This document shows, piece after piece, positions 1 to 64,000 of a DNA stretch of 64,000 nucleotides. The stretch lies in contig NZ_QOCL01000001.1 in NCBI RefSeq assembly GCF_004006665.1, positions 310,001 through 374,000 on the forward strand, read 5' to 3'. The translations under genes were made by a program, and so were the position numbers. A model generated the notes under the pieces. The model was not told the DNA's origin, made no database searches, and saw nothing but the letters and a program-made list of their open reading frames with translations. Within the stretch, counting starts at the first letter, position 1. Each line of letters begins with the position of its first letter. Origin of the DNA: Halobacteriovorax sp. HLS. GTDB lineage: Bacteria > Bdellovibrionota > Bacteriovoracia > Bacteriovoracales > Bacteriovoracaceae.

Positions 1-219
1 ATAACTAGTTCAAAAAAGAATGGAATTGATTACACTGTAATGAGAATAAATGATGATAATGGTGTAGCAATGGCAGAAGCAATAAAGTTAGATATAGAAA
101 ATAAGTCTCACTTAATTCCAAAAGTTTTTTCTGGAGAAATGGTCATTATTGATAAAGAGACTACTATAAATGAACTTAATTCACTGAAAGCTCGCTCCTT
201 TAGGTACTCTGATAAATGA
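1..219 (+). CDS. C-terminal fragment of an unknown protein
   Basis: The frame is open from base 1 and closes at TGA 217-219, giving 72 codons of a protein that begins outside the window. The residues form a hydrophilic, compact end containing VMRINDDNG and KVFSGEMVII and closing with FRYSDK. I recognise no family. Its stop overlaps the start of the downstream histidine kinase as ATGA, which argues that the frame is real and that the two genes are translationally coupled. It may therefore belong to the same signalling unit, but that is inference. Confidence 0.6.
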   Translation: MTSSKKNGIDYTVMRINDDNGVAMAEAIKLDIENKSHLIPKVFSGEMVIIDKETTINELNSLKARSFRYSDK

Positions 220-2300
220 AGAAAGACTATAACCTATCCATACTTTTAGGTTTCATTATACTTATAACTAACTTTATAGTTATTACCCCTATACTATTTC
301 TTCAGTATCAATCTTCGTCATCAATTTTTAGAGAAAACTTAATTAACAACTTCGACGAAGAATTTAAACTTTCCAAGCTATTTTTAGAATCAGAGTTTTC
401 AAACCTACATAATCAAACTAAACGTGTTTCAGAAAACCTCTATATAAGAGAAAGCCTCGAGAGTAATAATGAAAGTAAAATCAAAAAATCTCTTGAAGAT
501 GCATACAATTATGACTCCTCTAGCGACTTTCTTGCACTTTCATATGAAGACGATAGGAAAATAATAGATGTTAGTATCAATATTTTAGAAACTAATGAAG
601 TTCTTAGTAACTATATAAAAAATTATCACGAAAACAGAAGTTCTCTTATATCATATAAAGGACTACTCGTTTATTTTACAAGTCATCCAATTACTAGTCA
701 TGCAACCGGGCGAGTTCTAGGAACACTTCATAGTGGATTACTTTTAAATAAAAATACAGATTTAACGACTAGAATTGCTGAAAAACTAACCCATAAAACA
801 TTTAATATTGTTTATGAGAAAAGGCTTATATCTGGAACAAGACCAATCAAACAATCCATTCTTGATAAAATACATCCTTTGAATGAAAAAGAGCTTATAC
901 CTATTGAAAATAAGATCTATTACAAATCAATACTAAATATCAGCAACGTAAAGCTAGAGCTTCTTTTTATCTCTAAAAAGAATATAATTCAAAACCTTCG
1001 CGTCTCATTTTTAAAGACTTTTCTTTTTACTATTATTATTACAATAATATTAAGTATTTCAGCTGCAACAATTGCAAACAAGTCGTTATTACCTCCTCTA
1101 AATAGACTACTTGCATATCTAGAAAATTCAATAAAGGATGAAGAGTTAAAGATTCATCACCGAAGTACTATCAAAGAATTTAATCTTATCAGCGATAGCT
1201 TCTCTACTGTTTTTGTAAATTTTCAAAAAAAGAAAAATCAACTGTCTCGCTATATAGAGTCCTCAAATCTTCCAACACTTATATGGGATAAAGACCACAA
1301 GCTTCTCCAATACAACGACTCAGCTCAGCTACTTTTTGGGATAAAGAAGAATAGAGATAATATTGTAAATGACACTCTTCTTTCAAAATGCTTCAAGCTG
1401 AGCCAGCTCATTGAACAGGCCCAAAGAGGCGAACAGATTAATAATGAAGAAGTTATTTTTAAATCATTTGATGAATGGAAGTACACTTCATGGACTATGA
1501 GTTATGATCCAGAGGAAAAAACTTATTTTGCACAATGTTTCGATAACACGGAAAAAGTTCATGCCAGTAAAAAAATTGAAGAAGAAAGATCAAACACGAT
1601 TCATAATCAAAAGCTAGCAGCTCTTGGTGAAGTCGCGGGAAGTATTGCTCATGAAGTAAATAATCCAATGGGTGTTATTTCCCTATCACTAGCTCTCTTA
1701 GAATCTGAGCTTAAATTGATAAAAATGGAAGAGACTAAGGCAAATATAATTAAGTCCTATTTAACAAATATCGATGATTCTGTTCAAAGAACTACTACAA
1801 TAGTCTCTCACTTTTTAGACTTTTCTAGAGATTCCAAAAAAGATAAACAAGTGGTGCGAGAAGTTAATCAGATAATTAAAAAATCTCTTATTTTCATAGA
1901 AGAGAAGGTTAAAAGAAAGAAGATATCACTTAAGCTTAAGATTGAAGATGGTAGTCAATGCTTCATAAAGGAAACTCAATTTTCACAAGTAATGATTAAT
2001 TTAATTAATAACTCCATCGACGCACTAGAAAATGCTAAGCAAAAGGAAATTATCATCGAAGCATTCACAGATGAGGAGTTTTGTTATTTGAACTTTAAAG
2101 ACACTGGACCAGGCATACCAAAAGATATTATAGAATCTATCTTTACACCTTTTTATACTACCAAAGCACAAGGCAAGGGAACAGGCCTAGGATTATCTAT
2201 TTCAAAGTCTATTATTATCGAGATGGGTGGAACTCTAGAATTAGTTAAATCTATTTCAGGAGCCCACTTTGTGATAAAGCTTCCTAAAAGTCCTAGTTAA
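216..2300 (+). CDS. Membrane-bound sensor histidine kinase
   Basis: A 694-residue protein with a transmembrane segment near residues 8-30, an extracytoplasmic sensor region to about 262, and a second membrane segment near 263-288. A PAS-like region (about 345-460) follows, then a catalytic core. The phosphoacceptor is His479 in the H-box AGSIAHEVNNPMG. The ATP-binding domain shows NNSIDALENA (about 596), DTGPGIP (about 630) and GTGLGLSIS (about 654). It should autophosphorylate at the inner membrane in response to an unknown signal. No response regulator lies next to it; the upstream partial gene overlaps it by ATGA. Its 3' end overlaps the convergent kdsC by 8 bp. Confidence 0.93.
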   Translation: MKKDYNLSILLGFIILITNFIVITPILFLQYQSSSSIFRENLINNFDEEFKLSKLFLESEFSNLHNQTKRVSENLYIRESLESNNESKIKKSLEDAYNYDSSSDFLALSYEDDRKIIDVSINILETNEVLSNYIKNYHENRSSLISYKGLLVYFTSHPITSHATGRVLGTLHSGLLLNKNTDLTTRIAEKLTHKTFNIVYEKRLISGTRPIKQSILDKIHPLNEKELIPIENKIYYKSILNISNVKLELLFISKKNIIQNLRVSFLKTFLFTIIITIILSISAATIANKSLLPPLNRLLAYLENSIKDEELKIHHRSTIKEFNLISDSFSTVFVNFQKKKNQLSRYIESSNLPTLIWDKDHKLLQYNDSAQLLFGIKKNRDNIVNDTLLSKCFKLSQLIEQAQRGEQINNEEVIFKSFDEWKYTSWTMSYDPEEKTYFAQCFDNTEKVHASKKIEEERSNTIHNQKLAALGEVAGSIAHEVNNPMGVISLSLALLESELKLIKMEETKANIIKSYLTNIDDSVQRTTTIVSHFLDFSRDSKKDKQVVREVNQIIKKSLIFIEEKVKRKKISLKLKIEDGSQCFIKETQFSQVMINLINNSIDALENAKQKEIIIEAFTDEEFCYLNFKDTGPGIPKDIIESIFTPFYTTKAQGKGTGLGLSISKSIIIEMGGTLELVKSISGAHFVIKLPKSPS

Positions 2301-2856
2301 ACTTTATAAGCTCGCCATTAATATCTAAAATATCAGGATATAAGTTTCTTGAATATCGGATAATATCTATCACTTCTCTAACACAGCCAGGAGCTGGAGT
2401 AGAGGTAACATAATCAACTCTATCTTTTATTTCTTCACTCGTATTTGGAACCGTAGCAGAAAAGCCACTTGCCATAAGTAATGGAAGATCAAAGAATTCG
2501 TCTCCCATGAAGAGAACTTCTTCCGCTTTATAACCTTGATCAAGAAGCTTTTGAAATCCTTCTCTCTTATCCTCATTTCCGTAATATACAAAATCGAGTT
2601 TTAAATTCTCTTTGAATCTTTTAATCACACTGAGAGAATCTCCCCCAGTGATAACGCCTACTTTAAAACCAAAGTTCTTAAGCATTTTTAATCCATAGCC
2701 GTCACTTGTGTCAGTAAATCTATTCCATCCCATTTCGTCACCGCTGTACCAGACTCTTCCGTCAGTTAGGATACCATCCACATCAAAAGCAACAACTTTG
2801 ATCTTATCTAGCTTTGCTTGAAACTTCTTGGCAACTTCTCTTAAATCACGACTCAC
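2293..2856 (-). CDS. kdsC: Kdo-8-phosphate phosphatase KdsC (HAD family)
   Basis: A 187-residue HAD phosphatase expected to hydrolyse Kdo-8-phosphate to Kdo, the third step of Kdo synthesis for the lipid A core. The catalytic motif DVDGILTDG carries the nucleophile Asp25 and the acid/base Asp27; GDEFFDLPLL (about 118) is the metal-binding motif. Length and lack of a cap domain fit KdsC. It is the last gene of kdsB-pyrG-kdsA-kdsC and overlaps the end of kdsA by 11 bp, which supports the assignment over other small HAD phosphatases. Confidence 0.92.
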   Translation of the reverse strand: MSRDLREVAKKFQAKLDKIKVVAFDVDGILTDGRVWYSGDEMGWNRFTDTSDGYGLKMLKNFGFKVGVITGGDSLSVIKRFKENLKLDFVYYGNEDKREGFQKLLDQGYKAEEVLFMGDEFFDLPLLMASGFSATVPNTSEEIKDRVDYVTSTPAPGCVREVIDIIRYSRNLYPDILDINGELIKFN

Positions 2857-3655
2857 GACATACCTCTTTAATTGTAATTAATTGCTTAACGATAGACTTA
2901 ACACGCTTGATATCCAAACAAGTTGCTGAGTCTGAAAGTGCATTTGTTGGGTCTGGATGACATTCCATAAAAATACCATCTGCTCCCGCTGCTACGGCGG
3001 CTTTTGCTAAAGTTAAAATTTGCTCTCTCTTTCCACCTGTAAAAGTTCCATTTCCACCAGGCTTTTGAACACAGTGAGTAGCATCGTGGATTGCCCTCAC
3101 ACCAAAACTTTTCATTATTTCAAAACTTGCCATATCAACAACAAGGTTATTGTAACCAAAACTTGTTCCTCTTTCAGTTAAAAGAATTTTTTCTTTAGGC
3201 AAGAAGTTAACTGCTTTATCAACTATATTCTTTGTTTCTTCAGGGCTGAGAAACTGTCCTTTCTTTACTTTTAGTTGCCCGCCATACTTTTTACAGGCTT
3301 CAGCTCCTGCCAAAATCATATCTGTTTGACGACAAAGAAAAGCTGGTACTTGTAATGTATGTACAACACTTGCCACTTCATCGGCTTGAGCAGGTGAATG
3401 AAAATCAGTAATTGTTGTAATACCATAAGCCTTAGATACTTTTTCTAAAATTTTAAGACCTTTCTCAATCCCTGGACCTCTATATGAATCGATACTAGAA
3501 CGATTAGCCTTATCAAAACTTCCTTTAAAGTGAAAAAGAATTTTATCTTCGAATTCAGCTAAATCCTCAACCAATTTACCGGCTATATCCATTGCAAGGG
3601 TCTCACTTTCTAAAACGCAAGGCCCCATGAAGAAGTCCATTTTATTAAATTTCAT
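2846..3655 (-). CDS. kdsA: Kdo-8-phosphate synthase KdsA
   Basis: Condenses phosphoenolpyruvate with arabinose-5-phosphate to form Kdo-8-phosphate. The start at 3655 (MKFNKMDFFMGPCVLES) gives 269 residues, near the family's usual 280, and overlaps the pyrG stop by 11 bp. The frame stays open to 3742, but the extra 29 residues would lie inside pyrG and resemble nothing, so I reject that start. The family shows in GPCVLES near the N-terminus, SFDKANRSS, TDFHSPAQ, the HDATHCVQKPGG stretch and the ADGIFMECHPDP end. Second-last gene of the Kdo operon. Confidence 0.94.
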   Translation of the reverse strand: MKFNKMDFFMGPCVLESETLAMDIAGKLVEDLAEFEDKILFHFKGSFDKANRSSIDSYRGPGIEKGLKILEKVSKAYGITTITDFHSPAQADEVASVVHTLQVPAFLCRQTDMILAGAEACKKYGGQLKVKKGQFLSPEETKNIVDKAVNFLPKEKILLTERGTSFGYNNLVVDMASFEIMKSFGVRAIHDATHCVQKPGGNGTFTGGKREQILTLAKAAVAAGADGIFMECHPDPTNALSDSATCLDIKRVKSIVKQLITIKEVCRES

Positions 3656-5252
3656 ATTTATCTGCCTTTTCGATGAATGATCTAAATAGTGGATGTGGTG
3701 AATACGGTCTAGACTTAAACTCCGGATGATACTGGCAAGCAATGAAGAAAGGATGCTCTTTTATCTCTATTACTTCCACTAAGTCTAAATCCTTATTTCT
3801 TCCTGAAATAACCATTCCAGCCTCACTAACTTTACTAATGTAAAGGTTATTAACTTCTAGTCGGTGACGATGTCTCTCCGAGATAACTTCTTGTCCGTAT
3901 ATTTTCTTAGCAAGAGAGCCTTCTAATAACTCACAGTCGTAAGCTCCTAGGCGCATACTTCCACCTTTAGAACCTTCATCACTCTGTCCCTCCATATAGT
4001 GGATGAGTAAATCACCACCACTACCAAACTCCTCAGAGGTTGCAGTCTCTAGACCTACAATATTTCTTGCAAACTCAATCATTGCGAGTTGCATCCCCAG
4101 ACAAATTCCAAAGAAAGGAAGATCATTCTCTCTAGCGTATTTAATCGCTTGAATCTTCCCTTCAGTCCCTCTTTGACCAAAGCCTCCAGGAACTAGAATC
4201 CCTTGAATTTCTTTTAAAGCATCAAGCTTTCCTTTCTCTAAATCTTCAGCATCAATATAAACAGGCTCTAGCTGTAACTGACACGAGTTAGCCGCATGGT
4301 TAAGAGCTTCATCCAATGATTTATAACTTTCCACAAGTTCAGTGTACTTACCAACAATTCCAATTTTAACTTTTCTAAGTGGATTTTCGAAATTATAAAC
4401 GACACTTTTTAAATCTTCGATTTTTGGAGAGACGGCCCAAATTCCTAAAAGATCAGCTATTCTCTGATCTAATCCTTGCTCATGAAAACTTAATGGTACT
4501 CTATATATTGTGTCGACATCAATTGATTGGAAGACATTAACCTTAGATACATTACAAAAAAGCGAAATCTTGTCGATTAGCGACTCTTCAATCTGCCTAT
4601 CAGAACGACAAATAATAATTTGTGGAAAAAGACCCATAGACCTCAATTCTTTAACTGAGTGCTGTGCAGGTTTGGTCTTCAATTCTCCTGCAGCTCCAAG
4701 ATAAGGAACTAGTACCAAGTGAACAAAGAGTACATTCTCAGGTCCTACATCATGAGCAAGTTGTCTAATAGATTCGACAAAGGGTTGAGACTCTATATCT
4801 CCAACTGTTCCACCAATTTCGCCAATAAGAACTTCAGCTTTTTCTGCTGCTAAGTGAATTCGTCTTTTAATTTCATTTGTAATATGTGGGACAACTTGAA
4901 CAGTTTTTCCTAGGTACTTACCTTCTCTTTCGTTTTCAATAACATTTAAATAAACTTGTCCGGTTGTAAAATTACTAGTGCGACTTAAAGTTAGAGAAGT
5001 AAACCTTTCGTAATGACCTAGATCTAAATCTGTCTCAGCACCGTCATCTGTAACAAAAACTTCTCCATGCTGAGTAGGGCTCATAGTGCCTGGATCAACA
5101 TTAATATAAGGATCCATTTTCAACATATTTACACTTAACCCTCTACGCTCCATTAATCCTGCAATACTTGCAGCAGCAAGACCCTTACCTAGGGAGCTAG
5201 CAACTCCACCGGTTATAAAAATAAACTTCTTCGCATTTTTCTTAGCTGTCAC
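3645..5252 (-). CDS. pyrG: CTP synthase PyrG
   Basis: Makes CTP from UTP, ATP and glutamine. The 535 residues comprise an N-terminal synthetase domain (about 1-265, beginning KFIFITGGVASSLGKGLAAAS with the nucleotide-binding loop) and a class I glutamine amidotransferase domain. The nucleophile is about Cys384 in GICLGMQLA, and the His/Glu pair lies in YHPEF near the C-terminus. It sits between kdsB and kdsA and overlaps both by 11 bp, so CTP supply is transcribed together with the enzyme (KdsB) that uses CTP to activate Kdo. This pyrG-kds arrangement is familiar from proteobacteria. Confidence 0.97.
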   Translation of the reverse strand: MTAKKNAKKFIFITGGVASSLGKGLAAASIAGLMERRGLSVNMLKMDPYINVDPGTMSPTQHGEVFVTDDGAETDLDLGHYERFTSLTLSRTSNFTTGQVYLNVIENEREGKYLGKTVQVVPHITNEIKRRIHLAAEKAEVLIGEIGGTVGDIESQPFVESIRQLAHDVGPENVLFVHLVLVPYLGAAGELKTKPAQHSVKELRSMGLFPQIIICRSDRQIEESLIDKISLFCNVSKVNVFQSIDVDTIYRVPLSFHEQGLDQRIADLLGIWAVSPKIEDLKSVVYNFENPLRKVKIGIVGKYTELVESYKSLDEALNHAANSCQLQLEPVYIDAEDLEKGKLDALKEIQGILVPGGFGQRGTEGKIQAIKYARENDLPFFGICLGMQLAMIEFARNIVGLETATSEEFGSGGDLLIHYMEGQSDEGSKGGSMRLGAYDCELLEGSLAKKIYGQEVISERHRHRLEVNNLYISKVSEAGMVISGRNKDLDLVEVIEIKEHPFFIACQYHPEFKSRPYSPHPLFRSFIEKADKYEI

Positions 5253-6003
5253 TTAAAACTCCTTCAAGTTTTTCTATATCTTCTGGGGTATCTACTCCCA
5301 TTAGAGTCATATCTGTTGTGATTGCACCTATAGTGTAACCATTTTCCAGTGCCCTTAATTGTTCAAGTTTTTCACGCTTTTCATAGTATGAGCTTTCAAG
5401 GTTACAAAAATCTTCAAGAACTTCTGGTCTATAAGAGTAAATACCTATGTGTAAAAACCATTGTCCGTTAGAATCTCCATCACGGTCCATCGGAATACTT
5501 TGTCTAGAAAAGTAAAGACATTGACCTTTTATAGGAGAATATATCGCTTTAACTTTATTCTTGTCCTGAAAGTCTGCCCTATTATTGAAGTGAGGCTTTA
5601 CAACAGTCGCAATATCAAAGTCACTGTTAGCGTGATATTTTGACAGTCTGCACAGCAAATCACTTTCGATAAGTGGTTCATCTCCTTGAACGTTTATCAC
5701 AAGATCCCATTTCTGGTGCGAAAAGTGTCTTCTCAGTGCAAGAGCAATTCTCTCGCTTCCAGATGGTACGTCATCATCAACTCGAACAACTCTGCCACCA
5801 AAGCTATTTACATGCTCTTCAATCTGATCATTATCAGTAACGACACTAACAACCGAGTTTTTTAATTGGTCTTTAATTAAAGAACAATTTTCATAGACTC
5901 TTTGAATCATTGATTTTTTAGAGATTAAGGCCAGAGGTTTTCCAGGAAACCTAGTAGAAGCATAACGAGCAGGAATGAGTACTAGAACTCTTAAATCATT
6001 CAA
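5242..6003 (-). CDS. kdsB: CMP-Kdo synthetase KdsB
   Basis: Couples Kdo to CMP using CTP, activating it for transfer to lipid A. The 253-residue protein shows the nucleotidyltransferase start VLIPARYASTRFPGKPLA, then VVTDNDQI and VINVQGDEPLI (Mg/CTP binding), all typical of KdsB. The start codon is TTG at 6001-6003 with a good ribosome site (GGAGA) seven bases upstream; no better in-frame ATG fits. First gene of the operon, behind a candidate sigma-70 promoter at 6029-6057; its end overlaps pyrG by 11 bp. Confidence 0.95.
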   Translation of the reverse strand: MNDLRVLVLIPARYASTRFPGKPLALISKKSMIQRVYENCSLIKDQLKNSVVSVVTDNDQIEEHVNSFGGRVVRVDDDVPSGSERIALALRRHFSHQKWDLVINVQGDEPLIESDLLCRLSKYHANSDFDIATVVKPHFNNRADFQDKNKVKAIYSPIKGQCLYFSRQSIPMDRDGDSNGQWFLHIGIYSYRPEVLEDFCNLESSYYEKREKLEQLRALENGYTIGAITTDMTLMGVDTPEDIEKLEGVLSDS

Positions 6004-6028
6004 AATATCTCCGTGATCTCAAGGGTAG

Positions 6029-6057
6029 AATTTAACACTATCCTTTAAAGTTTCCAA
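6029..6057 (-). promoter_or_regulatory. Candidate sigma-70 promoter of the kdsB operon
   Basis: On the minus strand TTGGAA (-35, plus bases 6052-6057) is followed by exactly 17 bases and TAAATT (-10, plus bases 6029-6034), ending about 25 bases before the kdsB TTG start. Both hexamers match consensus only partly, and AT-rich DNA makes such matches common. Confidence 0.4.
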
Positions 6058-6081
6058 GTTATGATATTATAAATATGACAA

Positions 6082-6438
6082 ATGATAAGCAGAATACTTA
6101 TAAACCTCATATTTACGCTTTGCTTCTTAATTGGACCTATATCAATTAGTGCACAGGACTATGAAAATACAGTTATTACTGATCCTACTATTTCCAGACG
6201 ATGCGAAGAGTTACTTTTTAAGCGAAATCAGAAGGTATCGCATAAACAAAAACTCATGGAGCTAATTACAAGAAACAGAAGGCTCTTGAAGTATGTTCCA
6301 AAAGAAAAAGAATCTGTAAAAATTAAACTTGTAGATAATTATAGTAAGCTCAAAAATGAGCTACGCTTGTCGCTTATCAAAATTACTCATTTAGAAGAGA
6401 GTATAGTAAGAACTGGTTGTCCTGGCCTAACACTTTAA
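6082..6438 (+). CDS. Small secreted protein of unknown function
   Basis: 118 residues beginning with a clear signal peptide (hydrophobic stretch about 4-22, cleavage likely after ISISA). The mature part is basic and helical, with no membrane segment and two cysteines (in RRCEELL and near the end, in TGCPG) that could form one disulfide. I recognise no family. No ribosome site is obvious upstream of the ATG. It stands alone between the divergent kds operon and the TolC-like gene. Confidence 0.65.
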   Translation: MISRILINLIFTLCFLIGPISISAQDYENTVITDPTISRRCEELLFKRNQKVSHKQKLMELITRNRRLLKYVPKEKESVKIKLVDNYSKLKNELRLSLIKITHLEESIVRTGCPGLTL

Positions 6439-6513
6439 GTTAATTCTTTTCTTCACACCCCATCAATAATATCGTACCATTTTACTACACACACTTAAGT
6501 AGAGATATTATAA

Positions 6514-7974
6514 ATGAACGGATTCATTAAAAAAACAGTACTGGCCCAGTCTATATTGGCCATTTCTATGACTTCAAGTATTGCGCAAACGACTCCAAAG
6601 CAGCTTAGAACAGATGCTTATGTTCAGTCTATTGATCAGTCATCACAAAGTAATACAAACTACAAGGCCCTAAACTTAAATGATGTCATCGAGCAAGGTC
6701 TTAGAAGTAATCAAGAACAAGAAATAAGAAAGTATCAAGGAGAAATTCTAGATCTCTCTTGGAAAGATAGCTGGGAAGAGTTTTGGATTCCCCAGGTCAG
6801 TATCTCTTTGGATACAAATGAGCAACGACTTGGAACATTGGTTAATGGCTCTAGTACAACTAATAAAAGAAGTAGCACACCGGATGGTACTTTATCGCTA
6901 AATTTTGGTGATTACACTATTTTCAATTGGGGTAAAGATTATCTTCAATACTTAAACACTAAAGAGACTTATAAGCGATCAAAAGATGTCTTAAAAGAAA
7001 GGTCTAGAGATTTAAAACATGATCTCATTCAAAATTACTTCAAACTCTATTTCTATCAAGAAGTTGAGCGATTGAAGCGTGATCAGCTTCGTCATGCTTC
7101 TTTTATTTATAGACTTAACAGAGAAAAGATTTCATTAAAGAAAACAACTAAAGAAGATTACTACTTATCTAGAGCTGAGTATCTTAGAGCGCAAAACGAA
7201 TATCACGATGCCAAGAATAATGTTCAAATACAAAATGAACAAATTGCTAAGTTAATTAATGATGAAGTTGGTACTAAGTACTTATTGAGAGATTCATTAA
7301 AATATAAATTAATTAGTACCTCTTTAAGTGAGGCAATTAAACTGGCAAAAAAAACAAACCCTTCATCTTTAAATGCTCAAGTTGGTGTTGAGAATGCAAA
7401 AAGAAGTTATGAGCTGGCCCTAAAAGAGAATCTACCTCTTCCAAAGATCAGTCTGAAGTTAGGAGCCTACGACTACAGGTTTAACTCATCAACTAACTCA
7501 ACACACTACTCTACTGGTCCAGGAAATTCAGATATTGATATTGTGGCAAGCATTAATGCAACTTGGTCAATCACTGGAAAGGGAGGCCTGTTTAACGATC
7601 GAGCAACTCGATCTTCTATGCTAGAAAAACATATCGCATTTTCAAGAAAAGGATTAGTTAATAGAGAAGTTGAAGCAGATATCAAAGCAAGATACTTCAC
7701 AGTAACAAGTCTTCAAAACCAAATTAATATCTTAGATGCTCGAATTCCGACATTACAAAAAACTTTCGATACCATTCTAGAAAATTATATGAATAAGAAA
7801 ACTCGATATATAAACTTTAAGAATACATTGATCGAATTGACTGAGACTCAGATACTAATGGAACAAACTAAATACATCCATCTTGTTAACAAAATTGAAT
7901 TAGCAAGAACAATTGGCCTTGAAGACTTTCCAGGTGAAAACTTCGAAAATCTTGCTGTAAAAATTAAGGAATAG
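6514..7974 (+). CDS. TolC-family outer membrane efflux protein
   Basis: A 486-residue protein with a signal peptide (to about residue 24) followed by two repeats of long alpha-helical segments separated by beta-strand regions. This is the duplicated layout of TolC/OEP proteins that form trimeric barrels with periplasmic tunnels. Typical pieces are LNLNDVIEQGLRSNQE near 53, LSRAEYLRAQNEY, a second repeat starting SEAIKLAKKTNPS near 270, and the coiled-coil end. No periplasmic adaptor or inner-membrane pump lies nearby, so the substrate is unknown. The next gene starts 3 bases after its stop and is probably co-transcribed. Confidence 0.82.
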   Translation: MNGFIKKTVLAQSILAISMTSSIAQTTPKQLRTDAYVQSIDQSSQSNTNYKALNLNDVIEQGLRSNQEQEIRKYQGEILDLSWKDSWEEFWIPQVSISLDTNEQRLGTLVNGSSTTNKRSSTPDGTLSLNFGDYTIFNWGKDYLQYLNTKETYKRSKDVLKERSRDLKHDLIQNYFKLYFYQEVERLKRDQLRHASFIYRLNREKISLKKTTKEDYYLSRAEYLRAQNEYHDAKNNVQIQNEQIAKLINDEVGTKYLLRDSLKYKLISTSLSEAIKLAKKTNPSSLNAQVGVENAKRSYELALKENLPLPKISLKLGAYDYRFNSSTNSTHYSTGPGNSDIDIVASINATWSITGKGGLFNDRATRSSMLEKHIAFSRKGLVNREVEADIKARYFTVTSLQNQINILDARIPTLQKTFDTILENYMNKKTRYINFKNTLIELTETQILMEQTKYIHLVNKIELARTIGLEDFPGENFENLAVKIKE

Positions 7975-7977
7975 GAT

Positions 7978-8742
7978 ATGAACTCTAGACTTACTCGACT
8001 ACTTTTCTCTTTCTTAGTAATGACTTCGACATATGGGCAAGATTCGACAGTTCCGCCTACCGACTCAGAACTCGAAAGTGATATTAAGTATCTTCGCTCT
8101 GATAAATCAAAAGAAGATAAAAGCCTGGATGAAAACTTACAGATAAAGAGATATGATCTCGAAAAAGGACTATCACTCGACAACTATTCAACTAAGCAAG
8201 ATAGCTTCAGAATCACTGCTATGTATAACTTCAATGTTGACCCTATGGATATTACAGGAGTAACAGGATTTGAATTTCAAGCAGCAAAAAAACTTGATCA
8301 TGCTTGGTGGGAATTTTACATAGCTCAATCATCTGCCGTTTTATCAAGTGTCACGAAAGACAATGCGCAATTTCCAGGCTTTTCGAATGAGCAAATTGAC
8401 CAACAAAACCTTACGACTCTTTCTCTAGGAACAGGAATATCTTATAGAACAAGTTTAATTCAGACCCTCTTTAGTAGTGATAATTTGTTTGAAACTGTTG
8501 GTGCAATGCTCTCTTACAACTCTACCAAAACGGAGCTTGGGGAAAGCTATAGTGGACCGGGCCTTAAAGCAGATTTTGGGTTACACTTCCGTTCAAGCGA
8601 GACATTTCATTGGGGTGGAAGATTTAATTATAATCTAGCTCAAGTAAAAAGGGCCGCGACTACAGATGGCGAAACATCGAGTGCAAGATCCCTTCTACTT
8701 CAATGGACAACTTTTGCAGTAGATGTGTCATTTTACTTTTAA
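7978..8742 (+). CDS. Probable outer-membrane beta-barrel protein
   Basis: 254 residues with a signal peptide ending around TSTYGQ, a charged linker (about 28-70), then alternating aromatic/polar strands ending in WTTFAVDVSFYF. A C-terminal Phe after such strands is the usual outer-membrane barrel signature. It begins 3 bases after the TolC-like gene, with ribosome site AGGA close upstream, so the two probably form an operon and may act together at the outer membrane. I do not recognise a specific family. Confidence 0.65.
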   Translation: MNSRLTRLLFSFLVMTSTYGQDSTVPPTDSELESDIKYLRSDKSKEDKSLDENLQIKRYDLEKGLSLDNYSTKQDSFRITAMYNFNVDPMDITGVTGFEFQAAKKLDHAWWEFYIAQSSAVLSSVTKDNAQFPGFSNEQIDQQNLTTLSLGTGISYRTSLIQTLFSSDNLFETVGAMLSYNSTKTELGESYSGPGLKADFGLHFRSSETFHWGGRFNYNLAQVKRAATTDGETSSARSLLLQWTTFAVDVSFYF

Positions 8743-8768
8743 ATGCTTAGCTTTCAAAGGAGAACGCT

Positions 8769-10112
8769 GTGATCTCAAGGTATGAATCAAAAGAAATTTC
8801 TTCAATCTGGACTGAGGAAAGAAAATTTCAAACCTATCTGCAAGTAGAGCTTGCAATAATGAAGGCATTAGAAGGAACACTAGTTCCACAAGGAACACTA
8901 GTTCCACAAGGAACAAGTGAGAAAATCTCACAAAACTCATCTATTAATGTTGAAAGAATTTGTGAAATTGAGCTGGAAACAAGACATGACATTATTGCCT
9001 TTTGTACCTCAATTACTGAAAACCTAAAACCCGAACTTGGAAAGTTCTTTCACTATGGGGTGACTTCAAGTGATATTATCGACTCTTCTTTAACTCTTCA
9101 AATAAAACAATCCTTAGAAGTAATCCTTCCGAGCTTTAAGAAGTTACTTAGTGCACTGATAATTAGAGCTGAGGAAACAAAGAATATGCCTACAATGGGC
9201 AGATCTCATGGTATGTATGCTGAACCTATGAGCTTTGGACAAAAACTTCTAGGACACTATGCTGAGTTCGCTAGAAGGTACCAAGAGCTCAAAGATTATT
9301 ATGAAAAAGAGCTAAGAGTTCAATTCTCAGGAGCTGTAGGTAATTACACTATTCTCACTCCTGAACAAGAGTCTGTTGCCGCGAAACAGTTAGGCGTACG
9401 ACCGGAAGAACATAGCACTCAAGTAATTCCAAGAGATAGGCTCGCAAAACTTATTAACATTATCTCAATGACTGGATCGGCTATAGAGCGCCTTTGTGTA
9501 GAGATCAGACATTTACATAGATCAGACATTGGAGAGCTTCATGAAGGTTTTTCTAAGGGTCAAAAAGGATCTTCAACAATGCCACATAAGAAGAACCCTA
9601 TTAGTGCAGAAAATCTTACAGGTATGGCAAGAATGCTTAGATCCCATTCACAAATTGCTCTAGACAATATTGTGTTGTGGCACGAAAGAGATATTTCACA
9701 TTCCTCTACTGAAAGAATGTACCTACCAGACAGCTTTGGAATTCTTCAGTACTCACTAAAGAGATTATCATCAACTGTAGAAAATCTTGTTTTTCATGAA
9801 GAGGTGATTTCGAATAGAGTTTATGAAAATACCACTTACCTATCGAGCTATTATTTGCATCAACTAATAGAAAAAACCAACTTTCAAAGAGATGAATTGT
9901 ATACAATTGTTCAACAAGCTAGTTTTGAATCTGTAAAGAGTTCAAGTGCAGAAGTATTCTTGAAGACAATCCAGAACTTATTAAAAGATAAAGGTACAGA
10001 ACTAGAACTTCCAACTCCTAATAGAGATGAAATAAAGAAAATATTTCTTTCATCTAGTCAGAAGGTTTTCGATAGAGTTTTAAAGAGCTACCCAGAAGGA
10101 AAAGAACTATAG
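8769..10112 (+). CDS. purB: Adenylosuccinate lyase PurB
   Basis: Cleaves SAICAR and adenylosuccinate in purine synthesis. The 447-residue protein shows the fumarase/aspartase-superfamily signature GSSTMPHKKNP (residues 267-277), the TSSDIIDSS region and GRSHGMYAEPMSFG with the catalytic His. The start is GTG at 8769, preceded by AAAGGAG; the N-terminus MISRYESKEISSIW is typical of PurB. An 18-bp in-frame tandem duplication adds a repeated GTLVPQ unit near residues 36-48, a region that is short in most relatives. The 3' end overlaps the convergent guanylyltransferase gene by 6 bp. Confidence 0.95.
   Translation: MISRYESKEISSIWTEERKFQTYLQVELAIMKALEGTLVPQGTLVPQGTSEKISQNSSINVERICEIELETRHDIIAFCTSITENLKPELGKFFHYGVTSSDIIDSSLTLQIKQSLEVILPSFKKLLSALIIRAEETKNMPTMGRSHGMYAEPMSFGQKLLGHYAEFARRYQELKDYYEKELRVQFSGAVGNYTILTPEQESVAAKQLGVRPEEHSTQVIPRDRLAKLINIISMTGSAIERLCVEIRHLHRSDIGELHEGFSKGQKGSSTMPHKKNPISAENLTGMARMLRSHSQIALDNIVLWHERDISHSSTERMYLPDSFGILQYSLKRLSSTVENLVFHEEVISNRVYENTTYLSSYYLHQLIEKTNFQRDELYTIVQQASFESVKSSSAEVFLKTIQNLLKDKGTELELPTPNRDEIKKIFLSSSQKVFDRVLKSYPEGKEL
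8874..8914 (+). repeat. 18-bp in-frame tandem repeat inside purB
   Basis: The unit GGAACACTAGTTCCACAA occurs at 8874-8891 and again, identically, at 8892-8909, with the first bases of a third copy (GGAACA) following. The reading frame is kept and the protein gains the repeated residues GTLVPQ. Perfect identity suggests a recent duplication or slippage event. Confidence 0.95.
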
Positions 10113-11180
10113 CAGCTCTTTTCCCCAGTCTTGTTCTTTCAAGAAACTCACAACATTTTTAACATTTTGAGAGTCACTCTTTGGAAGAACAACTACATTC
10201 TTTTCATTGGATATAATAATTAGATCATTTACATTAATTAAAGATACAAACTTCCCTGGGGCAAAGATAATATTACCTTTTGACTCTTCAAAGTAATGAT
10301 TGGAACCTGCAACGAGAGTATTACCATCAGTATCTTCAATAACCGAACTTAACGCATCCCAAGAGCCTAAGTCATTCCAATCAAAGTTCGCCTGACAAAC
10401 AGAAACTTTTTGAGATTTTTCCATAACAGCATAATCAATAGAGTCTGCAGGCATTTGCGAATACACCTTCGCAACTTTACTATCATCCCCTATAGCTTCA
10501 TAGAGATCATTATAAAAAGAAAAAGTCTCAGCAGAATGTTCTTTAAACTCATCTAATAGTACTCCTATTTCAGCGACAAACATTCCAGCATTCCAAAAGT
10601 ACTTCCCTTCTTCAAGATATTTTGCAGCTGTTTCAAAATTAGGTTTCTCTTTAAAAGAACTAACTTTAAAGGAACCTTCGCTTAGTTCTTTGCCTCTTTG
10701 AATATATCCATATCCAGTGTGAGGAAAATGCGGAGGAATTCCTATCGTAACAATATTTTTAGTTTCTTTAGAAAGAAGAGTTGCCTGAGAGAGTGTTTGT
10801 TGGAAACCAGACTTATTTAAAATAACATGATCTGAGGGTAGAATAGCGACAACATCATCTTTACTTGCTCCATTTTTTAATAAAGTAGCAATCGATAAAA
10901 GGATACAAGGAGCTGTATTTCGACCGCTAGGCTCAAGGACTATCCCCGACTTACCAATCATTCCCTGTGAGTTTTGAGAAGCTAATTGTTTTTGGGCCTC
11001 AACGGTTACAATAAACCTCTTATCAACTTCAACAAGTCCCTCAAGTCGTGCAAGAGTATCCGCTAATAGACTCTGTTTAGAGACTAGAGATAAATATTGT
11101 TTTGGCTTTTTTGAAGTAGACTCTGGCCAAAATCTAGTTCCTTGACCACCTGCCATAATAAGAGCATATATATTTGTCAT
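10107..11180 (-). CDS. manC: Mannose-1-phosphate guanylyltransferase
   Basis: Makes GDP-mannose from mannose-1-phosphate and GTP for surface polysaccharide or O-antigen sugars. The 357-residue monofunctional enzyme begins with the nucleotidyltransferase loop MAGGQGTRFWPES followed by KPKQYL, and continues with LPSDHVI, GYGYIQRG, FKEKPN and FWNAGMFVA, all hallmarks of the family. There is no C-terminal phosphomannose isomerase domain, so it is the short form. Ribosome site AAGGAA lies before the ATG. It is convergent with purB and 57 bases downstream of the SPOR gene. Confidence 0.92.
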   Translation of the reverse strand: MTNIYALIMAGGQGTRFWPESTSKKPKQYLSLVSKQSLLADTLARLEGLVEVDKRFIVTVEAQKQLASQNSQGMIGKSGIVLEPSGRNTAPCILLSIATLLKNGASKDDVVAILPSDHVILNKSGFQQTLSQATLLSKETKNIVTIGIPPHFPHTGYGYIQRGKELSEGSFKVSSFKEKPNFETAAKYLEEGKYFWNAGMFVAEIGVLLDEFKEHSAETFSFYNDLYEAIGDDSKVAKVYSQMPADSIDYAVMEKSQKVSVCQANFDWNDLGSWDALSSVIEDTDGNTLVAGSNHYFEESKGNIIFAPGKFVSLINVNDLIIISNEKNVVVLPKSDSQNVKNVVSFLKEQDWGKELL

Positions 11181-11237
11181 AACAATTCCTTAATAGAGAT
11201 ATAAGGATATATTACCAGACTATTTCATTTATGTGAA

Positions 11238-11909
11238 TTATTCAAATTGTTTGAAATGATATTCTGAGGACTCGAATAATGACTTATGTTCAAGCACATA
11301 ATCTTTAGCGTCACTTACATTATCAAAAACACCTAATGATACTCGATACCAAGTTCCTCTGTTGGGAATAACCGCTTCATTGATAATTGGTGTATATCCT
11401 CTGGCCTTGAATCCTTTAGCGAAGCTTTCTGCTTCGTCTAAGGAAGGGAACGCTCCTACCTGAATTGTGTGCTTACCAGTGAAGTCATCACTTTTTGGGG
11501 CCGGTACTTCTATTTGCTTTTCATTCTTTTCTACTACAGCAATTTCATTATTCTTTACTACATCCTGTGCTGCAGGAGTATCACTAGAATTAAACTTTGA
11601 ATTTTCATTTAAAAACTCTTTTTCCATCTTCATTTTTAATGAATTATCTGTTTTTTCTTTTAAAGCTTTATATGTTTCTTCGTCATTTTTCTTTGTAGCT
11701 TCTTCAAGCTCATTCACCTTTTCTTCATCAGGAGAAAGAATATCAACTTTAACTTTATCCTCAACAGTGTAACCTGATTGTTCGAATGAGTTATTGACAC
11801 CAATCTTCACACCTAAAAGGAAGGATGTTAATGATATTAAAATCATAAACACGAAGATTAAAAAGACTTCTTTTTTAGCGAATACATATAATTTAGTTTT
11901 ATCGTCCAT
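11238..11909 (-). CDS. Membrane-anchored SPOR-domain protein
   Basis: 223 residues: short cytoplasmic N-terminus, one transmembrane helix (about 14-34), a long charged linker rich in Lys/Glu (about 45-140), and a C-terminal SPOR domain (about 145-223) starting KHTIQVGAFPSLDEAESFAKGF. SPOR domains bind denuded glycan strands of septal peptidoglycan, so this is probably a FtsN/DedD-like division or cell-wall remodelling factor. It lies upstream of, and in the same direction as, the guanylyltransferase, and is divergent from the flp locus. Confidence 0.85.
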   Translation of the reverse strand: MDDKTKLYVFAKKEVFLIFVFMILISLTSFLLGVKIGVNNSFEQSGYTVEDKVKVDILSPDEEKVNELEEATKKNDEETYKALKEKTDNSLKMKMEKEFLNENSKFNSSDTPAAQDVVKNNEIAVVEKNEKQIEVPAPKSDDFTGKHTIQVGAFPSLDEAESFAKGFKARGYTPIINEAVIPNRGTWYRVSLGVFDNVSDAKDYVLEHKSLFESSEYHFKQFE

Positions 11910-11975
11910 GAAGTTATTTTAATCTCGACACAAATCTCATGCAATCGTAATTACAGGTAGTTATTTTTTCCTAGT

Positions 11976-12013
11976 GGTCCAATAGCTGGACTCTTAAAAA
12001 GTGCAAAGCTCTG
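11976..12013. promoter_or_regulatory. Two short dyads upstream of the flp promoter
   Basis: GGTCC-AATAGCT-GGACT (11976-11992) is an inverted repeat centred near -74 relative to the predicted flp start site. CAAAGCTCTG (12004-12013), flanked by AAAAA on the left and TTTTTT on the right, is an imperfect dyad centred near -50. Either could bind an activator of sigma-54 polymerase or fold in RNA; the sequence alone does not decide. Confidence 0.3.
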
Positions 12014-12031
12014 TTTTTTGGTTCCCGACAT

Positions 12032-12047
12032 TGGCACCTCCCCTGCA
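12032..12047 (+). promoter_or_regulatory. Sigma-54 (-24/-12) promoter of flp
   Basis: TGGCAC-CTCCC-CTGCA matches the RpoN consensus TGGCAC-N5-TTGCW at every defined base except one. GG lies at 12033-12034 and GC at 12045-12046, exactly 12 bases apart as required. The predicted start is about 12058, leaving a leader of about 25 bases with ribosome site AAAGGAG before the flp ATG at 12083. This GC-rich block stands out in an AT-rich intergenic region. I saw no other site of this quality in the window, by eye only. Confidence 0.8.
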
Positions 12048-12082
12048 ACCGCTTCAGTAAAGACTTTTTCAAAGGAGAAACC

Positions 12083-12262
12083 ATGAAAGCAACAATGAAA
12101 TTACTAAGAAATCAACAAGGTCAGGGAGTTATGGAGTATGTCATCATATCATCTTTAGTAGGAATTTTCTGCCTAGTCGCAATGAAACAATTTGGGCAGA
12201 CCATACAAACACGTGTTGAGAAAATGAAAAAAGAAGTCGTTAGAACCATACCTGTAAGATAA
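12083..12262 (+). CDS. flp: Flp-type pilin precursor
   Basis: A 59-residue protein with the Flp prepilin layout: short basic leader MKATMKLLRNQQG, a predicted cleavage after Gly13, then QGVMEY with Glu at +5 and Tyr at +6 of the mature protein. A single hydrophobic helix (about 19-35) and a short polar tail follow. The Glu5-Tyr6 pair is diagnostic of Flp/TadE-class pilins processed by a TadV-type peptidase. A strong ribosome site (AAAGGAG) and a sigma-54 promoter precede it. Its TAA overlaps the next ATG. It would be the major subunit of a Tad pilus or its surface filament. Confidence 0.88.
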   Translation: MKATMKLLRNQQGQGVMEYVIISSLVGIFCLVAMKQFGQTIQTRVEKMKKEVVRTIPVR

Positions 12263-12501
12263 TGATCATAACTTCAATAGTGTTGGGCCTCACGATAACT
12301 GTGGCCACAACAACCTACTCCATTTCATTGTTAAAAAGATCATCTTGTAACTCTATACACTATAGAAGGTCAATTCATTCATTAGAAGAAACAATTCTGA
12401 CATCTAAGACAAGTTACTTCAATGTATGCGGAAGAATAAGAAAAGTTACATCAAATGATTTAAATATTATTCTAAACAAAGACTATACTCTTTCAAAATG
12501 A
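12262..12501 (+). CDS. Small membrane-anchored protein of the Tad locus
   Basis: 79 residues with an N-terminal hydrophobic helix (about 2-24) and a polar, basic remainder containing two cysteines. No Flp cleavage site is evident. Its start overlaps the flp stop (TAATG) and its TGA overlaps the next gene (ATGA), so it is translated as part of the flp operon. It may be a minor pilin-like or assembly component, but I recognise no family. Confidence 0.6.
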   Translation: MIITSIVLGLTITVATTTYSISLLKRSSCNSIHYRRSIHSLEETILTSKTSYFNVCGRIRKVTSNDLNIILNKDYTLSK

Positions 12502-13082
12502 TAAAAAATGAACGAGGCTCTTCTCAGTTAATAATGTGCTTACTCTTACTTGTTCTTAGTGGGATCATGGTCATTGTGATAGGTCATTCATTGAATACAT
12601 ACAAGCAAGCATCTACAAAACTAAATACACTAATCTGTATGCGAAAGTCACAATTTTATCTATCAGAGTTCGTCTCATCAATTGCTCAAGCTAATAAAAT
12701 TATCAGAGTTAACTTCCCTCTTAAGCATTCAAAAATTCCATATGTTTCACAAACTGCATCGGTACTTATAAAGGGGTTAATATTAAAACAAAACTACGAA
12801 TTATATAAATACTATAGAAATACAAATGCTATAAAAGAATGTGCAAAGAGCTGTAAAATGCACTTACTTCAAGCACACCCATATAAAGTAAAATTAGGAT
12901 TTATTAGAAATCTAGATGAGACAACAAGCTTTAAAACGAGAACTTTTTCGGCCTTTTATTATTCGACCAACTTTTTATCTTCTCTAAAGTCAAAAGTAAC
13001 TGTCAAATCTACTCTTTCAACTAAGGTTTATATAGAGACTCGAAAGACTCTCCATCCTCTAAATGATTTCTTAAACTTCTAA
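12498..13082 (+). CDS. TadE/TadG-like pilin-related protein (tentative)
   Basis: 194 residues beginning MIKNERG-SSQLIMC followed by a hydrophobic helix (about 10-30). A charged leader ending in Gly next to a helix resembles the prepilin-type leader of TadE/TadG/TadF proteins, though the mature +5 Glu is missing (Ile instead). The rest is basic, with a Cys pair in KECAKSCKMH. It is the third gene of the flp operon and overlaps the previous gene by ATGA. Its last 62 bases overlap the convergent SRPBCC-like gene. Function is inferred from leader and context. Confidence 0.55.
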   Translation: MIKNERGSSQLIMCLLLLVLSGIMVIVIGHSLNTYKQASTKLNTLICMRKSQFYLSEFVSSIAQANKIIRVNFPLKHSKIPYVSQTASVLIKGLILKQNYELYKYYRNTNAIKECAKSCKMHLLQAHPYKVKLGFIRNLDETTSFKTRTFSAFYYSTNFLSSLKSKVTVKSTLSTKVYIETRKTLHPLNDFLNF

Positions 13083-13569
13083 GATATTTATTCATTATCA
13101 CACCATAGGACTTTTCTAAAACCTTCGCTGGGAGCGAAATTCCAATTGTAGCCTTACTCATAGAGGCCTCAAATTTAACAGTGTAAGTAAATAGAGTTCT
13201 ATTATGATCAATCCTCTTTACCTGACGTAGACTTTCAAGGTAGTAAGGAGAATCTTTGGGTGTAATATAGAAAGCATAGTCTTCACTCTTGAGCTCAACT
13301 AATTGAGTTCTAGTTATAAAGTTCTTTGCAAAACCAATGTGAGCATCCTCTGTATAAATGGTCCCTATTTCAAACTCCCCATTCGAACTCATGTGATTAA
13401 CCTCACTTCTCCAAAGATAATCATTCATTGTATTTTTAACAATATCAAAGACATCAGAGTGTGAACTCTCTATCAAGATGGACTTCGAAATAGTAGCAAG
13501 CTTACCTACGGCGAAAATCTGATTTGAAAAAACGGCAACTATAAGAAAAATAGATATTTCTTTGATCAT
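13021..13569 (-). CDS. Secreted SRPBCC/START-like protein (tentative)
   Basis: 182 residues with a signal peptide (about 1-20, ending NQIFA) and a mature part whose strand pattern resembles polyketide-cyclase/START-type lipid-binding folds: ISKSILIESSHSDVFDIVKN near the start, then an antiparallel sheet and a long C-terminal helix. Ribosome site AGAGGAG lies just before the ATG. It lies on the opposite strand, inside the Tad locus, and overlaps the convergent pilin-like gene by 62 bp. A link to the pilus is not implied. Confidence 0.6.
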   Translation of the reverse strand: MIKEISIFLIVAVFSNQIFAVGKLATISKSILIESSHSDVFDIVKNTMNDYLWRSEVNHMSSNGEFEIGTIYTEDAHIGFAKNFITRTQLVELKSEDYAFYITPKDSPYYLESLRQVKRIDHNRTLFTYTVKFEASMSKATIGISLPAKVLEKSYGVIMNKYLRSLRNHLEDGESFESLYKP

Positions 13570-13707
13570 ATTGGCTCCTCTCTATCAAGCTTACATCCTT
13601 ATAAATTAATTTGTCCAATTTCGCTTCACAAGTGAAAAAAATAGAGTCCTATTGTCCTGAAATCTAGCTCTTCCAAGATGTGTTGGATATATGAACTAGA
13701 GGTGACT

Positions 13708-13899
13708 ATGGACAATAGAGGAATCAGTCAAATAGAAGTATCGGTATTCCTATTCGTGCTTTGCTTAAGTTTAATGAGCTTTACTAAGGCAATAATACAT
13801 ATACAAAAAATCGAAAAAAGAGAGCTACATGAATTCAAGTATAAATGGAATAGATTCAAGTCTAAAAATATTCAAAGAATCTACAGAGATCCGAAATAA
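13708..13899 (+). CDS. Minor pilin / TadE-like pseudopilin
   Basis: 63 residues from ATG 13708, chosen because GAGGTG sits just upstream; the frame is open to 13678 but the added residues have no ribosome site. The leader MDNRG is followed by ISQIEV, putting Glu at +5 after the predicted Gly cleavage, then a hydrophobic helix (about 10-27) and a basic tail. This matches the prepilin class of the Flp gene at 12083. It overlaps the next gene by 71 bp. Confidence 0.62.
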   Translation: MDNRGISQIEVSVFLFVLCLSLMSFTKAIIHIQKIEKRELHEFKYKWNRFKSKNIQRIYRDPK

Positions 13900-14281
13900 G
13901 AAAAAACAGCGTTTTTTGATAATTAAATTTATTCTAATTTTCTTTATATCTCATGGCCTCAGGTCTATTTTGATGAATAAGCCAATTTCAGTACCTGCTC
14001 CACAGAAACAAGTAAAAGAAAATTTCTTAAGAATGAAGATAAAGGCCCAATCCTTTGTTAGCGAAGATGCGACAAGAGCAAACCTCTTTCACAAAATCAA
14101 ACATATTGAAATTGAGAATATTGAAATCATAGCATTAAAAGCTGATTCCGATTTTTTTGAAATTGAAATACCTGTTGATAAAGTTGGCTTGATCCTAATG
14201 AATCAAGAAAATTGGCAACTCATTCCACAAAGAAAAGCTAAAAAAAATAAAAAGGAAAAAAGATATGAAATTCTTCTTTAG
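13829..14281 (+). CDS. CpaB/RcpC-like inner-membrane protein (tentative)
   Basis: 150 residues: a basic cytoplasmic N-terminus, one transmembrane helix (about 29-46), then an extracytoplasmic part ending in a Lys-rich tail. The stretch FEIEIPVDKVGLILMNQ followed by NWQLIPQR resembles the end of CpaB/RcpC, where a strand, a helix and a final strand finish the domain, but the SAF part is shortened and the match is by eye. Its place just upstream of a secretin fits, since CpaB works with the CpaC secretin. An alternative start is TTG 13916. It overlaps its neighbours by 71 and 17 bp. Confidence 0.45.
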   Translation: MNSSINGIDSSLKIFKESTEIRNKKKQRFLIIKFILIFFISHGLRSILMNKPISVPAPQKQVKENFLRMKIKAQSFVSEDATRANLFHKIKHIEIENIEIIALKADSDFFEIEIPVDKVGLILMNQENWQLIPQRKAKKNKKEKRYEILL

Positions 14282-14564
14282 TATCACACTATTAATTTTA
14301 ATGAATACTAGCTTTGCGACTCCCTATATTTTGGTTTCCTATAAGACCACCCAAAACGCTAAAGCTCTCCTAATTGAAAGAATTTTTAAGAATAGATTTA
14401 AGCTACCTAGTTCATACTATAAATTCGAATTAAATGAGAATAGCTGTATTAGTAAAACGAAGCCTAAAGCTGCGCATCTTTGCCTTGAAAATAATGATGA
14501 AATCAAATTAGTTTTTAGAAATAGATATATTTTAGAGCGAACTTTGGGGGTTTATTGGAAATAA
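14265..14564 (+). CDS. Small secreted protein of the Tad locus
   Basis: 99 residues with a clear signal peptide (about 1-18, ending TSFA) and a basic mature domain with two cysteines (in NSCIS and HLCLE) likely to form a disulfide. It overlaps the CpaB-like gene by 17 bp and precedes the secretin, so it may be a periplasmic pilotin or assembly factor. That is a guess from position only; no family is recognised. Confidence 0.6.
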   Translation: MKFFFSITLLILMNTSFATPYILVSYKTTQNAKALLIERIFKNRFKLPSSYYKFELNENSCISKTKPKAAHLCLENNDEIKLVFRNRYILERTLGVYWK

Positions 14565-14566
14565 AA

Positions 14567-14588
14567 AAAGGCCTATTAATAGGCCTTT
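14567..14588 (-). terminator. Intrinsic terminator of the small basic-protein gene
   Basis: A perfect 22-bp palindrome centred at 14577/14578 (arms AAAGGCCTATT). Read on the minus strand, the stem is followed by a run of seven T (plus bases 14563-14569), so it terminates the minus-strand gene ending at 14614. On the plus strand the T tail is weak, so transcription from the upstream Tad genes into the secretin could read through. Confidence 0.8.
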
Positions 14589-14613
14589 AAATATATAAAT
14601 TACACTTTGACTA

Positions 14614-14739
14614 TTAGTCTTGGTGAATTGCAAACTTAGGAGTTGTTCCCTTGTTCTTATTAGCGGCCTTTCTTTTAGCACCAGCTTTTGTCTTCTTGTT
14701 TCTTCTTCTGTTTTCAGTAATTTTTGTGTTAGATACCAT
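14614..14739 (-). CDS. Small highly basic protein (41 residues)
   Basis: From ATG 14737-14739, which has a good ribosome site (AGGAGAG), the product is 41 residues: MVSNTKITENRRRNKKTKAG at the front and GTTPKFAIHQD at the end. About 40% of residues are Lys or Arg. It looks like a ribosome- or nucleic-acid-associated peptide. I have the impression of similar small basic proteins in related bacteria but cannot name a family. Its start codon overlaps the possible secretin start on the other strand. It has its own terminator at 14567-14588. Confidence 0.7.
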   Translation of the reverse strand: MVSNTKITENRRRNKKTKAGAKRKAANKNKGTTPKFAIHQD

Positions 14740-16105
14740 GATATCTCTCCTATATATTAAAATCTTTAAAGTACTATTTTCTTTAATTAGAACTGGTTTT
14801 TTACCTAGTTGCAGACAAATTGTCAAAATAATTGTGCTAGGCCATATTTTTATTCTCTCCCCCAATACTCTAAGTACTGAATATTATGAAAAGGAGTCAT
14901 CATCTATTGTTTTGTCCATTGGAGAATATAGAAGACTTCCCTTTAGTCAGAGTTCATCTTACGCAATGAGTAATAAAGAGCTAATCATAGCGACGCCCTC
15001 AACTGACAAAAAATCACTCATCATAAGGGCAAAACACTTAGGGGTTTCGACATTAACAATTTGGAGTAAAAATACCCCTAAAACAAGAGTTATGGTGCAA
15101 GTCATCAGTAAAGTTCAAAAAATGTCTTTAGATGAAGATATTAAGGTACTTGATGGACAAGGTCTAAACCCTTCACTTAATAATGGAAAACTGAGTTTTT
15201 CAACTCCAGTTACAAATTTAGAGCAACTCAAAAGTCTTGGCGATGTATTAAAGAAACGAACTTCTAAGTTATACCCTCTTGATCAAAATATTCATCTAGA
15301 GAAAAACTTTAGCAAGCAATTGACTTCCATAATCTACACAAAACTTCTAGATAGTCATCTTACACCTGTCGAGTGTGACTTTAGTGAAATTCCCTTAAAG
15401 TGTACATTCGAAAAAAATTTAAGTACTCAAATAAAGCCAGAAAACTTGCTGATGCCACAAATCCCCATCGTATTTTTTGCGCTAGACAGAGCTTACCTTC
15501 GTCCAAATATATTACTAAAAGCAAGGATTATTCTCATTGAAAGTGCAACCGGAATTAATCAAGGACTAGGTATGAATGCTTTAAGTTCAAAAGTCGAAAA
15601 TATTCTAAAAAAGGACTTTAACTCTCTAATAAATAATAACGAGGTCATCTTTACCAAGGATAGTGCGCAAATATCATCTTTAGCAACTCCTCAAATGATT
15701 TTATCAGAGGAGGAAAGTGCGACAATAAGTCTTGGAAGTGACATTCCTTTTACTATTAGAACAAAGGAATCATCAAATACACAATGGAAATTTGCCGGCC
15801 TAAAATTGACAACAGAAGTCAGAAAAAATGGAGACAAATACAAACTCTCTCTTGAAACAGAACTTTCAAAACCAAACGCAGGAGAGAACCCAACTATAAC
15901 TTCAAATAGACTTTCAACAAGTCTTCTTCTGCCATTAGATTCTGTAACTAAAGTAAGTGAGTTGTTTCACACGGGAGTACAGTCTCAATCTAACAGCTTG
16001 CCGTATGTAAGTAGTATTCCTTTACTTGGAAAACTTTTCTCAAACGATAATGAATTAACCTCGAATAAACATATCTTAATTTATTTCAAACTAGAGGAAA
16101 TTTAA
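14738..16105 (+). CDS. Tad/Flp pilus secretin (CpaC/RcpA family)
   Basis: Outer-membrane channel for the pilus. From ATG 14738 it has 455 residues: signal-like hydrophobic region (about 32-43), a pilus-formation N-domain (about 50-120, with IVLSIGEYRRLPF and GVSTLTIWSKN), and a C-terminal secretin domain (about 320-455) with ATPQMILSEEESATISLGSD and YVSSIPLLGKLFS near the end. The start is uncertain: the frame is open to 14651, 14738 has no clear ribosome site and collides with the divergent start at 14739, and GTG further down is possible. Its stop overlaps the ATPase start (TAATG). Confidence 0.85.
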   Translation: MISLLYIKIFKVLFSLIRTGFLPSCRQIVKIIVLGHIFILSPNTLSTEYYEKESSSIVLSIGEYRRLPFSQSSSYAMSNKELIIATPSTDKKSLIIRAKHLGVSTLTIWSKNTPKTRVMVQVISKVQKMSLDEDIKVLDGQGLNPSLNNGKLSFSTPVTNLEQLKSLGDVLKKRTSKLYPLDQNIHLEKNFSKQLTSIIYTKLLDSHLTPVECDFSEIPLKCTFEKNLSTQIKPENLLMPQIPIVFFALDRAYLRPNILLKARIILIESATGINQGLGMNALSSKVENILKKDFNSLINNNEVIFTKDSAQISSLATPQMILSEEESATISLGSDIPFTIRTKESSNTQWKFAGLKLTTEVRKNGDKYKLSLETELSKPNAGENPTITSNRLSTSLLLPLDSVTKVSELFHTGVQSQSNSLPYVSSIPLLGKLFSNDNELTSNKHILIYFKLEEI

Positions 16106-17214
16106 TGAACTTAAGTGATGATTTAAAACATTTATGTAGAAGTTATATAAAGAAGTCTATCCAAAGGGCTCACTGTCCGAGTGTGGAACAAATCATTTCA
16201 AATCTAGAAATTGAATTTGGAAAAGATTGGCAAATTCTACTACCAAAAGATTTACTCATAAACTGGTATGAAAAAATAGAGCACCTACAATTCATACAAT
16301 ATGATTCTACTATTGAAGAAATACTTATTCATAGTGCAAAAACAATTACATATATTTATGCAAATAGCAGAAAATCTACCGAATGTGGCATAAGTCAGCA
16401 AGATCTTGAGTTGTCACTAGAATTGCTTTGTATAAAAGAAAGGATAGATTGGAATGAGAACTCTCCCTTTGTTAGTTTTAAGTATAGAATTGGTAATCAA
16501 GATATAAGAATCTCTCTAACCCACAAATCTCTTAGTTGCGAACATTCACATAAAGCTTCTATTAGATTTCATACTAAGGAAAGCTACCCTATTTCTTCAT
16601 ATTTCTCTTCTTTAAAAGTCCAAAATATAGTTATTAATTTATTCAAAAATAGAAAGAATATTCTTATCTCAGGTTCAACAGGCTCCGGTAAAACATCATT
16701 TATATCTACACTTTTAAGTGAGGCCGATAAGGAAGAACACCTTATTATTATAGAAGATACTCATGAACTGATCTCTCCCAATCAGTGTTCTACAAGACTT
16801 CTATCTGGTCCCCAGAATGGTCACTCACTAAATGATTATTGTAATTATTCACTCAGACTAAGGCCTGATAGGGTTATTGTAGGAGAAATTAGATCCCACG
16901 AATGTATTCCTTTCATCCTCAATGCAAATAATGGACATAAGGGACTTATTGGTTCAATTCATGCGAATTCGGCCGCAAAAGTTCCTCAGCGACTCTCAAC
17001 ATTGCTATGTTTATATTCTAAAATGAACGGTATCAATAATGACATAGCACTAGAACTAATTGCATCAGGAATTGATATTATTATACACATGGAAGATAAG
17101 AAGGTCGTTGAGGTGATAAAGCTTCTTAATGTAGAATGTGGAGTTACACATTATGAAGATTTGTTAGAATCAAATCATGAATATGGTCAACAGCTGAGTT
17201 CATTTTCTGCTTAG
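16105..17214 (+). CDS. Tad pilus assembly ATPase (CpaF/TadA family)
   Basis: Hexameric secretion ATPase that powers Flp pilus assembly at the inner membrane. The 369 residues include a poorly conserved N-terminal domain, Walker A GSTGSGKT (190-197), an Asp-box LIIIEDTHEL, a Walker B-type RLRPDRVIVGEIRS, and a His-box GHKGLIGSIHANSA. It is somewhat shorter than typical CpaF at the N-terminus. It follows the secretin by a TAATG overlap. Its last 71 bases overlap the convergent aspartate kinase. Confidence 0.92.
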   Translation: MNLSDDLKHLCRSYIKKSIQRAHCPSVEQIISNLEIEFGKDWQILLPKDLLINWYEKIEHLQFIQYDSTIEEILIHSAKTITYIYANSRKSTECGISQQDLELSLELLCIKERIDWNENSPFVSFKYRIGNQDIRISLTHKSLSCEHSHKASIRFHTKESYPISSYFSSLKVQNIVINLFKNRKNILISGSTGSGKTSFISTLLSEADKEEHLIIIEDTHELISPNQCSTRLLSGPQNGHSLNDYCNYSLRLRPDRVIVGEIRSHECIPFILNANNGHKGLIGSIHANSAAKVPQRLSTLLCLYSKMNGINNDIALELIASGIDIIIHMEDKKVVEVIKLLNVECGVTHYEDLLESNHEYGQQLSSFSA

Positions 17215-18232
17215 CTATCTCGAAACTAATAGAGTTTTCCGTAGAGCTTATACTCAAAGGAGAAATTTCTTTTTCTAAGAGATAGTTTTTTAGAATATCT
17301 TGTGAAAGTTCACGACCAATTATTGAAATGAAAGAACCTTCAACTGCCATAGCAATATACTTGGACTCGTTTGGAATACTACTAATAACTGTTCCCGCTA
17401 AATCAGGCTTCATTGTCGACTTAACTCTCACTAGAAACCCTTCTTTTTTAGCAGGTTCAAGTGTTCTTTTAAATAAAACCTTCGCTCCGAGACTGGCCAA
17501 AGTTGCAGCTTGATCATAGCTCATCGTAGAAAGGAACTGGGCCTCACTGGAAAGCCTAGGGTCTAACGTCGCCACTCCCTCAACATCAGTCCAAATACAA
17601 ACCTCATTACAGCCATGAGCTTGAGCGAGAAGGGTTGCACTAAAATCAGAACCTTCTCGTCCTAATGTTGTCGTAGCTCCGTCAACTGTTCTCCCAATAA
17701 ATCCTTGAGTCAAAATAATTTCATTATTAGTAATTGGCCAAGCACAATCTTTTATTCTTTCAACTATTGGACAAGCAAAAGACCACTGCTCATCTGTAAA
17801 CAAGACTTCTCGCACATCTTTTAAACTTACTTTTCGTGTAATTGCTTTTTGAAGATATGAATTCAAGATCAAAGTTGAGATCCTTTCACCTACGCTATAA
17901 AGTTGATCCATAAGTTTAGGTTCAATCTCATTTAAACAATTTAATGATTGAGTTAGTTCTAGGACTTCATCCGAAATATGTTCAAAAGATACGTAGACAC
18001 CAAGATCTTCACAAATCTGTTGGTGCCTTTTAAGCGTACTTAACCATTGATGGCGGGCACGATCTAAATTATTTAAAGAGTACTTAGCTATCAACTCAAG
18101 TTCATTAGTGGTGTTCTTGGTTGCACTAATCACTACTATCGAACACTCTGGTTCTTCTTCAATAATTGAGGTGACCTTTCTCATAGCAGTAGCATCTTTG
18201 ACACTACTGCCACCAAATTTATAAAGCTTCAA
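17144..18232 (-). CDS. Aspartate kinase
   Basis: Phosphorylates aspartate, the first step toward lysine, threonine, methionine and diaminopimelate. The 362 residues begin with KFGGSSVKD (nucleotide binding), continue with SVGERIS and LGREGSDFSATLLA (substrate site), and end in a short ACT-type regulatory region (about 290-362). Most aspartokinases are 400-450 residues, so the regulatory part is trimmed to about one ACT domain. The start is TTG at 18230-18232, four bases after the ettA stop, suggesting translational coupling. The 3' end overlaps cpaF by 71 bp. Confidence 0.9.
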   Translation of the reverse strand: MKLYKFGGSSVKDATAMRKVTSIIEEEPECSIVVISATKNTTNELELIAKYSLNNLDRARHQWLSTLKRHQQICEDLGVYVSFEHISDEVLELTQSLNCLNEIEPKLMDQLYSVGERISTLILNSYLQKAITRKVSLKDVREVLFTDEQWSFACPIVERIKDCAWPITNNEIILTQGFIGRTVDGATTTLGREGSDFSATLLAQAHGCNEVCIWTDVEGVATLDPRLSSEAQFLSTMSYDQAATLASLGAKVLFKRTLEPAKKEGFLVRVKSTMKPDLAGTVISSIPNESKYIAMAVEGSFISIIGRELSQDILKNYLLEKEISPLSISSTENSISFEIAKQKMNSAVDHIHDLILTNLHNV

Positions 18233-18236
18233 AAGC

Positions 18237-19922
18237 CTAGTCTCTCGTCAACTTTTTGTATGTGTGACGTTTTGGGTTAACAGCAGCTTCACCTAATCGC
18301 TTTTTCTTATCTTCTTCGTAGTCAGCAAAGTTACCTTCAAACCAAATAGTTTCACCATCACCTTCAAAGGCCAAGATATGAGTAGCTAATCTATCTAGAA
18401 ATGCCCTGTCGTGAGAAATAATAACAGCACAACCGGCAAAATCAACGAGAGCTTTTTCCAGGGCCTGAAGTGTATTCACATCCAAGTCGTTTGTAGGCTC
18501 ATCTAGTAGAAGCACATTCCCTCCACCTAACAGAGTCGTTGCAAGATGAACTCTATTTCTCTCTCCACCTGAAAGCTCAGAGACTTTCTTTTTTTGATCT
18601 TCACCTGAGAAGTTAAACTTTGCAATATATGCTCTAGCATTAATCTCTTGATCACCAAGCTTTAAAAATTCAGTTCCACCAGAAACTGTCTCATAGATAG
18701 TCTTTTCAGGATCAAGGCTTCTTCCTTGATCTACATAACTAAGACAAACCGTGTCTCCAATTTTAAATTCCCCTGAAGTCGGCTCCAGCTCTTTGTTAAT
18801 CATTTTAAAAAGCGTTGTCTTACCCGCACCGTTGGCACCAATAATCCCAACAACACCACCAGGAGGTAGTTGGAAATTAAGGTCTTCATAAAGAACTTTG
18901 TCGTCAAAAGATTTACCAACTGAAATTGCCTCAATTACGGAGTTCCCTAAACGAGGACCTGTTGGAATGAAGAGTTCATTCGTTTCATTTCTCTTTTCTT
19001 GGCTTGATTTATATCTTTCTTCATAACTTTTAATTCTAGCTTTAGATTTAGCCTGTCTAGCTTTAGGAGAACTTCTAATCCACTCAAGTTCCTCTTTCAT
19101 CGCTTTTTGCTTTTTAGATTCAGTCTTTTCTTCCTTAGCAAGACGCTTAGTTTTAGCATCTAACCAATCAGTGTAATTTCCTTGGAAAGGGATCCCCTCT
19201 CCTCTATCTAGCTCAAGTATCCAGCCTGCAACATTATCCAAGAAGTATCTATCGTGGGTAACGGCAATAACAGTCCCTTTGTACTGCTGTAGGTGACGCT
19301 CAAGCCACCAAACAGTTTCAGCATCAAGATGGTTAGTCGGTTCATCTAAAAGTAAAATATCTGGTTTTTGAAGTAGTAAACGACAAAGCGCTACCCTTCT
19401 TTTTTCACCACCAGAAAGAACTCCACACTTTTGATCACTTGGAGGACATCTTAATGCCTCCATCGCTAGATCAAGCTTACTATCAAGTTCCCATGCTTCT
19501 GCATGATCAAGCTTGTCTTGAAGAGCTGCTTGCTTGTCTAATAGAGCATTCATTTCGTCATCACTCATTGGCTCAGAAAACTTCAGAGAAATTTCTTCAA
19601 ACTTAGCAAGCATTTCTACTACTTCTTGACATCCCTCTTGAACAATTTCTTTAACTGTTTTTTCAGGATCAAGCATTGGCTCTTGCTCTAGGTATCCAAT
19701 AGTGTAACCTTTGGCCATGTGAGTTTCACCAAGGTGATCTTCATCAATACCAGCAAGGATTTTAAGTAGCGTAGACTTACCAGACCCGTTAAGACCTAAA
19801 ACACCAATTTTTGCTCCATAAAAGTATGAGAGACTAATATTTTTTAGAACATGTTTACTTTTATAGACTTTTCCAACTCTATTCATTGAGTAGATTATTT
19901 GCTTATCATTAGGTTGTGCCAT
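18237..19922 (-). CDS. ettA: Energy-dependent translational throttle protein EttA (ABC-F)
   Basis: A 561-residue soluble ABC-F ATPase with two nucleotide-binding domains and no membrane segments. Walker A motifs are GLNGSGKST (43-51) and GANGAGKTT in the second half; signature motifs are LSGGEKRRVALCRLL and LSGGERNRVHLATTLL; Walker B motifs end in DEPTNHLD and DEPTNDLD. The linker between domains carries the long helix with RSSPKARQAKSKARI that contacts P-site tRNA in EttA. It binds the ribosomal E site and gates elongation according to energy state. Ribosome site GAGG precedes the ATG. The aspartate kinase gene follows four bases later. Confidence 0.95.
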   Translation of the reverse strand: MAQPNDKQIIYSMNRVGKVYKSKHVLKNISLSYFYGAKIGVLGLNGSGKSTLLKILAGIDEDHLGETHMAKGYTIGYLEQEPMLDPEKTVKEIVQEGCQEVVEMLAKFEEISLKFSEPMSDDEMNALLDKQAALQDKLDHAEAWELDSKLDLAMEALRCPPSDQKCGVLSGGEKRRVALCRLLLQKPDILLLDEPTNHLDAETVWWLERHLQQYKGTVIAVTHDRYFLDNVAGWILELDRGEGIPFQGNYTDWLDAKTKRLAKEEKTESKKQKAMKEELEWIRSSPKARQAKSKARIKSYEERYKSSQEKRNETNELFIPTGPRLGNSVIEAISVGKSFDDKVLYEDLNFQLPPGGVVGIIGANGAGKTTLFKMINKELEPTSGEFKIGDTVCLSYVDQGRSLDPEKTIYETVSGGTEFLKLGDQEINARAYIAKFNFSGEDQKKKVSELSGGERNRVHLATTLLGGGNVLLLDEPTNDLDVNTLQALEKALVDFAGCAVIISHDRAFLDRLATHILAFEGDGETIWFEGNFADYEEDKKKRLGEAAVNPKRHTYKKLTRD

Positions 19923-19955
19923 AATTTGCCTCGCGTTATTTCAATAGTATAAGTA

Positions 19956-19972
19956 GTCAATAAAATAGACTA
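19956..19972. repeat. 17-bp sequence shared with 42843-42859
   Basis: GTCAATAAAATAGACTA lies 34 bases upstream of the ettA start and recurs exactly at 42843-42859, upstream of another minus-strand gene and in the same orientation. Here, with flanking TA, it forms the dyad TAGTC-N9-GACTA. Confidence 0.5.
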
Positions 19973-20001
19973 CAAGGACTCAAATTACAATGTTAACGCC
20001 A

Positions 20002-20811
20002 CTAGTTTTGAGCTAAAAATGACTCCATTAAGGTAAATAAATATACAAAGTAGCTAAGAAAACCACTTATCAGTAAACACACTAACTTCGTGGCGCCCAT
20101 ATATTCCTTATATCTCTTCCACTGACTTTTTTTAATAAATAATATCTCTTCTTTAAGCTCTTTCAAGCCTATCTCAAGACCAACTCCACTAGCTTGCCAT
20201 TTAGTCACAACTTCATAAAGAGTTGTATCCCATACCTTACAACTCGCAGAGTGAGATTTCTTCATTTTCGCCCAATTGATTTGAGAGAGAACTTTTGAAA
20301 CGGAAAGTCCACTTTGTGAAAGACTTTTGAGAACCACCAAACTTTGATACCGTAATTGAGTAGGATAAATAAAGTAATTGAAAAGTAGTTTTTGCGCCGA
20401 AATCATTAGCAATACTGATAGCAGTTGTAAGATTGTAAGGGAGCTATAGGGAATTTCGACGGATTGAAATAACGATGTTGATATGAAAATCATAACAATT
20501 ATCATGATGAACATAAGGGCCTGTTGCAGATAGCTTGCAAGTGAAATGGACCAAATCTCTTTTAATTGTCTTCTTTGCTCATGAATCTCTGCCTTTAAAT
20601 TTATAAGGGCCGTATTTACTTTTGGTCCATATAATCTACGCAATTCTAAAAGTAATTCGACAGATCTATAGAACTCACACCTAGAATCGGCCAGGTGTTC
20701 CTTACCATCAATCAAACGCAGCGCAGCTATGTAATTTTTCTTTTGTAATCGAAACATACTAGGACGAAGAAATAAGAAAATGATTGGGAAAAATATTAAT
20801 AGATTCTGCAT
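20002..20811 (-). CDS. TadB/TadC-like (T2SSF) inner-membrane protein
   Basis: 269 residues with membrane segments near 3-16, 92-112, 122-148 and 243-262. The cytoplasmic stretch between the last two resembles the T2SSF domain of pilus platform proteins: LKSLSQSGLSVSKVLSQI, then ASGVGLEIGLKELKEEI before the final helix. In Tad systems TadB and TadC form the platform driven by CpaF. Only one such protein is seen here, 2.8 kb from cpaF and on the opposite strand, with aspartate kinase and ettA between. Assignment is by fold pattern and proximity. AGG lies 8 bases before the ATG. Confidence 0.6.
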   Translation of the reverse strand: MQNLLIFFPIIFLFLRPSMFRLQKKNYIAALRLIDGKEHLADSRCEFYRSVELLLELRRLYGPKVNTALINLKAEIHEQRRQLKEIWSISLASYLQQALMFIMIIVMIFISTSLFQSVEIPYSSLTILQLLSVLLMISAQKLLFNYFIYPTQLRYQSLVVLKSLSQSGLSVSKVLSQINWAKMKKSHSASCKVWDTTLYEVVTKWQASGVGLEIGLKELKEEILFIKKSQWKRYKEYMGATKLVCLLISGFLSYFVYLFTLMESFLAQN

Positions 20812-20875
20812 AGTTACCTGTCGGATATCATTTGACGATTGACGTTAAAAGTTTTTTTTGAAATAAACAATAAAC

Positions 20876-21148
20876 ATGAAAACACAACATATAGATAATT
20901 CAAAAACGCAACGACCTTTAGGTTACAGAGAAGATAGCACTATTCTCGACCTTCAAATACTGATCGCTAAACTTAAGCAAATCTGCCAAGATATCGATCC
21001 GTATACTGAACTCTCGCTTAGTATGAAAGAAAGTCTTATTGATGTGGGCATAGAAGAGTTTCATGATCCATTCGCCCTAACTAATCAGTTACTTTTTATG
21101 ACAGAAAATGCCATCGAAAAATTAGCTCAATTAAAAGAAGAAATTTAA
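20876..21148 (+). CDS. Small cytoplasmic protein of unknown function
   Basis: 90 residues, soluble and acidic, mostly helical, with LDLQILIAKLKQICQDI and a C-terminal helix LTNQLLFMTENAIEKLAQL. No family recognised. No ribosome site precedes the ATG; a TTGACG-17-AATAAA pair ends close to it, so the message could be leaderless. It lies 2 bases ahead of the methyltransferase and is probably co-transcribed with it. Confidence 0.6.
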   Translation: MKTQHIDNSKTQRPLGYREDSTILDLQILIAKLKQICQDIDPYTELSLSMKESLIDVGIEEFHDPFALTNQLLFMTENAIEKLAQLKEEI

Positions 21149-21150
21149 TT

Positions 21151-22359
21151 ATGGTAAAAAAACATAAGCTTCCTAGAGTCGCACTTCACCCTGCAACTAT
21201 TAAACACGCCAAGAAAGGACATCCTTGGGTAACTGCCGACTCTTTCACTAAAGACTTTCCTAAAAAAGAAAATTTATTAATAGGAAAAGACCCTAAGTCT
21301 GACGATCGTATTTTTTTATTACATGACCCAACTCACAAGAAAGTTAAAGCGAGAATATGGGAAATAGGTAAAGAGATGCCAGAATCACCGAATGGCTTTA
21401 TTAGATCTTTTGCAACTAGGCTCGAAGACTCTATTTTAAAGAGAACTAAGGTCCAAGAAAAATTAAACCGTGACAATTTCTACTTAGCATTCGCTGAAGC
21501 TGATGGAATACCTGGGTTAATGATTCAAAAATTTAATAATATCGTACTCGTTCAGATATATTGTGACTTTTGGTACTACTTTAAAAATGATATTAGAAGA
21601 ATTATTAAAAAGCTCTGTGCTCAATATTTTCCAGAGGTAGACAAGACAATTTTCCAACAAAGAAAAGAGGCTGACTCGGTTAAATTCTCCGACCTTGAGA
21701 ATAAAGTTAATGAAATTACTATTAAAGAATTTGGCATTAATTACCACTTAAAGTTTGATTATAGGTACGATATTGGAATTTATTCTGATATGTCTTCAAT
21801 AAGAAAAAAGCTTACAAATGAAATTAGAGGGTCGAAAAGAGTTCTAAACTTATACTCATATACTGGAGCCTTTAGTTTATTCTCTTTATCACTTAAGGCC
21901 GAACATGTAACAAGTGTAGACTTAAGTAAAGATTATATTGATTGGTTAGAAAGAAACCTTGCGCTAAACCCTCAACTTGATGCTTCTAAGCACACAAGTA
22001 AAATTTCATCTGTAGAAAAAGCACTTAAAGATTTTTCTATAGCAGGCGAAAAGTTTGATCTTATCATCTGCGATCCTCCAAGTTTCTCAAGTGATGGAAA
22101 AAGAAGTCAAAATTCTTTAAAAAGCTATGACAAACTTATTCCTCTTATGTCGGCCTGCTTGTCTGATTCAGGAAAAATTGTTGCCTTTATCAATACTCAC
22201 CAAACTTCAAGAAAGAAGTTCAATGAGAAGATTGGAGAACTTGCAGGAAAAGAAAAGTTATCTATAGAGAAGCAACTCAAAATGGATGAAGATTGTAAGA
22301 CATTAGGCGGTTTTGCAGAAGGCGACTACCTTAAAGGAGTAGTTCTAAAAAGGATTTAA
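21151..22359 (+). CDS. RlmI-type SAM-dependent 23S rRNA cytosine methyltransferase
   Basis: 402 residues in the RlmI order: an N-terminal PUA-like domain (about 8-80, HPATIKHAKKGHPWV), a central domain with AEADGIPGLMIQKF, then a class I methyltransferase domain. SAM motif I is NLYSYTGAFS (about 233), the acidic motif is VTSVDLSKDYIDW, and the catalytic region is ICDPPSFSS (about 308). RlmI forms 5-methylcytosine in 23S rRNA; the exact base is not predictable here. The 3' end overlaps the convergent PilZ gene by 4 bp. Confidence 0.85.
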   Translation: MVKKHKLPRVALHPATIKHAKKGHPWVTADSFTKDFPKKENLLIGKDPKSDDRIFLLHDPTHKKVKARIWEIGKEMPESPNGFIRSFATRLEDSILKRTKVQEKLNRDNFYLAFAEADGIPGLMIQKFNNIVLVQIYCDFWYYFKNDIRRIIKKLCAQYFPEVDKTIFQQRKEADSVKFSDLENKVNEITIKEFGINYHLKFDYRYDIGIYSDMSSIRKKLTNEIRGSKRVLNLYSYTGAFSLFSLSLKAEHVTSVDLSKDYIDWLERNLALNPQLDASKHTSKISSVEKALKDFSIAGEKFDLIICDPPSFSSDGKRSQNSLKSYDKLIPLMSACLSDSGKIVAFINTHQTSRKKFNEKIGELAGKEKLSIEKQLKMDEDCKTLGGFAEGDYLKGVVLKRI

Positions 22360-23021
22360 ATAATCTCTTTTATTAGTTCTTCTTCAATAATATCTTCGAA
22401 GCTTATTCCGACTTTCAAGCAATTCATCACAGATGTACCTTTTTGTGTTCTAGAGTGAATAACTTTAGCAAATGTCATCGGAAAATTTTCAACTCCAGAA
22501 ATGGAAAGAACCTCAAAAGTTTCAAAGTGCTTAATAAAAGTATCCAATTCCTCTTGTACATACAAACAAGCTCCACCTTGAGAAATATCGATAATGCGCA
22601 GATCTTGCTCAAAGCCATTCGATCGGATTTTCATATATAATTTTGAAGTAAGAATAGTTCTTGGATGTCTTCTATTCTCTCTTATAAAGACTTCACTTGG
22701 AATATTAAAGCTTCCAAACTTCTCTCCAAAGTTTTCAGCAAAACAAGTAAACTCTATTCCCTCTTGCTCAACTTTTAAAAAAATATTTCTCTTCTTTTCA
22801 AAATTTGTGAAATTATCATCAACAGGTCTAATTGAAAATGTCCCATCTTTTGAACTAACCTTAAAGATTTGCCCAATCTTAAATGGAGGCGTCTCACAAG
22901 TTTCATCACTAAGAGGTTCGAAGACTTTTACTTCAAGATTCTCCTCGGTAAACCTCTTTAATAATTTTGTAATTTCGGCACGACTAGATAGTGTTCTAAG
23001 TTTCAATTCTTGAGCATTCAT
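22356..23021 (-). CDS. PilZ-domain c-di-GMP receptor
   Basis: 221 soluble residues. The C-terminal half is a PilZ domain: RRHPR supplies the RxxxR loop and DISQGG the D/NxSxxG motif, the two parts that grip c-di-GMP. The N-terminal 100 residues form a YcgR-like strand-rich domain of unknown role. It would link c-di-GMP levels to an output such as motility or pilus activity. No ribosome site stands out before the ATG. Single gene, convergent with the methyltransferase. Confidence 0.85.
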   Translation of the reverse strand: MNAQELKLRTLSSRAEITKLLKRFTEENLEVKVFEPLSDETCETPPFKIGQIFKVSSKDGTFSIRPVDDNFTNFEKKRNIFLKVEQEGIEFTCFAENFGEKFGSFNIPSEVFIRENRRHPRTILTSKLYMKIRSNGFEQDLRIIDISQGGACLYVQEELDTFIKHFETFEVLSISGVENFPMTFAKVIHSRTQKGTSVMNCLKVGISFEDIIEEELIKEII

Positions 23022-23201
23022 AAGACTAACTTAACATAAGTAAGAAAAATTACCTTAACCTTAAAAAACGAGCAATAATTTCAGTCCTTTACAAAGGCCT
23101 TTAGCTTAATAAATACTTAAAAACTGCCAACTTACATGTCTTTTCTCATGGTTTCACTAGATTATTCCATATAAAATAGTAGAATAGAGAAAGGAGAAAA
23201 T

Positions 23202-23744
23202 ATGTTTTATTTAACTCACCAGGGAAAGCTGATGACTTATCAGTTTAGTTACCTAGCAGATGGTGAAACCTCGATTCTTGATTCAACTAAGCCTAATAAT
23301 ATGACTACCGACCAATGGGAAAAAAGGAAGTCAGAGTCAAACCCAAACAAAAAAGACTTTAGGGCCATAGATGTTATGAGTAACTCTCCTATTACTGTAA
23401 CTGACGAAGAACTTATCTCCAATATTGAAAAGCTATTTTCTAAATATCAATTTAGACATATTCCTGTTCTTAATAATGGAAAGATTTGCGGAATGATCAG
23501 CGATCAAGATGTTTTAAGACATAAGGGAAATGGCGGTTATAATTATTTGAAGAGCAAAGATATTATGTCTATTTTAATTATTTGCGCTCACGTGGATACA
23601 CCAATTGAAAAAATTTCTCATGTCCTTTTAAGAGAGAAGATAAACTCTATACCTATTGTTAATTCAGAAGGAACTCTAGCTGGAATAATAACAACATCAG
23701 ATATAATAAGATTAACTGTAGAGAATTCATTTTTTAAATTATGA
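23202..23744 (+). CDS. Tandem CBS-domain protein
   Basis: 180 residues with an N-terminal tail (about 1-50) and two CBS domains (about 55-110 and 120-178). Signatures are FRHIPVLNNGKICGMISDQDVLR and INSIPIVNSEGTLAGIITTSDIIR. Such pairs bind adenine nucleotides and act as regulatory modules. AAGGAG precedes the first ATG; ATG 23232 is a less likely alternative. It overlaps the solute-binding protein gene by ATGA, so the two are coupled. Confidence 0.85.
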   Translation: MFYLTHQGKLMTYQFSYLADGETSILDSTKPNNMTTDQWEKRKSESNPNKKDFRAIDVMSNSPITVTDEELISNIEKLFSKYQFRHIPVLNNGKICGMISDQDVLRHKGNGGYNYLKSKDIMSILIICAHVDTPIEKISHVLLREKINSIPIVNSEGTLAGIITTSDIIRLTVENSFFKL

Positions 23745-24526
23745 AAATTAATAAAGAAAAGATTATTAAGCGATTGTTCTTGAGCTGCATTTTTATTTTG
23801 AATATTCAAGCTCATCAAGAAAAGAAAGTATTAACATTTGGAACACTAGACTACTGTCCCCTGATCTGCAAAGACAACCCAGAGAAACCAGGTATTATGA
23901 TTGAGATTAATAATGAGATCTTTTCTAATGGACCTTATGAACCTACCTATAAATTCATGAGTATCAAGAGGGCCTATTCTGAAATTGAGAATAAAACGAT
24001 AGATGGATTTGTTGGTGGATCAATTGAAAATTTTAATAATAACTACTTTCCAAATACCCCTGCTCTATCTCAACCTGTAAGTTTCTTTATACACAAGGAC
24101 TCTGAGTGGAAGTATAACGATATAAACTCACTTCAAAATATTCAAATTGCTGCCATTAAAGACTTTAACTATAAAGTAAAAGAAATAAATGAGTTCTTAA
24201 AAAACTCAGAAAGAACATTGTGGCTAAGCAAGGAGACTGGTCACAGTCAGGCCTTCGAATTAATTAATCTAAAAAGAATTGACGTCTTCATTGGTGGTGC
24301 CTACACAACTCAACATATACTGAATCAAAATAAATTTTCAAAAGTTGTGAAAATATCAAATAGTATAGCCTTTTTTGACAACTTTATATCTCTAACTAAA
24401 AAAGTAACCGAAAAAGACCGAGCTAGAATACTCAATTTCTTTGATAAAGAAATGGAGCGCCTTAAAAAGTCAGGAAAACTTAAAAGCATTTATAATAAAT
24501 ATGGCCTTTCTATTATTAAGAAATAA
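23741..24526 (+). CDS. Periplasmic solute-binding protein, family 3-like
   Basis: 261 residues with an N-terminal signal (about 8-24, ending NIQAH) and a two-lobed amino-acid-binding-protein pattern: VLTFGTLDYCPLICKDNPEKPG at the start, KRAYSEIENKTIDGFVGG mid-lobe, and a C-terminal LKKSGKLKSIYNKYGL that is typical of SBP_bac_3. No permease or ATPase is nearby, so it may serve sensing rather than import. It starts inside the CBS gene stop (ATGA). Confidence 0.75.
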   Translation: MKINKEKIIKRLFLSCIFILNIQAHQEKKVLTFGTLDYCPLICKDNPEKPGIMIEINNEIFSNGPYEPTYKFMSIKRAYSEIENKTIDGFVGGSIENFNNNYFPNTPALSQPVSFFIHKDSEWKYNDINSLQNIQIAAIKDFNYKVKEINEFLKNSERTLWLSKETGHSQAFELINLKRIDVFIGGAYTTQHILNQNKFSKVVKISNSIAFFDNFISLTKKVTEKDRARILNFFDKEMERLKKSGKLKSIYNKYGLSIIKK

Positions 24527-24625
24527 GCTCATCTAGATTATTCTCCATTATAATAGCCTAAAATTATTACAATTTAGTTTAACTTCTCTATAGAGATTGA
24601 TAAAAACTTCCTAAAAGAGGATTTT

Positions 24626-25297
24626 ATGAATAAATTTATAGTAATTGCTTCTATGGCACTTTCTTGTTCTGCCTATGCCATAAGCTCTTTTGAAAAACTA
24701 AATCATTGCATAGCAATTCCCTCTTCAAAGATTTATATAGCGTATGACTTCACTGCTGACTTTCCCAAGAGAGCAAAGTTCTCATGTGATTACCAATGTA
24801 AAACTATAAATGGTCTACTAAAAATAAAGTCTATAAGTGAAAAAACCATCACGAATTCGAAAGATGAGGCCTTAAATCTTGTGTGCCAAGGCGTTCAAGT
24901 AAAGAAAACAAGCTGGGGCTATGACTTCGAAAAGGTACTCTCATTCTTTATTCATGACACAGACCTTAGAGAATTAAAAACAGCAGCGACACACAATGGT
25001 ATTGATATTGATGACCAAGGTTCTGAGTATCTAATGGACAAGCTAATGAAAACTTTTAGCGAAGTCTCAAAATCATACGCAATTGCAGGAAGTACAAATA
25101 CTCAATATTCTCCAGATTTTCTTGAGGCCTCCAATGAACTTTCTTTAATCGTTTCAGAGCTTCCAGAAAATACGTCTCGAATTGATTACTACGTAGAACT
25201 AATCTCGAAGTTAAATGATGACTTTAGCTCTAGAAGCTATTCAGAGCAGCTTGTACTAGGCCTAGTTAAAACCTATGCAAAGTGGAGAAAAAGGTAA
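24626..25297 (+). CDS. Secreted protein of unknown function
   Basis: 223 residues with a signal peptide (about 1-18, ending SAYA). The mature protein has five cysteines, four in the first third (including NHCIA, FSCDYQCK and LVCQG), suggesting two disulfides, then a mostly helical acidic half. AGAGGA precedes the ATG. It ends at a shared terminator hairpin with the nuo operon. No family recognised. Confidence 0.65.
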   Translation: MNKFIVIASMALSCSAYAISSFEKLNHCIAIPSSKIYIAYDFTADFPKRAKFSCDYQCKTINGLLKIKSISEKTITNSKDEALNLVCQGVQVKKTSWGYDFEKVLSFFIHDTDLRELKTAATHNGIDIDDQGSEYLMDKLMKTFSEVSKSYAIAGSTNTQYSPDFLEASNELSLIVSELPENTSRIDYYVELISKLNDDFSSRSYSEQLVLGLVKTYAKWRKR

Positions 25298-25301
25298 AAA
25301 A

Positions 25302-25324
25302 AAAGCTTCCATCAAGGAAGCTTT
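25302..25324. terminator. Bidirectional terminator between a secreted protein gene and nuoI
   Basis: AAAGCTTCC (25302-25310), loop ATCAA, GGAAGCTTT (25316-25324). On the minus strand the stem is followed by a run of T (plus bases 25296-25301 are A), ending the nuoBCDI transcript. On the plus strand a T-rich tail follows, ending the gene that stops at 25297. Confidence 0.82.
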
Positions 25325-25331
25325 CTAATAT

Positions 25332-25859
25332 TTATTTTACGATACGATCTCGCCAAGCTCTTATGTCAGGAGCAAGGTAATCATACTTCATTGAATCAAG
25401 TGTATACTGAGCAAACTCGTAATCCGTAGTATGAGTTAGACATTCTGTAGGACAAACTGTTGTACAAAGCCCACAATAACAACAAAGCGCTGTATCGATT
25501 GTGTATTGCTGAAGATCCAATCTAATTGGATTACCATTTGATGCTTTCAACTTTGGTGCATCTGCATCTCTCTTAGTAGCTGTAATATAAATACAGTCTA
25601 CTGGACAGGCCATGGCACACTGGTAACAAGAAATACAATTTTCAGCATCATTAAATAATCTAGAACGAGAGTTATCAGGAAGTACCTCTCTAACTTCTGG
25701 ATATTCAATTGTTACAGGCTTTACACCGTAGACATACTTCATTGTAATCATCATACCTTTAGAAACAGAAACAACTGCTCTAACGATATTCATAAACCAC
25801 TTTTTAAATGTAAGTCCTTCTTGATCTTTATTTACTGTAAGTGTAGTTGCATTACTCAT
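25332..25859 (-). CDS. nuoI: NADH-quinone oxidoreductase subunit NuoI (2x 4Fe-4S)
   Basis: Carries clusters N6a and N6b that pass electrons to NuoB. In 175 residues it has two CxxCxxCxxxCP motifs: Cys75/78/81/85 and Cys126/129/132/136. An amphipathic N-terminal region precedes them, as in NuoI. A good match to the family, but hydrogenase-type ferredoxin subunits share the motifs; its neighbours settle it. Last gene of nuoB-C-D-I; it overlaps nuoD by ATGA. Confidence 0.9.
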   Translation of the reverse strand: MSNATTLTVNKDQEGLTFKKWFMNIVRAVVSVSKGMMITMKYVYGVKPVTIEYPEVREVLPDNSRSRLFNDAENCISCYQCAMACPVDCIYITATKRDADAPKLKASNGNPIRLDLQQYTIDTALCCYCGLCTTVCPTECLTHTTDYEFAQYTLDSMKYDYLAPDIRAWRDRIVK

Positions 25860-26989
25860 CTGTCTACCTCTCCAAGAACAATATCAATACTACCAATAGA
25901 TGCAACAAAGTCAGCAATCATCTGACCAGGGGCCATCTCAGGAAGCATAGAAACGTGAGTAAAGCATGATGACTTAACCTTTACTCTATAAGGAGTTTTA
26001 CCTCCATCAGAAACAATATGGTAACCAAGCTCTCCTCTTGGACACTCAGTTCTCATATAGATTTCACCCTTAGGTACCTTAAGAACCTTTGGAACCTTCC
26101 CCATAATAGGTCCTTCTTCAATTCCCTCAAGACATTGACGAACAATCTTTATAGATTCAAAGATTTCAAGAATTCTAACATGGTAACGATCCCAACAATC
26201 ACCTACTTGCCCCTTAAGACCTTTACCAGTGATTACATCAAAATCAAATTCTTCATAAATTGAATAAGGTCTTTTCTTTCTTAAATCCCAATCAATTCCA
26301 GAACCTCTTAGAACAGGTCCTGTTGCACCGTACTCATAGGCCATTTCTTCAGAAATAACACCTACGTTTGCAGTTCTTCCAATAAAGATTGAGTTCTCAC
26401 CTACTAGAGAGTGATACTTTTTAACATTCTCTTCCAACTCTTCGAGGAAGTTTTCAATTCGCTTGAGTTGAGCATCATTAATATCTGTCCAAACTCCACC
26501 AATCCAAATGTAATTATAAAGTAACCTAGCTCCAGAAAGCTCTTCAAAGATTCTTAGGATAAATTCTCTATCTTGGAAAGCATATAGGAATGGAGAAAAT
26601 GCCCCAAGGTCAATAGCATAAGTCCCAAAGAACATTAAGTGAGAAGCAATTCTTTGCAACTCAGCAACTATAACCCTAACATACTCAGCTCTTCTTGGAA
26701 CTTCAGTACCAAGCATCTTTTCAATCGCTAAACAATATCCGTGCTCCATATTCATTGAAGCAAGGTAGTCCATTCTATCCGTATAAGGAATAATACCTCT
26801 GTAATCTAAATACTCAGAATGTTTTTCTTTACATCTGTGAAGGTATCCAAGGTGAGGAATCGCTTCTGCAATAGTTTCAGAGTCTGTCTTTATTTCAACT
26901 CTCAAAACCCCGTGCGTCGCCGGATGTTGAGGACCCATATTAAGTGTAAGAAGTTCAGTTTTTAATTTTTCTGTATTCATATCAGTCAT
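25856..26989 (-). CDS. nuoD: NADH-quinone oxidoreductase subunit NuoD (49 kDa)
   Basis: Forms the quinone site together with NuoB. From ATG 26989 it has 377 residues, starting [29 protein letters not shown]; the GPQHPATHG loop is the quinone-binding signature. GGGGAG lies five bases before this ATG, and it overlaps the nuoC stop by 8 bp. The frame continues upstream inside nuoC to 27151, but that basic extension is a shadow. The chain ends IGSIDIVLGEVDR as in NuoD. It is separate from NuoC, not fused. Confidence 0.94.
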   Translation of the reverse strand: MTDMNTEKLKTELLTLNMGPQHPATHGVLRVEIKTDSETIAEAIPHLGYLHRCKEKHSEYLDYRGIIPYTDRMDYLASMNMEHGYCLAIEKMLGTEVPRRAEYVRVIVAELQRIASHLMFFGTYAIDLGAFSPFLYAFQDREFILRIFEELSGARLLYNYIWIGGVWTDINDAQLKRIENFLEELEENVKKYHSLVGENSIFIGRTANVGVISEEMAYEYGATGPVLRGSGIDWDLRKKRPYSIYEEFDFDVITGKGLKGQVGDCWDRYHVRILEIFESIKIVRQCLEGIEEGPIMGKVPKVLKVPKGEIYMRTECPRGELGYHIVSDGGKTPYRVKVKSSCFTHVSMLPEMAPGQMIADFVASIGSIDIVLGEVDR

Positions 26990-27689
26990 CCTTACTCCCC
27001 TTCTCTTGAGCAGCTGCTTCCGCTGCCTTTGCCTTCTTAGCTGCTTTAACTTCAGCAACTCTATTTTTGGCCTTAGAAGAAAGGTCTTGATCAATCCACG
27101 CGTGGTCATCAACCCATGACCCCGAAACTGCTGTTGGATCTTCATGCTCAAGTCTCATCTTTGCAAAGAATTCGATATCGGCTTTATTAATTTTTTCTTC
27201 AGGGTCAACAACCATTCCGTTGTAAACTTTTTCGACAACATAATCTTTACGAAGTGGATAACCTTTCCAGTCATCACCACAAAGAATTCTTCTATGATCT
27301 GGATGATTTTCAAAAGTTACACCAAGCATGTCGTAAGTTTCTCTTTCAAGAAAGTTTGCAGATTTCCAAACATCACAAACAGACTCAACACTAGGAAGAT
27401 TGGAATCATCTCCTCTTGGTACCCTTATCTTTAAGATAAATTCTGTATTCTCAATGAACGAAGCCAGCATATAACTTATTTCTATTTCACTAGTCTCAGG
27501 ATAATCAACTCCAGAGATAACTTGAAGAACATTCATTTTAAAAGTTGAACTATTTTTCAGTGCAACACATGCAGGTTTAATATGTTTAGCATCGATAGTG
27601 ATTGAGCTATCTCCAACTTCAGCAGTATTTAAAACAGCATTACACCCTGAAACTTCATTATTTAAAAATGTTACAATTTCATTAAGCAT
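26982..27689 (-). CDS. nuoC: NADH-quinone oxidoreductase subunit NuoC (30 kDa)
   Basis: A 235-residue peripheral-arm subunit. The family signature [17 protein letters not shown] followed by RRILCGDDW lies near residues 114-143. After about residue 200 there is a Lys/Ala-rich tail ([17 protein letters not shown]) that ordinary NuoC proteins lack or keep shorter; part of it shares bases with the nuoD start region. It overlaps nuoB by 8 bp and nuoD by 8 bp, showing tight coupling. Confidence 0.92.
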
Positions 27690-28164
27690 GCTTCACCCAC
27701 TTATCTCTTAGAAGTCTCTCATTAGCGATCTTCTTTTGAAGAGTCATTAATCCTTCAATCAATGCTTCTGGTCTTGGAGGACATCCAGGAACATAAACAT
27801 CAACAGGAACAATCTCATCAACACCTTTTAAAACATGGTAACCATGTTGCCAGTATGGACCACCTTTATTCGCACAAGATCCCATTGAGATAACGTACTT
27901 AGGCTCTGCCATTTGCTCATAAAGAGTGACTATTCTTGGTGCCATCTTAAGAGTTACTGTTCCAGCTACAATCATTAGATCAGCTCTTCTCGGTGTTGCC
28001 ATAAAAGCTCCACAACCAAACCTTTCAAGATCATACTTAGCAGCACCTGTTGCCATCATTTCAATAGCACAACAAGCTAGACCAAAAGTCATTGGCCAAA
28101 GTGAGTTCTTACGACCCCAATTGAAGAAATCGTCCAATTTCATTAAAACAACGCTGTCTTGCAT
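27682..28164 (-). CDS. nuoB: NADH-quinone oxidoreductase subunit NuoB (PSST)
   Basis: Holds cluster N2, the last electron carrier before quinone. In 160 residues the four ligands are visible: adjacent Cys31-Cys32 (LACCAIEMM), Cys97 (MGSCANKGG) and Cys128 (VPGCPPRP). First gene of nuoB-C-D-I. AAGGAAAA precedes the ATG and a sigma-70-type promoter lies at 28216-28244. No nuoA is upstream. Confidence 0.95.
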
Positions 28165-28215
28165 TCGCGTTTTCCTTTCTTATCAGTGTAATAAATTTTG
28201 AAAATTATCTCATAT

Positions 28216-28244
28216 TTTTACCTTTCACACACGTTTTCGTCAAT
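28216..28244 (-). promoter_or_regulatory. Candidate sigma-70 promoter of nuoBCDI
   Basis: Minus strand: TTGACG (-35, plus bases 28239-28244), 17-base spacer, TAAAAA (-10, plus bases 28216-28221). The predicted start is near 28209, giving a leader of about 45 bases before nuoB. The -35 matches consensus at five of six bases. Confidence 0.55.
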
Positions 28245-28323
28245 GTAAGGCCATGAAAAAATTGTGATTTGCTTAGAGAAACGCTTTGCACAATCTCGTG
28301 ACAAATTGTATCAAACGAAGAAT

Positions 28324-29295
28324 TTATTGATGAAATTGAGAACAACGCGCCCTGTAAGAGCTAAAAAGTCTAGTAAAAGAAGATTGAATTAATGAAGCTG
28401 GTGCACGTCCAGATGAGTCAGCAATACGCTCTCTCATTAGAGTTAGTCTATTGAAGTCATTTTGACACGCCTTGCCCATAATCGTCGTAAACTCAGAAAT
28501 CGCTGCAACTGGGTACGGTAAACCATAGGCTGAAGAAATATAGAGGGCCTCTCCTTTTTGAACTTTAGGAAACTTTGATTTACTCCAACCATATTTATTT
28601 AAAATTTGCTTAAGAGAGTCATCATACTCACCAATTTCATAGAATTTTCTCACTCCGAGGTCCTTAGAAAGATGACCAGAGTTTGGGTCCACAACATTTT
28701 GACAGTTTGAATTACTTTTATAAGAACTTGGTCTAAGTTCCTTAAGAACTCTGCATTCAACTATATAGGCATCTACTTCCCCACCCTTTCCCTCGATAAC
28801 AGATGAAACAAATTGATCTACAGTAAACTGAGTTACATATGGGTTAAATGGTTCTCTATAAGAGTAATGAGTTAGTTCATGGGCCAAGTCTAAAACAGCA
28901 TCTCTAAAGGTAAGTGATTTATTTATAAATACTTTAGATCTTGTTTCGTAGGTAATCTCTGTAGGGTTAGTAGGTGAAAACTTTCTAATTAATGTTGTAT
29001 CAGTCAAAGAGCTACGACCAACAACAACAATATCCTCTAATGTTTGACCATCTGCTTTTGCTTTTAAGAGGGCCTTATCTAAAATGGCCTTTCCTGTTTT
29101 CGACTTCTTTAGAGTGTTAATTATTTTATCTAAAGAAAACCTGTCAGCAATTGACGAGTTATACCAAGGCTTTCCCCAAGCTTGCTCAGAATCTATATGT
29201 ATAACTCTTGCATGACGCTGGAAATTCTTAGCCAATAAAGCTTGTGAGCAACTCAAAAGTAGAAAAATGGATAATGATTTTAAATAAAACTTCAT
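28324..29295 (-). CDS. Secreted putative zinc metallopeptidase (HExxH)
   Basis: 323 residues with a signal peptide (about 1-22). The motif HELTHY places the zinc ligands His139 and His143 and the catalytic Glu140; a downstream Glu (168 or 173 in VIEGKGGEVDAY) would be the third ligand, as in gluzincins. The helix before it (RDAVLDLAHE) fits. It is the last gene of the minus-strand envelope operon, 32 bases after the COG3014-like gene. Substrate unknown; a role in processing envelope proteins or peptidoglycan is inference. Confidence 0.7.
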   Translation of the reverse strand: MKFYLKSLSIFLLLSCSQALLAKNFQRHARVIHIDSEQAWGKPWYNSSIADRFSLDKIINTLKKSKTGKAILDKALLKAKADGQTLEDIVVVGRSSLTDTTLIRKFSPTNPTEITYETRSKVFINKSLTFRDAVLDLAHELTHYSYREPFNPYVTQFTVDQFVSSVIEGKGGEVDAYIVECRVLKELRPSSYKSNSNCQNVVDPNSGHLSKDLGVRKFYEIGEYDDSLKQILNKYGWSKSKFPKVQKGEALYISSAYGLPYPVAAISEFTTIMGKACQNDFNRLTLMRERIADSSGRAPASLIQSSFTRLFSSYRARCSQFHQ

Positions 29296-29327
29296 TAACC
29301 ATTTTTCGGACTTTTAGAAACTAGACT

Positions 29328-31019
29328 TTAAAAATTTACTCTCGTTTGAATTAAGTGATTCTTTTGCTGCCCACTCACTATTAGCTGACCTATTTGGTGG
29401 GTTTTAGGGACTTTTGCATTAGAGCGCAGAACTAGCCTGTAGGAACCATTAGGAAGATAAAAGTCTAACATTCTTAAGGCCTTTGGAATTGTACTCCACT
29501 GGCGAACATCCGCTTGCTCAGAAGCCTCAATGCCTTTACTACTCGCTATATATTGTAAGATAGCAGCATTTTTCGCCAAGAATTCATTATCACCCTTATC
29601 ACCTTTTAATGCTTGATAAGTTCCAAATGCTGCCACAATTGCAACAGCATGCTTAGTAGCTAACCTGGCTCCAATTTTCGGATATAACCAAGCAGACTGT
29701 TCGACTACAGCTTGCTCAGCGATATCGCCGAGAGGATTAACAACTGGCACGACTTTCTCTAGTACAATTTTATTTTTTTTCCACACTTCTAAAACTATAG
29801 AATTGTCGAGATTACTTTTTTCAATTTTTGGTAATTCAAATTGCACAGCAGCTTCTGAAAGAGCTAACTTAGCAACGTTATAGCCAAGATGGGCCCCAGC
29901 TGGATTATAAGACTTTGGTGGTGGAAACAATCCGAGAACATCGGCAGCAAAAATAGCTAGGATTGCTCCTCCAGGACTTTTGCTCAATTCTTTACCCAAT
30001 CCATAGTACTGCTTTTCACCAAACTTATCTGGGATAATGCTCTCTTGAAGAACAAGGGTTATATTTGAGCTTTTCTTGGTCTTAATCTTTGATAAATCAA
30101 TATCAAAAGGTCTAATTTCTTGTTTCCAAGACCTCTTGCGATACTTCTTAGCAAAAGTTAAAACTTTTGTTTGTAAAAACTCTTTTAGTTCCACTTGCCT
30201 ATCAGTCTCTGTAATATAGTTCTTTTTAACTTTTAAGACTCCTAATGAAGGAAATTTTTCGAAATCTTTTACATAACTCTCAAAGTTTGAGTTAAATGTT
30301 TTGTAAGCTCCATAGTTTTTGACAAGTAAAATTAAAGCATCTTTATATAGTTGATAAGCTATCTGCAAATCATCTCTTGTCCCAATTGCCTCATGGATGA
30401 ATCCTCCTAAAACCTTCGCAGCAAGGTCATTCTTGAAAACAGATTCTCCTGCACGTTCTGATCCCAATTCTTTTAAAAATGAATCCCATGCTAACAACTC
30501 TGCCCTAGCTTTAAAAAGTTCATCACGTCTATCTTTATCAGAAAGCTCAACTCGTTGGAAAACTTGTTTTCCATCTACAACCTTCTCAATCTCTTTATCT
30601 TGTGCGAATGAAAGAAGGTAATGATTTAATGATTGATAAAAGTAAAGCATTGAGAGTTCGTACTTTTCGCCATAGTAAATATCTGAACTATCGTTACCAA
30701 TATAAGTGGTTAACTTCTTCGAAATCCTCACCGTATACTGCTTTCGAGCCAAGGTTTTTGCTTCCTCAAAGACTTCAATTGATTTAGCAAACCTACCCAT
30801 ACCATGATAAATCAATCCCTTTTCCATCAAGAATAATAATCTAGACTGCTGGTTTTCTTTAAAATACTTAGACGTCTCAAGCGTAGAAAGAGCTTTTGAA
30901 TAATCTCCAGATATGACTTGAGAACGTAGCTTATATTTGACTTCCTTAGTACCTGTTGCACAAGAAGCAACAAGTACTAAAAAACCTAGAAAATAGAAAG
31001 ACTTAAGAAGTTTTACCAT
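29328..31019 (-). CDS. TPR-like lipoprotein, COG3014 type
   Basis: 563 residues with a lipoprotein signal ending VLVASC (Cys at about 20). The N-terminal part has helical, TPR-like repeats (KGLIYHGMGRFAKSIEVFEEAKTLARK); the middle has a glycine-containing stretch (SPGGAILAIFAADVLG), and the C-terminal part is strand-rich. I relate it to COG3014 proteins, which occur next to lpoB in gamma-proteobacteria; this rests on layout and context. It overlaps lpoB by 7 bp. Probably a periplasmic outer-membrane lipoprotein helping cell-wall synthesis or surface complex assembly. Confidence 0.65.
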   Translation of the reverse strand: MVKLLKSFYFLGFLVLVASCATGTKEVKYKLRSQVISGDYSKALSTLETSKYFKENQQSRLLFLMEKGLIYHGMGRFAKSIEVFEEAKTLARKQYTVRISKKLTTYIGNDSSDIYYGEKYELSMLYFYQSLNHYLLSFAQDKEIEKVVDGKQVFQRVELSDKDRRDELFKARAELLAWDSFLKELGSERAGESVFKNDLAAKVLGGFIHEAIGTRDDLQIAYQLYKDALILLVKNYGAYKTFNSNFESYVKDFEKFPSLGVLKVKKNYITETDRQVELKEFLQTKVLTFAKKYRKRSWKQEIRPFDIDLSKIKTKKSSNITLVLQESIIPDKFGEKQYYGLGKELSKSPGGAILAIFAADVLGLFPPPKSYNPAGAHLGYNVAKLALSEAAVQFELPKIEKSNLDNSIVLEVWKKNKIVLEKVVPVVNPLGDIAEQAVVEQSAWLYPKIGARLATKHAVAIVAAFGTYQALKGDKGDNEFLAKNAAILQYIASSKGIEASEQADVRQWSTIPKALRMLDFYLPNGSYRLVLRSNAKVPKTHQIGQLIVSGQQKNHLIQTRVNF

Positions 31020-31621
31020 CCACTAGAGCTCTGTTCAGAATATTTTGATAATTTAGAACGTGTTCTAAGAACTTCAAGACCAGTTTCAATATTAGTCATT
31101 CTAATATTAATAGAATACTGCTTAATCGTTTTGCCTTTTCTAGTCGCTGGCTTCATATAAACATTTCCAAAGATCATTAAGTCTGCACCGACCTGCTTTC
31201 CAATACTCTTAGCAGTATTTGGATCAACCATACCGTCGTGTTGGTACGTGATTTCTTTTAAAATATTCTCACGAGCAGAAGCATCGACTAGAATAAAGTC
31301 TCCACTCGAAGATATTTCATTTAGGAATTCATCGTTAATATCATTAATTGGAAAGTAAGCTTCAGATGTTAAGTTCTTAACTTCTCCAATGAAAACAGTA
31401 GGAGTTTTTCCACTTTTCATCAAATACCTTTTAAAGCCTTTATGCTTCGAGATATTTTCAATGATCTCACTTACAACTCGTTCAGTATCACCTTGAACCC
31501 ACTGATCCGTTATCTCCATTGCTTTTTCATCAGACTTAGTAGAGTCTACTCTTTGGGCCTTAAAGCTTGAGCAACTAGCAAGTGTAAAAGACACTAATAA
31601 AATACTAAATATATTCTTCAT
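31013..31621 (-). CDS. Penicillin-binding protein activator LpoB-like lipoprotein
   Basis: 202 residues with a lipobox TLASCSS (lipidated Cys16). The mature domain matches LpoB/YcfM: MEITDQWVQGDTERVVSEII at the start, TVFIGEVKNLTSEAYF, and KSIGKQVGADLMIFGNVYM near the end. In E. coli LpoB stimulates PBP1b from the outer membrane. It sits in an operon with the LPP20-like, COG3014-like and HExxH genes. Confidence 0.82.
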   Translation of the reverse strand: MKNIFSILLVSFTLASCSSFKAQRVDSTKSDEKAMEITDQWVQGDTERVVSEIIENISKHKGFKRYLMKSGKTPTVFIGEVKNLTSEAYFPINDINDEFLNEISSSGDFILVDASARENILKEITYQHDGMVDPNTAKSIGKQVGADLMIFGNVYMKPATRKGKTIKQYSINIRMTNIETGLEVLRTRSKLSKYSEQSSSGW

Positions 31622-31633
31622 TAAATTCCCCTA

Positions 31634-32326
31634 TTAAATTTCGCCTTTCTTGGCCATTTCAAAATTCTTAGATGCATCTTGGAGTGCTTTTCTAACAGTT
31701 GCTTTTGTTTCAGGATCATCTGCTTTACCAGCAACATAATTTGCTGCCTCATCAACCGCTTTTGCAAGGGCCTTAGAATTCATTCTAATTAGAACTGCAC
31801 ATGTAAAAGCTTTAAAATCTCTTTTCGCTCCTAGCTCGGCTTTATAATCTCTCTTTTCCCAATAAGTCTTAACAATAGCTGCACCATGAATTAATGCTTG
31901 AACCTTTTCCGCAAGAGTATTTTCAACATATTCTCTTAACGGCTGCATATTTGGGTTATTCTCATCAACAGATGCATTCCCTTGAGTTGAAGTCGCTAAC
32001 TGCTTATCAATAAAAGTTGCAATCTCTCCAGCGATATCGGCTTTAACATTAGCTTTAGCGATATTACAGGCAATATTTCTTGAAACTTTAGGTTCAGTTT
32101 CATACGAAAAGTATCTATCCATTTTAATATCTTTGCCTTTATCACGGGCCCATACTTCAGGATCTTCAATCCACCCTGGACGAAAATTAGAACTAGCGTC
32201 TTTAACAATGTACTCTCTTTGGATCTCAGTATTTTCTTTTTCTTCAACTTCTCTCTCTTTTTGTGAAGAGCCACAAGAAGTTAGAAGAGTTATTACTGAA
32301 AAATAAAAAAATGTCTTCTTAATCAT
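31634..32326 (-). CDS. Lipoprotein of unknown function (LpoB operon)
   Basis: 230 residues with a lipobox LLTSCGSS (Cys18), an acidic linker (EREVEEKENTE) and a mostly helical domain containing RNIACNIAKANVKADIAGEIATFID, which resembles the alpha/beta body of LPP20-family proteins. A second pair of cysteines lies in the mature part. It is 12 bases downstream of the LPP20-like gene and 12 bases upstream of lpoB, so a shared role is likely. Confidence 0.7.
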   Translation of the reverse strand: MIKKTFFYFSVITLLTSCGSSQKEREVEEKENTEIQREYIVKDASSNFRPGWIEDPEVWARDKGKDIKMDRYFSYETEPKVSRNIACNIAKANVKADIAGEIATFIDKQLATSTQGNASVDENNPNMQPLREYVENTLAEKVQALIHGAAIVKTYWEKRDYKAELGAKRDFKAFTCAVLIRMNSKALAKAVDEAANYVAGKADDPETKATVRKALQDASKNFEMAKKGEI

Positions 32327-32338
32327 TTTAAACTCCCT

Positions 32339-33286
32339 TTAATCAATATTTAATTCGTCAAATTTTTCATGTATAAATTTAGTCAAACCAGGTAGAGCAT
32401 TATCATATGCTTGTTGTTTCGACCTACCTGTTTGAATAGTTTCGTATTTCAAGGCCCCGACCTTATTACCCAATGAGTCCGTACTACTTGCTTGCAATAT
32501 ATGCTTATACTTTACAAATCCCTCTACTTTCATAAACTGTTGCTCGCTCTCAAGGGAAACATTAATAATAAACTTAGGTGACTTATTACTTACTAGGTAA
32601 TCATTATCAATAAGACTTTTAATCACACTTTTTTTAAGATCTCCTGCCTTTGAAATTTCCTTAATATTTACTTTTACTGAAACAGCAAGGGATCTTTTCT
32701 TGGCCTTAAGAGACATAATTCTATCTAGAGAAACGACATTGTTAAAAGATGTATTTCGTAAAACTTTATATCTAATATTTAAGTTCTCTCTAATTCTAAA
32801 AAGTTTCAAGGCCTTGTTTAAAGAGTTTCTTCTACCATCTTTGATATAAGATAAAATGAGCTCATCCATACTTCTCATTTTATCTTCCATAATACTTGAA
32901 GCTTTCATAATTGGTAATGCTACTAAAGAGTAATGTAAATCTGAAGATTCAAACCTCTCTTTTATATATGCCCCTTGAATAACTTCATCTGTAAACTCTC
33001 TAACTTTCTGGGTAAACTCTTCTTCTACTAATGCATTAATAGGCCCATCAGCATCAGATAACGAACTGGATATTGTAGTAATTGTCTGTTCACTCGATAC
33101 CCTTGTTTCAAATATCTTTGCCAATGAATTTCTTGCCGCTATTTCTGAGCCCATAGCCCCTGTAGCTTCGCCGACAGCGCATAGTTCGGTTGTTGGACAA
33201 AAATCAACTGGTGAGTTAATCCATTTAGGTTGAGCAAAGATTGTACTTGAGAAAAAAAGAAGAAGACTTAGTCTTAAATATTCCAT
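32339..33286 (-). CDS. Secreted LPP20-family-like protein
   Basis: 315 residues with a signal peptide (about 1-18, ending STIFA) and no lipid-attachment Cys. The first mature domain shows the LPP20 pattern: PKWINSPVDFCP, then CAVGEATGAMGSEIAARNSLAKIFETRV, followed by strands and helices. The C-terminal part is a second alpha/beta domain. It is first in the LpoB operon. Vibrio-type clusters pair LPP20-like, LpoB and COG3014 proteins, which supports this call. Confidence 0.65.
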   Translation of the reverse strand: MEYLRLSLLLFFSSTIFAQPKWINSPVDFCPTTELCAVGEATGAMGSEIAARNSLAKIFETRVSSEQTITTISSSLSDADGPINALVEEEFTQKVREFTDEVIQGAYIKERFESSDLHYSLVALPIMKASSIMEDKMRSMDELILSYIKDGRRNSLNKALKLFRIRENLNIRYKVLRNTSFNNVVSLDRIMSLKAKKRSLAVSVKVNIKEISKAGDLKKSVIKSLIDNDYLVSNKSPKFIINVSLESEQQFMKVEGFVKYKHILQASSTDSLGNKVGALKYETIQTGRSKQQAYDNALPGLTKFIHEKFDELNID

Positions 33287-33378
33287 TAAAAACCACTTAT
33301 TTAGATTTGATAAATGCTAACGAATTATGGATTAAAATACAATTTTTTATATTGAATACGATAAATCATATTAATTAC

Positions 33379-33615
33379 TTAACGCGTAATTAGTCGGTAT
33401 TCATCAAAAATAAGCTCTCCTAATTGAACAGTGCCCAACAACTCAAAGTTACTTTTAGCAGGTGGGGCCTTATATTGGTTTGAAGTGAGCTTTCTTAGTA
33501 TAATATCTGCTTCAAACCTCTTATCTACTGAAATAACAAAAGGATGATCTTTAGATTGCACTAAAGGAAATATATATATTTTCTGAGATGTCATATCAAT
33601 ATCAATATAAAACAT
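33379..33615 (-). CDS. Small protein of unknown function
   Basis: 78 residues from ATG 33615, chosen because AGGA lies eight bases upstream; the frame extends to a TTG at 33651 without a ribosome site. The product starts MFYIDIDMTSQKIYIFPLV and has mixed strands and no membrane segment. It lies downstream of nothing obvious and is divergent from the OmpA-like gene. No family recognised, and it could be spurious. Confidence 0.4.
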   Translation of the reverse strand: MFYIDIDMTSQKIYIFPLVQSKDHPFVISVDKRFEADIILRKLTSNQYKAPPAKSNFELLGTVQLGELIFDEYRLITR

Positions 33616-33718
33616 ATAAATCCTAGATATTACGTTACGAAAAGTTGACAAAAACCCTAAACTTTTAGAAATCCTTGTCGATAAGTCTCTATGTAATTAA
33701 TTACATTAAGGGGTCTTC

Positions 33719-35215
33719 ATGAAGTCGAGTTTGTTTTTAAGTTTATCAATTATAAGTCTATTTTCTTACTCACCTAACCAAGTACTAGGTAAGACGACTT
33801 ATGAGCATAATCAGCTTAGTCAAAATATACAACAAGCGCAATCCAATCAAGCACTTCAATTAAGTCTTACTCCGCACGATAGCACAATGAAATCATTAAT
33901 AATTACACAGGACCAAAAAAATGCGGTTCTTAAGAATATTGATAAGATTCTAGCAAAGAAAAATCAAACTATCTTTGAGTATATGAAACTTACGAAGCAA
34001 CTCGAGTCTAAGCTTGAAAAGATGAGCTTCAAAGACAGAATAAAGTCTGAGATGAAAAAAAGAGAGCTTAGCTCAGAGCTAGAAGAATCTAGTGACTCTC
34101 TAGCCTCCTTAAAAGGCATTATTGTTGAGAAAGATTTAAAAATTCAGTATCTACAAAAACTTTTAAAGAATCAAAATACTCAGCTTGCAAGTGAAGTTAA
34201 AAAATTGAACTTTAAACTTAAAAGACTGTCTCATCGCTATAATACCCAAACAAGTGTCACTGAAACATCTAAAGTGATAGAGCTAGAAAGTAAGCATCAC
34301 GAAACACTTAGACGTTATCAAAATAAACTATACGAAAATCAAAAAACAATTAGTGAGTTTAATAAGAAGTTTAAATCGAATAAATCTTTTAAAGGTCTAA
34401 TCGAAGAAAACTCAAAGCTAGCAGAATCTTTAAGAAGTACTGAAATAGAAATCAAAATCCATAAAGCGGCTTACGATACATTAGAGCAAAAATACCTAGC
34501 GAAAGTTAAAGAGAATAAAGAATTAGAGGCCCTTGCTAATGCAATGAAAGATGAATTCAACGTGGAAATGACAACCTTAAAAGAAAAATATGCTCAAGCT
34601 TTAAAACTTGGGGCAAATAAAAGAAGTGGAAGGGTACCAGCAAGTACTTCTGCAGAAGTTGTTAAGGCCAACAACTCAATACAGAATACAATAGAGAACT
34701 CTGGACTTGGTCACCTTATAGAAATAGATCCTCAACACATGAAACTTGTCCTAGATGAAACTCTAATTTTCTCAAGAGGTGGGACTAGTATTGATGATAA
34801 AGCGAAAGAAAATATAAAGAGAATCTTATCCGTTTACACAAAAGAGATTTATTCCAATCCAAAACTCAGAAATAGACTTTTAAAAGTTCAATTCATTGGA
34901 CATGCTTCACCAATATTTAAAGGAAAGTTTGTTGAACCGCTAACGGCGACAAAAGAGGCCTATGATCTAAATATGGATATATCTCTTGCGAGATCTACAA
35001 AACTATTTAAAACGATCTTTTCAGAAGATTTTGGAGACTTTCCTAACAAGCAAGAGCTTAGATCGAAAGTTGTCATCTCTGGTAAGTCTTTTAGCGAACC
35101 TCTAGAAGTAAAAAGAGGTCCAGCAGCTTTGAATACATTTCAATGTGGAGAATTTAATTGCGAAGGCTCACAAAGGGTCGAAATATTATTCGAATTTGAA
35201 AAGGAAATTAAATAA
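33719..35215 (+). CDS. Secreted coiled-coil protein with OmpA-like C-terminus
   Basis: 498 residues: signal peptide (about 1-24), a long coiled coil rich in Lys/Glu (about 80-300), and a C-terminal OmpA/MotB-type domain (about 335-498) with LDETLIFSRGGTSIDD, VQFIGHASP, NMDISLARS and SQRVEILFEF. This fold binds peptidoglycan, and the coiled coil would span the periplasm. ACATTAAGGGG precedes the ATG. An intrinsic terminator follows. It could tether a surface or motor structure to the wall; no motor partner is adjacent. Confidence 0.75.
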   Translation: MKSSLFLSLSIISLFSYSPNQVLGKTTYEHNQLSQNIQQAQSNQALQLSLTPHDSTMKSLIITQDQKNAVLKNIDKILAKKNQTIFEYMKLTKQLESKLEKMSFKDRIKSEMKKRELSSELEESSDSLASLKGIIVEKDLKIQYLQKLLKNQNTQLASEVKKLNFKLKRLSHRYNTQTSVTETSKVIELESKHHETLRRYQNKLYENQKTISEFNKKFKSNKSFKGLIEENSKLAESLRSTEIEIKIHKAAYDTLEQKYLAKVKENKELEALANAMKDEFNVEMTTLKEKYAQALKLGANKRSGRVPASTSAEVVKANNSIQNTIENSGLGHLIEIDPQHMKLVLDETLIFSRGGTSIDDKAKENIKRILSVYTKEIYSNPKLRNRLLKVQFIGHASPIFKGKFVEPLTATKEAYDLNMDISLARSTKLFKTIFSEDFGDFPNKQELRSKVVISGKSFSEPLEVKRGPAALNTFQCGEFNCEGSQRVEILFEFEKEIK

Positions 35216-35223
35216 CAGTACCT

Positions 35224-35248
35224 TGGGCCTTAGTGGCCCATTTTTTTT
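35224..35248 (+). terminator. Intrinsic terminator after the OmpA-like gene
   Basis: TGGGCC (35224-35229), loop TTAGT, GGCCCA (35235-35240), followed by eight T (35241-35248). Classic rho-independent layout, nine bases after the stop codon. Confidence 0.9.
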
Positions 35249-35366
35249 GCGAATTTCATACATTAAATACCAATAGATAAAATCATAGAACAGCTCTTTT
35301 TTTCACAAATTCAACTTTAATTCTAATACCTTACACCTTTTTTCTGACCATTTCCCTCAGAAATAA

Positions 35367-35394
35367 TTGAGTTAGTTTTCTAATCAGATAGAAT
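35367..35394 (+). promoter_or_regulatory. Candidate sigma-70 promoter of the 35472 operon
   Basis: TTGAGT (35367-35372), 16-base spacer, TAGAAT (35389-35394). The predicted start is near 35401, about 70 bases before the ATG at 35472. The stretch 35249-35366 before it is AT-rich and holds nothing I can identify. Confidence 0.5.
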
Positions 35395-35471
35395 TAGAAC
35401 ATTAAAAAGAGCTATATAAAGTGCACGTGAGTTGATGGCCATTTTTAAACTTAAAATCACCGGGGTTGGCG

Positions 35472-36266
35472 ATGAAGAGTTTATCACTCACGACATTCAT
35501 TCTCTTTATTTTCTGCTTATGTCTAAGAGGATATTCTTATTATACCTATTCAAAACTTCGCTCGAAAGTAACAAATAATAAATCTATTTTAAGTAATGAT
35601 AAGAAGCAGTCTTTGGCACTACTGAACACTTTGAACGATCTTAATGATCTAAAATCAGAGCGTAAGATTGCAAGTGTTAAGTCAGATAATCAAGTAAAAT
35701 CGGCCCTTGAGATTACATTTATAAATGACTTCTATGAGCCTAAGAATAACCTAGAAGAGCTACAGTCACTTCAGAAAAAGATAAGAGAGTCTAATCTTAA
35801 AGAAAAAATGAGTGATAACTCTTTAGAATCGTTTCCGATACGCTTTATATACTTCTTAGTTATAAGAGAGAATTTTGATTTGTCTGAACTTAAAAGAAGT
35901 GAAGCAGCTGTTTTATACAACTTTGATCGTGAACAAGTGAAGCAAATGAAAATCGAATCAAATAAGCACTCATTTTTAACCGAGATTTTAAATTTCAAAA
36001 ACGTTAATACAGATGAACTTCAAGAGGATATAGAGTATCAAAATAGTCTTGCACGCCTTGAAGAAGTAAATAAGACTTTAGCAGCAAAGAATGAAACTAA
36101 TCCTGAAGATGAAGAGAAAGCAGACTTCATTGATCAGTTGCCGGAAGAAGTCTTAGAACAATTGGCCATAGCCGAGACTAGTGATATTGACATTGAGGAA
36201 AAACTCAAAGAAATGGATTATACCGAACAAGAAGTTGCAGAAATAATAGAAGGATATGAATACTAA
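35472..36266 (+). CDS. Single-pass membrane protein with acidic coiled region
   Basis: 264 residues from ATG 35472, with GGGG six bases before it; TTG 35466 is an alternative. One N-terminal hydrophobic helix (about 6-23) is followed by a long charged, helical region and an acidic C-terminus (EEVLEQLAIAETSDIDIEEKL). No family recognised. Next gene begins 15 bases later behind GGGGGAA, then a PilZ gene, so the three are probably one operon. Confidence 0.65.
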   Translation: MKSLSLTTFILFIFCLCLRGYSYYTYSKLRSKVTNNKSILSNDKKQSLALLNTLNDLNDLKSERKIASVKSDNQVKSALEITFINDFYEPKNNLEELQSLQKKIRESNLKEKMSDNSLESFPIRFIYFLVIRENFDLSELKRSEAAVLYNFDREQVKQMKIESNKHSFLTEILNFKNVNTDELQEDIEYQNSLARLEEVNKTLAAKNETNPEDEEKADFIDQLPEEVLEQLAIAETSDIDIEEKLKEMDYTEQEVAEIIEGYEY

Positions 36267-36280
36267 TTCCCGGGGGAAAT

Positions 36281-36793
36281 ATGAATACATCAAACCAAAA
36301 GCCAGTTGAGAGGGCAAAGATTTATAGATTTTTATTCCAGGGAAGAAAATTCTTTATAAATCCTTCTTTTCAAAAAAAGTTTATGTCCTTTGTTCTCACC
36401 AGCGTGATTATTTCCATGGGGATAATGTATGGAGCAAATTGGGTATTCTTCAATAAGTTCTTAACCTATGGTGAAAAACTAAACTTACCCCAAAACCATC
36501 CTTTCTATAGGCTTTTACTAGAACAGCAAGAGTTTATGACAACTGTATTTATCATTAGTTCTTCCCTTTTATGTTTAGCTCTTGGTATTGCAGGACTATT
36601 TTTCTCACATAGAATTGCCGGTCCTCTTTTTAGACTTAATAAAGTATTCTCAGATGCACACAAGCAAAAAGTACAGCTCGATCAAATCCAATTCAGACAT
36701 GATGACTTCTTTCAAGAAGTTCCAGTTGCCATTAACAAATATCTAAAGGATCAAAAAGAGCTAGAATTGGATAGAGATAAGAAAGTTAGTTAA
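36281..36793 (+). CDS. Two-helix membrane protein with HAMP-like segment
   Basis: 170 residues with membrane helices near 34-57 and 90-112. Directly after the second helix, SHRIAGPLFRLNKVFSD resembles the start of a HAMP linker, as in chemoreceptors and kinases, but no output domain follows. The short loop between the helices would be periplasmic. A strong ribosome site (GGGGGAA) precedes the ATG. It might relay a signal from a partner protein; this is inference. Confidence 0.6.
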   Translation: MNTSNQKPVERAKIYRFLFQGRKFFINPSFQKKFMSFVLTSVIISMGIMYGANWVFFNKFLTYGEKLNLPQNHPFYRLLLEQQEFMTTVFIISSSLLCLALGIAGLFFSHRIAGPLFRLNKVFSDAHKQKVQLDQIQFRHDDFFQEVPVAINKYLKDQKELELDRDKKVS

Positions 36794-36853
36794 TTTCTTC
36801 TATGGCCTTGATTTCTAATTTAAGCGATAATAAGCTAAATTCAGGAGATCAAG

Positions 36854-37537
36854 GTGAGCGAGAAAAAAGATCAAATTTCAGATGAATTTGAGATTCATTC
36901 ATTTTTTAGAGTGTTAAACCAAAATAGAGATAAGATTTGGCTTTGGCAAAAAGAGTTAGTAGATGGAAAAAGAATCGTCCAATACGGTATTGTAAAAAAA
37001 GTCGACCTCATAAAGCAAGTTGTTCACATTGCACCAAATAGCTCGAAAGGATTCAAGTTTGAAAGTCTTGATGAGTTCTTTTTCTATCACTCCCAAAAGT
37101 CACTGGCCTTCAAATTTAAGGCCCGAGAGATTACGAAAGAAATGATGATTGTCCCAATTCCGAAGTCTTTTCATAAGCTGTCATCTGATTTTTTAAAAAA
37201 TGTCGAACTTATTGAAAAAGAAAATGAAGAACAATTTAAACACTTACGTGGAGCCCCAAGAGTTCAGCCCCAAGGTGACCAATTTGTATCCCTCGTGAGA
37301 GTTCTCCCGGACAACTCTTATTCTAAGCTTGAGATTTTTTCACTATACGACATTTCCCAAGGTGGAATGGGCTTTAAAGTTGAAGACCCGTCAGAGTTTG
37401 ATATTGGAGAAGTTGTTGAAGTTAAAAATATTAATGAAAAAGAAGTTCCTAAATTAATGATTGGAGAAGTTGTTAGCATCCGTCAGCAAGAGTCAGAAAG
37501 AAGTGAATTCAAAGTCGGTGTTAAATTTAGGGATTAA
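36854..37537 (+). CDS. PilZ-domain c-di-GMP receptor
   Basis: 227 soluble residues from GTG 36854, chosen because AGGAG lies seven bases upstream. The C-terminal half is a PilZ domain with RGAPR (RxxxR) and DISQGG (DxSxxG), the two c-di-GMP-binding motifs. The N-terminal half is a strand-rich domain as in YcgR-type proteins. Last gene of a three-gene cluster with two small membrane proteins; its stop overlaps the convergent lipoprotein gene by 4 bp. Confidence 0.8.
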   Translation: MSEKKDQISDEFEIHSFFRVLNQNRDKIWLWQKELVDGKRIVQYGIVKKVDLIKQVVHIAPNSSKGFKFESLDEFFFYHSQKSLAFKFKAREITKEMMIVPIPKSFHKLSSDFLKNVELIEKENEEQFKHLRGAPRVQPQGDQFVSLVRVLPDNSYSKLEIFSLYDISQGGMGFKVEDPSEFDIGEVVEVKNINEKEVPKLMIGEVVSIRQQESERSEFKVGVKFRD

Positions 37538-39402
37538 TTCCAAGTTTGCTCAGCACCAATACTAATAGTAAAACTAGTTTCGCTATACGATCTTGCCTGT
37601 TTCCAAGATGTAACATTTGTTTCATCTTCTGTTTCATACTCATAGTAGGCATAGAAATTTGCATCGCCACTAACTCTAGTTCCTCTTCCATATGTTAAAG
37701 CAGTAGCACTTCCAAAGCTTAGGACTCCAGGATTCAGAGGACCTCCAGGAGTACAAACTCCAGCATTATCATTAGGCCCAGTATCGTCTAAAGTAATATT
37801 AACCACCTCAGTGCAGACTATTGTTATATACTGAGATCTCCCAGGAATTATATAATCATCATTTAACTCATCTACGGCCCAAAATGTTTCAGTGTCTGTT
37901 CCATCACTATCTGCTTGTCCATTAGCAATCACTGGAAAGTTTGAAGTAACTCGAACACCAGTTGCTGCGTTTTGATTTCCTCCCCCACTTAAATCAACCG
38001 TACTTCCTTTATTTCCAGAAAAACCGACAGAAGTTCCATTGGAGTAATATATTGTTCCGAAGGTTCCGTTTTGAGTAATTCCAATCGATGCCCCAGTGGC
38101 CAATGGTCCAACAATATCCGTACTCGGAGGAACCATTTGAGCTCCATCAGAAGAGTTAGAAACATAGTATAGACCCACAATAGGTCTATCACTTTCAATT
38201 AATCCAAACTTTGATACATCATAATCAATATGTAGAAACGATTTCGCGCTCACAGTGTAATCGAAAGAATTTAAGAGAGTACCTGAACTGTCATAGTTGT
38301 AAAGTGTTAAGTTTGCGTCCACAGTATTTGGATTATAGAGATCCCAATCATCTACTCCACGAGATTTAGGATAGCCTAAAACTGAAGATGCAAATGAAAT
38401 AGGCATTATTGAATCAGATCCAACAGAGCTTGTTTCAAAACGACCTGAAATTGGCCCAAGAACCGTAATTTCTCCGAAGAGAGTATTAGGAGTAATTGTT
38501 GGGGTTACAGGTGAGATCGTATTTGTTACATCCCCACCACTGGTCTTAACTGTTACATCATTCAATGATGTGTAAGAAGATATACTATGGTTTCTATTAC
38601 TTGCTGCTTGGGATAACTCTAAGTATACAGCTTTAGCCGTATCATAAGTAAAAACAGCTTCTCTGGATGAGGCACTTGTGAGAAGAGAGTTACCATAGGA
38701 CATGATAATTTTACTAGTCGCCGTATTTTGTATTTTTACCCAAACAGTCGAGTCTCCTGAAGTATTCCAGGACTCTATCCAATAGTCTTGGGAATTATAA
38801 AGAGTGTCAAAGAACCTCAAGTCACTTCCGTCAGCAGCAGCTTTAGAGTAATCAAAATTTGAAGCATTCAGTGTTAACTTTACTTGGAGTTCATCTTGAT
38901 CCGTAGGAGAGCTTAAATCAATATCTCGATAGTATTGACCACTAAGTACATGAAATCGAAATGGAACCAGTTGAATAATCGGTGTTCCACCAACAGTTAT
39001 TTGTATTGTATTTGGAGAACCAAAGCTTGTACCAGTTAAGGTTACATCATAGACCCCATTTCCCTGATCTCTAACAGCTGAAAAGGTACCAGCCGAAGTG
39101 CCATCCCCTAAAAGAGAAAATGCAACGGCAAGCCCCCCTTCTTTAATAGCAACTCCACTGCTATCTCTTCCAACGAAAGAAATAATTGTACTTTGAGTTT
39201 CGTAAACCCTTTCAGAAGTAATATAGGCAACCGAATTAATATAAGAGAGGTCTGCATTAGTTGGTGGAGTTGGAGCAGTCTTTGGAGGAGCTTCATACCG
39301 TCTTTGGTCTTCGACCTCAACTGACTCTGCAGCTTGCTTACAACTTTGCATTGTAGCGAGAATGAGAAGTCCCATAAATATGAATTTTAGTTTCTCAACC
39401 AT
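37534..39402 (-). CDS. Large cell-surface lipoprotein with DUF2341 domain
   Basis: 622 residues from ATG 39402 (the frame extends to TTG 39417). The N-terminus is a lipoprotein-like signal ending TMQSC, though MQS before the Cys is an atypical lipobox. A Pro/Thr linker, an Ig-like invasin/Big-type repeat (about 50-150) and a DUF2341 domain (about 160-245, with DLRFFDTLYNSQDYWIESWN) follow, then about 370 residues of strand-rich sequence. DUF2341 occurs in extracellular adhesin-like proteins. Likely an exposed adhesion or carbohydrate-binding protein. Confidence 0.65.
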   Translation of the reverse strand: MVEKLKFIFMGLLILATMQSCKQAAESVEVEDQRRYEAPPKTAPTPPTNADLSYINSVAYITSERVYETQSTIISFVGRDSSGVAIKEGGLAVAFSLLGDGTSAGTFSAVRDQGNGVYDVTLTGTSFGSPNTIQITVGGTPIIQLVPFRFHVLSGQYYRDIDLSSPTDQDELQVKLTLNASNFDYSKAAADGSDLRFFDTLYNSQDYWIESWNTSGDSTVWVKIQNTATSKIIMSYGNSLLTSASSREAVFTYDTAKAVYLELSQAASNRNHSISSYTSLNDVTVKTSGGDVTNTISPVTPTITPNTLFGEITVLGPISGRFETSSVGSDSIMPISFASSVLGYPKSRGVDDWDLYNPNTVDANLTLYNYDSSGTLLNSFDYTVSAKSFLHIDYDVSKFGLIESDRPIVGLYYVSNSSDGAQMVPPSTDIVGPLATGASIGITQNGTFGTIYYSNGTSVGFSGNKGSTVDLSGGGNQNAATGVRVTSNFPVIANGQADSDGTDTETFWAVDELNDDYIIPGRSQYITIVCTEVVNITLDDTGPNDNAGVCTPGGPLNPGVLSFGSATALTYGRGTRVSGDANFYAYYEYETEDETNVTSWKQARSYSETSFTISIGAEQTWN

Positions 39403-39530
39403 GAAAACTAACCACAACTCAGACTAAAGATTCATTTCTTTAGTATATTTCTATAATTTTATCGGAATTTTACCTAAAAGATTGATAGCTTCTTGAGAAT
39501 AGATATAGAAGTGATTAAGTCGGTTGTTAA

Positions 39531-40082
39531 CTAGAAAGATAAAAAGCTATAAGTCACACCAAAATCAAAGGAAAATACGCCATATTCAATAGAATGGTGA
39601 ATATAATTCATATCAACCAACCATTCTAATCCACTAATAAAAAGAGGTCCATGAAGACCTCCTCCTACGTAAAAGCTCATTGTGGCTCCAGCAATCGACT
39701 TCGAACTTAAGGTTGTACTTGATGAGCTTTCATACTCAACATTAATATCATGTAACACAAGTCCAAGATTATAATGAACAGATTGTGAACCATTGAAGCG
39801 CATCCCTAAACCAAAAATATTATCCTTAATATCTATATCGTAAGTACCAAAGGATGACGTATGTAAATTATTAAGTGTGTATGGACGAAACTGTAGCTCT
39901 AGCGCCAGTCGTTCAAAACGAATGCCAAATAGAAGGAGTGGAGCAGAACCTGATGCTCCATTCCAGTAGTCACTATTAGCTGTAGAAACCCCATACGTAT
40001 AAGAAGCGCCTCCATACAAAGAAGCTGCATTTATATTAAATGTCAGTAGAGTTAAGCATATTAGCGAAAGAAACTTATTCAT
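39531..40082 (-). CDS. Probable outer-membrane beta-barrel protein
   Basis: 183 residues with a signal peptide (about 1-19, ending NINA). The mature part alternates polar and aromatic residues in about eight strands (YGGASYTYGVS, LALELQFRPYTL, FSFDFGVTYSFLSF) and ends in Phe, a standard OMP signature. Small porin-like or OmpW/OmpX-type size. No partner is obvious; pdxH lies 24 bases upstream on the same strand. Confidence 0.6.
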   Translation of the reverse strand: MNKFLSLICLTLLTFNINAASLYGGASYTYGVSTANSDYWNGASGSAPLLLFGIRFERLALELQFRPYTLNNLHTSSFGTYDIDIKDNIFGLGMRFNGSQSVHYNLGLVLHDINVEYESSSSTTLSSKSIAGATMSFYVGGGLHGPLFISGLEWLVDMNYIHHSIEYGVFSFDFGVTYSFLSF

Positions 40083-40106
40083 ATTAAAAGCATAACAAAA
40101 AAATGC

Positions 40107-40712
40107 TTAAGGTTGAAGTCTTTCTATACTCCAAGAACCATTATCATCTAAAGAAAATATAAAGCGGTCATTTAATCTATGCTCACCATAAATGAAAAAT
40201 TCAATCTTATCAGGACTAAGTTCGTACCCTCCCCAATTTTCAGGACATTTAATCTCTTCTGAATCATTGAGACTTTTTAGATATGCTTGGTATTGAGAGA
40301 TCAGCACTTCTCGGCTTTCTATAGGAGCACTTTGAGTTGAAATAGATGAGGCTATTCGACTCTCAAGATCACGCGAATTAAAATAGTCCTCAGATGATTC
40401 TCTTGAAGTTTTCTTCACGCTTCCGCTAATTCGAACTTGCCTCTTAGAGTTTCTCCAAAAGAAGGCCATTGACGCTCTGGGATTTTCTTCAAGATCAGAT
40501 GCTTTATGACTAGAGTAATTAGTAAAGAAACGAAATTTATCTTCGACTATACCTTTATGAAGTAAATAGCGCACACTTGGCTCACCATCTTTTGAAGAAG
40601 TTGCCAGAGCAAAGGCCCAAGGATTATCATCAACCACTATGGCGTCAGTTAGCCATTCGTCAAAAGTTTCAAAAGGATTATTTTTTATTTTAAATGATTC
40701 GTAGTTTTCCAT
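40107..40712 (-). CDS. pdxH: Pyridoxamine 5'-phosphate oxidase PdxH
   Basis: FMN enzyme that makes pyridoxal phosphate from pyridoxine or pyridoxamine phosphate. From ATG 40712 it has 201 residues; the frame extends to TTG 40748, but those 12 residues are atypical. Family features are NPWAFALATSSKDGEPSVRYLL (FMN loop), FFTNYSSHKASDLEENPRASMAFFW, RQVRISGSV, and the C-terminal PDKIEFFIYGEHRLNDRF with the substrate-binding RLNDR motif seen in PdxH. Confidence 0.93.
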   Translation of the reverse strand: MENYESFKIKNNPFETFDEWLTDAIVVDDNPWAFALATSSKDGEPSVRYLLHKGIVEDKFRFFTNYSSHKASDLEENPRASMAFFWRNSKRQVRISGSVKKTSRESSEDYFNSRDLESRIASSISTQSAPIESREVLISQYQAYLKSLNDSEEIKCPENWGGYELSPDKIEFFIYGEHRLNDRFIFSLDDNGSWSIERLQP

Positions 40713-40771
40713 AGCTAGAAATATGCCACTTTTTTTACTGAAGAACAATGATTGAAATCAGCTAGATTACA

Positions 40772-40796
40772 AAAAAAGGCCTTCATAAGAAGGCCC
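40772..40796 (-). terminator. Intrinsic terminator of the 651-residue secreted protein gene
   Basis: On the minus strand GGCCTTC (plus 40790-40796), loop TTAT, GAAGGCC (plus 40779-40785), then a run of seven T (plus 40772-40778 are A). It lies directly after the stop at 40802. Confidence 0.88.
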
Positions 40797-40801
40797 ATAT
40801 A

Positions 40802-42757
40802 TTAATCCTGTGTTGTAATAGCTGGTTTTTTTACATCTTGCTCAGAGCTAAGTCGTAAGTCCCATGAACGATTATTGATTGCATTATGAGCGTACTGAAG
40901 TTCATGATAAAGTTTGGAAAACTTTTGATCACCATACTTTAATACTACCTCTTGAGTATCTTTTGCATGAAGATTTAAAGTGATAAAGAGATGGTCTTCT
41001 AGATGATCCTGGTCTAGTAAACTTATCAAAAATCCTATTCCGACCTTTTCAAATAATAGCTTCTCTCTTAAATCTAAGAGCTCATTAATTTTTGTTTTTC
41101 CAGTGATTGTCTTATCAGTAAGTATAAAATGTAATTTCTTAGCAATTTTTTTCAACTGTCTTTTTTCTGTTATTTTAACAATCGTTAAAGTTCGCCAAAT
41201 TCTTTGCCATACTCCATGTACAGGTCCAGCTTGCAACAGTAGCCTATTTCTATAGTAATCTTGAATTTTTTCATTTAACTCTTCAAATGTTATATCACTT
41301 AAACTCTTAAAAGCAGATGCTTTAAAAATTATCTGAAAAAAACCTCTTGCAGAACGATGAGACTCTGTATCGTTAAACTCGGCCCAATCGATCGTATCAT
41401 ATAACTCTTTTGGAATATTATCCCTAACCTTTTGCTTGAATTTCACTTGTTCTGTTTGGAAGAATTCCTTATCTCTAACATCATATGTGAATCCATAATC
41501 CGAGTACTCATGACCTTCATCTCTTCTCTCTCTCACTGGAACCAGTCCAAAGAAGGAATAATTAACTTCTTCTTTATACTTAAATGGCCAAACTCCAAAC
41601 TTCTTTCTTTTTTGCTTCATATGAATTGGATAATAAAAGAACTTACTTCTTCCATCACTTTCTTCGAAAGAAACTAAATTTTCTGTATATGAAATATCTC
41701 TTTTGTAACTAGCCAGAAGTAAACCTAATTTTATCTTATTTCTATCGTATTCATAATCGTTAGTTCCTTTAAAGACTCTTCTCACTCTCTTATCAACACC
41801 AAGGTGATCTTCATCAGCTAACTGGTCAGCAAGTTCATAACTTGATAAAAGTCTAACTTCCAACTCTCTTCCACTCAAGAAATCTTGGAATATTGAGAGA
41901 TCTTTAAATTTATAAGTAGATGATAAGATTTGGTTATAGGCTTCTTTAGCATCAGAATCATTTAAGTCAAAAACGTAATCGATTAAAAATTGTGTCCCCT
42001 TACCTTTTGACCAGTCAATATCGATAGCATCCATATCAAAAATTTTGTCGATTTGATCATCTAGTATCGAAACACCAAATAATTCGACATCACCTTTTAA
42101 TCCTACACCACCACCTAATCCATTTGACCTTTGGGCAATAAGTTTAACTCTTACTTTATTATCTTTCATTCTAAAGATATGAATTAAGAATTTACCATTT
42201 AAAACATAGTACACTCTTGCCGCGGCATCGATACCGTCAACTCTTTCTAGGAAGCCAGTTGAAGCTCCTACGGTTACAGACATATTTGCAGGAATGCTTA
42301 CAAAGTCCCCAGGTTGTAGTTTCTCTATCGCTCTATCAGCATTAATAGGAAGTTTATTAAAGCTATATGGTATTGCAGTTATAGCATCTTTTTTAGATTC
42401 AAATTGTCTTACAAAATAAATGCTCGAATTTTTGTCAATATTTAAATAGATTGGGGAATCAATCGCGTCCTTAATAATATCACCGGGACGAATATCTGCT
42501 TTAATTTCCCACTTATCAACACGTGTGAAGTGGTTGGCCATATATGAAGGCTCTACTTCATATCGATAACGGGAAGAAATTCCTACACCTTCAAATAAAT
42601 CAACATCTAATAAGTCCACATTAAAATGTATGTCCAAGTCAGCAATTTCTTCTCTAACTCTTTCATTAATTTCAGCAGGCTTGAGGAAGTCGAAAAATCC
42701 GGCTTGAGCACTAATGCTTAAAATAAAAATAAGGAAACTGGCCAAAACCTTCTTCAT
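40802..42757 (-). CDS. Large secreted protein of unknown function
   Basis: 651 residues from ATG 42757, chosen because GGAGAG sits just upstream and a signal peptide (about 1-19, ending SAQA) follows; the open frame runs to 42847 without support. The mature protein is rich in strands in the first half (FLKPAEINERVREEIADLDIHFNVD) and helical and charged in the second. No family recognised. It stands alone between a candidate promoter and a strong terminator, so it is a single-gene unit. Confidence 0.7.
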   Translation of the reverse strand: MKKVLASFLIFILSISAQAGFFDFLKPAEINERVREEIADLDIHFNVDLLDVDLFEGVGISSRYRYEVEPSYMANHFTRVDKWEIKADIRPGDIIKDAIDSPIYLNIDKNSSIYFVRQFESKKDAITAIPYSFNKLPINADRAIEKLQPGDFVSIPANMSVTVGASTGFLERVDGIDAAARVYYVLNGKFLIHIFRMKDNKVRVKLIAQRSNGLGGGVGLKGDVELFGVSILDDQIDKIFDMDAIDIDWSKGKGTQFLIDYVFDLNDSDAKEAYNQILSSTYKFKDLSIFQDFLSGRELEVRLLSSYELADQLADEDHLGVDKRVRRVFKGTNDYEYDRNKIKLGLLLASYKRDISYTENLVSFEESDGRSKFFYYPIHMKQKRKKFGVWPFKYKEEVNYSFFGLVPVRERRDEGHEYSDYGFTYDVRDKEFFQTEQVKFKQKVRDNIPKELYDTIDWAEFNDTESHRSARGFFQIIFKASAFKSLSDITFEELNEKIQDYYRNRLLLQAGPVHGVWQRIWRTLTIVKITEKRQLKKIAKKLHFILTDKTITGKTKINELLDLREKLLFEKVGIGFLISLLDQDHLEDHLFITLNLHAKDTQEVVLKYGDQKFSKLYHELQYAHNAINNRSWDLRLSSEQDVKKPAITTQD

Positions 42758-42818
42758 AAACTCTCCAAAGATGTAGATATCTACTCTCACTCTATAATAT
42801 TTAGTGTGAAAAAGGCCT

Positions 42819-42847
42819 ATTCTTGGAATTTTTACAATAACTGTCAA
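42819..42847 (-). promoter_or_regulatory. Candidate sigma-70 promoter of the 651-residue protein gene
   Basis: Minus strand: TTGACA (-35, plus bases 42842-42847), 17-base spacer, AAGAAT (-10, plus bases 42819-42824). The -35 is a perfect consensus. Predicted start near 42812, about 55 bases upstream of the ATG at 42757. Confidence 0.5.
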
Positions 42848-42859
42848 TAAAATAGACTA
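42843..42859. repeat. 17-bp sequence shared with 19956-19972
   Basis: GTCAATAAAATAGACTA is an exact copy of the block upstream of ettA, in the same orientation. Here it overlaps the -35 box TTGACA of the minus-strand promoter. Confidence 0.5.
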
Positions 42860-42937
42860 TTTAACGTGTTTTAGTGCTGTGAGTGAAGAAAGTACTAGGA
42901 CACTTGAGATTATAGGAGCTTAGAGCTATAAGATGGC

Positions 42938-44161
42938 ATGAAGTTCATCCTCATTATACTAACATTTATCTTATCCTTTAGTGGGACTGCATCAGTTTGG
43001 GATGCTCAAAGAAACTGGAATGAAAATGATCTCATTAGCTTCTCTGAATGGATCAGATCAGAAAGCTACAACCCTCTCATATTCTCTTCACCAACAGGTG
43101 CTTATTTTGGAACGAAAACGGACTGTGCTGATGCAATAATTGCGGCCAAAGTCATCTACGCATTTGAAAATGGACTGAACTTTAAGCTAAAAACATCAAG
43201 TTACAATAGTGATATCATTACAAATAAAACGCCTCTATTTGATTTTCTAGATAACCCTCATGAAAGAGTAATAGCATTTATACACTACTTAGGTGAGTCT
43301 ATTGGTACAGAGGCGCTTGCTAGATTTAACTCGTATCCTGTTGACCCTAGAGAAATTAGACCATCTGACTTCTATGTATCTCGGTGGAAAACTAATGGTG
43401 AATTTGTTCGACACGCTTATATGATTAAAGATGTTCTACCAACTGGTCATTTAAAACTCTATAGCTCTACTACACCTGTAAAAGTAAGAGAGCTTGAAGT
43501 TCGAGAAGGTATGCCGTTACATATTCTTAGTGGAAGACCATGGGGCTTTAAAAGGTTTCTTCCTCTGGAGATCTCATTTGAAACTCCAATAGACTCTAGT
43601 GACAAGCAATATGAAATGCTAGAACAATATGGCGACGATCACTTTTTCTCAAGAGTTGTCGATGAACTCAAAACGGAGGAAGACACATTAGACTCTAACC
43701 TAAAAAGAAGAGTCAAAAATTTATGCTCACAACTCAAGCTGAGAAAGAGAGAGATTGACTTTACACAGACCTACTTAGAAGAAAACTCTTATAGATGTAT
43801 GAGCTATGATGAGTATAATGAACACTCAACTCCTTCAAGGGATCAATCCCTTCAAAATGGCATAAAAAGGCTTCTCTATGGTTGGAAGAAAATAAGAACA
43901 AGCTCATATACACAGAGTATATCTTCAGAAGTTGTATTGGCCCTCGACTATCTCCTCAGAAAGAATACATCTCTCCAAGCATATGAGAGCTTAAATAATT
44001 TGTGTAGTATAAACCTGACACTCAATGGCACTACTGGTCAATTTAACTTAAAACATTTCTTTGATTTGAAACTAAAATCTAAACTTTCATATCATCCTAA
44101 CGATAGTTATGAGATGCGTTGGGGGCTAGAAGGTAAAAAGACGCACTGCTCATCATTTTGA
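42938..44161 (+). CDS. Secreted protein with candidate Cys-His catalytic pair
   Basis: 407 residues with a signal peptide (about 1-18). The motif KTDCADAIIAA (Cys63 at a helix start) followed at a distance by GEFVRHAYMIKDV (His159 in a strand) is the layout of NlpC/P60- or papain-like cysteine hydrolases; no further residue of the triad is clear. The C-terminal half (about 210-407) is a separate domain with several cysteines. Divergent from the 651-residue gene. No ribosome site is obvious. Enzyme activity is inference. Confidence 0.55.
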   Translation: MKFILIILTFILSFSGTASVWDAQRNWNENDLISFSEWIRSESYNPLIFSSPTGAYFGTKTDCADAIIAAKVIYAFENGLNFKLKTSSYNSDIITNKTPLFDFLDNPHERVIAFIHYLGESIGTEALARFNSYPVDPREIRPSDFYVSRWKTNGEFVRHAYMIKDVLPTGHLKLYSSTTPVKVRELEVREGMPLHILSGRPWGFKRFLPLEISFETPIDSSDKQYEMLEQYGDDHFFSRVVDELKTEEDTLDSNLKRRVKNLCSQLKLRKREIDFTQTYLEENSYRCMSYDEYNEHSTPSRDQSLQNGIKRLLYGWKKIRTSSYTQSISSEVVLALDYLLRKNTSLQAYESLNNLCSINLTLNGTTGQFNLKHFFDLKLKSKLSYHPNDSYEMRWGLEGKKTHCSSF

Positions 44162-44263
44162 CTAACAAATATCAACAAAAAATACGTATTATTTGATAAA
44201 AATCCTCGATCTTATTCAATTTTATTTGTAGTATTACCATGCATTCCACAGAAGGATTGACGC

Positions 44264-44809
44264 ATGAATACAAAAGCGCATTGTCTTAGAGACAAAAAAA
44301 TTGGTGAGTTTAGACTAGAAAATTTTGAAAACTTAAGAAGCATAAATAATTGCCATCTTGAGAATTCAACATTTAGAAGTTCAATAATGAACGAAATAAA
44401 GGTCAAAAACTCACACCTAACAAAATCGAATCTTGAAAAGTGTAATATCAAAAAAGCGCTCTTTCAAAATTCCAACCTTGAGAAGGCTTCATTTGCCTGG
44501 TCAAACTTAAAAGGAAATAGCTTCACTAGAGACAATCTAAGTAAAGTTAACTTTCAATTTGTTGACCTTAGCCACTCTTTAATTCTCGAGTGTGAAGCCA
44601 AGTCATCAGATTTTAGATGGTCAAAACTAAAGAATACAACTTTTTCGAATTGCAATCTAACGAATGCAAACTTTACAAACTGTGATTTGAGAATGACTTC
44701 TTTTAATGACTGTAACCTGACTGGAGCGATGTATAATATAAATACGCAGCTACCATTTAGTAAAGAGATGGCCACCCACTTAGGGATGAACTTCACTGGT
44801 ATTAACTAA
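44264..44809 (+). CDS. Pentapeptide-repeat protein
   Basis: 181 residues, almost all made of A/S(N/D)LxX-type five-residue repeats such as NSNLEKASFAWSNLKGNSF, KVNFQFVDLSHSL and CNLTNANFTNCDLRM, which fold into a right-handed quadrilateral beta-helix. No signal peptide. Such proteins are sometimes gyrase-interacting or toxin-related; nothing here shows which. The short N-terminus is not a repeat. The 3' end overlaps the convergent response regulator by 4 bp. Confidence 0.85.
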   Translation: MNTKAHCLRDKKIGEFRLENFENLRSINNCHLENSTFRSSIMNEIKVKNSHLTKSNLEKCNIKKALFQNSNLEKASFAWSNLKGNSFTRDNLSKVNFQFVDLSHSLILECEAKSSDFRWSKLKNTTFSNCNLTNANFTNCDLRMTSFNDCNLTGAMYNINTQLPFSKEMATHLGMNFTGIN

Positions 44810-46155
44810 CTCTTAAGGGCCTTTTTCATCGATGAAATTAGGCCCGCCAGTGGTTTGGTAAAATTGCCCTTACTAAAAGATTTCTCCATTCTTTGAATAA
44901 ATTCATCACTATCTTTTTTAATATCCTTAAAATAAAGAAAATGAGACAACTCTAGAGATAGAATAAAAATAGCACTTACAGGAGATATTCTTGTGGAAGT
45001 TAAGTGTCTTGGAAATCCAGAGCCATCCGGTCTTTCATGATGATCTAAAATTAAATTCTTAACGTCACTTGGTATAGCATCCACTTCATCTAAAAGCTTC
45101 GCACTCTCAAACATATGATTTAAGACAAGGTTCTGATCTCTTCTATTTAAAGAACTAAACCGCTCATCATTTATACTCATAACATCACTAAGACTTTTAT
45201 CAACAAGTCCAAGGTCATGAATTATAGAAGCATACGCTAACTTCTCAATAACCTTTTCTCCTGCATAATCTAGATGTAGACAAATTAAATAGCTTATATA
45301 GATACTCGTTACAGAGTGAGAAACGAGATATCCCTCTTCTTTAAAAAAAGACTCTAACAATAAGTTAAATCTATTATTCTCATTTAAATTATTTAGACAA
45401 TTCTCAATCACGTTATCAATTAATTCTACATGAGAATCAAGTAATCCCATCTCTAGGACCGAAGAATGTACAAAGTCCAAACTATATACTGCAGCACTAA
45501 TTGTATTTTTTGAGTCTTTACTATTTTCTAAATGACTTACTAAGCTCTCAGTTAAAATTTTAGTAAATCGCGAAAAGTCAGCACTTAAAATATATAAGTA
45601 GCGCTCACCTTTATCACGATACTTTTTCAGTTGATCAACTTCTTGCAACTCACCTTCATTTATGATTTTTATATATTTATCATTTGATAGGCATAAATAG
45701 ATATCTATATTTTGATTAACTAGATACTGAGCATAATTAATATTAATCTTTTTATAATGTTCATCAGTCGCAACTTCAGGGTTATCAAAAGCATTTCGGA
45801 TGAGATCAAATAGTTTTTCATCATCAACAGGCTTTTGAAGAAATCCATTTCGATGATTCACAGTCATCAAATCCTGCATATTATAATAGTCTTGAATAAA
45901 TCCCCCTGAAACTAATAAAAAAGGAAGATTGCGAGAGTTCTTATTATATATAAACAATTCACCTCCGTTTTTACCAGGCATGGTGTAATCAGATATAATA
46001 AGTTCAATACTTGAATCTGTTGACAAGTAGTCTATGGCCTCTAGAACAGATGAGGCCTTAATAATTTTATAAGAGAACTCTGATTCAATCAAAATCTCAA
46101 TAATATCTAGAATTTCAAGCTCATCATCAACGACAAGAATACTCTTGATAGTCAT
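44806..46155 (-). CDS. Response regulator with HD-GYP domain
   Basis: 449 residues: a receiver domain (about 4-122, phosphoacceptor Asp56 in ISDYTMPGKNG, conserved Lys in LQKPVDD), a middle region, and a C-terminal HD-GYP domain (about 280-440). The metal-binding HD pair is His313-Asp314 (IIHDLG), and the signature is HHERPDGSGFP (372-382), with GFP in place of GYP. Most HD-GYP domains degrade c-di-GMP. It follows the histidine kinase gene by 27 bases on the same strand, so the two are a likely cognate pair. Confidence 0.9.
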   Translation of the reverse strand: MTIKSILVVDDELEILDIIEILIESEFSYKIIKASSVLEAIDYLSTDSSIELIISDYTMPGKNGGELFIYNKNSRNLPFLLVSGGFIQDYYNMQDLMTVNHRNGFLQKPVDDEKLFDLIRNAFDNPEVATDEHYKKININYAQYLVNQNIDIYLCLSNDKYIKIINEGELQEVDQLKKYRDKGERYLYILSADFSRFTKILTESLVSHLENSKDSKNTISAAVYSLDFVHSSVLEMGLLDSHVELIDNVIENCLNNLNENNRFNLLLESFFKEEGYLVSHSVTSIYISYLICLHLDYAGEKVIEKLAYASIIHDLGLVDKSLSDVMSINDERFSSLNRRDQNLVLNHMFESAKLLDEVDAIPSDVKNLILDHHERPDGSGFPRHLTSTRISPVSAIFILSLELSHFLYFKDIKKDSDEFIQRMEKSFSKGNFTKPLAGLISSMKKALKS

Positions 46156-46182
46156 AAATACCTTATCTAAGTTAAACTTCTT

Positions 46183-48171
46183 TTACGCACTCTTTGGTAA
46201 TTTTATAATAAATTCTGTAAATATTCCTTCTTCACTCTTTATATCTAATTCTCCATGATGTAATCCAACTATGATTTCATGGCTCAGAGAAAGTCCAAGT
46301 CCTGTTCCTTCTCCAGTTGGCTTTGTTGTAAAGAAAGGATCGAAGACATCTTTTAACTTCTCTTTTGGAATTCCTATTCCATTATCCTTTATATTAATAA
46401 CAACACAGTTATCTTCTTCTTTAGAAGTTACATCAAGCTCAGGAGAAAAACTATGGTCAATATCTTTTTTCATATTCAGAGCATAGAAAGCATTTGCAAA
46501 CATATTTAGGAAAACTCTTCCAAGCTCACTTTTTGCAATATTAACCTTACATAAATTTGGTTGTAGAACTAGATTAATTTTTGAATTGAATCCCCTGTAC
46601 TTTGACTTTAAAGCGTGGAAAGCAAAATTAATATTCTCCTCAATAAGGCCATTAATATCTTCTTCAGATCTATCAGATTCTTTTAAGCGAGAATGATCGA
46701 GCATTGAACGTATAATCGTTTCAGCCCTTTTCCCATGGACATGTATTAGTTCATTGAATTTTACTTGCTCTGCTAAACATTCTTTAATCTCATTTTGCAC
46801 TTCTAAATCCTCTATACCTTTTTCATTAAGCTCATTTAAAATATCTGAACAATTCTCCTGTCCGGCAAAAGAAAAGTTAATTATAAAGTTTAGAGGATTA
46901 TTCAATTCATGGGCTATTCCTGCAGTTAAACTTCCAAGAGAAGCCAGTTTTTCTTGAGCAATCAACCGGTCTTGCATTTGAGTAAGTTCTTGAATATTTT
47001 TCTCTAATGCCAAATTTTTCTCATCAACTTCAAAAGTTCTTTTTTCGACTAATACCTCTAAATGCTCTTGATATTTTTTAAGCTCTTTTTCGGCCAAATC
47101 TTTTTTTGTAATATCTGCACCAAAACAAATTATTTCAATAATAACACCATCTGAGTCTCTGCGTAGAAGTGTAGACCAGGAAATCATATTTAAATTACCT
47201 GAACTATTTCTTAGAGGAATCTCAAAACCTTTTACTTCATGAATACGTGACTCAACGAAGAAGCTTTCAACTTTATCCAAACTACCGTTAGAAGAATAAT
47301 CTTGAAAAAACTGGGAATTAATCAACTCTCTTTCATCAACCCCCGTTAATATGACTCCCATTGGGTTAATAAAGTTCAATTTTCCTTCAGGGGTAAGGCC
47401 ACAAATTATATAAGGAGATCCATTAATTAAATCTTTTGTGTAATCTCTTTCTTGAATGATATACTCTTCACTCTTTTTCATCTTATCGATAGACATTTTC
47501 AAATGAATTCTCATTTGATTCATTGACTTTGCTAGTTCATCGATTTCATCAATTTTCTTTGTATCCCTCTTTAATAAAATTGGTGAGTCTAAGTTTTTAA
47601 CCCTTAATTGTTTAGCAAACTCTACTAAGGTATTTATTTTCTTAGAAACAAGAACATGAATAATGTAAAGAATGCAGAAAGAGACAATAAATGTTTTGAT
47701 AGTCTGAGTAACAAGAATTATTAAAACTTTATCAAAGAGACGTGAAAATAAACCTGTAAGAGATGCTTGAACATGTAAAATTCCTATTTCGATCAAGTTG
47801 TTGTCGCTTTTATAGAGCAACTTGTACTTCTTATTAATCACATTCTTTGTTTGAAAATCCCCTTGCTCAGTGAAAACTTGAAGACCATCTTCACGTTTCT
47901 CAGAAATCTTTATATATTCAATATCCTTTAGTTTAATTATTCCATTTACCTGAATCTTTATTTGCTCGTCATCTAAGTTCCACAGACTATTAGAAATAGA
48001 GCTCGTATAACTTCTTTGAATTTGATCTAAAGTAGTTTCAATCGTAGCAACACCGGTTCTATAGTCAGAATAGAACTGAACAGCCGTTCCTAAGAAGGTT
48101 AAAGCTGTTGAGCATACAAGAATCCACTTTAGTAGCTCGAATGAAAGTTTTGATGTTTGAAATCTACTCAT
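46183..48171 (-). CDS. Sensor histidine kinase with PAS domain
   Basis: 662 residues: membrane helix (about 14-32), extracytoplasmic sensor (about 35-145), second helix (about 147-172), HAMP (about 172-225), PAS domain (about 240-360, DYTKDLINGSPYIICGLTPEG), and a kinase core. The H-box is GIAHELNNPLNF with His421; the ATP domain has NMFANAFYALN, DNGIGIP and GEGTGLGLSLS. Its neighbour downstream is the HD-GYP response regulator, so the pair should couple an envelope signal to c-di-GMP turnover. No strong ribosome site precedes the ATG. Confidence 0.93.
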   Translation of the reverse strand: MSRFQTSKLSFELLKWILVCSTALTFLGTAVQFYSDYRTGVATIETTLDQIQRSYTSSISNSLWNLDDEQIKIQVNGIIKLKDIEYIKISEKREDGLQVFTEQGDFQTKNVINKKYKLLYKSDNNLIEIGILHVQASLTGLFSRLFDKVLIILVTQTIKTFIVSFCILYIIHVLVSKKINTLVEFAKQLRVKNLDSPILLKRDTKKIDEIDELAKSMNQMRIHLKMSIDKMKKSEEYIIQERDYTKDLINGSPYIICGLTPEGKLNFINPMGVILTGVDERELINSQFFQDYSSNGSLDKVESFFVESRIHEVKGFEIPLRNSSGNLNMISWSTLLRRDSDGVIIEIICFGADITKKDLAEKELKKYQEHLEVLVEKRTFEVDEKNLALEKNIQELTQMQDRLIAQEKLASLGSLTAGIAHELNNPLNFIINFSFAGQENCSDILNELNEKGIEDLEVQNEIKECLAEQVKFNELIHVHGKRAETIIRSMLDHSRLKESDRSEEDINGLIEENINFAFHALKSKYRGFNSKINLVLQPNLCKVNIAKSELGRVFLNMFANAFYALNMKKDIDHSFSPELDVTSKEEDNCVVINIKDNGIGIPKEKLKDVFDPFFTTKPTGEGTGLGLSLSHEIIVGLHHGELDIKSEEGIFTEFIIKLPKSA

Positions 48172-48243
48172 TTATCTACATTTCGGAATCTATAGAGATG
48201 AGTAAAGTGATTGATGCGATATTAAAGTTTTCTTAAATTTGTT

Positions 48244-48636
48244 CTAGTTGCTGCCTTCACACATAAATTCGTTAATTTTTGGTAACTCATAAGACTCTAT
48301 GTTAAGGCTTAAGCAAACATCGATATCCTGTTCTAAAAGATCGTCAATCTCTTGAACTAAGTATTCACAATAGGCATGATCAAGATCGTAAAGCTCCTCT
48401 GGAGCAGCATTTTGACCATTTTTTGAATCATTGTAAAAAGCTATTTGGGCCAAAAATCCCTGACAATCGATATAGATCCTATCGGACATAGATTTCATTT
48501 TATTTGAGCTCTCAAGAACAAATACTGAATCATAACCATCCACAATTGAAATAGAGTGAACTGGAAAAGAGAAGTACTCGGCCATAGAGAAAGAAGACAT
48601 TATAAGTACGAGTAGTGCTAAGATAATCTTTTTCAT
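48244..48636 (-). CDS. Small secreted protein of unknown function
   Basis: 130 residues with a signal peptide (about 1-19, ending SSFSMA). Four cysteines lie in the mature part (DCQG, HAYCEYL, DVCLS, EFMCEG), enough for two disulfides. A strong ribosome site (AAGGAGG) precedes the ATG, and a perfect 16-bp palindrome lies about 70 bases upstream. It may be co-regulated with stress or oxygen responses, by position only. Confidence 0.65.
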   Translation of the reverse strand: MKKIILALLVLIMSSFSMAEYFSFPVHSISIVDGYDSVFVLESSNKMKSMSDRIYIDCQGFLAQIAFYNDSKNGQNAAPEELYDLDHAYCEYLVQEIDDLLEQDIDVCLSLNIESYELPKINEFMCEGSN

Positions 48637-48697
48637 ACAATCCTCCTTAATTGTTTTTATCTATAATTAATAAATAGACTTCTATTAGGGTTATAGA

Positions 48698-48713
48698 CAT
48701 GATCTAGATCATG
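48698..48713. promoter_or_regulatory. FNR/CRP-like palindromic operator
   Basis: CATGATCTAGATCATG is a perfect 16-bp palindrome. Its core TGAT-CTAG-ATCA matches the TTGAT-N4-ATCAA half-site arrangement of the FNR/CRP family, except for the outer bases. It lies between the secreted-protein gene (minus, starting 48636) and the GNAT gene (plus, starting 48836). If the minus promoter -10 is TATTTA (plus 48671-48676), the palindrome would be centred near -41.5, an activator position. Confidence 0.4.
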
Positions 48714-48835
48714 AATAAATATATATTTAGAATGCAAAGTTAATTATTTTTGTGCCTACACCATCTAAAGAACCAGAATAATTAATATTTAAATATGGTA
48801 TATTTATCATCGAGGTATTTTCTCATGGAGCAGTA

Positions 48836-49237
48836 ATGATAAATTATAGTACAGATACTCAATTGATAGATTCTCTCGATCTGAATGGATTTTTTATTGG
48901 TTGGCCAAATCCTCCGTCTATCGAAATTTTTAAAAGGATACTCATTGGTAGTTACAAGATCGTATTAGCTTACGAAAATGATAAATTACTTGGATTCATT
49001 AATTCAGTTTCGGATGGAGTTTTAACAGCATATATCCCACTACTAGAAGTTTTGCCAGAGTATCAAGGTAAGGGTATTGGAAAAAACTTAGTTCTCAGAA
49101 TGCAAGATGAGCTAAAGCATTTATATATGATTGACTTACTTTGTGATGAAGAGCTGATTCCTTATTACGAAAAGATAGGAATGATAAGGACACAAGGGGT
49201 TTACTTAAGAAATTATGATAGACAGTCAGGACAATAG
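48836..49237 (+). CDS. GNAT-family N-acetyltransferase
   Basis: 133 residues with the acetyl-CoA-binding motif LPEYQGKGIGKNLV and a preceding strand (YIPLLEVLPEY), then the final strand-helix IPYYEKIGMIRTQGVYL. These fit the GNAT fold. The acceptor substrate is not predictable. ATGGAGCAGTA before the ATG supplies GGAG. Single gene, followed by the tRNA gene on the opposite strand. Confidence 0.8.
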   Translation: MINYSTDTQLIDSLDLNGFFIGWPNPPSIEIFKRILIGSYKIVLAYENDKLLGFINSVSDGVLTAYIPLLEVLPEYQGKGIGKNLVLRMQDELKHLYMIDLLCDEELIPYYEKIGMIRTQGVYLRNYDRQSGQ

Positions 49238-49241
49238 TGAG

Positions 49242-49257
49242 TTTTTCAAGTGAAAAA
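49242..49257. terminator. Weak AT-rich hairpin between GNAT gene and tRNA
   Basis: TTTTTCA (49242-49248), AG, TGAAAAA (49251-49257). All A/T apart from one C-G pair, with a two-base loop, so the stem would open at its tip. It lies four bases after the GNAT stop and just beyond the tRNA 3' end, so it could serve both, but it is weak. Confidence 0.3.
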
Positions 49258-49258
49258 A

Positions 49259-49335
49259 TGGCGGGGCGTGAGGGATTCGAACCCCCGACCAATTGGTTCG
49301 AAGCCAACTACTCTATCCAGCTGAGCTAACGCCCC
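49259..49335 (-). tRNA. tRNA-Arg (anticodon UCG)
   Basis: Read on the minus strand, a 77-nt cloverleaf: acceptor GGGGCGT pairs with ACGCCCC, the discriminator is G and the terminal CCA is encoded (plus TGG at 49259-49261). The D arm starts TTAGCTCAG. The anticodon stem GTTGG/CCAAT carries the loop CTTCGAA, so the anticodon is TCG (reads CGA). The T arm is GGGGGTTCGAATCCCTC. It lies between the GNAT gene and the DUF368 gene. Confidence 0.97.
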
Positions 49336-49364
49336 GTATGCCATACTCTCTAAAGAAAGAGAGA

Positions 49365-50333
49365 TTAATTTGAATTTTTCTTAGAACCGTAATTATCCAT
49401 CACCATTACAGCAACAAAACCAACAACGATTAATATAATAGCAAGAATTGTCTCGCTATTTAGCTCACTTGGAAAAATATTTGCTTCACGAAGAATTTTA
49501 ACTTTTCCACGAACTACTTTTGTCTCAAGAACTTCTTTCCAAGGCCAAACTTTCTTCATAGAACCAATTAATATTCCAGTGAGGATTGCCATAGTCTGGT
49601 TTCTATAATGCTTCATGAAGTAATTCAGAATCTTAGAAAATCCTAGCAAACCTGAAATTGTTCCGCAAAGGAAAATGGCCAAAACACTGATATTATCCAC
49701 AACAAAAGGGTTTTTAATAGCACCAGTGATATATTCGTACTTTCCTAAAATTAGTAACAAAAATGAGCCACTCAATCCAGGAAGAATCATGGCAGTAATA
49801 CCTATTACTCCACAAATGTAGATAAACCACCAATCTGACGGTGTTGAAACCGGAATCAAACTAACCATTACCCAAGCAAAGACTGCACCCAAAGAAATAT
49901 AACCTAAACTCGATGCCTTAGTTGGATGATCTAAGTCTTTCCAAACAATCACAATACTTGCAGCAATTAGTCCGAAAAAGAGTGCCCAAGTCGGTATTGG
50001 TTGCTCATTAATTAAATAGTGCATGAGGCGAGCTAGCGATAAAATCGCAGTGATCATTCCTATAGCAAGCGGTAGAATAAATCGCGCATGAACCTGAGAA
50101 AGAGCATCTTTAATATTAAAGGTTAGAAGATTCTTAAAGAACTTCTTGTCTAGTGATGCTACAGCTTCAAGAAGATGATCATAAATTCCAGTTATAAAGG
50201 CTATTGTTCCGCCTGAAACACCAGGAATTAAGTCCGCTGTTCCCATACAAAAGCCTTTTGCTCCAAGCTTTAAATAATCGGCCTTTGTTACAGGACCCGG
50301 AGTTTTATTCCAAGCTTCTTTCCAACTACTCAT
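49365..50333 (-). CDS. DUF368 (PopT-type) polyprenyl-phosphate transporter
   Basis: 322 residues with about eight transmembrane helices. The two repeats carry the family motif: PGVSGGTIAFITGIYD near 41 and ILPGLSGSFLLLILG near 185. DUF368 proteins (PopT) recycle undecaprenyl phosphate across the membrane for cell-wall and surface-polymer synthesis, as shown by other workers for the family. It overlaps topA by ATGA, so the two are co-transcribed. Confidence 0.85.
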   Translation of the reverse strand: MSSWKEAWNKTPGPVTKADYLKLGAKGFCMGTADLIPGVSGGTIAFITGIYDHLLEAVASLDKKFFKNLLTFNIKDALSQVHARFILPLAIGMITAILSLARLMHYLINEQPIPTWALFFGLIAASIVIVWKDLDHPTKASSLGYISLGAVFAWVMVSLIPVSTPSDWWFIYICGVIGITAMILPGLSGSFLLLILGKYEYITGAIKNPFVVDNISVLAIFLCGTISGLLGFSKILNYFMKHYRNQTMAILTGILIGSMKKVWPWKEVLETKVVRGKVKILREANIFPSELNSETILAIILIVVGFVAVMVMDNYGSKKNSN

Positions 50334-52882
50334 TGAGCTGAACCTTTCAGCGCCGCTTCTTCGGCCTTTAGCTTTTCTTGTTCTTCTTTATAGAAAGGTG
50401 TTGATTCCCACTCTACTTTAAATTTACATTCTGGACACTGAAGATGTTTACCATCTCTTTTAGTTTCTCTCTGTCCCATTATTGCATATCCACAAGAAGG
50501 GCAATCATGAACATATGGCTTATCCCAAAGAGCTGTTTCACAGTCAGGGTAACTAGAGCACCCGTAAAAAATCTTTCCATATCTAGATTTCTTCTCAGCA
50601 AACTTGCCTTTTTTACACTTTGGACAAGTGATTTGTAAGGTATATGGCAATGTTGTGTCACACTGAGGATAGTCCTCACATCTCACAAACCTTCCATATT
50701 TTCCTTTTTTCTCTTCTAATCTTTTATGACAAGTTGGGCAATCATCATGAAACCACTTCTTAGGTAAAATCTCATAAGATCCATCAAGATGCTTTTTGAA
50801 GTCCTGAGTTGAGTTACAATCGGGGTAATTTGAACAGGCAAAGAATTGACCATTTCTCCCCCACTTAATATGATACTCTCCGTCCTCACATTTAACACAC
50901 TTCATTCCCGTAGGAATGAGCTGCTTCTTGAGGTTCTTCATTTCTTCTTTTGCTTTTTCAAGCGTCACTTCAAAGTCTTTCCAGAAGTTTCTTAAAACTT
51001 TCTTGTACTTTATAGTTCCATCTTCAATCTGGTCCAGTAGTTCCTCAACACCAGCGGTGAACTTAATATTCATAATATTTGGGAAACTCTCAACGAGCAT
51101 TCTACAAACAACTATTCCAAGCTCAGTTGGTAAGAATCTATTTTCTGTCTTCTCTACATATCCTCTATCTTGAATATTTGAAATAATCGCTGCATATGTA
51201 GAAGGTCTACCAATTCCATGCTCTTCTAAAGACTTCACTAATGAAGCTTCATTATATCTTGGAGGAGGTGAAGTCCAGTGCTCTACTTCACTTGGACCAT
51301 CAATCGGCTTAAAGCTCTCACCATCAACAATCTCTGGTAGTAACCCACTTTTAAGCTCTCCGCTATCATCTTCATCGTCATCTCCACCTTTTTTAGATCT
51401 CTTCTCAGCAGCAGCTTCAAGATAAACTGTTCTAAAACCTGGAAACTTAATAATTGAGCCATTGGCCTTAAAGAAGTGACCTTCGCTCTCCAACATTACT
51501 GTTGTCTGGTCAATTATCGCCTGACTCATCTGTGAAGAAACAAATTTATTCCAAATGAGTTCGTATAATTTTTGCTGATCAGGTTCTAGGTCACCTTTAA
51601 CAGATTCTGGAGTAAACTCTAAGCTCGTTGGTCTTATGGCCTCGTGAGCGTCCTGAACCTTAGAGCTTCCTTTTTTCTTGTAATCCATTGGCTCAACTGA
51701 AAGATATTCTTTTCCATACTTATCCTTCACGTAGTCTCTCAAAGACTGCATAGCCTCTGGAGCCGTTCTTACAGAGTCAGTTCTCATATAAGTAATAAGA
51801 CCTTGCATTCCATGATCAGTAGTTTGGATACCTTCATAAAGCTTCTGCGCAGTCATCATTGTTCTTTTAGCAGTGAAACCTAGTTTATTTGCTGCTTCCT
51901 GTTGAAGCTTAGAAGTCGTAAATGGAGGAGTAGGATTTTGCTTTCTCTCTCTCTTTTTTACATCAATTACTTTTAAAGATTTCCCCTTAACATCTCCAAG
52001 GATTTGCTTTACGAATTTCTCATCGGTAAGTTCAGTCTTCTTAGTTTGTGTTTCACCGTAGTATTTGATTTCAAATTTTTGTTTGTCTTTTTCACAGACA
52101 CCGTGGATTGAAAACCACTGCTCTGGAACAAATGCGTTAACCTCATCTTCTCTTTCAACAATGATTCTTAAGGCCACCGATTGAACTCGCCCAGCAGAAA
52201 TACCACGCTGAACTTTGTCCCACAGGATTGGGGATATTTTATATCCAACTAGCCTATCTAGAATTCTTCTAGTTTGTTGGGATTCATACATAGACTTATT
52301 GAGCTCTGTAGGATTTTCGATTGCATTATTTACCGCAGTCTTAGTTACGGCATTAAATACAACTCTAAACATCTTTTTCTTCTTCCCGATTTCTTCTGCT
52401 AAATGGTAAGCGATCGCCTCACCCTCGCGGTCCATATCGGGAGCGAGGTAGATTTGTTGTGCATCTTTTGCTAATTCTTGTATTCGCTCGATTTTATCTT
52501 GCTTACCAGAAATTGGAACGAGGTCAGTAGCGAAGTCTTCTTTTATATCAACGCCAAGCTTAGACTTTGGAAGGTCCTTAATATGACCATTAGAGGCTAC
52601 AACTTGGTAACCCTTTCCTAAGTACTTTTTAATAGTTTTAGCTTTTGAGGGTGATTCCACGATTACAAGGCTATAGATTCCGAGGTCTCTTTTACCTGTT
52701 TTCTTTCCTACTTTCTTCTTCGCTGTTTTTTTTGCAGTCTTCTTAGCTGTTTTCTTTGTCGCTTTCTTTGCAGTTTTCTTAGTAGTTTTCTTGGCAGCTT
52801 TCTTAGCAGTTTTCTTTCCTACTTTTTTCTTAGAAGAGCTGGCGGTCTTTTTAGTTGTCTCAGCAACATCTGAACTGGCCAT
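50330..52882 (-). CDS. topA: DNA topoisomerase I with lysine-rich N-terminal tail
   Basis: 850 residues. Residues 11-65 form a tail of KKTAKK-type repeats, like histone H1 tails. The Toprim domain starts near 70 (SLVIVESPSKAKTIKK), with the acidic DMDREGEA. The catalytic Tyr is Tyr365 in ITYMRTDS. After about 640, zinc-ribbon modules follow, with CVKCEDG, CSNYPDC, CPTCHK, CEDYPQC, CPKCKKG, CSSYPDC and CPSCGYA. It relaxes negative supercoils. The lysine-rich tail is not part of ordinary TopA and is discussed below. The stop overlaps the DUF368 start. Confidence 0.95.
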   Translation of the reverse strand: MASSDVAETTKKTASSSKKKVGKKTAKKAAKKTTKKTAKKATKKTAKKTAKKTAKKKVGKKTGKRDLGIYSLVIVESPSKAKTIKKYLGKGYQVVASNGHIKDLPKSKLGVDIKEDFATDLVPISGKQDKIERIQELAKDAQQIYLAPDMDREGEAIAYHLAEEIGKKKKMFRVVFNAVTKTAVNNAIENPTELNKSMYESQQTRRILDRLVGYKISPILWDKVQRGISAGRVQSVALRIIVEREDEVNAFVPEQWFSIHGVCEKDKQKFEIKYYGETQTKKTELTDEKFVKQILGDVKGKSLKVIDVKKRERKQNPTPPFTTSKLQQEAANKLGFTAKRTMMTAQKLYEGIQTTDHGMQGLITYMRTDSVRTAPEAMQSLRDYVKDKYGKEYLSVEPMDYKKKGSSKVQDAHEAIRPTSLEFTPESVKGDLEPDQQKLYELIWNKFVSSQMSQAIIDQTTVMLESEGHFFKANGSIIKFPGFRTVYLEAAAEKRSKKGGDDDEDDSGELKSGLLPEIVDGESFKPIDGPSEVEHWTSPPPRYNEASLVKSLEEHGIGRPSTYAAIISNIQDRGYVEKTENRFLPTELGIVVCRMLVESFPNIMNIKFTAGVEELLDQIEDGTIKYKKVLRNFWKDFEVTLEKAKEEMKNLKKQLIPTGMKCVKCEDGEYHIKWGRNGQFFACSNYPDCNSTQDFKKHLDGSYEILPKKWFHDDCPTCHKRLEEKKGKYGRFVRCEDYPQCDTTLPYTLQITCPKCKKGKFAEKKSRYGKIFYGCSSYPDCETALWDKPYVHDCPSCGYAIMGQRETKRDGKHLQCPECKFKVEWESTPFYKEEQEKLKAEEAALKGSAQ

Positions 52883-52902
52883 CTTTGTTCCTTATGTAAA
52901 TG

Positions 52903-52928
52903 TAAAAGGGTGAAGTTAACTTCACCCT
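52903..52928 (-). terminator. Intrinsic terminator of the LysM-protein operon
   Basis: A perfect 22-bp palindrome centred at 52917/52918 (arm AGGGTGAAGTT, plus 52907-52917). Read on the minus strand the stem is followed by TTTT (plus 52903-52906 are A). It lies about 35 bases after the LysM gene stop at 52964 and 20 bases before topA. Confidence 0.65.
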
Positions 52929-52963
52929 ATTTTGTGATATGCATTAATTAATTATTTCTAGTA

Positions 52964-55117
52964 CTATAATGATTCAGAGTTCAACAACTCGTCAATCTCC
53001 TCAAGATCAAATTCGGTAAGACCATAAGGATTTTCTTTAGAATTAATGTCTTCATCCATATACTTTACTCCGAACTCATTTTCAATATCATTTAATGACT
53101 CGAACGCGTTAGGATCCTGACTAGCTTGTTGACCCTCTACAGTATTTAGATTTTGCTGCTCCAAGAACTTATCTTCATCAACTCTTGATTCATTTAATGC
53201 GGTCTCAGACTCAACTATCTCAGCTTCTAGACGCTCTAATTCAAGAAGATCTTTTTCATGATCCTTGATAATGGATTTTTCTCTTTCTTGTCTTTCTAAC
53301 TCTTCGAGTTCATCATCTGTAAGCTGCACCTTGTCAGCAGCATTAAGTAGATCCTCTGAAATATTATCAAGATTTAGTTCTACATCAAGCTCATCTAAGA
53401 CCTTCGCCTCTAACGCACTTACATCTTTAAGCTTTGCACCCTTATCAAGCATTGAAACTCTTGCGGCTTCTTCTTGTGTCTTAGATAGGGCCAGCGTGGC
53501 AATTGGAATATCTTTCTTACTATTTGAAACAAGAACTGTTGCAAAGTTATCTGTAAGAGAAATAACGACCGCCTCACCTATCTTGTAAGTAGGATCAGGA
53601 GTAATTTTTCTCTCTGTACCATAATCCTTAAATGAATATAGCTCAAAAACATTTCCTAGTTCAACTCCATCAGCACGGCCTCTATCTAAGTAGACCACAT
53701 CACCAAATGATATTCCATTTAGAGTATCTCTAAAAGAATCGACTATAGCAGCTTCGATATTTCTTTTATTAAAAGTTTTAACAATCTTATTTATCTTTGG
53801 CGTATAAACTGTAATTCTATCTTTTCTAGAAACGAGACCTGAAAGGTCGAAAATTTCACATTCCCAAAGATTATTTATCTTTCGAAGTGCTTTAATTTGA
53901 CCAGAGATATAGTACTTAAAACCTTTTCGATCTGAAATAGCATGTTCACTCTTACCTGCGGCAGAATAAATAGAAAACTTATCACCTGGTTTAACTTTTA
54001 CAGACTTATCAAAGTTGACATATATTTTATCAAATTTTTGAACAAAGATGGCCTCTTTTTGAGACGCTTCAATTTCACCTAAGTCTTGTACGACGTTAGT
54101 TGTAATAAAAGTATTTAAGTAGAACCCTTCTTTAACTTCGAAAGATATTTTTGAAGTTTTATCAAAGCCTGAGCTATCGTACTGCTCACCTGGCTCTTGA
54201 ATAACTATATCTGGAACAGGTGGATCATACTTTTTATATTCATTTCTTAGTTGTAAATTTCCTATGTCAAATAAGTCCTGATATGTTTCAACTGAAGCAT
54301 ATTGAAAATAAACACCTTCTTTAATTAATTTATTTCGCTCTTTAATCCAATCAGGTTCTACATTTTCACCAAATGCAGTAAAGTCTAATTGCTTTGGCTT
54401 ATCAGGACTATCCGTTGTAAGATCCTCTTCTACAAAACTACTTACTTCAATCTTAGGAAGCTCATCAGATGAACCTGTATCAAAGGCAAGAACCATACCT
54501 GGTTCAATCTCATGTGGGTTTGTTATATGAGGGTTAAGAGACCATATTTTTGAGTAATAGAAACCAGAGCCGAATAATTTTTGAGAGATCTTCCATAGCC
54601 AGTCTCCCTCTTGAACGACATATTTTTCAAGTTGAGATCCGGTTGAAATTTCATCCCACTCTTTATCAGCAATTTTAGTCTCAACAAACTTAGAAAGCTC
54701 TAAGATTTGTTGTTCCTCAGCCCCTACGTCAAATATAACAGGCCCTTTACTATCATCTTCAACCATTTTTTTGGGTTCGTTAATAACATTCACTTTTTCT
54801 TTAACTATGATTTCAGGCTCTTCATCAAAAAGCTGAGGTGCTACTGGAGATTTTTTTTTCTTTTGAACAGTTTTACTTTTAGATTTATCTTCTTCTTCAG
54901 AAAATAAACTCTCTCCAATGTCTTCTTTTAAAGATTCAAGATCATCAACTTCTTCAAGTTCAGATAAATCTAAGGCCTTACTCGGAGAAGCAACCTCTTC
55001 CATTAATATTTTAGAATCAGTTGCATCCATAAGTTCTAAACTGTCAATATCCTCTGCCCCAGCAGAGCTACAAAGAAGTAGTAGAATAATGAGTTTTTTT
55101 AGCAAAGTATTCCCCAT
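52964..55117 (-). CDS. Large secreted LysM-domain protein, acidic
   Basis: 717 residues: signal peptide (about 1-21, ending SAGA), an acidic/lysine-rich low-complexity region (about 25-140), a LysM peptidoglycan-binding domain (about 164-213, EKYVVQEGDWLWKISQKL to IEPGMVLAF), a strand-rich middle (about 225-560), and an acidic helical C-terminus (about 600-717). It overlaps the upstream lipoprotein gene by one base. Its wall-binding domain plus long acidic linkers suggest an outer-membrane or cell-wall linker; its exact role is unknown. Confidence 0.8.
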   Translation of the reverse strand: MGNTLLKKLIILLLLCSSAGAEDIDSLELMDATDSKILMEEVASPSKALDLSELEEVDDLESLKEDIGESLFSEEEDKSKSKTVQKKKKSPVAPQLFDEEPEIIVKEKVNVINEPKKMVEDDSKGPVIFDVGAEEQQILELSKFVETKIADKEWDEISTGSQLEKYVVQEGDWLWKISQKLFGSGFYYSKIWSLNPHITNPHEIEPGMVLAFDTGSSDELPKIEVSSFVEEDLTTDSPDKPKQLDFTAFGENVEPDWIKERNKLIKEGVYFQYASVETYQDLFDIGNLQLRNEYKKYDPPVPDIVIQEPGEQYDSSGFDKTSKISFEVKEGFYLNTFITTNVVQDLGEIEASQKEAIFVQKFDKIYVNFDKSVKVKPGDKFSIYSAAGKSEHAISDRKGFKYYISGQIKALRKINNLWECEIFDLSGLVSRKDRITVYTPKINKIVKTFNKRNIEAAIVDSFRDTLNGISFGDVVYLDRGRADGVELGNVFELYSFKDYGTERKITPDPTYKIGEAVVISLTDNFATVLVSNSKKDIPIATLALSKTQEEAARVSMLDKGAKLKDVSALEAKVLDELDVELNLDNISEDLLNAADKVQLTDDELEELERQEREKSIIKDHEKDLLELERLEAEIVESETALNESRVDEDKFLEQQNLNTVEGQQASQDPNAFESLNDIENEFGVKYMDEDINSKENPYGLTEFDLEEIDELLNSESL

Positions 55118-55902
55118 TAAGCTGACTCAAAGAAATCGTGAAGTATTGAGTAGTATTGCTGCTGCTTCTTTTGAAGCTTAAGTTTTTCACTACAAACAAT
55201 AAGACGCCCTAGAGTTTTAAGAACTAAACCAGAAAATGCATCCTTTTGAATTATTTCTTCAAACACTTGCATAGACAGATCATATTCACCTTGGATAAAT
55301 AGCATTTCTCCAATTTGAAACTTTGCTCTTACTCTTATTTGTCTAACATTTGAAAGCTCTAGATCTTTTAAAATTGTAAGCGACTGATCAAATTTATTTT
55401 GTGAAAGTAATAATGTTGCCCTTTCTAACTTAATAATTTGATCTTCAATTTCTTTAGGTGTGACATTATGGACAATTGCAGGAGGTCTCGAATCAAGCCC
55501 TTTTGGTCTTGCCATAACTCGCCCATCTTTTCCAAACACATCAACTGTCTCAACAAGTTCATTGGAATTCTTGGCCTTGTTCAATTGCTCTACTAGGTCT
55601 TCAGGAGGTATTTGTGAAGAACTTAGATCTTCTGCCTGCGCTGTAGGAGCTGGAGACTTCTTCATCTGTTCAACGAGTTGGTTATATTTTAGCTGTAGCT
55701 GCTCATACTGAGCTTTAGGTACCGTTTGAAGTTTAGAACTATCACTTTCTGCAGCACTAGGCTCCTCATCTCCAAACAAACTTCTTTTACTACTAACCCA
55801 AGAACAAGAAACAAGTGAGCTTATGACGGATAAATATACAAAATTACGTAGATGCCGAGAAGAAAAACTCGAATTTAAGTTTTTGGTCCAAATACTTTTC
55901 AC
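55117..55902 (-). CDS. TPR-containing lipoprotein
   Basis: 261 residues with an N-terminal signal ending SSLVSC (Cys at about 33, preceded by a long basic leader), a Pro/Ser/Ala linker, and a C-terminal half with TPR-like helices (LLLSQNKFDQSLTILKDL, then MLFIQGEYDLSMQVFEEI). Directly upstream of the LysM gene and overlapping it by one base, so a common complex at the envelope is likely. The long N-terminal leader is unusual for a lipoprotein; an internal start is not obvious. Confidence 0.65.
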   Translation of the reverse strand: MKSIWTKNLNSSFSSRHLRNFVYLSVISSLVSCSWVSSKRSLFGDEEPSAAESDSSKLQTVPKAQYEQLQLKYNQLVEQMKKSPAPTAQAEDLSSSQIPPEDLVEQLNKAKNSNELVETVDVFGKDGRVMARPKGLDSRPPAIVHNVTPKEIEDQIIKLERATLLLSQNKFDQSLTILKDLELSNVRQIRVRAKFQIGEMLFIQGEYDLSMQVFEEIIQKDAFSGLVLKTLGRLIVCSEKLKLQKKQQQYYSILHDFFESA

Positions 55903-55970
55903 TTTTCGTCCTCCATGACATATAAGCTCTTAATAATATAGTAAACGAAAATGAAATTGGTGGCAACGCA

Positions 55971-56243
55971 ATGAACTACATCACTGAAAATAATCAAATA
56001 CTGCACTTAATTATTCGGGTACCTAAAGAGGATGCAGCATTTTTCTACTTTCAACTAGAGGCCAATGAAGGCATATGTTTCTACTCAACTTTAGAGAACT
56101 CCATGAAAGAAAGCTACAGAGACATTACTGTCACTGCACATATTGGACTTGAAGAGGAATTGATGCATATAATCAGTAAACTTCAACAATCACATAAATT
56201 AGAAATATTAAAAAAAGAAATTAAAGAGGATGCGCAAATATGA
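55971..56243 (+). CDS. Small soluble protein, DUF4911-like
   Basis: 90 residues with an alternating strand-helix pattern (ILHLIIRVPKEDAAFFYFQLEANEGI then DITVTAHIGLEEELMHIISKL) that resembles DUF4911 proteins of delta-type bacteria; I recall the pattern but cannot confirm it. No signal peptide. No clear ribosome site before the ATG. It overlaps the lipoprotein gene by ATGA. Confidence 0.55.
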   Translation: MNYITENNQILHLIIRVPKEDAAFFYFQLEANEGICFYSTLENSMKESYRDITVTAHIGLEEELMHIISKLQQSHKLEILKKEIKEDAQI

Positions 56244-56581
56244 AACTCACAATTTTTCTCATCGTAGCGGCATTTTTTTCCGCCTGTGGTTCCACTTCTA
56301 GAAATATAGCTCCAGACTTAGAGTTTGTCCTCACCAAGAAAGGTAAAATTGTTGGAGGAACCGTAGTTTACAACCCTTATGGCATTGACCAATTAACTCG
56401 TATGAGAAGAAATAAGGCAGTTCAAAGAATGCGTGGGCACTGTCACCCTGCTCCCTATCAAATAGTAAAAGAAGAAACACTTTCACCAGAAGAAAAAGAT
56501 AAAAAATATGGTGGAAATATGAAAGTTCTTATTGGCTCAAAATTACGTTTTATAGACTTTGAATGTGTCTATCCTAAGTAA
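56240..56581 (+). CDS. Small lipoprotein of unknown function
   Basis: 113 residues with a good lipobox FFSACGS (Cys16). The mature part has a strand-rich core (LEFVLTKKGKIVGGTVVYNP) and then a basic helical region with cysteines (GHCHPAPYQ and FECVYP). It starts in the stop of the previous gene (ATGA). No family recognised. Confidence 0.65.
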   Translation: MKLTIFLIVAAFFSACGSTSRNIAPDLEFVLTKKGKIVGGTVVYNPYGIDQLTRMRRNKAVQRMRGHCHPAPYQIVKEETLSPEEKDKKYGGNMKVLIGSKLRFIDFECVYPK

Positions 56582-56582
56582 G

Positions 56583-57506
56583 CTATTTTACAATTTTAGA
56601 AGCATTTAAAATAACAAATGGAATGACAACTTTTAATTTTTTGGCCGTAGTAGCATTGATCTGAAACTGCGGCTTATCATCTACCTTGAATGGTATCTCA
56701 CTAATACTTTTGTTTTTTTCAAAATGCTCTAAAAAGGACTGCGCTAACTTTCGACCGAGAATATCATCGCTTGCAACAAACCCTATTAGTGCTCCATCTT
56801 TTACAGGTTTAGCAGAATAAGATAAGACAGGAGTATTTAATGCCAATGAAATGATTTTTTTTGTATTTCTAATAATCAAATCCTCAGCCCCTAGAACAAT
56901 AAAGTCATATTTAAGTTTTAAAGACTTCGTCTTCGTAAATAACTCCTTATCAGTCTTAAAACTATAGAAGTCACATTCAAGCTCATAACGTATACATTCT
57001 TGCTCTGTTTCTTTAATTTCAACTTCCGCTCCAGGGTGTCCATCCTCAGTAAATAAAGCAATCCTCTTCATTTGCGAAAAGATAGATTTGAAAATTTTGA
57101 AATGATTTTTTAAGGGTATATAGTAAGTTACTCCTGTCGCATTTCGGCTCGGTTTAGTCATCGAATCAGTAGCTCCTAGAGCAATAGGATTATTTCCCGC
57201 ACCTAGGAAAGTTGGGATACTAATTGCTTTTTTTGAAACTCTTTTAAAAGAACTTGATCTAAATAGTAGTACTGCTTTTTTACTTTTTTCAAATTCAGTG
57301 ATTTTTTCATTTAACTCTTCAATAGATTTAAGTTCAATAGCCTCTTCGAAATTAAACTTGTTTTTCTTTTCACCAAGTCCATCCAAGAAGCTTGAGTAAA
57401 CTCTTTGGGCCATACCGGACTTTCCCTCCCAGGCCACTCCAATACCGATGGATTTTGCTAAAGAATTGTTACTTACAAAAACTAAAACTATCAAGATTTT
57501 AAACAT
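56583..57506 (-). CDS. Secreted ABC_sub_bind-like (TrpX-type) protein
   Basis: 307 residues with a signal peptide (about 1-17). The mature protein has the two-lobed Rossmann-like pattern of ABC_sub_bind proteins: IGIGVAWEGKSG, then FLGAGNNPIALGATDSMTKPSRNATGVTY near 110 and GALIGFVASDDILGRKLAQSFLEH near the end. No permease genes are present. It is divergent from a hybrid histidine kinase, and such proteins can act as sensory ligand carriers, which is inference here. Confidence 0.72.
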   Translation of the reverse strand: MFKILIVLVFVSNNSLAKSIGIGVAWEGKSGMAQRVYSSFLDGLGEKKNKFNFEEAIELKSIEELNEKITEFEKSKKAVLLFRSSSFKRVSKKAISIPTFLGAGNNPIALGATDSMTKPSRNATGVTYYIPLKNHFKIFKSIFSQMKRIALFTEDGHPGAEVEIKETEQECIRYELECDFYSFKTDKELFTKTKSLKLKYDFIVLGAEDLIIRNTKKIISLALNTPVLSYSAKPVKDGALIGFVASDDILGRKLAQSFLEHFEKNKSISEIPFKVDDKPQFQINATTAKKLKVVIPFVILNASKIVK

Positions 57507-57570
57507 AAGACTCCATCAATTTACTCACAAATCATTTAGTTTCGAATTGGTAAGTCGAAAAACTATATAT

Positions 57571-59745
57571 ATGACAACATCTTTAAGTAAGAGACTATTT
57601 ACACCGCTTACACTAGTCATAGTGTTCACATGTTTATCCATATGGATTGCTGCAAGATATAATGTAAATAGCTTTATTAAAGAAACTTCATCTACTGAAC
57701 TAAATAATATTAATCAAATACAAGAAAAGCTACTTAAGAAATCATTAAATGCGACCTATGAGATGCTATATCTCTTTGCTAAAAACCCTATCTTTATAAA
57801 ATCACTTGAGGACTCATTTATTGGAGAGAGCGCAAAGATAACAGCGTCTAATGAAATTCAAAATATACTAAAGATTGATCCGTCGTACTACTCAATACAT
57901 ATTCTAAATAAAGATGAAGTTCACAGAATGAATTCTCTTAAGTACACATTAATCAACGACAGAATTGAAAAAAGTGAAATAATCCTTAAGGACTCAAAAC
58001 ACTACTTTTCACTAAGAACACCTCTTAAATACCTTGACGATGAAGTCGGATATATTATTCTAACTCTTTCACTTGAGCATTTTCTAAAAGAGAGTTTCTC
58101 CACTATTACTTCAGCTAGCAACTACTCATTTAAAATCAATTCATTCTCTAACTCAGAAGTAATAAAGTCTCGCAACTTCAAGAAAACAACATTCTACGAA
58201 AGAAAAGAAAGTGAAGTATTAGATATAATCTATGAAAACTATGCCACTAACATTCTAGCAATAGAGCTATCTTCTTCTCTCTTTAGAATAACGATATTCA
58301 TTGCTCTTTTATCATCAATCATATTATTTCTAAGCATATATCTAGTGTTACAAAAGTATATATTAACTCCAATGGTAAAAATATCTAAGGCCGCAAATAT
58401 TTTTGAAAAAAACAAAATAAATGATTTAGTAATAGATGACTCGAGTCTTGAATTTAATCAATTAACAACTCAACTCTATAAGATGAAAAATATTATCATT
58501 CAAAGTTTTGATAATATTGAACAAAGTAATCAAAAACTAGAAGAAACAGTAAAGCTTAGAACAAGGGATCTTGAAATATCTCTACTAAAAGAGAAGAGGT
58601 CGGCTCAAGCAAAAACTGATTTTCTAGCAAATATGAGTCACGAACTTAGGACTCCACTCAATAGTATCATTGGTTTTTCTCAAATTTTAAAAGATGAAAA
58701 TATAAATGAAGAATGCGATCAATACATCTTTGATATAAATGAATCTGCTCGTTTCCTTAAGTCATTAATAAACGATATTTTAGATCTCACAAAAATAGAA
58801 TCAGGACAGATTGTCTTAAATAAAGAGCTCATTCCTATTAATGACCTGATTCATTCGATACAAAGTATTGTAAAGATCAAACTTGATTCTAAAACATCAA
58901 ATATTGAGTATGATCTATCTCCTCAGCTACCACCAGCTTTGAATATTGATTTTTACAAGCTCGTTCAAGTGCTTATCAACTTAATTTCCAATAGTGTGAA
59001 GTTCTCCTCAAAGCAAAAAGTTCCCAAAATAAAAGTTTCAATTTTTAAAAAAGAAAATTACGAGAATCGTTTGTATTTTTCGGTCGAAGATAATGGAAAA
59101 GGAGTTGATGTCAGTAGATCAGACTTCTTATTTAATTCCTTTCAACAAGAAGATATTTCACTTGTAAAGGAGTTTCAAGGGACTGGGCTAGGTCTCTACA
59201 TTGCGAAGAAAATTATTCTCTACATGCAAGGAGATATTTATTTTTTAAAGAAAGAAACAGAAGGAGCCCTCGTTGAGTTCTATATTTCTCACAACGCGGA
59301 GGAAATAGCTGAAGACGATGCGAATGAAAAGCTCAACCTTAATAGCGAGCAATACAGGACATTAGTCGTTGAAGACAATAAGATTAATCAAAGACTTATT
59401 CTCTCAGCTTTAAAAAAAATGAATATTACAGATATTGAAATCGCAGATAATGGACTGATTGCTCTAGAAAAAACTAAGCAAAAAGACTTCGATTTAATTT
59501 TCATGGATTTACAAATGCCTAAAATGGACGGGCTAACAGCTACAAGTAAGATAAAAGCATTCTATGAAGTACGTAAAAACAGAAAAGAGCCCATTATTAT
59601 AGCTCTTACAGCAAATGCGTTTAAAGAAGATGAAATCGCATGTTATAAGGTAGGAATGAGCTACTACCTAACTAAACCTCTCGATTTCAAGAAATTAAAG
59701 AAAATTCTTATCGAAATAGACTATAAAGTAAAAAAAGCTTCTTAA
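57571..59745 (+). CDS. Hybrid sensor histidine kinase with receiver domain
   Basis: 724 residues from ATG 57571; the frame extends to 57448, but the extension lies in the divergent gene and reads as nonsense. Membrane helices near 12-32 and 232-258 flank an extracytoplasmic sensor. A HAMP-like stretch follows, then the kinase core with His357 in MSHELRTPLN, DNGKGVD and GTGLGLYIA, then a receiver with Asp646 in FMDLQMPKMDG and Lys in YLTKPLD. No output domain. It may pass phosphate to a separate HPt protein. No ribosome site is obvious. The 3' end overlaps the ABC exporter by 4 bp. Confidence 0.92.
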   Translation: MTTSLSKRLFTPLTLVIVFTCLSIWIAARYNVNSFIKETSSTELNNINQIQEKLLKKSLNATYEMLYLFAKNPIFIKSLEDSFIGESAKITASNEIQNILKIDPSYYSIHILNKDEVHRMNSLKYTLINDRIEKSEIILKDSKHYFSLRTPLKYLDDEVGYIILTLSLEHFLKESFSTITSASNYSFKINSFSNSEVIKSRNFKKTTFYERKESEVLDIIYENYATNILAIELSSSLFRITIFIALLSSIILFLSIYLVLQKYILTPMVKISKAANIFEKNKINDLVIDDSSLEFNQLTTQLYKMKNIIIQSFDNIEQSNQKLEETVKLRTRDLEISLLKEKRSAQAKTDFLANMSHELRTPLNSIIGFSQILKDENINEECDQYIFDINESARFLKSLINDILDLTKIESGQIVLNKELIPINDLIHSIQSIVKIKLDSKTSNIEYDLSPQLPPALNIDFYKLVQVLINLISNSVKFSSKQKVPKIKVSIFKKENYENRLYFSVEDNGKGVDVSRSDFLFNSFQQEDISLVKEFQGTGLGLYIAKKIILYMQGDIYFLKKETEGALVEFYISHNAEEIAEDDANEKLNLNSEQYRTLVVEDNKINQRLILSALKKMNITDIEIADNGLIALEKTKQKDFDLIFMDLQMPKMDGLTATSKIKAFYEVRKNRKEPIIIALTANAFKEDEIACYKVGMSYYLTKPLDFKKLKKILIEIDYKVKKAS

Positions 59746-61505
59746 CTTAGTCCCGTTTGAACATTCCAAAGACCATTATAAATTCCTGCCTTATCTAAAA
59801 GCTCTTGATGTGTTCCAGACTCGACAACTCTTCCTTGATCAAGAACATAAATACGATGAGCATTTCGAATAGTAGATAAACGGTGAGCAATAACAAGAGT
59901 GGTTTTGGATGAAGTGATTCTATCAAGAGATCTTTGAATAGCTGCTTCAGTCTCATTGTCGACAGCTGAAGTTGCTTCATCAAAAATAAAAATCGGAGAA
60001 TCTTTCAACACTGCTCTAGCAATTGAAATTCTCTGTCTTTGGCCACCAGATAATTTCTGCCCTCTCTCACCTACAATTGTGTCATAGCCATTAGGCAAGG
60101 CCATAATAAAGTCATGTGCTTCGGCCATTTTAGAAGCATTTATGATAGCTTCCATACTAGTAGAACTTTGAGCATAGGCTATATTCTCTTTAACCGTTCC
60201 ATGAAAAAGGTAATTATCTTGTCCTACATAAGATATATTATTTCTCAAATTTTCCTGAGTTATATGCCTTAGATCAATATCATCAATTACAATTTCCCCT
60301 GAATTAATATCATAAAACCTTAGCAGTAATTTAACGAGCGTACTTTTCCCAGATCCTGTTGCACCAACAATTGCAGCAGTTTCCCCAGCAGGAACATCAA
60401 TAGAAATACCGTCTAATACGCTATGGCCAGCTTCATAACTAAAAGAAAGGTCTCTAAAAGAAATATCTCCTTTAACATTATCTAGCGATACTTCTCCATC
60501 TACTATTCCTAATGGAGTCTCCATAAGATCAAATATTCTCACAACAGATGCCATAGCTCTTTGGTATAGGTCATAAGTTTGCCCAAGAGAAGTAAGCGGC
60601 CAAAGCAGTCTTTGAGTAAGAAAAATCAAAACACTATAAGAACCGATTTCTAAAGTCTTATTTTCAACATAGTAAGCTCCCACAATCATGGTTACAAGGA
60701 AACCACAAAGGATCACCATCCTAATAAGAGGAGAGAACATTGAGCTAATTTTAATGGCCTGAGCATTAGACTCTGCGTACTTCATACTCTCTTGTCTAAT
60801 TCTATTCAGTTCAAATTTCTCTGCGCAGTAACTCTTGATCGTAGAAATACCTTGAAGGTTATTATTTAGAACACTACTTAGAAGACCAGCCTGAGATCTT
60901 ACATTAATATATTTCTTCTCTATTTTCTTTTGAAAGTAATATGAACCGAGTAGAACGATTGGAACGGGAACAAAAGAAAGAGCTGCAATTACGGGAGAAA
61001 AGTAGAAAAATATTATTCCAATACTTACTACTGTTGTAGCTACCTGGATGAGCGAGTTTGCACCATCATCTAAAAATCTCTCTAACTGATTAACATCATC
61101 GTTAAGAATAGAGATTAAGTTTCCTGTACTTTTGTTTTCAAAATAACTCAGCTCAATTTTTTGAACATGTTCATAAGTATCAAGCCTCAGATTACTTTGT
61201 ACTTCCTGGGCCAAGTTTCTCCATTTAATCTTTAATAAGTACTCAAAAAAAGACTCTAACACCCAAACAATGACCGTAAGCACTGCTATCGCAAAGATTT
61301 GAGACATCATATCTTCAAAGCCAAATTTTGCAACAAATGACTTCTTCCCCTTAACAACGACATCCACTGTCATTCCTATTAGTAAAGGAGGGGCTATATC
61401 GAAAACCTTATTTAATATAGAATAAGAACTCGCAAGCAAAACATCTCTACGCTTTGCCTGCATATAACTTAAAAGTCTACTTAAGGGCGTGTCTTTGCTC
61501 TTCAC
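59742..61505 (-). CDS. ABC exporter half-transporter (MsbA-type)
   Basis: 587 residues: six-helix transmembrane domain (about 20-320) and a nucleotide-binding domain (about 345-587) with Walker A GATGSGKST, signature LSGGQRQRISIARAVL, Walker B FIFDEATSAVD and H-loop IAHRL. Functions as a homodimer or heterodimer. Size and order fit MsbA or lipid/drug exporters; substrate not predictable. Start is GTG, one base after the stop of the nuclease-like gene, so the two are probably co-transcribed. Confidence 0.88.
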   Translation of the reverse strand: MKSKDTPLSRLLSYMQAKRRDVLLASSYSILNKVFDIAPPLLIGMTVDVVVKGKKSFVAKFGFEDMMSQIFAIAVLTVIVWVLESFFEYLLKIKWRNLAQEVQSNLRLDTYEHVQKIELSYFENKSTGNLISILNDDVNQLERFLDDGANSLIQVATTVVSIGIIFFYFSPVIAALSFVPVPIVLLGSYYFQKKIEKKYINVRSQAGLLSSVLNNNLQGISTIKSYCAEKFELNRIRQESMKYAESNAQAIKISSMFSPLIRMVILCGFLVTMIVGAYYVENKTLEIGSYSVLIFLTQRLLWPLTSLGQTYDLYQRAMASVVRIFDLMETPLGIVDGEVSLDNVKGDISFRDLSFSYEAGHSVLDGISIDVPAGETAAIVGATGSGKSTLVKLLLRFYDINSGEIVIDDIDLRHITQENLRNNISYVGQDNYLFHGTVKENIAYAQSSTSMEAIINASKMAEAHDFIMALPNGYDTIVGERGQKLSGGQRQRISIARAVLKDSPIFIFDEATSAVDNETEAAIQRSLDRITSSKTTLVIAHRLSTIRNAHRIYVLDQGRVVESGTHQELLDKAGIYNGLWNVQTGLS

Positions 61506-61506
61506 T

Positions 61507-62604
61507 TTAGTATTTTAGATTTACGAGTAAAGGAAAGTGATCTGAATAACCTGCTCTTCTAGAAGAAGTAGAATTATGCTCATATCTAAAAGGTGTTCCT
61601 TTTATTGTAGAACCATAAAGATAATCACCTTTTTTTCTATACTCATACGTCTTTGTCGCAAAACTTGGAGCGTAGATTTTATAAGATGCAATATCCAACT
61701 CCAAACCTTTCTTATCTAATAAAGCTCCCGTAAAGAAAATTCTATCTAATAAATTCCATGTCATTGCTCTAGAGTAAAAGTATGTACCAGGAGGCATTTG
61801 GTTTTTAATATTCCAACTAATTGATCTATCTTCTTTATGAGTTGTGTGAAGGTCCTTAAAAAGATCATCTACAAATAGAACACTCTTAAAAGGATGTGGG
61901 TAATTGCTATCGATTGTATTAAAGTCTCCAACAGATAAGATATTCTGTTTAGGATTTTTAGAAAGTATTTCTTTAGTCCTTTTAGCAAGAGTATTTGCTG
62001 CAACTATTCGTGTTGAAGTTGGATTCCCTAGTGATGGCCAGTGATTTACAAAGATCGTCAGTTTTTCTTTCTTACCTACAAGAAACTCAACCTCTAAGAT
62101 ATTTCTACTTGGCCTTTCTTTAAAATAATCTCCAACAAGAACTAATTCATTTTTTGAAATAAACTTTAACTCTTCACTTTCTTTCCAAAGTACTGCGAGA
62201 TCGATTCCACGTTTATCAGGTGAATTACTTACTAAGAACTTCTTATATCCGATTGATTTAGCTAATTGAGAAATAACATTTTCATTTTCAATTTCAACGA
62301 GAGCTAGAATGTCAGGAAGTTTTTCATCTCTAACAACCATTTTTTCAATATTTTCAATTTTTACTTCTAAGTTATCTTTTGCCCAATCTGTTTCTAAGCA
62401 TTCTGTCTTTCTATAATTAGACTTAACTTTTTGACATGCTTCTTTTTTACCTTTTGTATTTGCAGGTAGAAATGTCCAGTCGTTCTTTCCTTCATCATGT
62501 TTAAGGTCAAAAAGGTTTTCGACATTATAAACCATAACTTCAATAGTTTTTCCAAAACATGGAAGTGCACATAGAACAAGAATTGATACAATAATTGATT
62601 TCAC
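61507..62604 (-). CDS. Secreted endonuclease/exonuclease/phosphatase-fold protein
   Basis: 365 residues with a signal peptide (about 1-18, ending CFGK). Catalytic-fold motifs of the EEP family are visible: VYNVENLFD (Asn), LALVEIENENV (Glu), VNHWPSLGN, SVGDFNTIDSN (Asp/Asn) and the closing GYSDHFPLLV (Asp-His). The enzyme would act in the periplasm or outside the cell on nucleic acid or phospho-substrates. Start is GTG with AAAGGGG upstream. Digesting prey DNA is possible in a predator but is inference. Confidence 0.82.
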   Translation of the reverse strand: MKSIIVSILVLCALPCFGKTIEVMVYNVENLFDLKHDEGKNDWTFLPANTKGKKEACQKVKSNYRKTECLETDWAKDNLEVKIENIEKMVVRDEKLPDILALVEIENENVISQLAKSIGYKKFLVSNSPDKRGIDLAVLWKESEELKFISKNELVLVGDYFKERPSRNILEVEFLVGKKEKLTIFVNHWPSLGNPTSTRIVAANTLAKRTKEILSKNPKQNILSVGDFNTIDSNYPHPFKSVLFVDDLFKDLHTTHKEDRSISWNIKNQMPPGTYFYSRAMTWNLLDRIFFTGALLDKKGLELDIASYKIYAPSFATKTYEYRKKGDYLYGSTIKGTPFRYEHNSTSSRRAGYSDHFPLLVNLKY

Positions 62605-62694
62605 AAGATTCCCCTTTCATTAAAGATGGACACCTTTTATCAGACCAAACGCAATTCTTCTAGATTACTTATATTTTATTTTGATTTGTTTCAT

Positions 62695-62719
62695 TTGGAG
62701 GCACATAATATGCCTCCAA
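62695..62719 (-). terminator. Hairpin downstream of bcp
   Basis: TTGGAGGCA (62695-62703), loop CATAATA, TGCCTCCAA (62711-62719): a perfect 9-bp stem 12 bases after the bcp stop. On the minus strand no T run follows, so it may act as a transcript-end stabiliser or weak terminator. Confidence 0.5.
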
Positions 62720-62730
62720 GTTTTAGATAC

Positions 62731-63204
62731 TTACAGGTTTTCTTTAAGCCAATTCAAAACATCTTCATGGTGAGTCTTAGTTTTAAACTTATCCATAACA
62801 TTGATCAGTTTTCCATTCTTACCAATAATGAATGTTGTTCTCATGATCCCCATATACTCTTTACCCATAAATTTCTTAAGGCCCCAACAACCATACTTCT
62901 CAGCAAATTTGTGCTCAGGATCAGATAAGAGATCGAAATTTAGATCGTCCCTTTCAATGAACTTAACAAGACGTTTTTCTTCATCTGGAGAAACACCTAG
63001 TACTACAGTATCTAATTTCTCAAATTGCTTTTTATGATCACGAACACCGGCCGCTTGTACAGTACAACCTGGCGTCATCGCCTTTGGATAAAAATAGAGG
63101 ACAACATTTTTTTTACCTTTAAAGTCCTTTAAAGAAACCTTTTCACCACTTTGGTTTAACATCGTAAATGCCGGTGCATTATTTCCTATTTTTGGAAAGC
63201 TCAT
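62731..63204 (-). CDS. bcp: Bcp-type peroxiredoxin (thiol peroxidase)
   Basis: 157 residues reducing peroxides with thioredoxin or a similar donor. The peroxidatic Cys is Cys47 in MTPGCTVQA; the fold pattern KNVVLYFYPKA and VVLGVSPDEEKRLVKF agrees. E. coli Bcp has a second Cys five residues later (TPGCTVQAC); here it is Ala52. Another Cys lies in EKYGCWGLKKF (about 111). AGGGAGA precedes the ATG. Confidence 0.92.
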   Translation of the reverse strand: MSFPKIGNNAPAFTMLNQSGEKVSLKDFKGKKNVVLYFYPKAMTPGCTVQAAGVRDHKKQFEKLDTVVLGVSPDEEKRLVKFIERDDLNFDLLSDPEHKFAEKYGCWGLKKFMGKEYMGIMRTTFIIGKNGKLINVMDKFKTKTHHEDVLNWLKENL

Positions 63205-63220
63205 TTTTTTCTCCCTAGAG

Positions 63221-64000
63221 TTACCAATTATTACGCAACTCTCTTAATCTTAAAAATACTTGTTTATCTGAGCTTACATTACCACTCAATCCACTGACAA
63301 TTTCTTTACTGTCTAGTCTAAGAAAAGTATTAATTTCTCTTTCTATTTTCATATTCGTCGTTAATTTAGTTGTATCTACGTTTTTTAAGTTTTCTAACAT
63401 TTCACAGGCGCATGTATTACTAGGCTCTCGATCAATAGTGAAGCCGAGATTATTTAGGATATAGTCATGTCCTGGATAAAGGATGACGTCATCTCCTAAA
63501 TTCTGAAACTGTGTTGAGATCGTATGATAGAAAGTTTCAGGTTCACCACCTAAGCGACAGTGCCCTATTCCAGCATTAAACATGGTATCCCCTGAAAAAA
63601 CAGCGACCACTTGATCATTCTGAATGTACTTAAGGCAAAGGTGAGCAAAAGTATGTCCAGGAGTGTCCATCACCTTTAAAACCCCACCCTTTACGGCGAT
63701 GTCTTCATCTTTTGTTAACAATCTATCTATCCCAGGAATCTTCCCCTCTGCGTTATAATGAGCAAAGACCTTGGCCCCTAACTTTTTGACAATTCCTGGG
63801 TTTCCACAAATATGATCTGGATGTTCGTGAGTATTTATAATAGTATCGATTTCTAGGTTTAAAGAATCGGCAAATTCAATCATTTGCTCAGCATCAAATG
63901 GATCAATACAGATGGCCTTACCATTTGCGGCCTCAACTAAATAAGAGAAGTTGCGAAGTGGACTTTTTGTATAGAGTTGATGGACATACATCTTTGACAC
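63221..64000 (-). CDS. Metallo-beta-lactamase-fold hydrolase (glyoxalase II-like)
   Basis: At least 259 residues; the upstream end is at the window edge. A GTG lies at 63998-64000 and ATG at 63991, so the start may be here or beyond the window. The dinuclear metal motif is NTHEHPDHICG (His58, His60, Asp62, His63), followed by DTPGHTFAH, VFSGDTMF and LYPGHDYI. The closing region ERE...RLRELRNNW fits glyoxalase II or persulfide-dioxygenase relatives. It would hydrolyse a thioester or process a sulfur compound; the substrate is not set by the sequence. Confidence 0.8.
   Translation of the reverse strand: MSKMYVHQLYTKSPLRNFSYLVEAANGKAICIDPFDAEQMIEFADSLNLEIDTIINTHEHPDHICGNPGIVKKLGAKVFAHYNAEGKIPGIDRLLTKDEDIAVKGGVLKVMDTPGHTFAHLCLKYIQNDQVVAVFSGDTMFNAGIGHCRLGGEPETFYHTISTQFQNLGDDVILYPGHDYILNNLGFTIDREPSNTCACEMLENLKNVDTTKLTTNMKIEREINTFLRLDSKEIVSGLSGNVSSDKQVFLRLRELRNNW

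Follow-up and report, generated by a model that had tools for sequence, protein, structure and literature searches.

What drives transcription of the Flp pilin gene in a predatory marine bacterium? We address this question in a 64,000-nt stretch of the Halobacteriovorax sp. HLS genome (hereafter the window), in which a motif resembling a sigma-54 promoter stands directly in front of flp. For the related predator Bdellovibrio, PMC5430801 reports that FliA drives the flp1/TAD operon, proposes FliA for the TAD-associated flp genes of other BALOs, and places flp4 apart from the TAD operon, with no regulator assigned to it there. Elsewhere, pilin genes are under sigma-54. As cited in PMC3333781, sigma-54 and PilR control the type IVa pilin gene pilA in Pseudomonas, Myxococcus, and Geobacter. 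NtrC-family activation of Flp/Tad pilin genes already has a precedent in Desulfovibrio vulgaris, where DVU2114 targets the Flp/Tad-type pilin genes DORF39640-DVU2116 (PMC3333781).

The Pilus Cluster and the Element before flp

The pilus genes of the window lie in the order flp, orf2, orf3, an opposite-strand gene, a gene in the RcpC position, a secretin, and a TadA/VirB11-type ATPase:

12083–12262, + strand: flp, a 59-aa Flp-type prepilin with the motif G-QGVMEY (orthologues in relatives; Pfam Flp_Fap below cut-off, E=0.008)
12262–12501, + strand: orf2, hydrophobic N-terminus, overlaps the flp stop, likely in the same operon as flp; no Pfam match
12498–13082, + strand: orf3, pseudopilin-like, hydrophobic N-terminus, likely in the flp operon; a similar gene occupies the same place in relatives
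13021–13569, − strand: opposite-strand gene within the pilus operon, not at that place in three relatives (G001, G013, G017); no Pfam match
13829–14281, + strand: gene in the RcpC position of the cluster (by position only; no family match)
14651–16105, + strand: secretin in the RcpA position (Secretin, E=1e-15)
16105–17214, + strand: TadA/VirB11-type ATPase (TadA family, E=1.6e-36, below the curated cut-off)

The flp product is a short prepilin with G-XXXX-EY followed by a hydrophobic stretch, and its neighbors are of the Tad type, as in Flp pilins. The opposite-strand gene splits a pilus operon that is contiguous in the three relatives named above. Since the cluster is uninterrupted there, all genes of the pilus operon could be transcribed from the flp promoter in those genomes; in the window, transcription from it most likely covers flp, orf2, and orf3. 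The TadA-type ATPase had no match in the genome_contigs collection, and Flp had none in the viral_contigs collection.

Three features upstream of flp concern transcription:

11916–11944, − strand: sigma-70-like promoter TTGCAT-N17-TAAAAT, inferred for the divergent SPOR-domain gene (11238–11909) and largely conserved in the genus
12032–12047, + strand: sigma-54 −24/−12 promoter element TGGCAC-CTCCC-CTGCA, by direct reading and GG/GC conservation
12057–12058, + strand: predicted transcription start, from the position of the −12 box

Sigma-54 (RpoN) promoters follow the consensus TGGCAC-N5-TTGCW. The element before flp is made up of TGGCAC (12032–12037), the spacer CTCCC (12038–12042), and CTGCA (12043–12047), and it departs from the consensus only where the −12 box begins, with C instead of T. 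G12033 and G12045 are 12 bases apart, with 10 bases between the GG of −24 and the GC of −12. The sequence AAAGGAG stands between the element and the flp ATG at 12083, and a start at about 12057 would give a leader of about 25 nt. Direct reading confirmed all that the original prediction had described here: the motif, the 12-base GG/GC distance, the leader, and the ribosome site.

How often would such an element occur by chance? In a pattern-matching scan of the 3.84-Mb genome, TGGCACN5YTGCW has 10 exact sites, compared to 2.3 expected from base composition, and the reversed pattern, used as a control, has none. The composition-based expectation for the exact pattern is 0.04 in the window and 4e-5 per 150-nt upstream region. 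When one mismatch is allowed, the count in the window is no higher than chance. Hence, the case for sigma-54 is carried by conservation.

Some of the other exact sites deserve mention in their own right. One stands before a gene for the flagellar rod, the kind of gene that sigma-54 classically controls; several precede genes for apparently secreted proteins. Three exact sites (L003, L009, and L011, at C2:281983, C12:63802, and C12:165314) have TGGCACGNNACTTGCTWTAT in common. Neither C12 site is followed directly by a convincing ORF, and both are possibly small RNA promoters.

Conservation of the −24/−12 Element among Relatives

Of 59 related genomes, 44 provided flp orthologues, and 71 loci came from named records. 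We scored 100 distinct loci, counting a locus as positive if a site scoring at least 17 lay within 110 nt of the ATG. The −24/−12 element is present at 43 of the 100 loci. Dinucleotide shuffles gave a mean of 2.1 (at most 6 in 50 shuffles), and the reverse strand gave a single match among the 100 loci. In positive loci the GC lies mostly 25–50 nt from the ATG. All five genomes of the genus Halobacteriovorax keep the GG and GC; the H. marinus version is TGGTCGCTCGCTTGCT. Gibbs sampling without a consensus recovered TTGGCA..TGCA from the positive loci, which is a consistency check and not independent proof, as these loci had been picked by consensus. The element also occurs in other families of the phylum (G040, G046, G054, G038).

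These counts bear out the RpoN promoter that had been proposed for flp, together with the expectation that relatives would carry the same motif. It had also been suggested that the genome be searched for rpoN and for genes of enhancer-binding proteins (EBPs); both are there, rpoN as a single copy. It is very probable that the control DNA before flp is a genuine sigma-54 switch and conserved in evolution. Taken alone, the reading of the element as a sigma-54 promoter is, in our judgment, highly likely to be correct.

The −24/−12 element is missing from about half of the flp loci in Bacteriovoracia, although nearly all genomes carry rpoN. Loss of rpoN as the cause of the missing sites is ruled out, because rpoN is still found in 56 of the 59 relatives. 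On the RpoN tree, the promoter changed at least six times on firm branches, and this suggests an old flp promoter that was lost repeatedly. Many sigma-54-negative loci (e.g., L038, L152, L168, and L180) have a different dyad, TTTCA-N4-YGAAC/A, located 80–110 nt before the ATG.

The Upstream Dyad

Sigma-54 promoters are opened by activators, and the original prediction named two dyads between 11976 and 12013 as possible activator sites. The first holds up as a real and conserved dyad. The second, at 11993–12013, does not: it is absent from an inverted-repeat search and is not conserved.

11976–11992, + strand: probable enhancer (UAS) dyad GGTCCA-ATAGC-TGGACT, conserved, 56 nt upstream of −24

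The UAS consensus is GGTTYA-N5-TRAACC, and the window copy reads GGTCCAATAGCTGGACT. A de novo search upstream of −24 returned the dyad as a width-18 motif, RGTYCA...AACC, of 12.0 bits. The shuffle control covers the width-15 run only (10.8 bits compared to 7.5–7.7), and the width-15 motif is an adjacent ATGCAA block, not the UAS. A genome outside the genus's near kin, G029, has a perfect dyad, GGTTCATTTTTTGAACC, 55–56 nt from −24. No clear UAS was found at several positive loci (G008, G013, G023, G032).

Across loci, the distance between the UAS and −24 falls into classes of 55–58, 68, 78–79, and 88 nt. The classes also differ among relatives with common flanks, and the steps are about one helical turn, which is the trace expected of an activator that acts from one face of the helix. 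The vector strength of the phasing is 0.87 at 10.5–11 bp (p=0.004), for eight representative values that were chosen by hand and with related genomes counted as partly independent. The conserved, phased dyad fits an enhancer site for an activator bound on one helix face. From the sequence evidence so far, it is very likely that flp is driven from a sigma-54 promoter with an upstream enhancer.

By the pattern used, the dyad and a sigma-54 site occur in such an arrangement nowhere in the genome but at the flp promoter. A search of 37 genomes for exact GTTCA-N5-TGAAC with a loose GG/TGC revealed no common regulon; beyond the flp locus in G029, the matches lay mostly at unrelated places. At C3:456807 in the Halobacteriovorax sp. 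HLS genome (L005), the flp-type UAS occurs twice in looser form, 84 and 67 nt upstream of a sigma-54 promoter, with 10 of 12 positions matched by each copy. The gene behind this promoter encodes a 460-aa protein of no Pfam family, which begins like a signal peptide and is probably secreted. This promoter is a candidate second target of the activator discussed below.

A Candidate Activator

The genome encodes ten clear EBP-type proteins, and seven have a GAFTGA-like loop. In three proteins, a PilZ-GAF-AAA-HTH protein (L079:2476–4419), an AAA-HTH protein beside flgBC (L071:7109–8053), and a GAF-AAA-HTH protein (L078:2799–4343), the loop is not recognizable. Hence, these three may be unable to open sigma-54 promoters. 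No EBP gene lies within about 10 kb of flp in 20 relatives.

One of the ten, E7, is encoded outside the window (C2:127192–128091). It is a solo AAA+-HTH protein, lacking both receiver and sensor domains, and it has the features of an EBP: an AAA+ Sigma54_activat domain, Walker A, GAFTGA, and a C-terminal HTH. In the EBP sets of 11 further genomes, E1, E3, E4, E6, and E9 occur regardless of the flp promoter, whereas E7 tracks it. A profile built from eight E7 proteins was searched in 37 genomes. Of the 17 genomes with the promoter, 16 have short E7-type proteins with a common recognition helix, as do 3 of the 18 without it (Fisher p=4e-6, with E7 singled out after inspection of about ten EBPs, and with long-branched E6 grouping among E7-type proteins in a quick tree). 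The association persists in genomes not used for picking E7 (p=5e-4) and without the window's genus (p=0.003), and a Pagel-type test on the RpoN tree agrees (LR 17.3, p=0.0017). G008, alone among the positive genomes in lacking E7, also has no recognizable UAS. Taken together, these patterns make E7 the probable activator of the flp promoter.

E7 lies near the same membrane-protein gene in the Halobacteriovorax sp. HLS genome and in G029. Autoregulation of E7 through a flp-type UAS and a sigma-54 site was not seen. Its architecture resembles that of the phage shock activator PspF, also a solo AAA+-HTH protein with no regulatory domain. PspF itself can be rejected, as E7 scores 178 bits against a cut-off of 444 in the curated NCBIfam PspF model. 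No PspA-type partner of E7 was identified, and the inferred target of E7, unlike that of PspF, is a pilin operon.

Alternative Explanations

The most serious alternative accepts the sigma-54 promoter and assigns it to another EBP, such as E1 or E3, both REC-AAA proteins, or E9, a GAF protein, with E7 tracking flp for some other reason. E1, E4, E6, and E9 are nearly universal among the compared genomes and could fill the role, and three genomes (G012, G018, and G028) have E7 with no recognizable sigma-54 promoter before flp. What ubiquitous EBPs leave unexplained is the joint coming and going of the promoter and E7, and we regard a different activator as rather unlikely.

One could also argue that FliA (sigma-28) transcribes flp, as it does flp1/TAD in Bdellovibrio. 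The idea can draw on experiments in B. bacteriovorus and B. exovorus (PMC5430801) and on the attack-phase promoter TTAAG-N16-CCGATA (PMC3627812). When the flp loci of Bacteriovoracia were scored against shuffles, this promoter showed no excess: the best upstream match averages 7.0 of 11 positions, compared to 7.0 in shuffles, with sigma-54-positive and -negative loci alike. A role for FliA at these genes is therefore improbable. Even less probable is that the element is a chance match and that flp has an ordinary sigma-70 promoter. Matches to a degenerate consensus do arise by chance, as the one-mismatch count in the window illustrates, but chance would hardly yield 43 loci where 2.1 are expected, and sigma-70 scores before flp equal those of shuffles.

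Discussion

How would a sigma-54 promoter with E7 as its activator operate? RNA polymerase carrying RpoN would transcribe flp, and would be held closed at 12032–12047 until an activator arrives. A hexameric AAA+ enhancer-binding protein, most likely E7, would sit on the dyad at 11976–11992, about 70–80 bp upstream of the start, and open the promoter with ATP. Pilus output would then be set by the amount of E7 or by an E7 partner, rather than through a receiver domain.

The original prediction had pilin expression switched by an RpoN activator in response to a signal, with prey attachment as an example. The first part is supported by the promoter, the EBPs, and one dyad that looks like an activator site. 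Attachment as the signal is not: E7 has no sensor domain, and flp pilins of Bdellovibrio are not needed for attachment. For B. bacteriovorus, PMC5430801 describes flp1, flp2, and flp4 as attack-phase genes that predation requires and adhesion does not.

By sequence, the flp promoter is of the same kind as known sigma-54 pilin promoters and would work as they do. As in the PilR/pilA systems, a pilin gene appears to be under a sigma-54-dependent activator with an upstream site. However, those systems concern type IVa pili and two-component regulators, whereas here the pilus is of the Flp (type IVb/Tad) class and the candidate is a solo activator. DVU2114 is closer in its target, a Tad-type pilin operon, and its authors class it with sigma-54-dependent response regulators (PMC3333781). 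DVU2114 is, however, a response regulator with a gene number next to those of the pilin genes, whereas E7 lacks a receiver domain, has its gene far from flp, and belongs to a different phylum. Bdellovibrio flp1/TAD shares with Halobacteriovorax flp an alternative sigma factor before a Flp gene in predatory Bdellovibrionota. The factors differ: sigma-28 in Bdellovibrio, and by our reading sigma-54 in Halobacteriovorax, with no FliA signal in the flp promoters of Bacteriovoracia.

A broader reading, to which we give a probability of roughly 0.55, is that the Flp pilus of Bacteriovoracia may be run by a dedicated sigma-54 module of RpoN, the sensorless solo activator E7, and a phased enhancer, a module that would have been gained or lost jointly several times. 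The same pilus would then be under sigma-54 here, under FliA in Bdellovibrio, and under a third, dyad-driven mode elsewhere. This suggests repeated rewiring of the choice of sigma factor for one pilus within one phylum. With a conserved sigma-54 promoter and a named candidate activator, pilus control in marine predators becomes directly testable.
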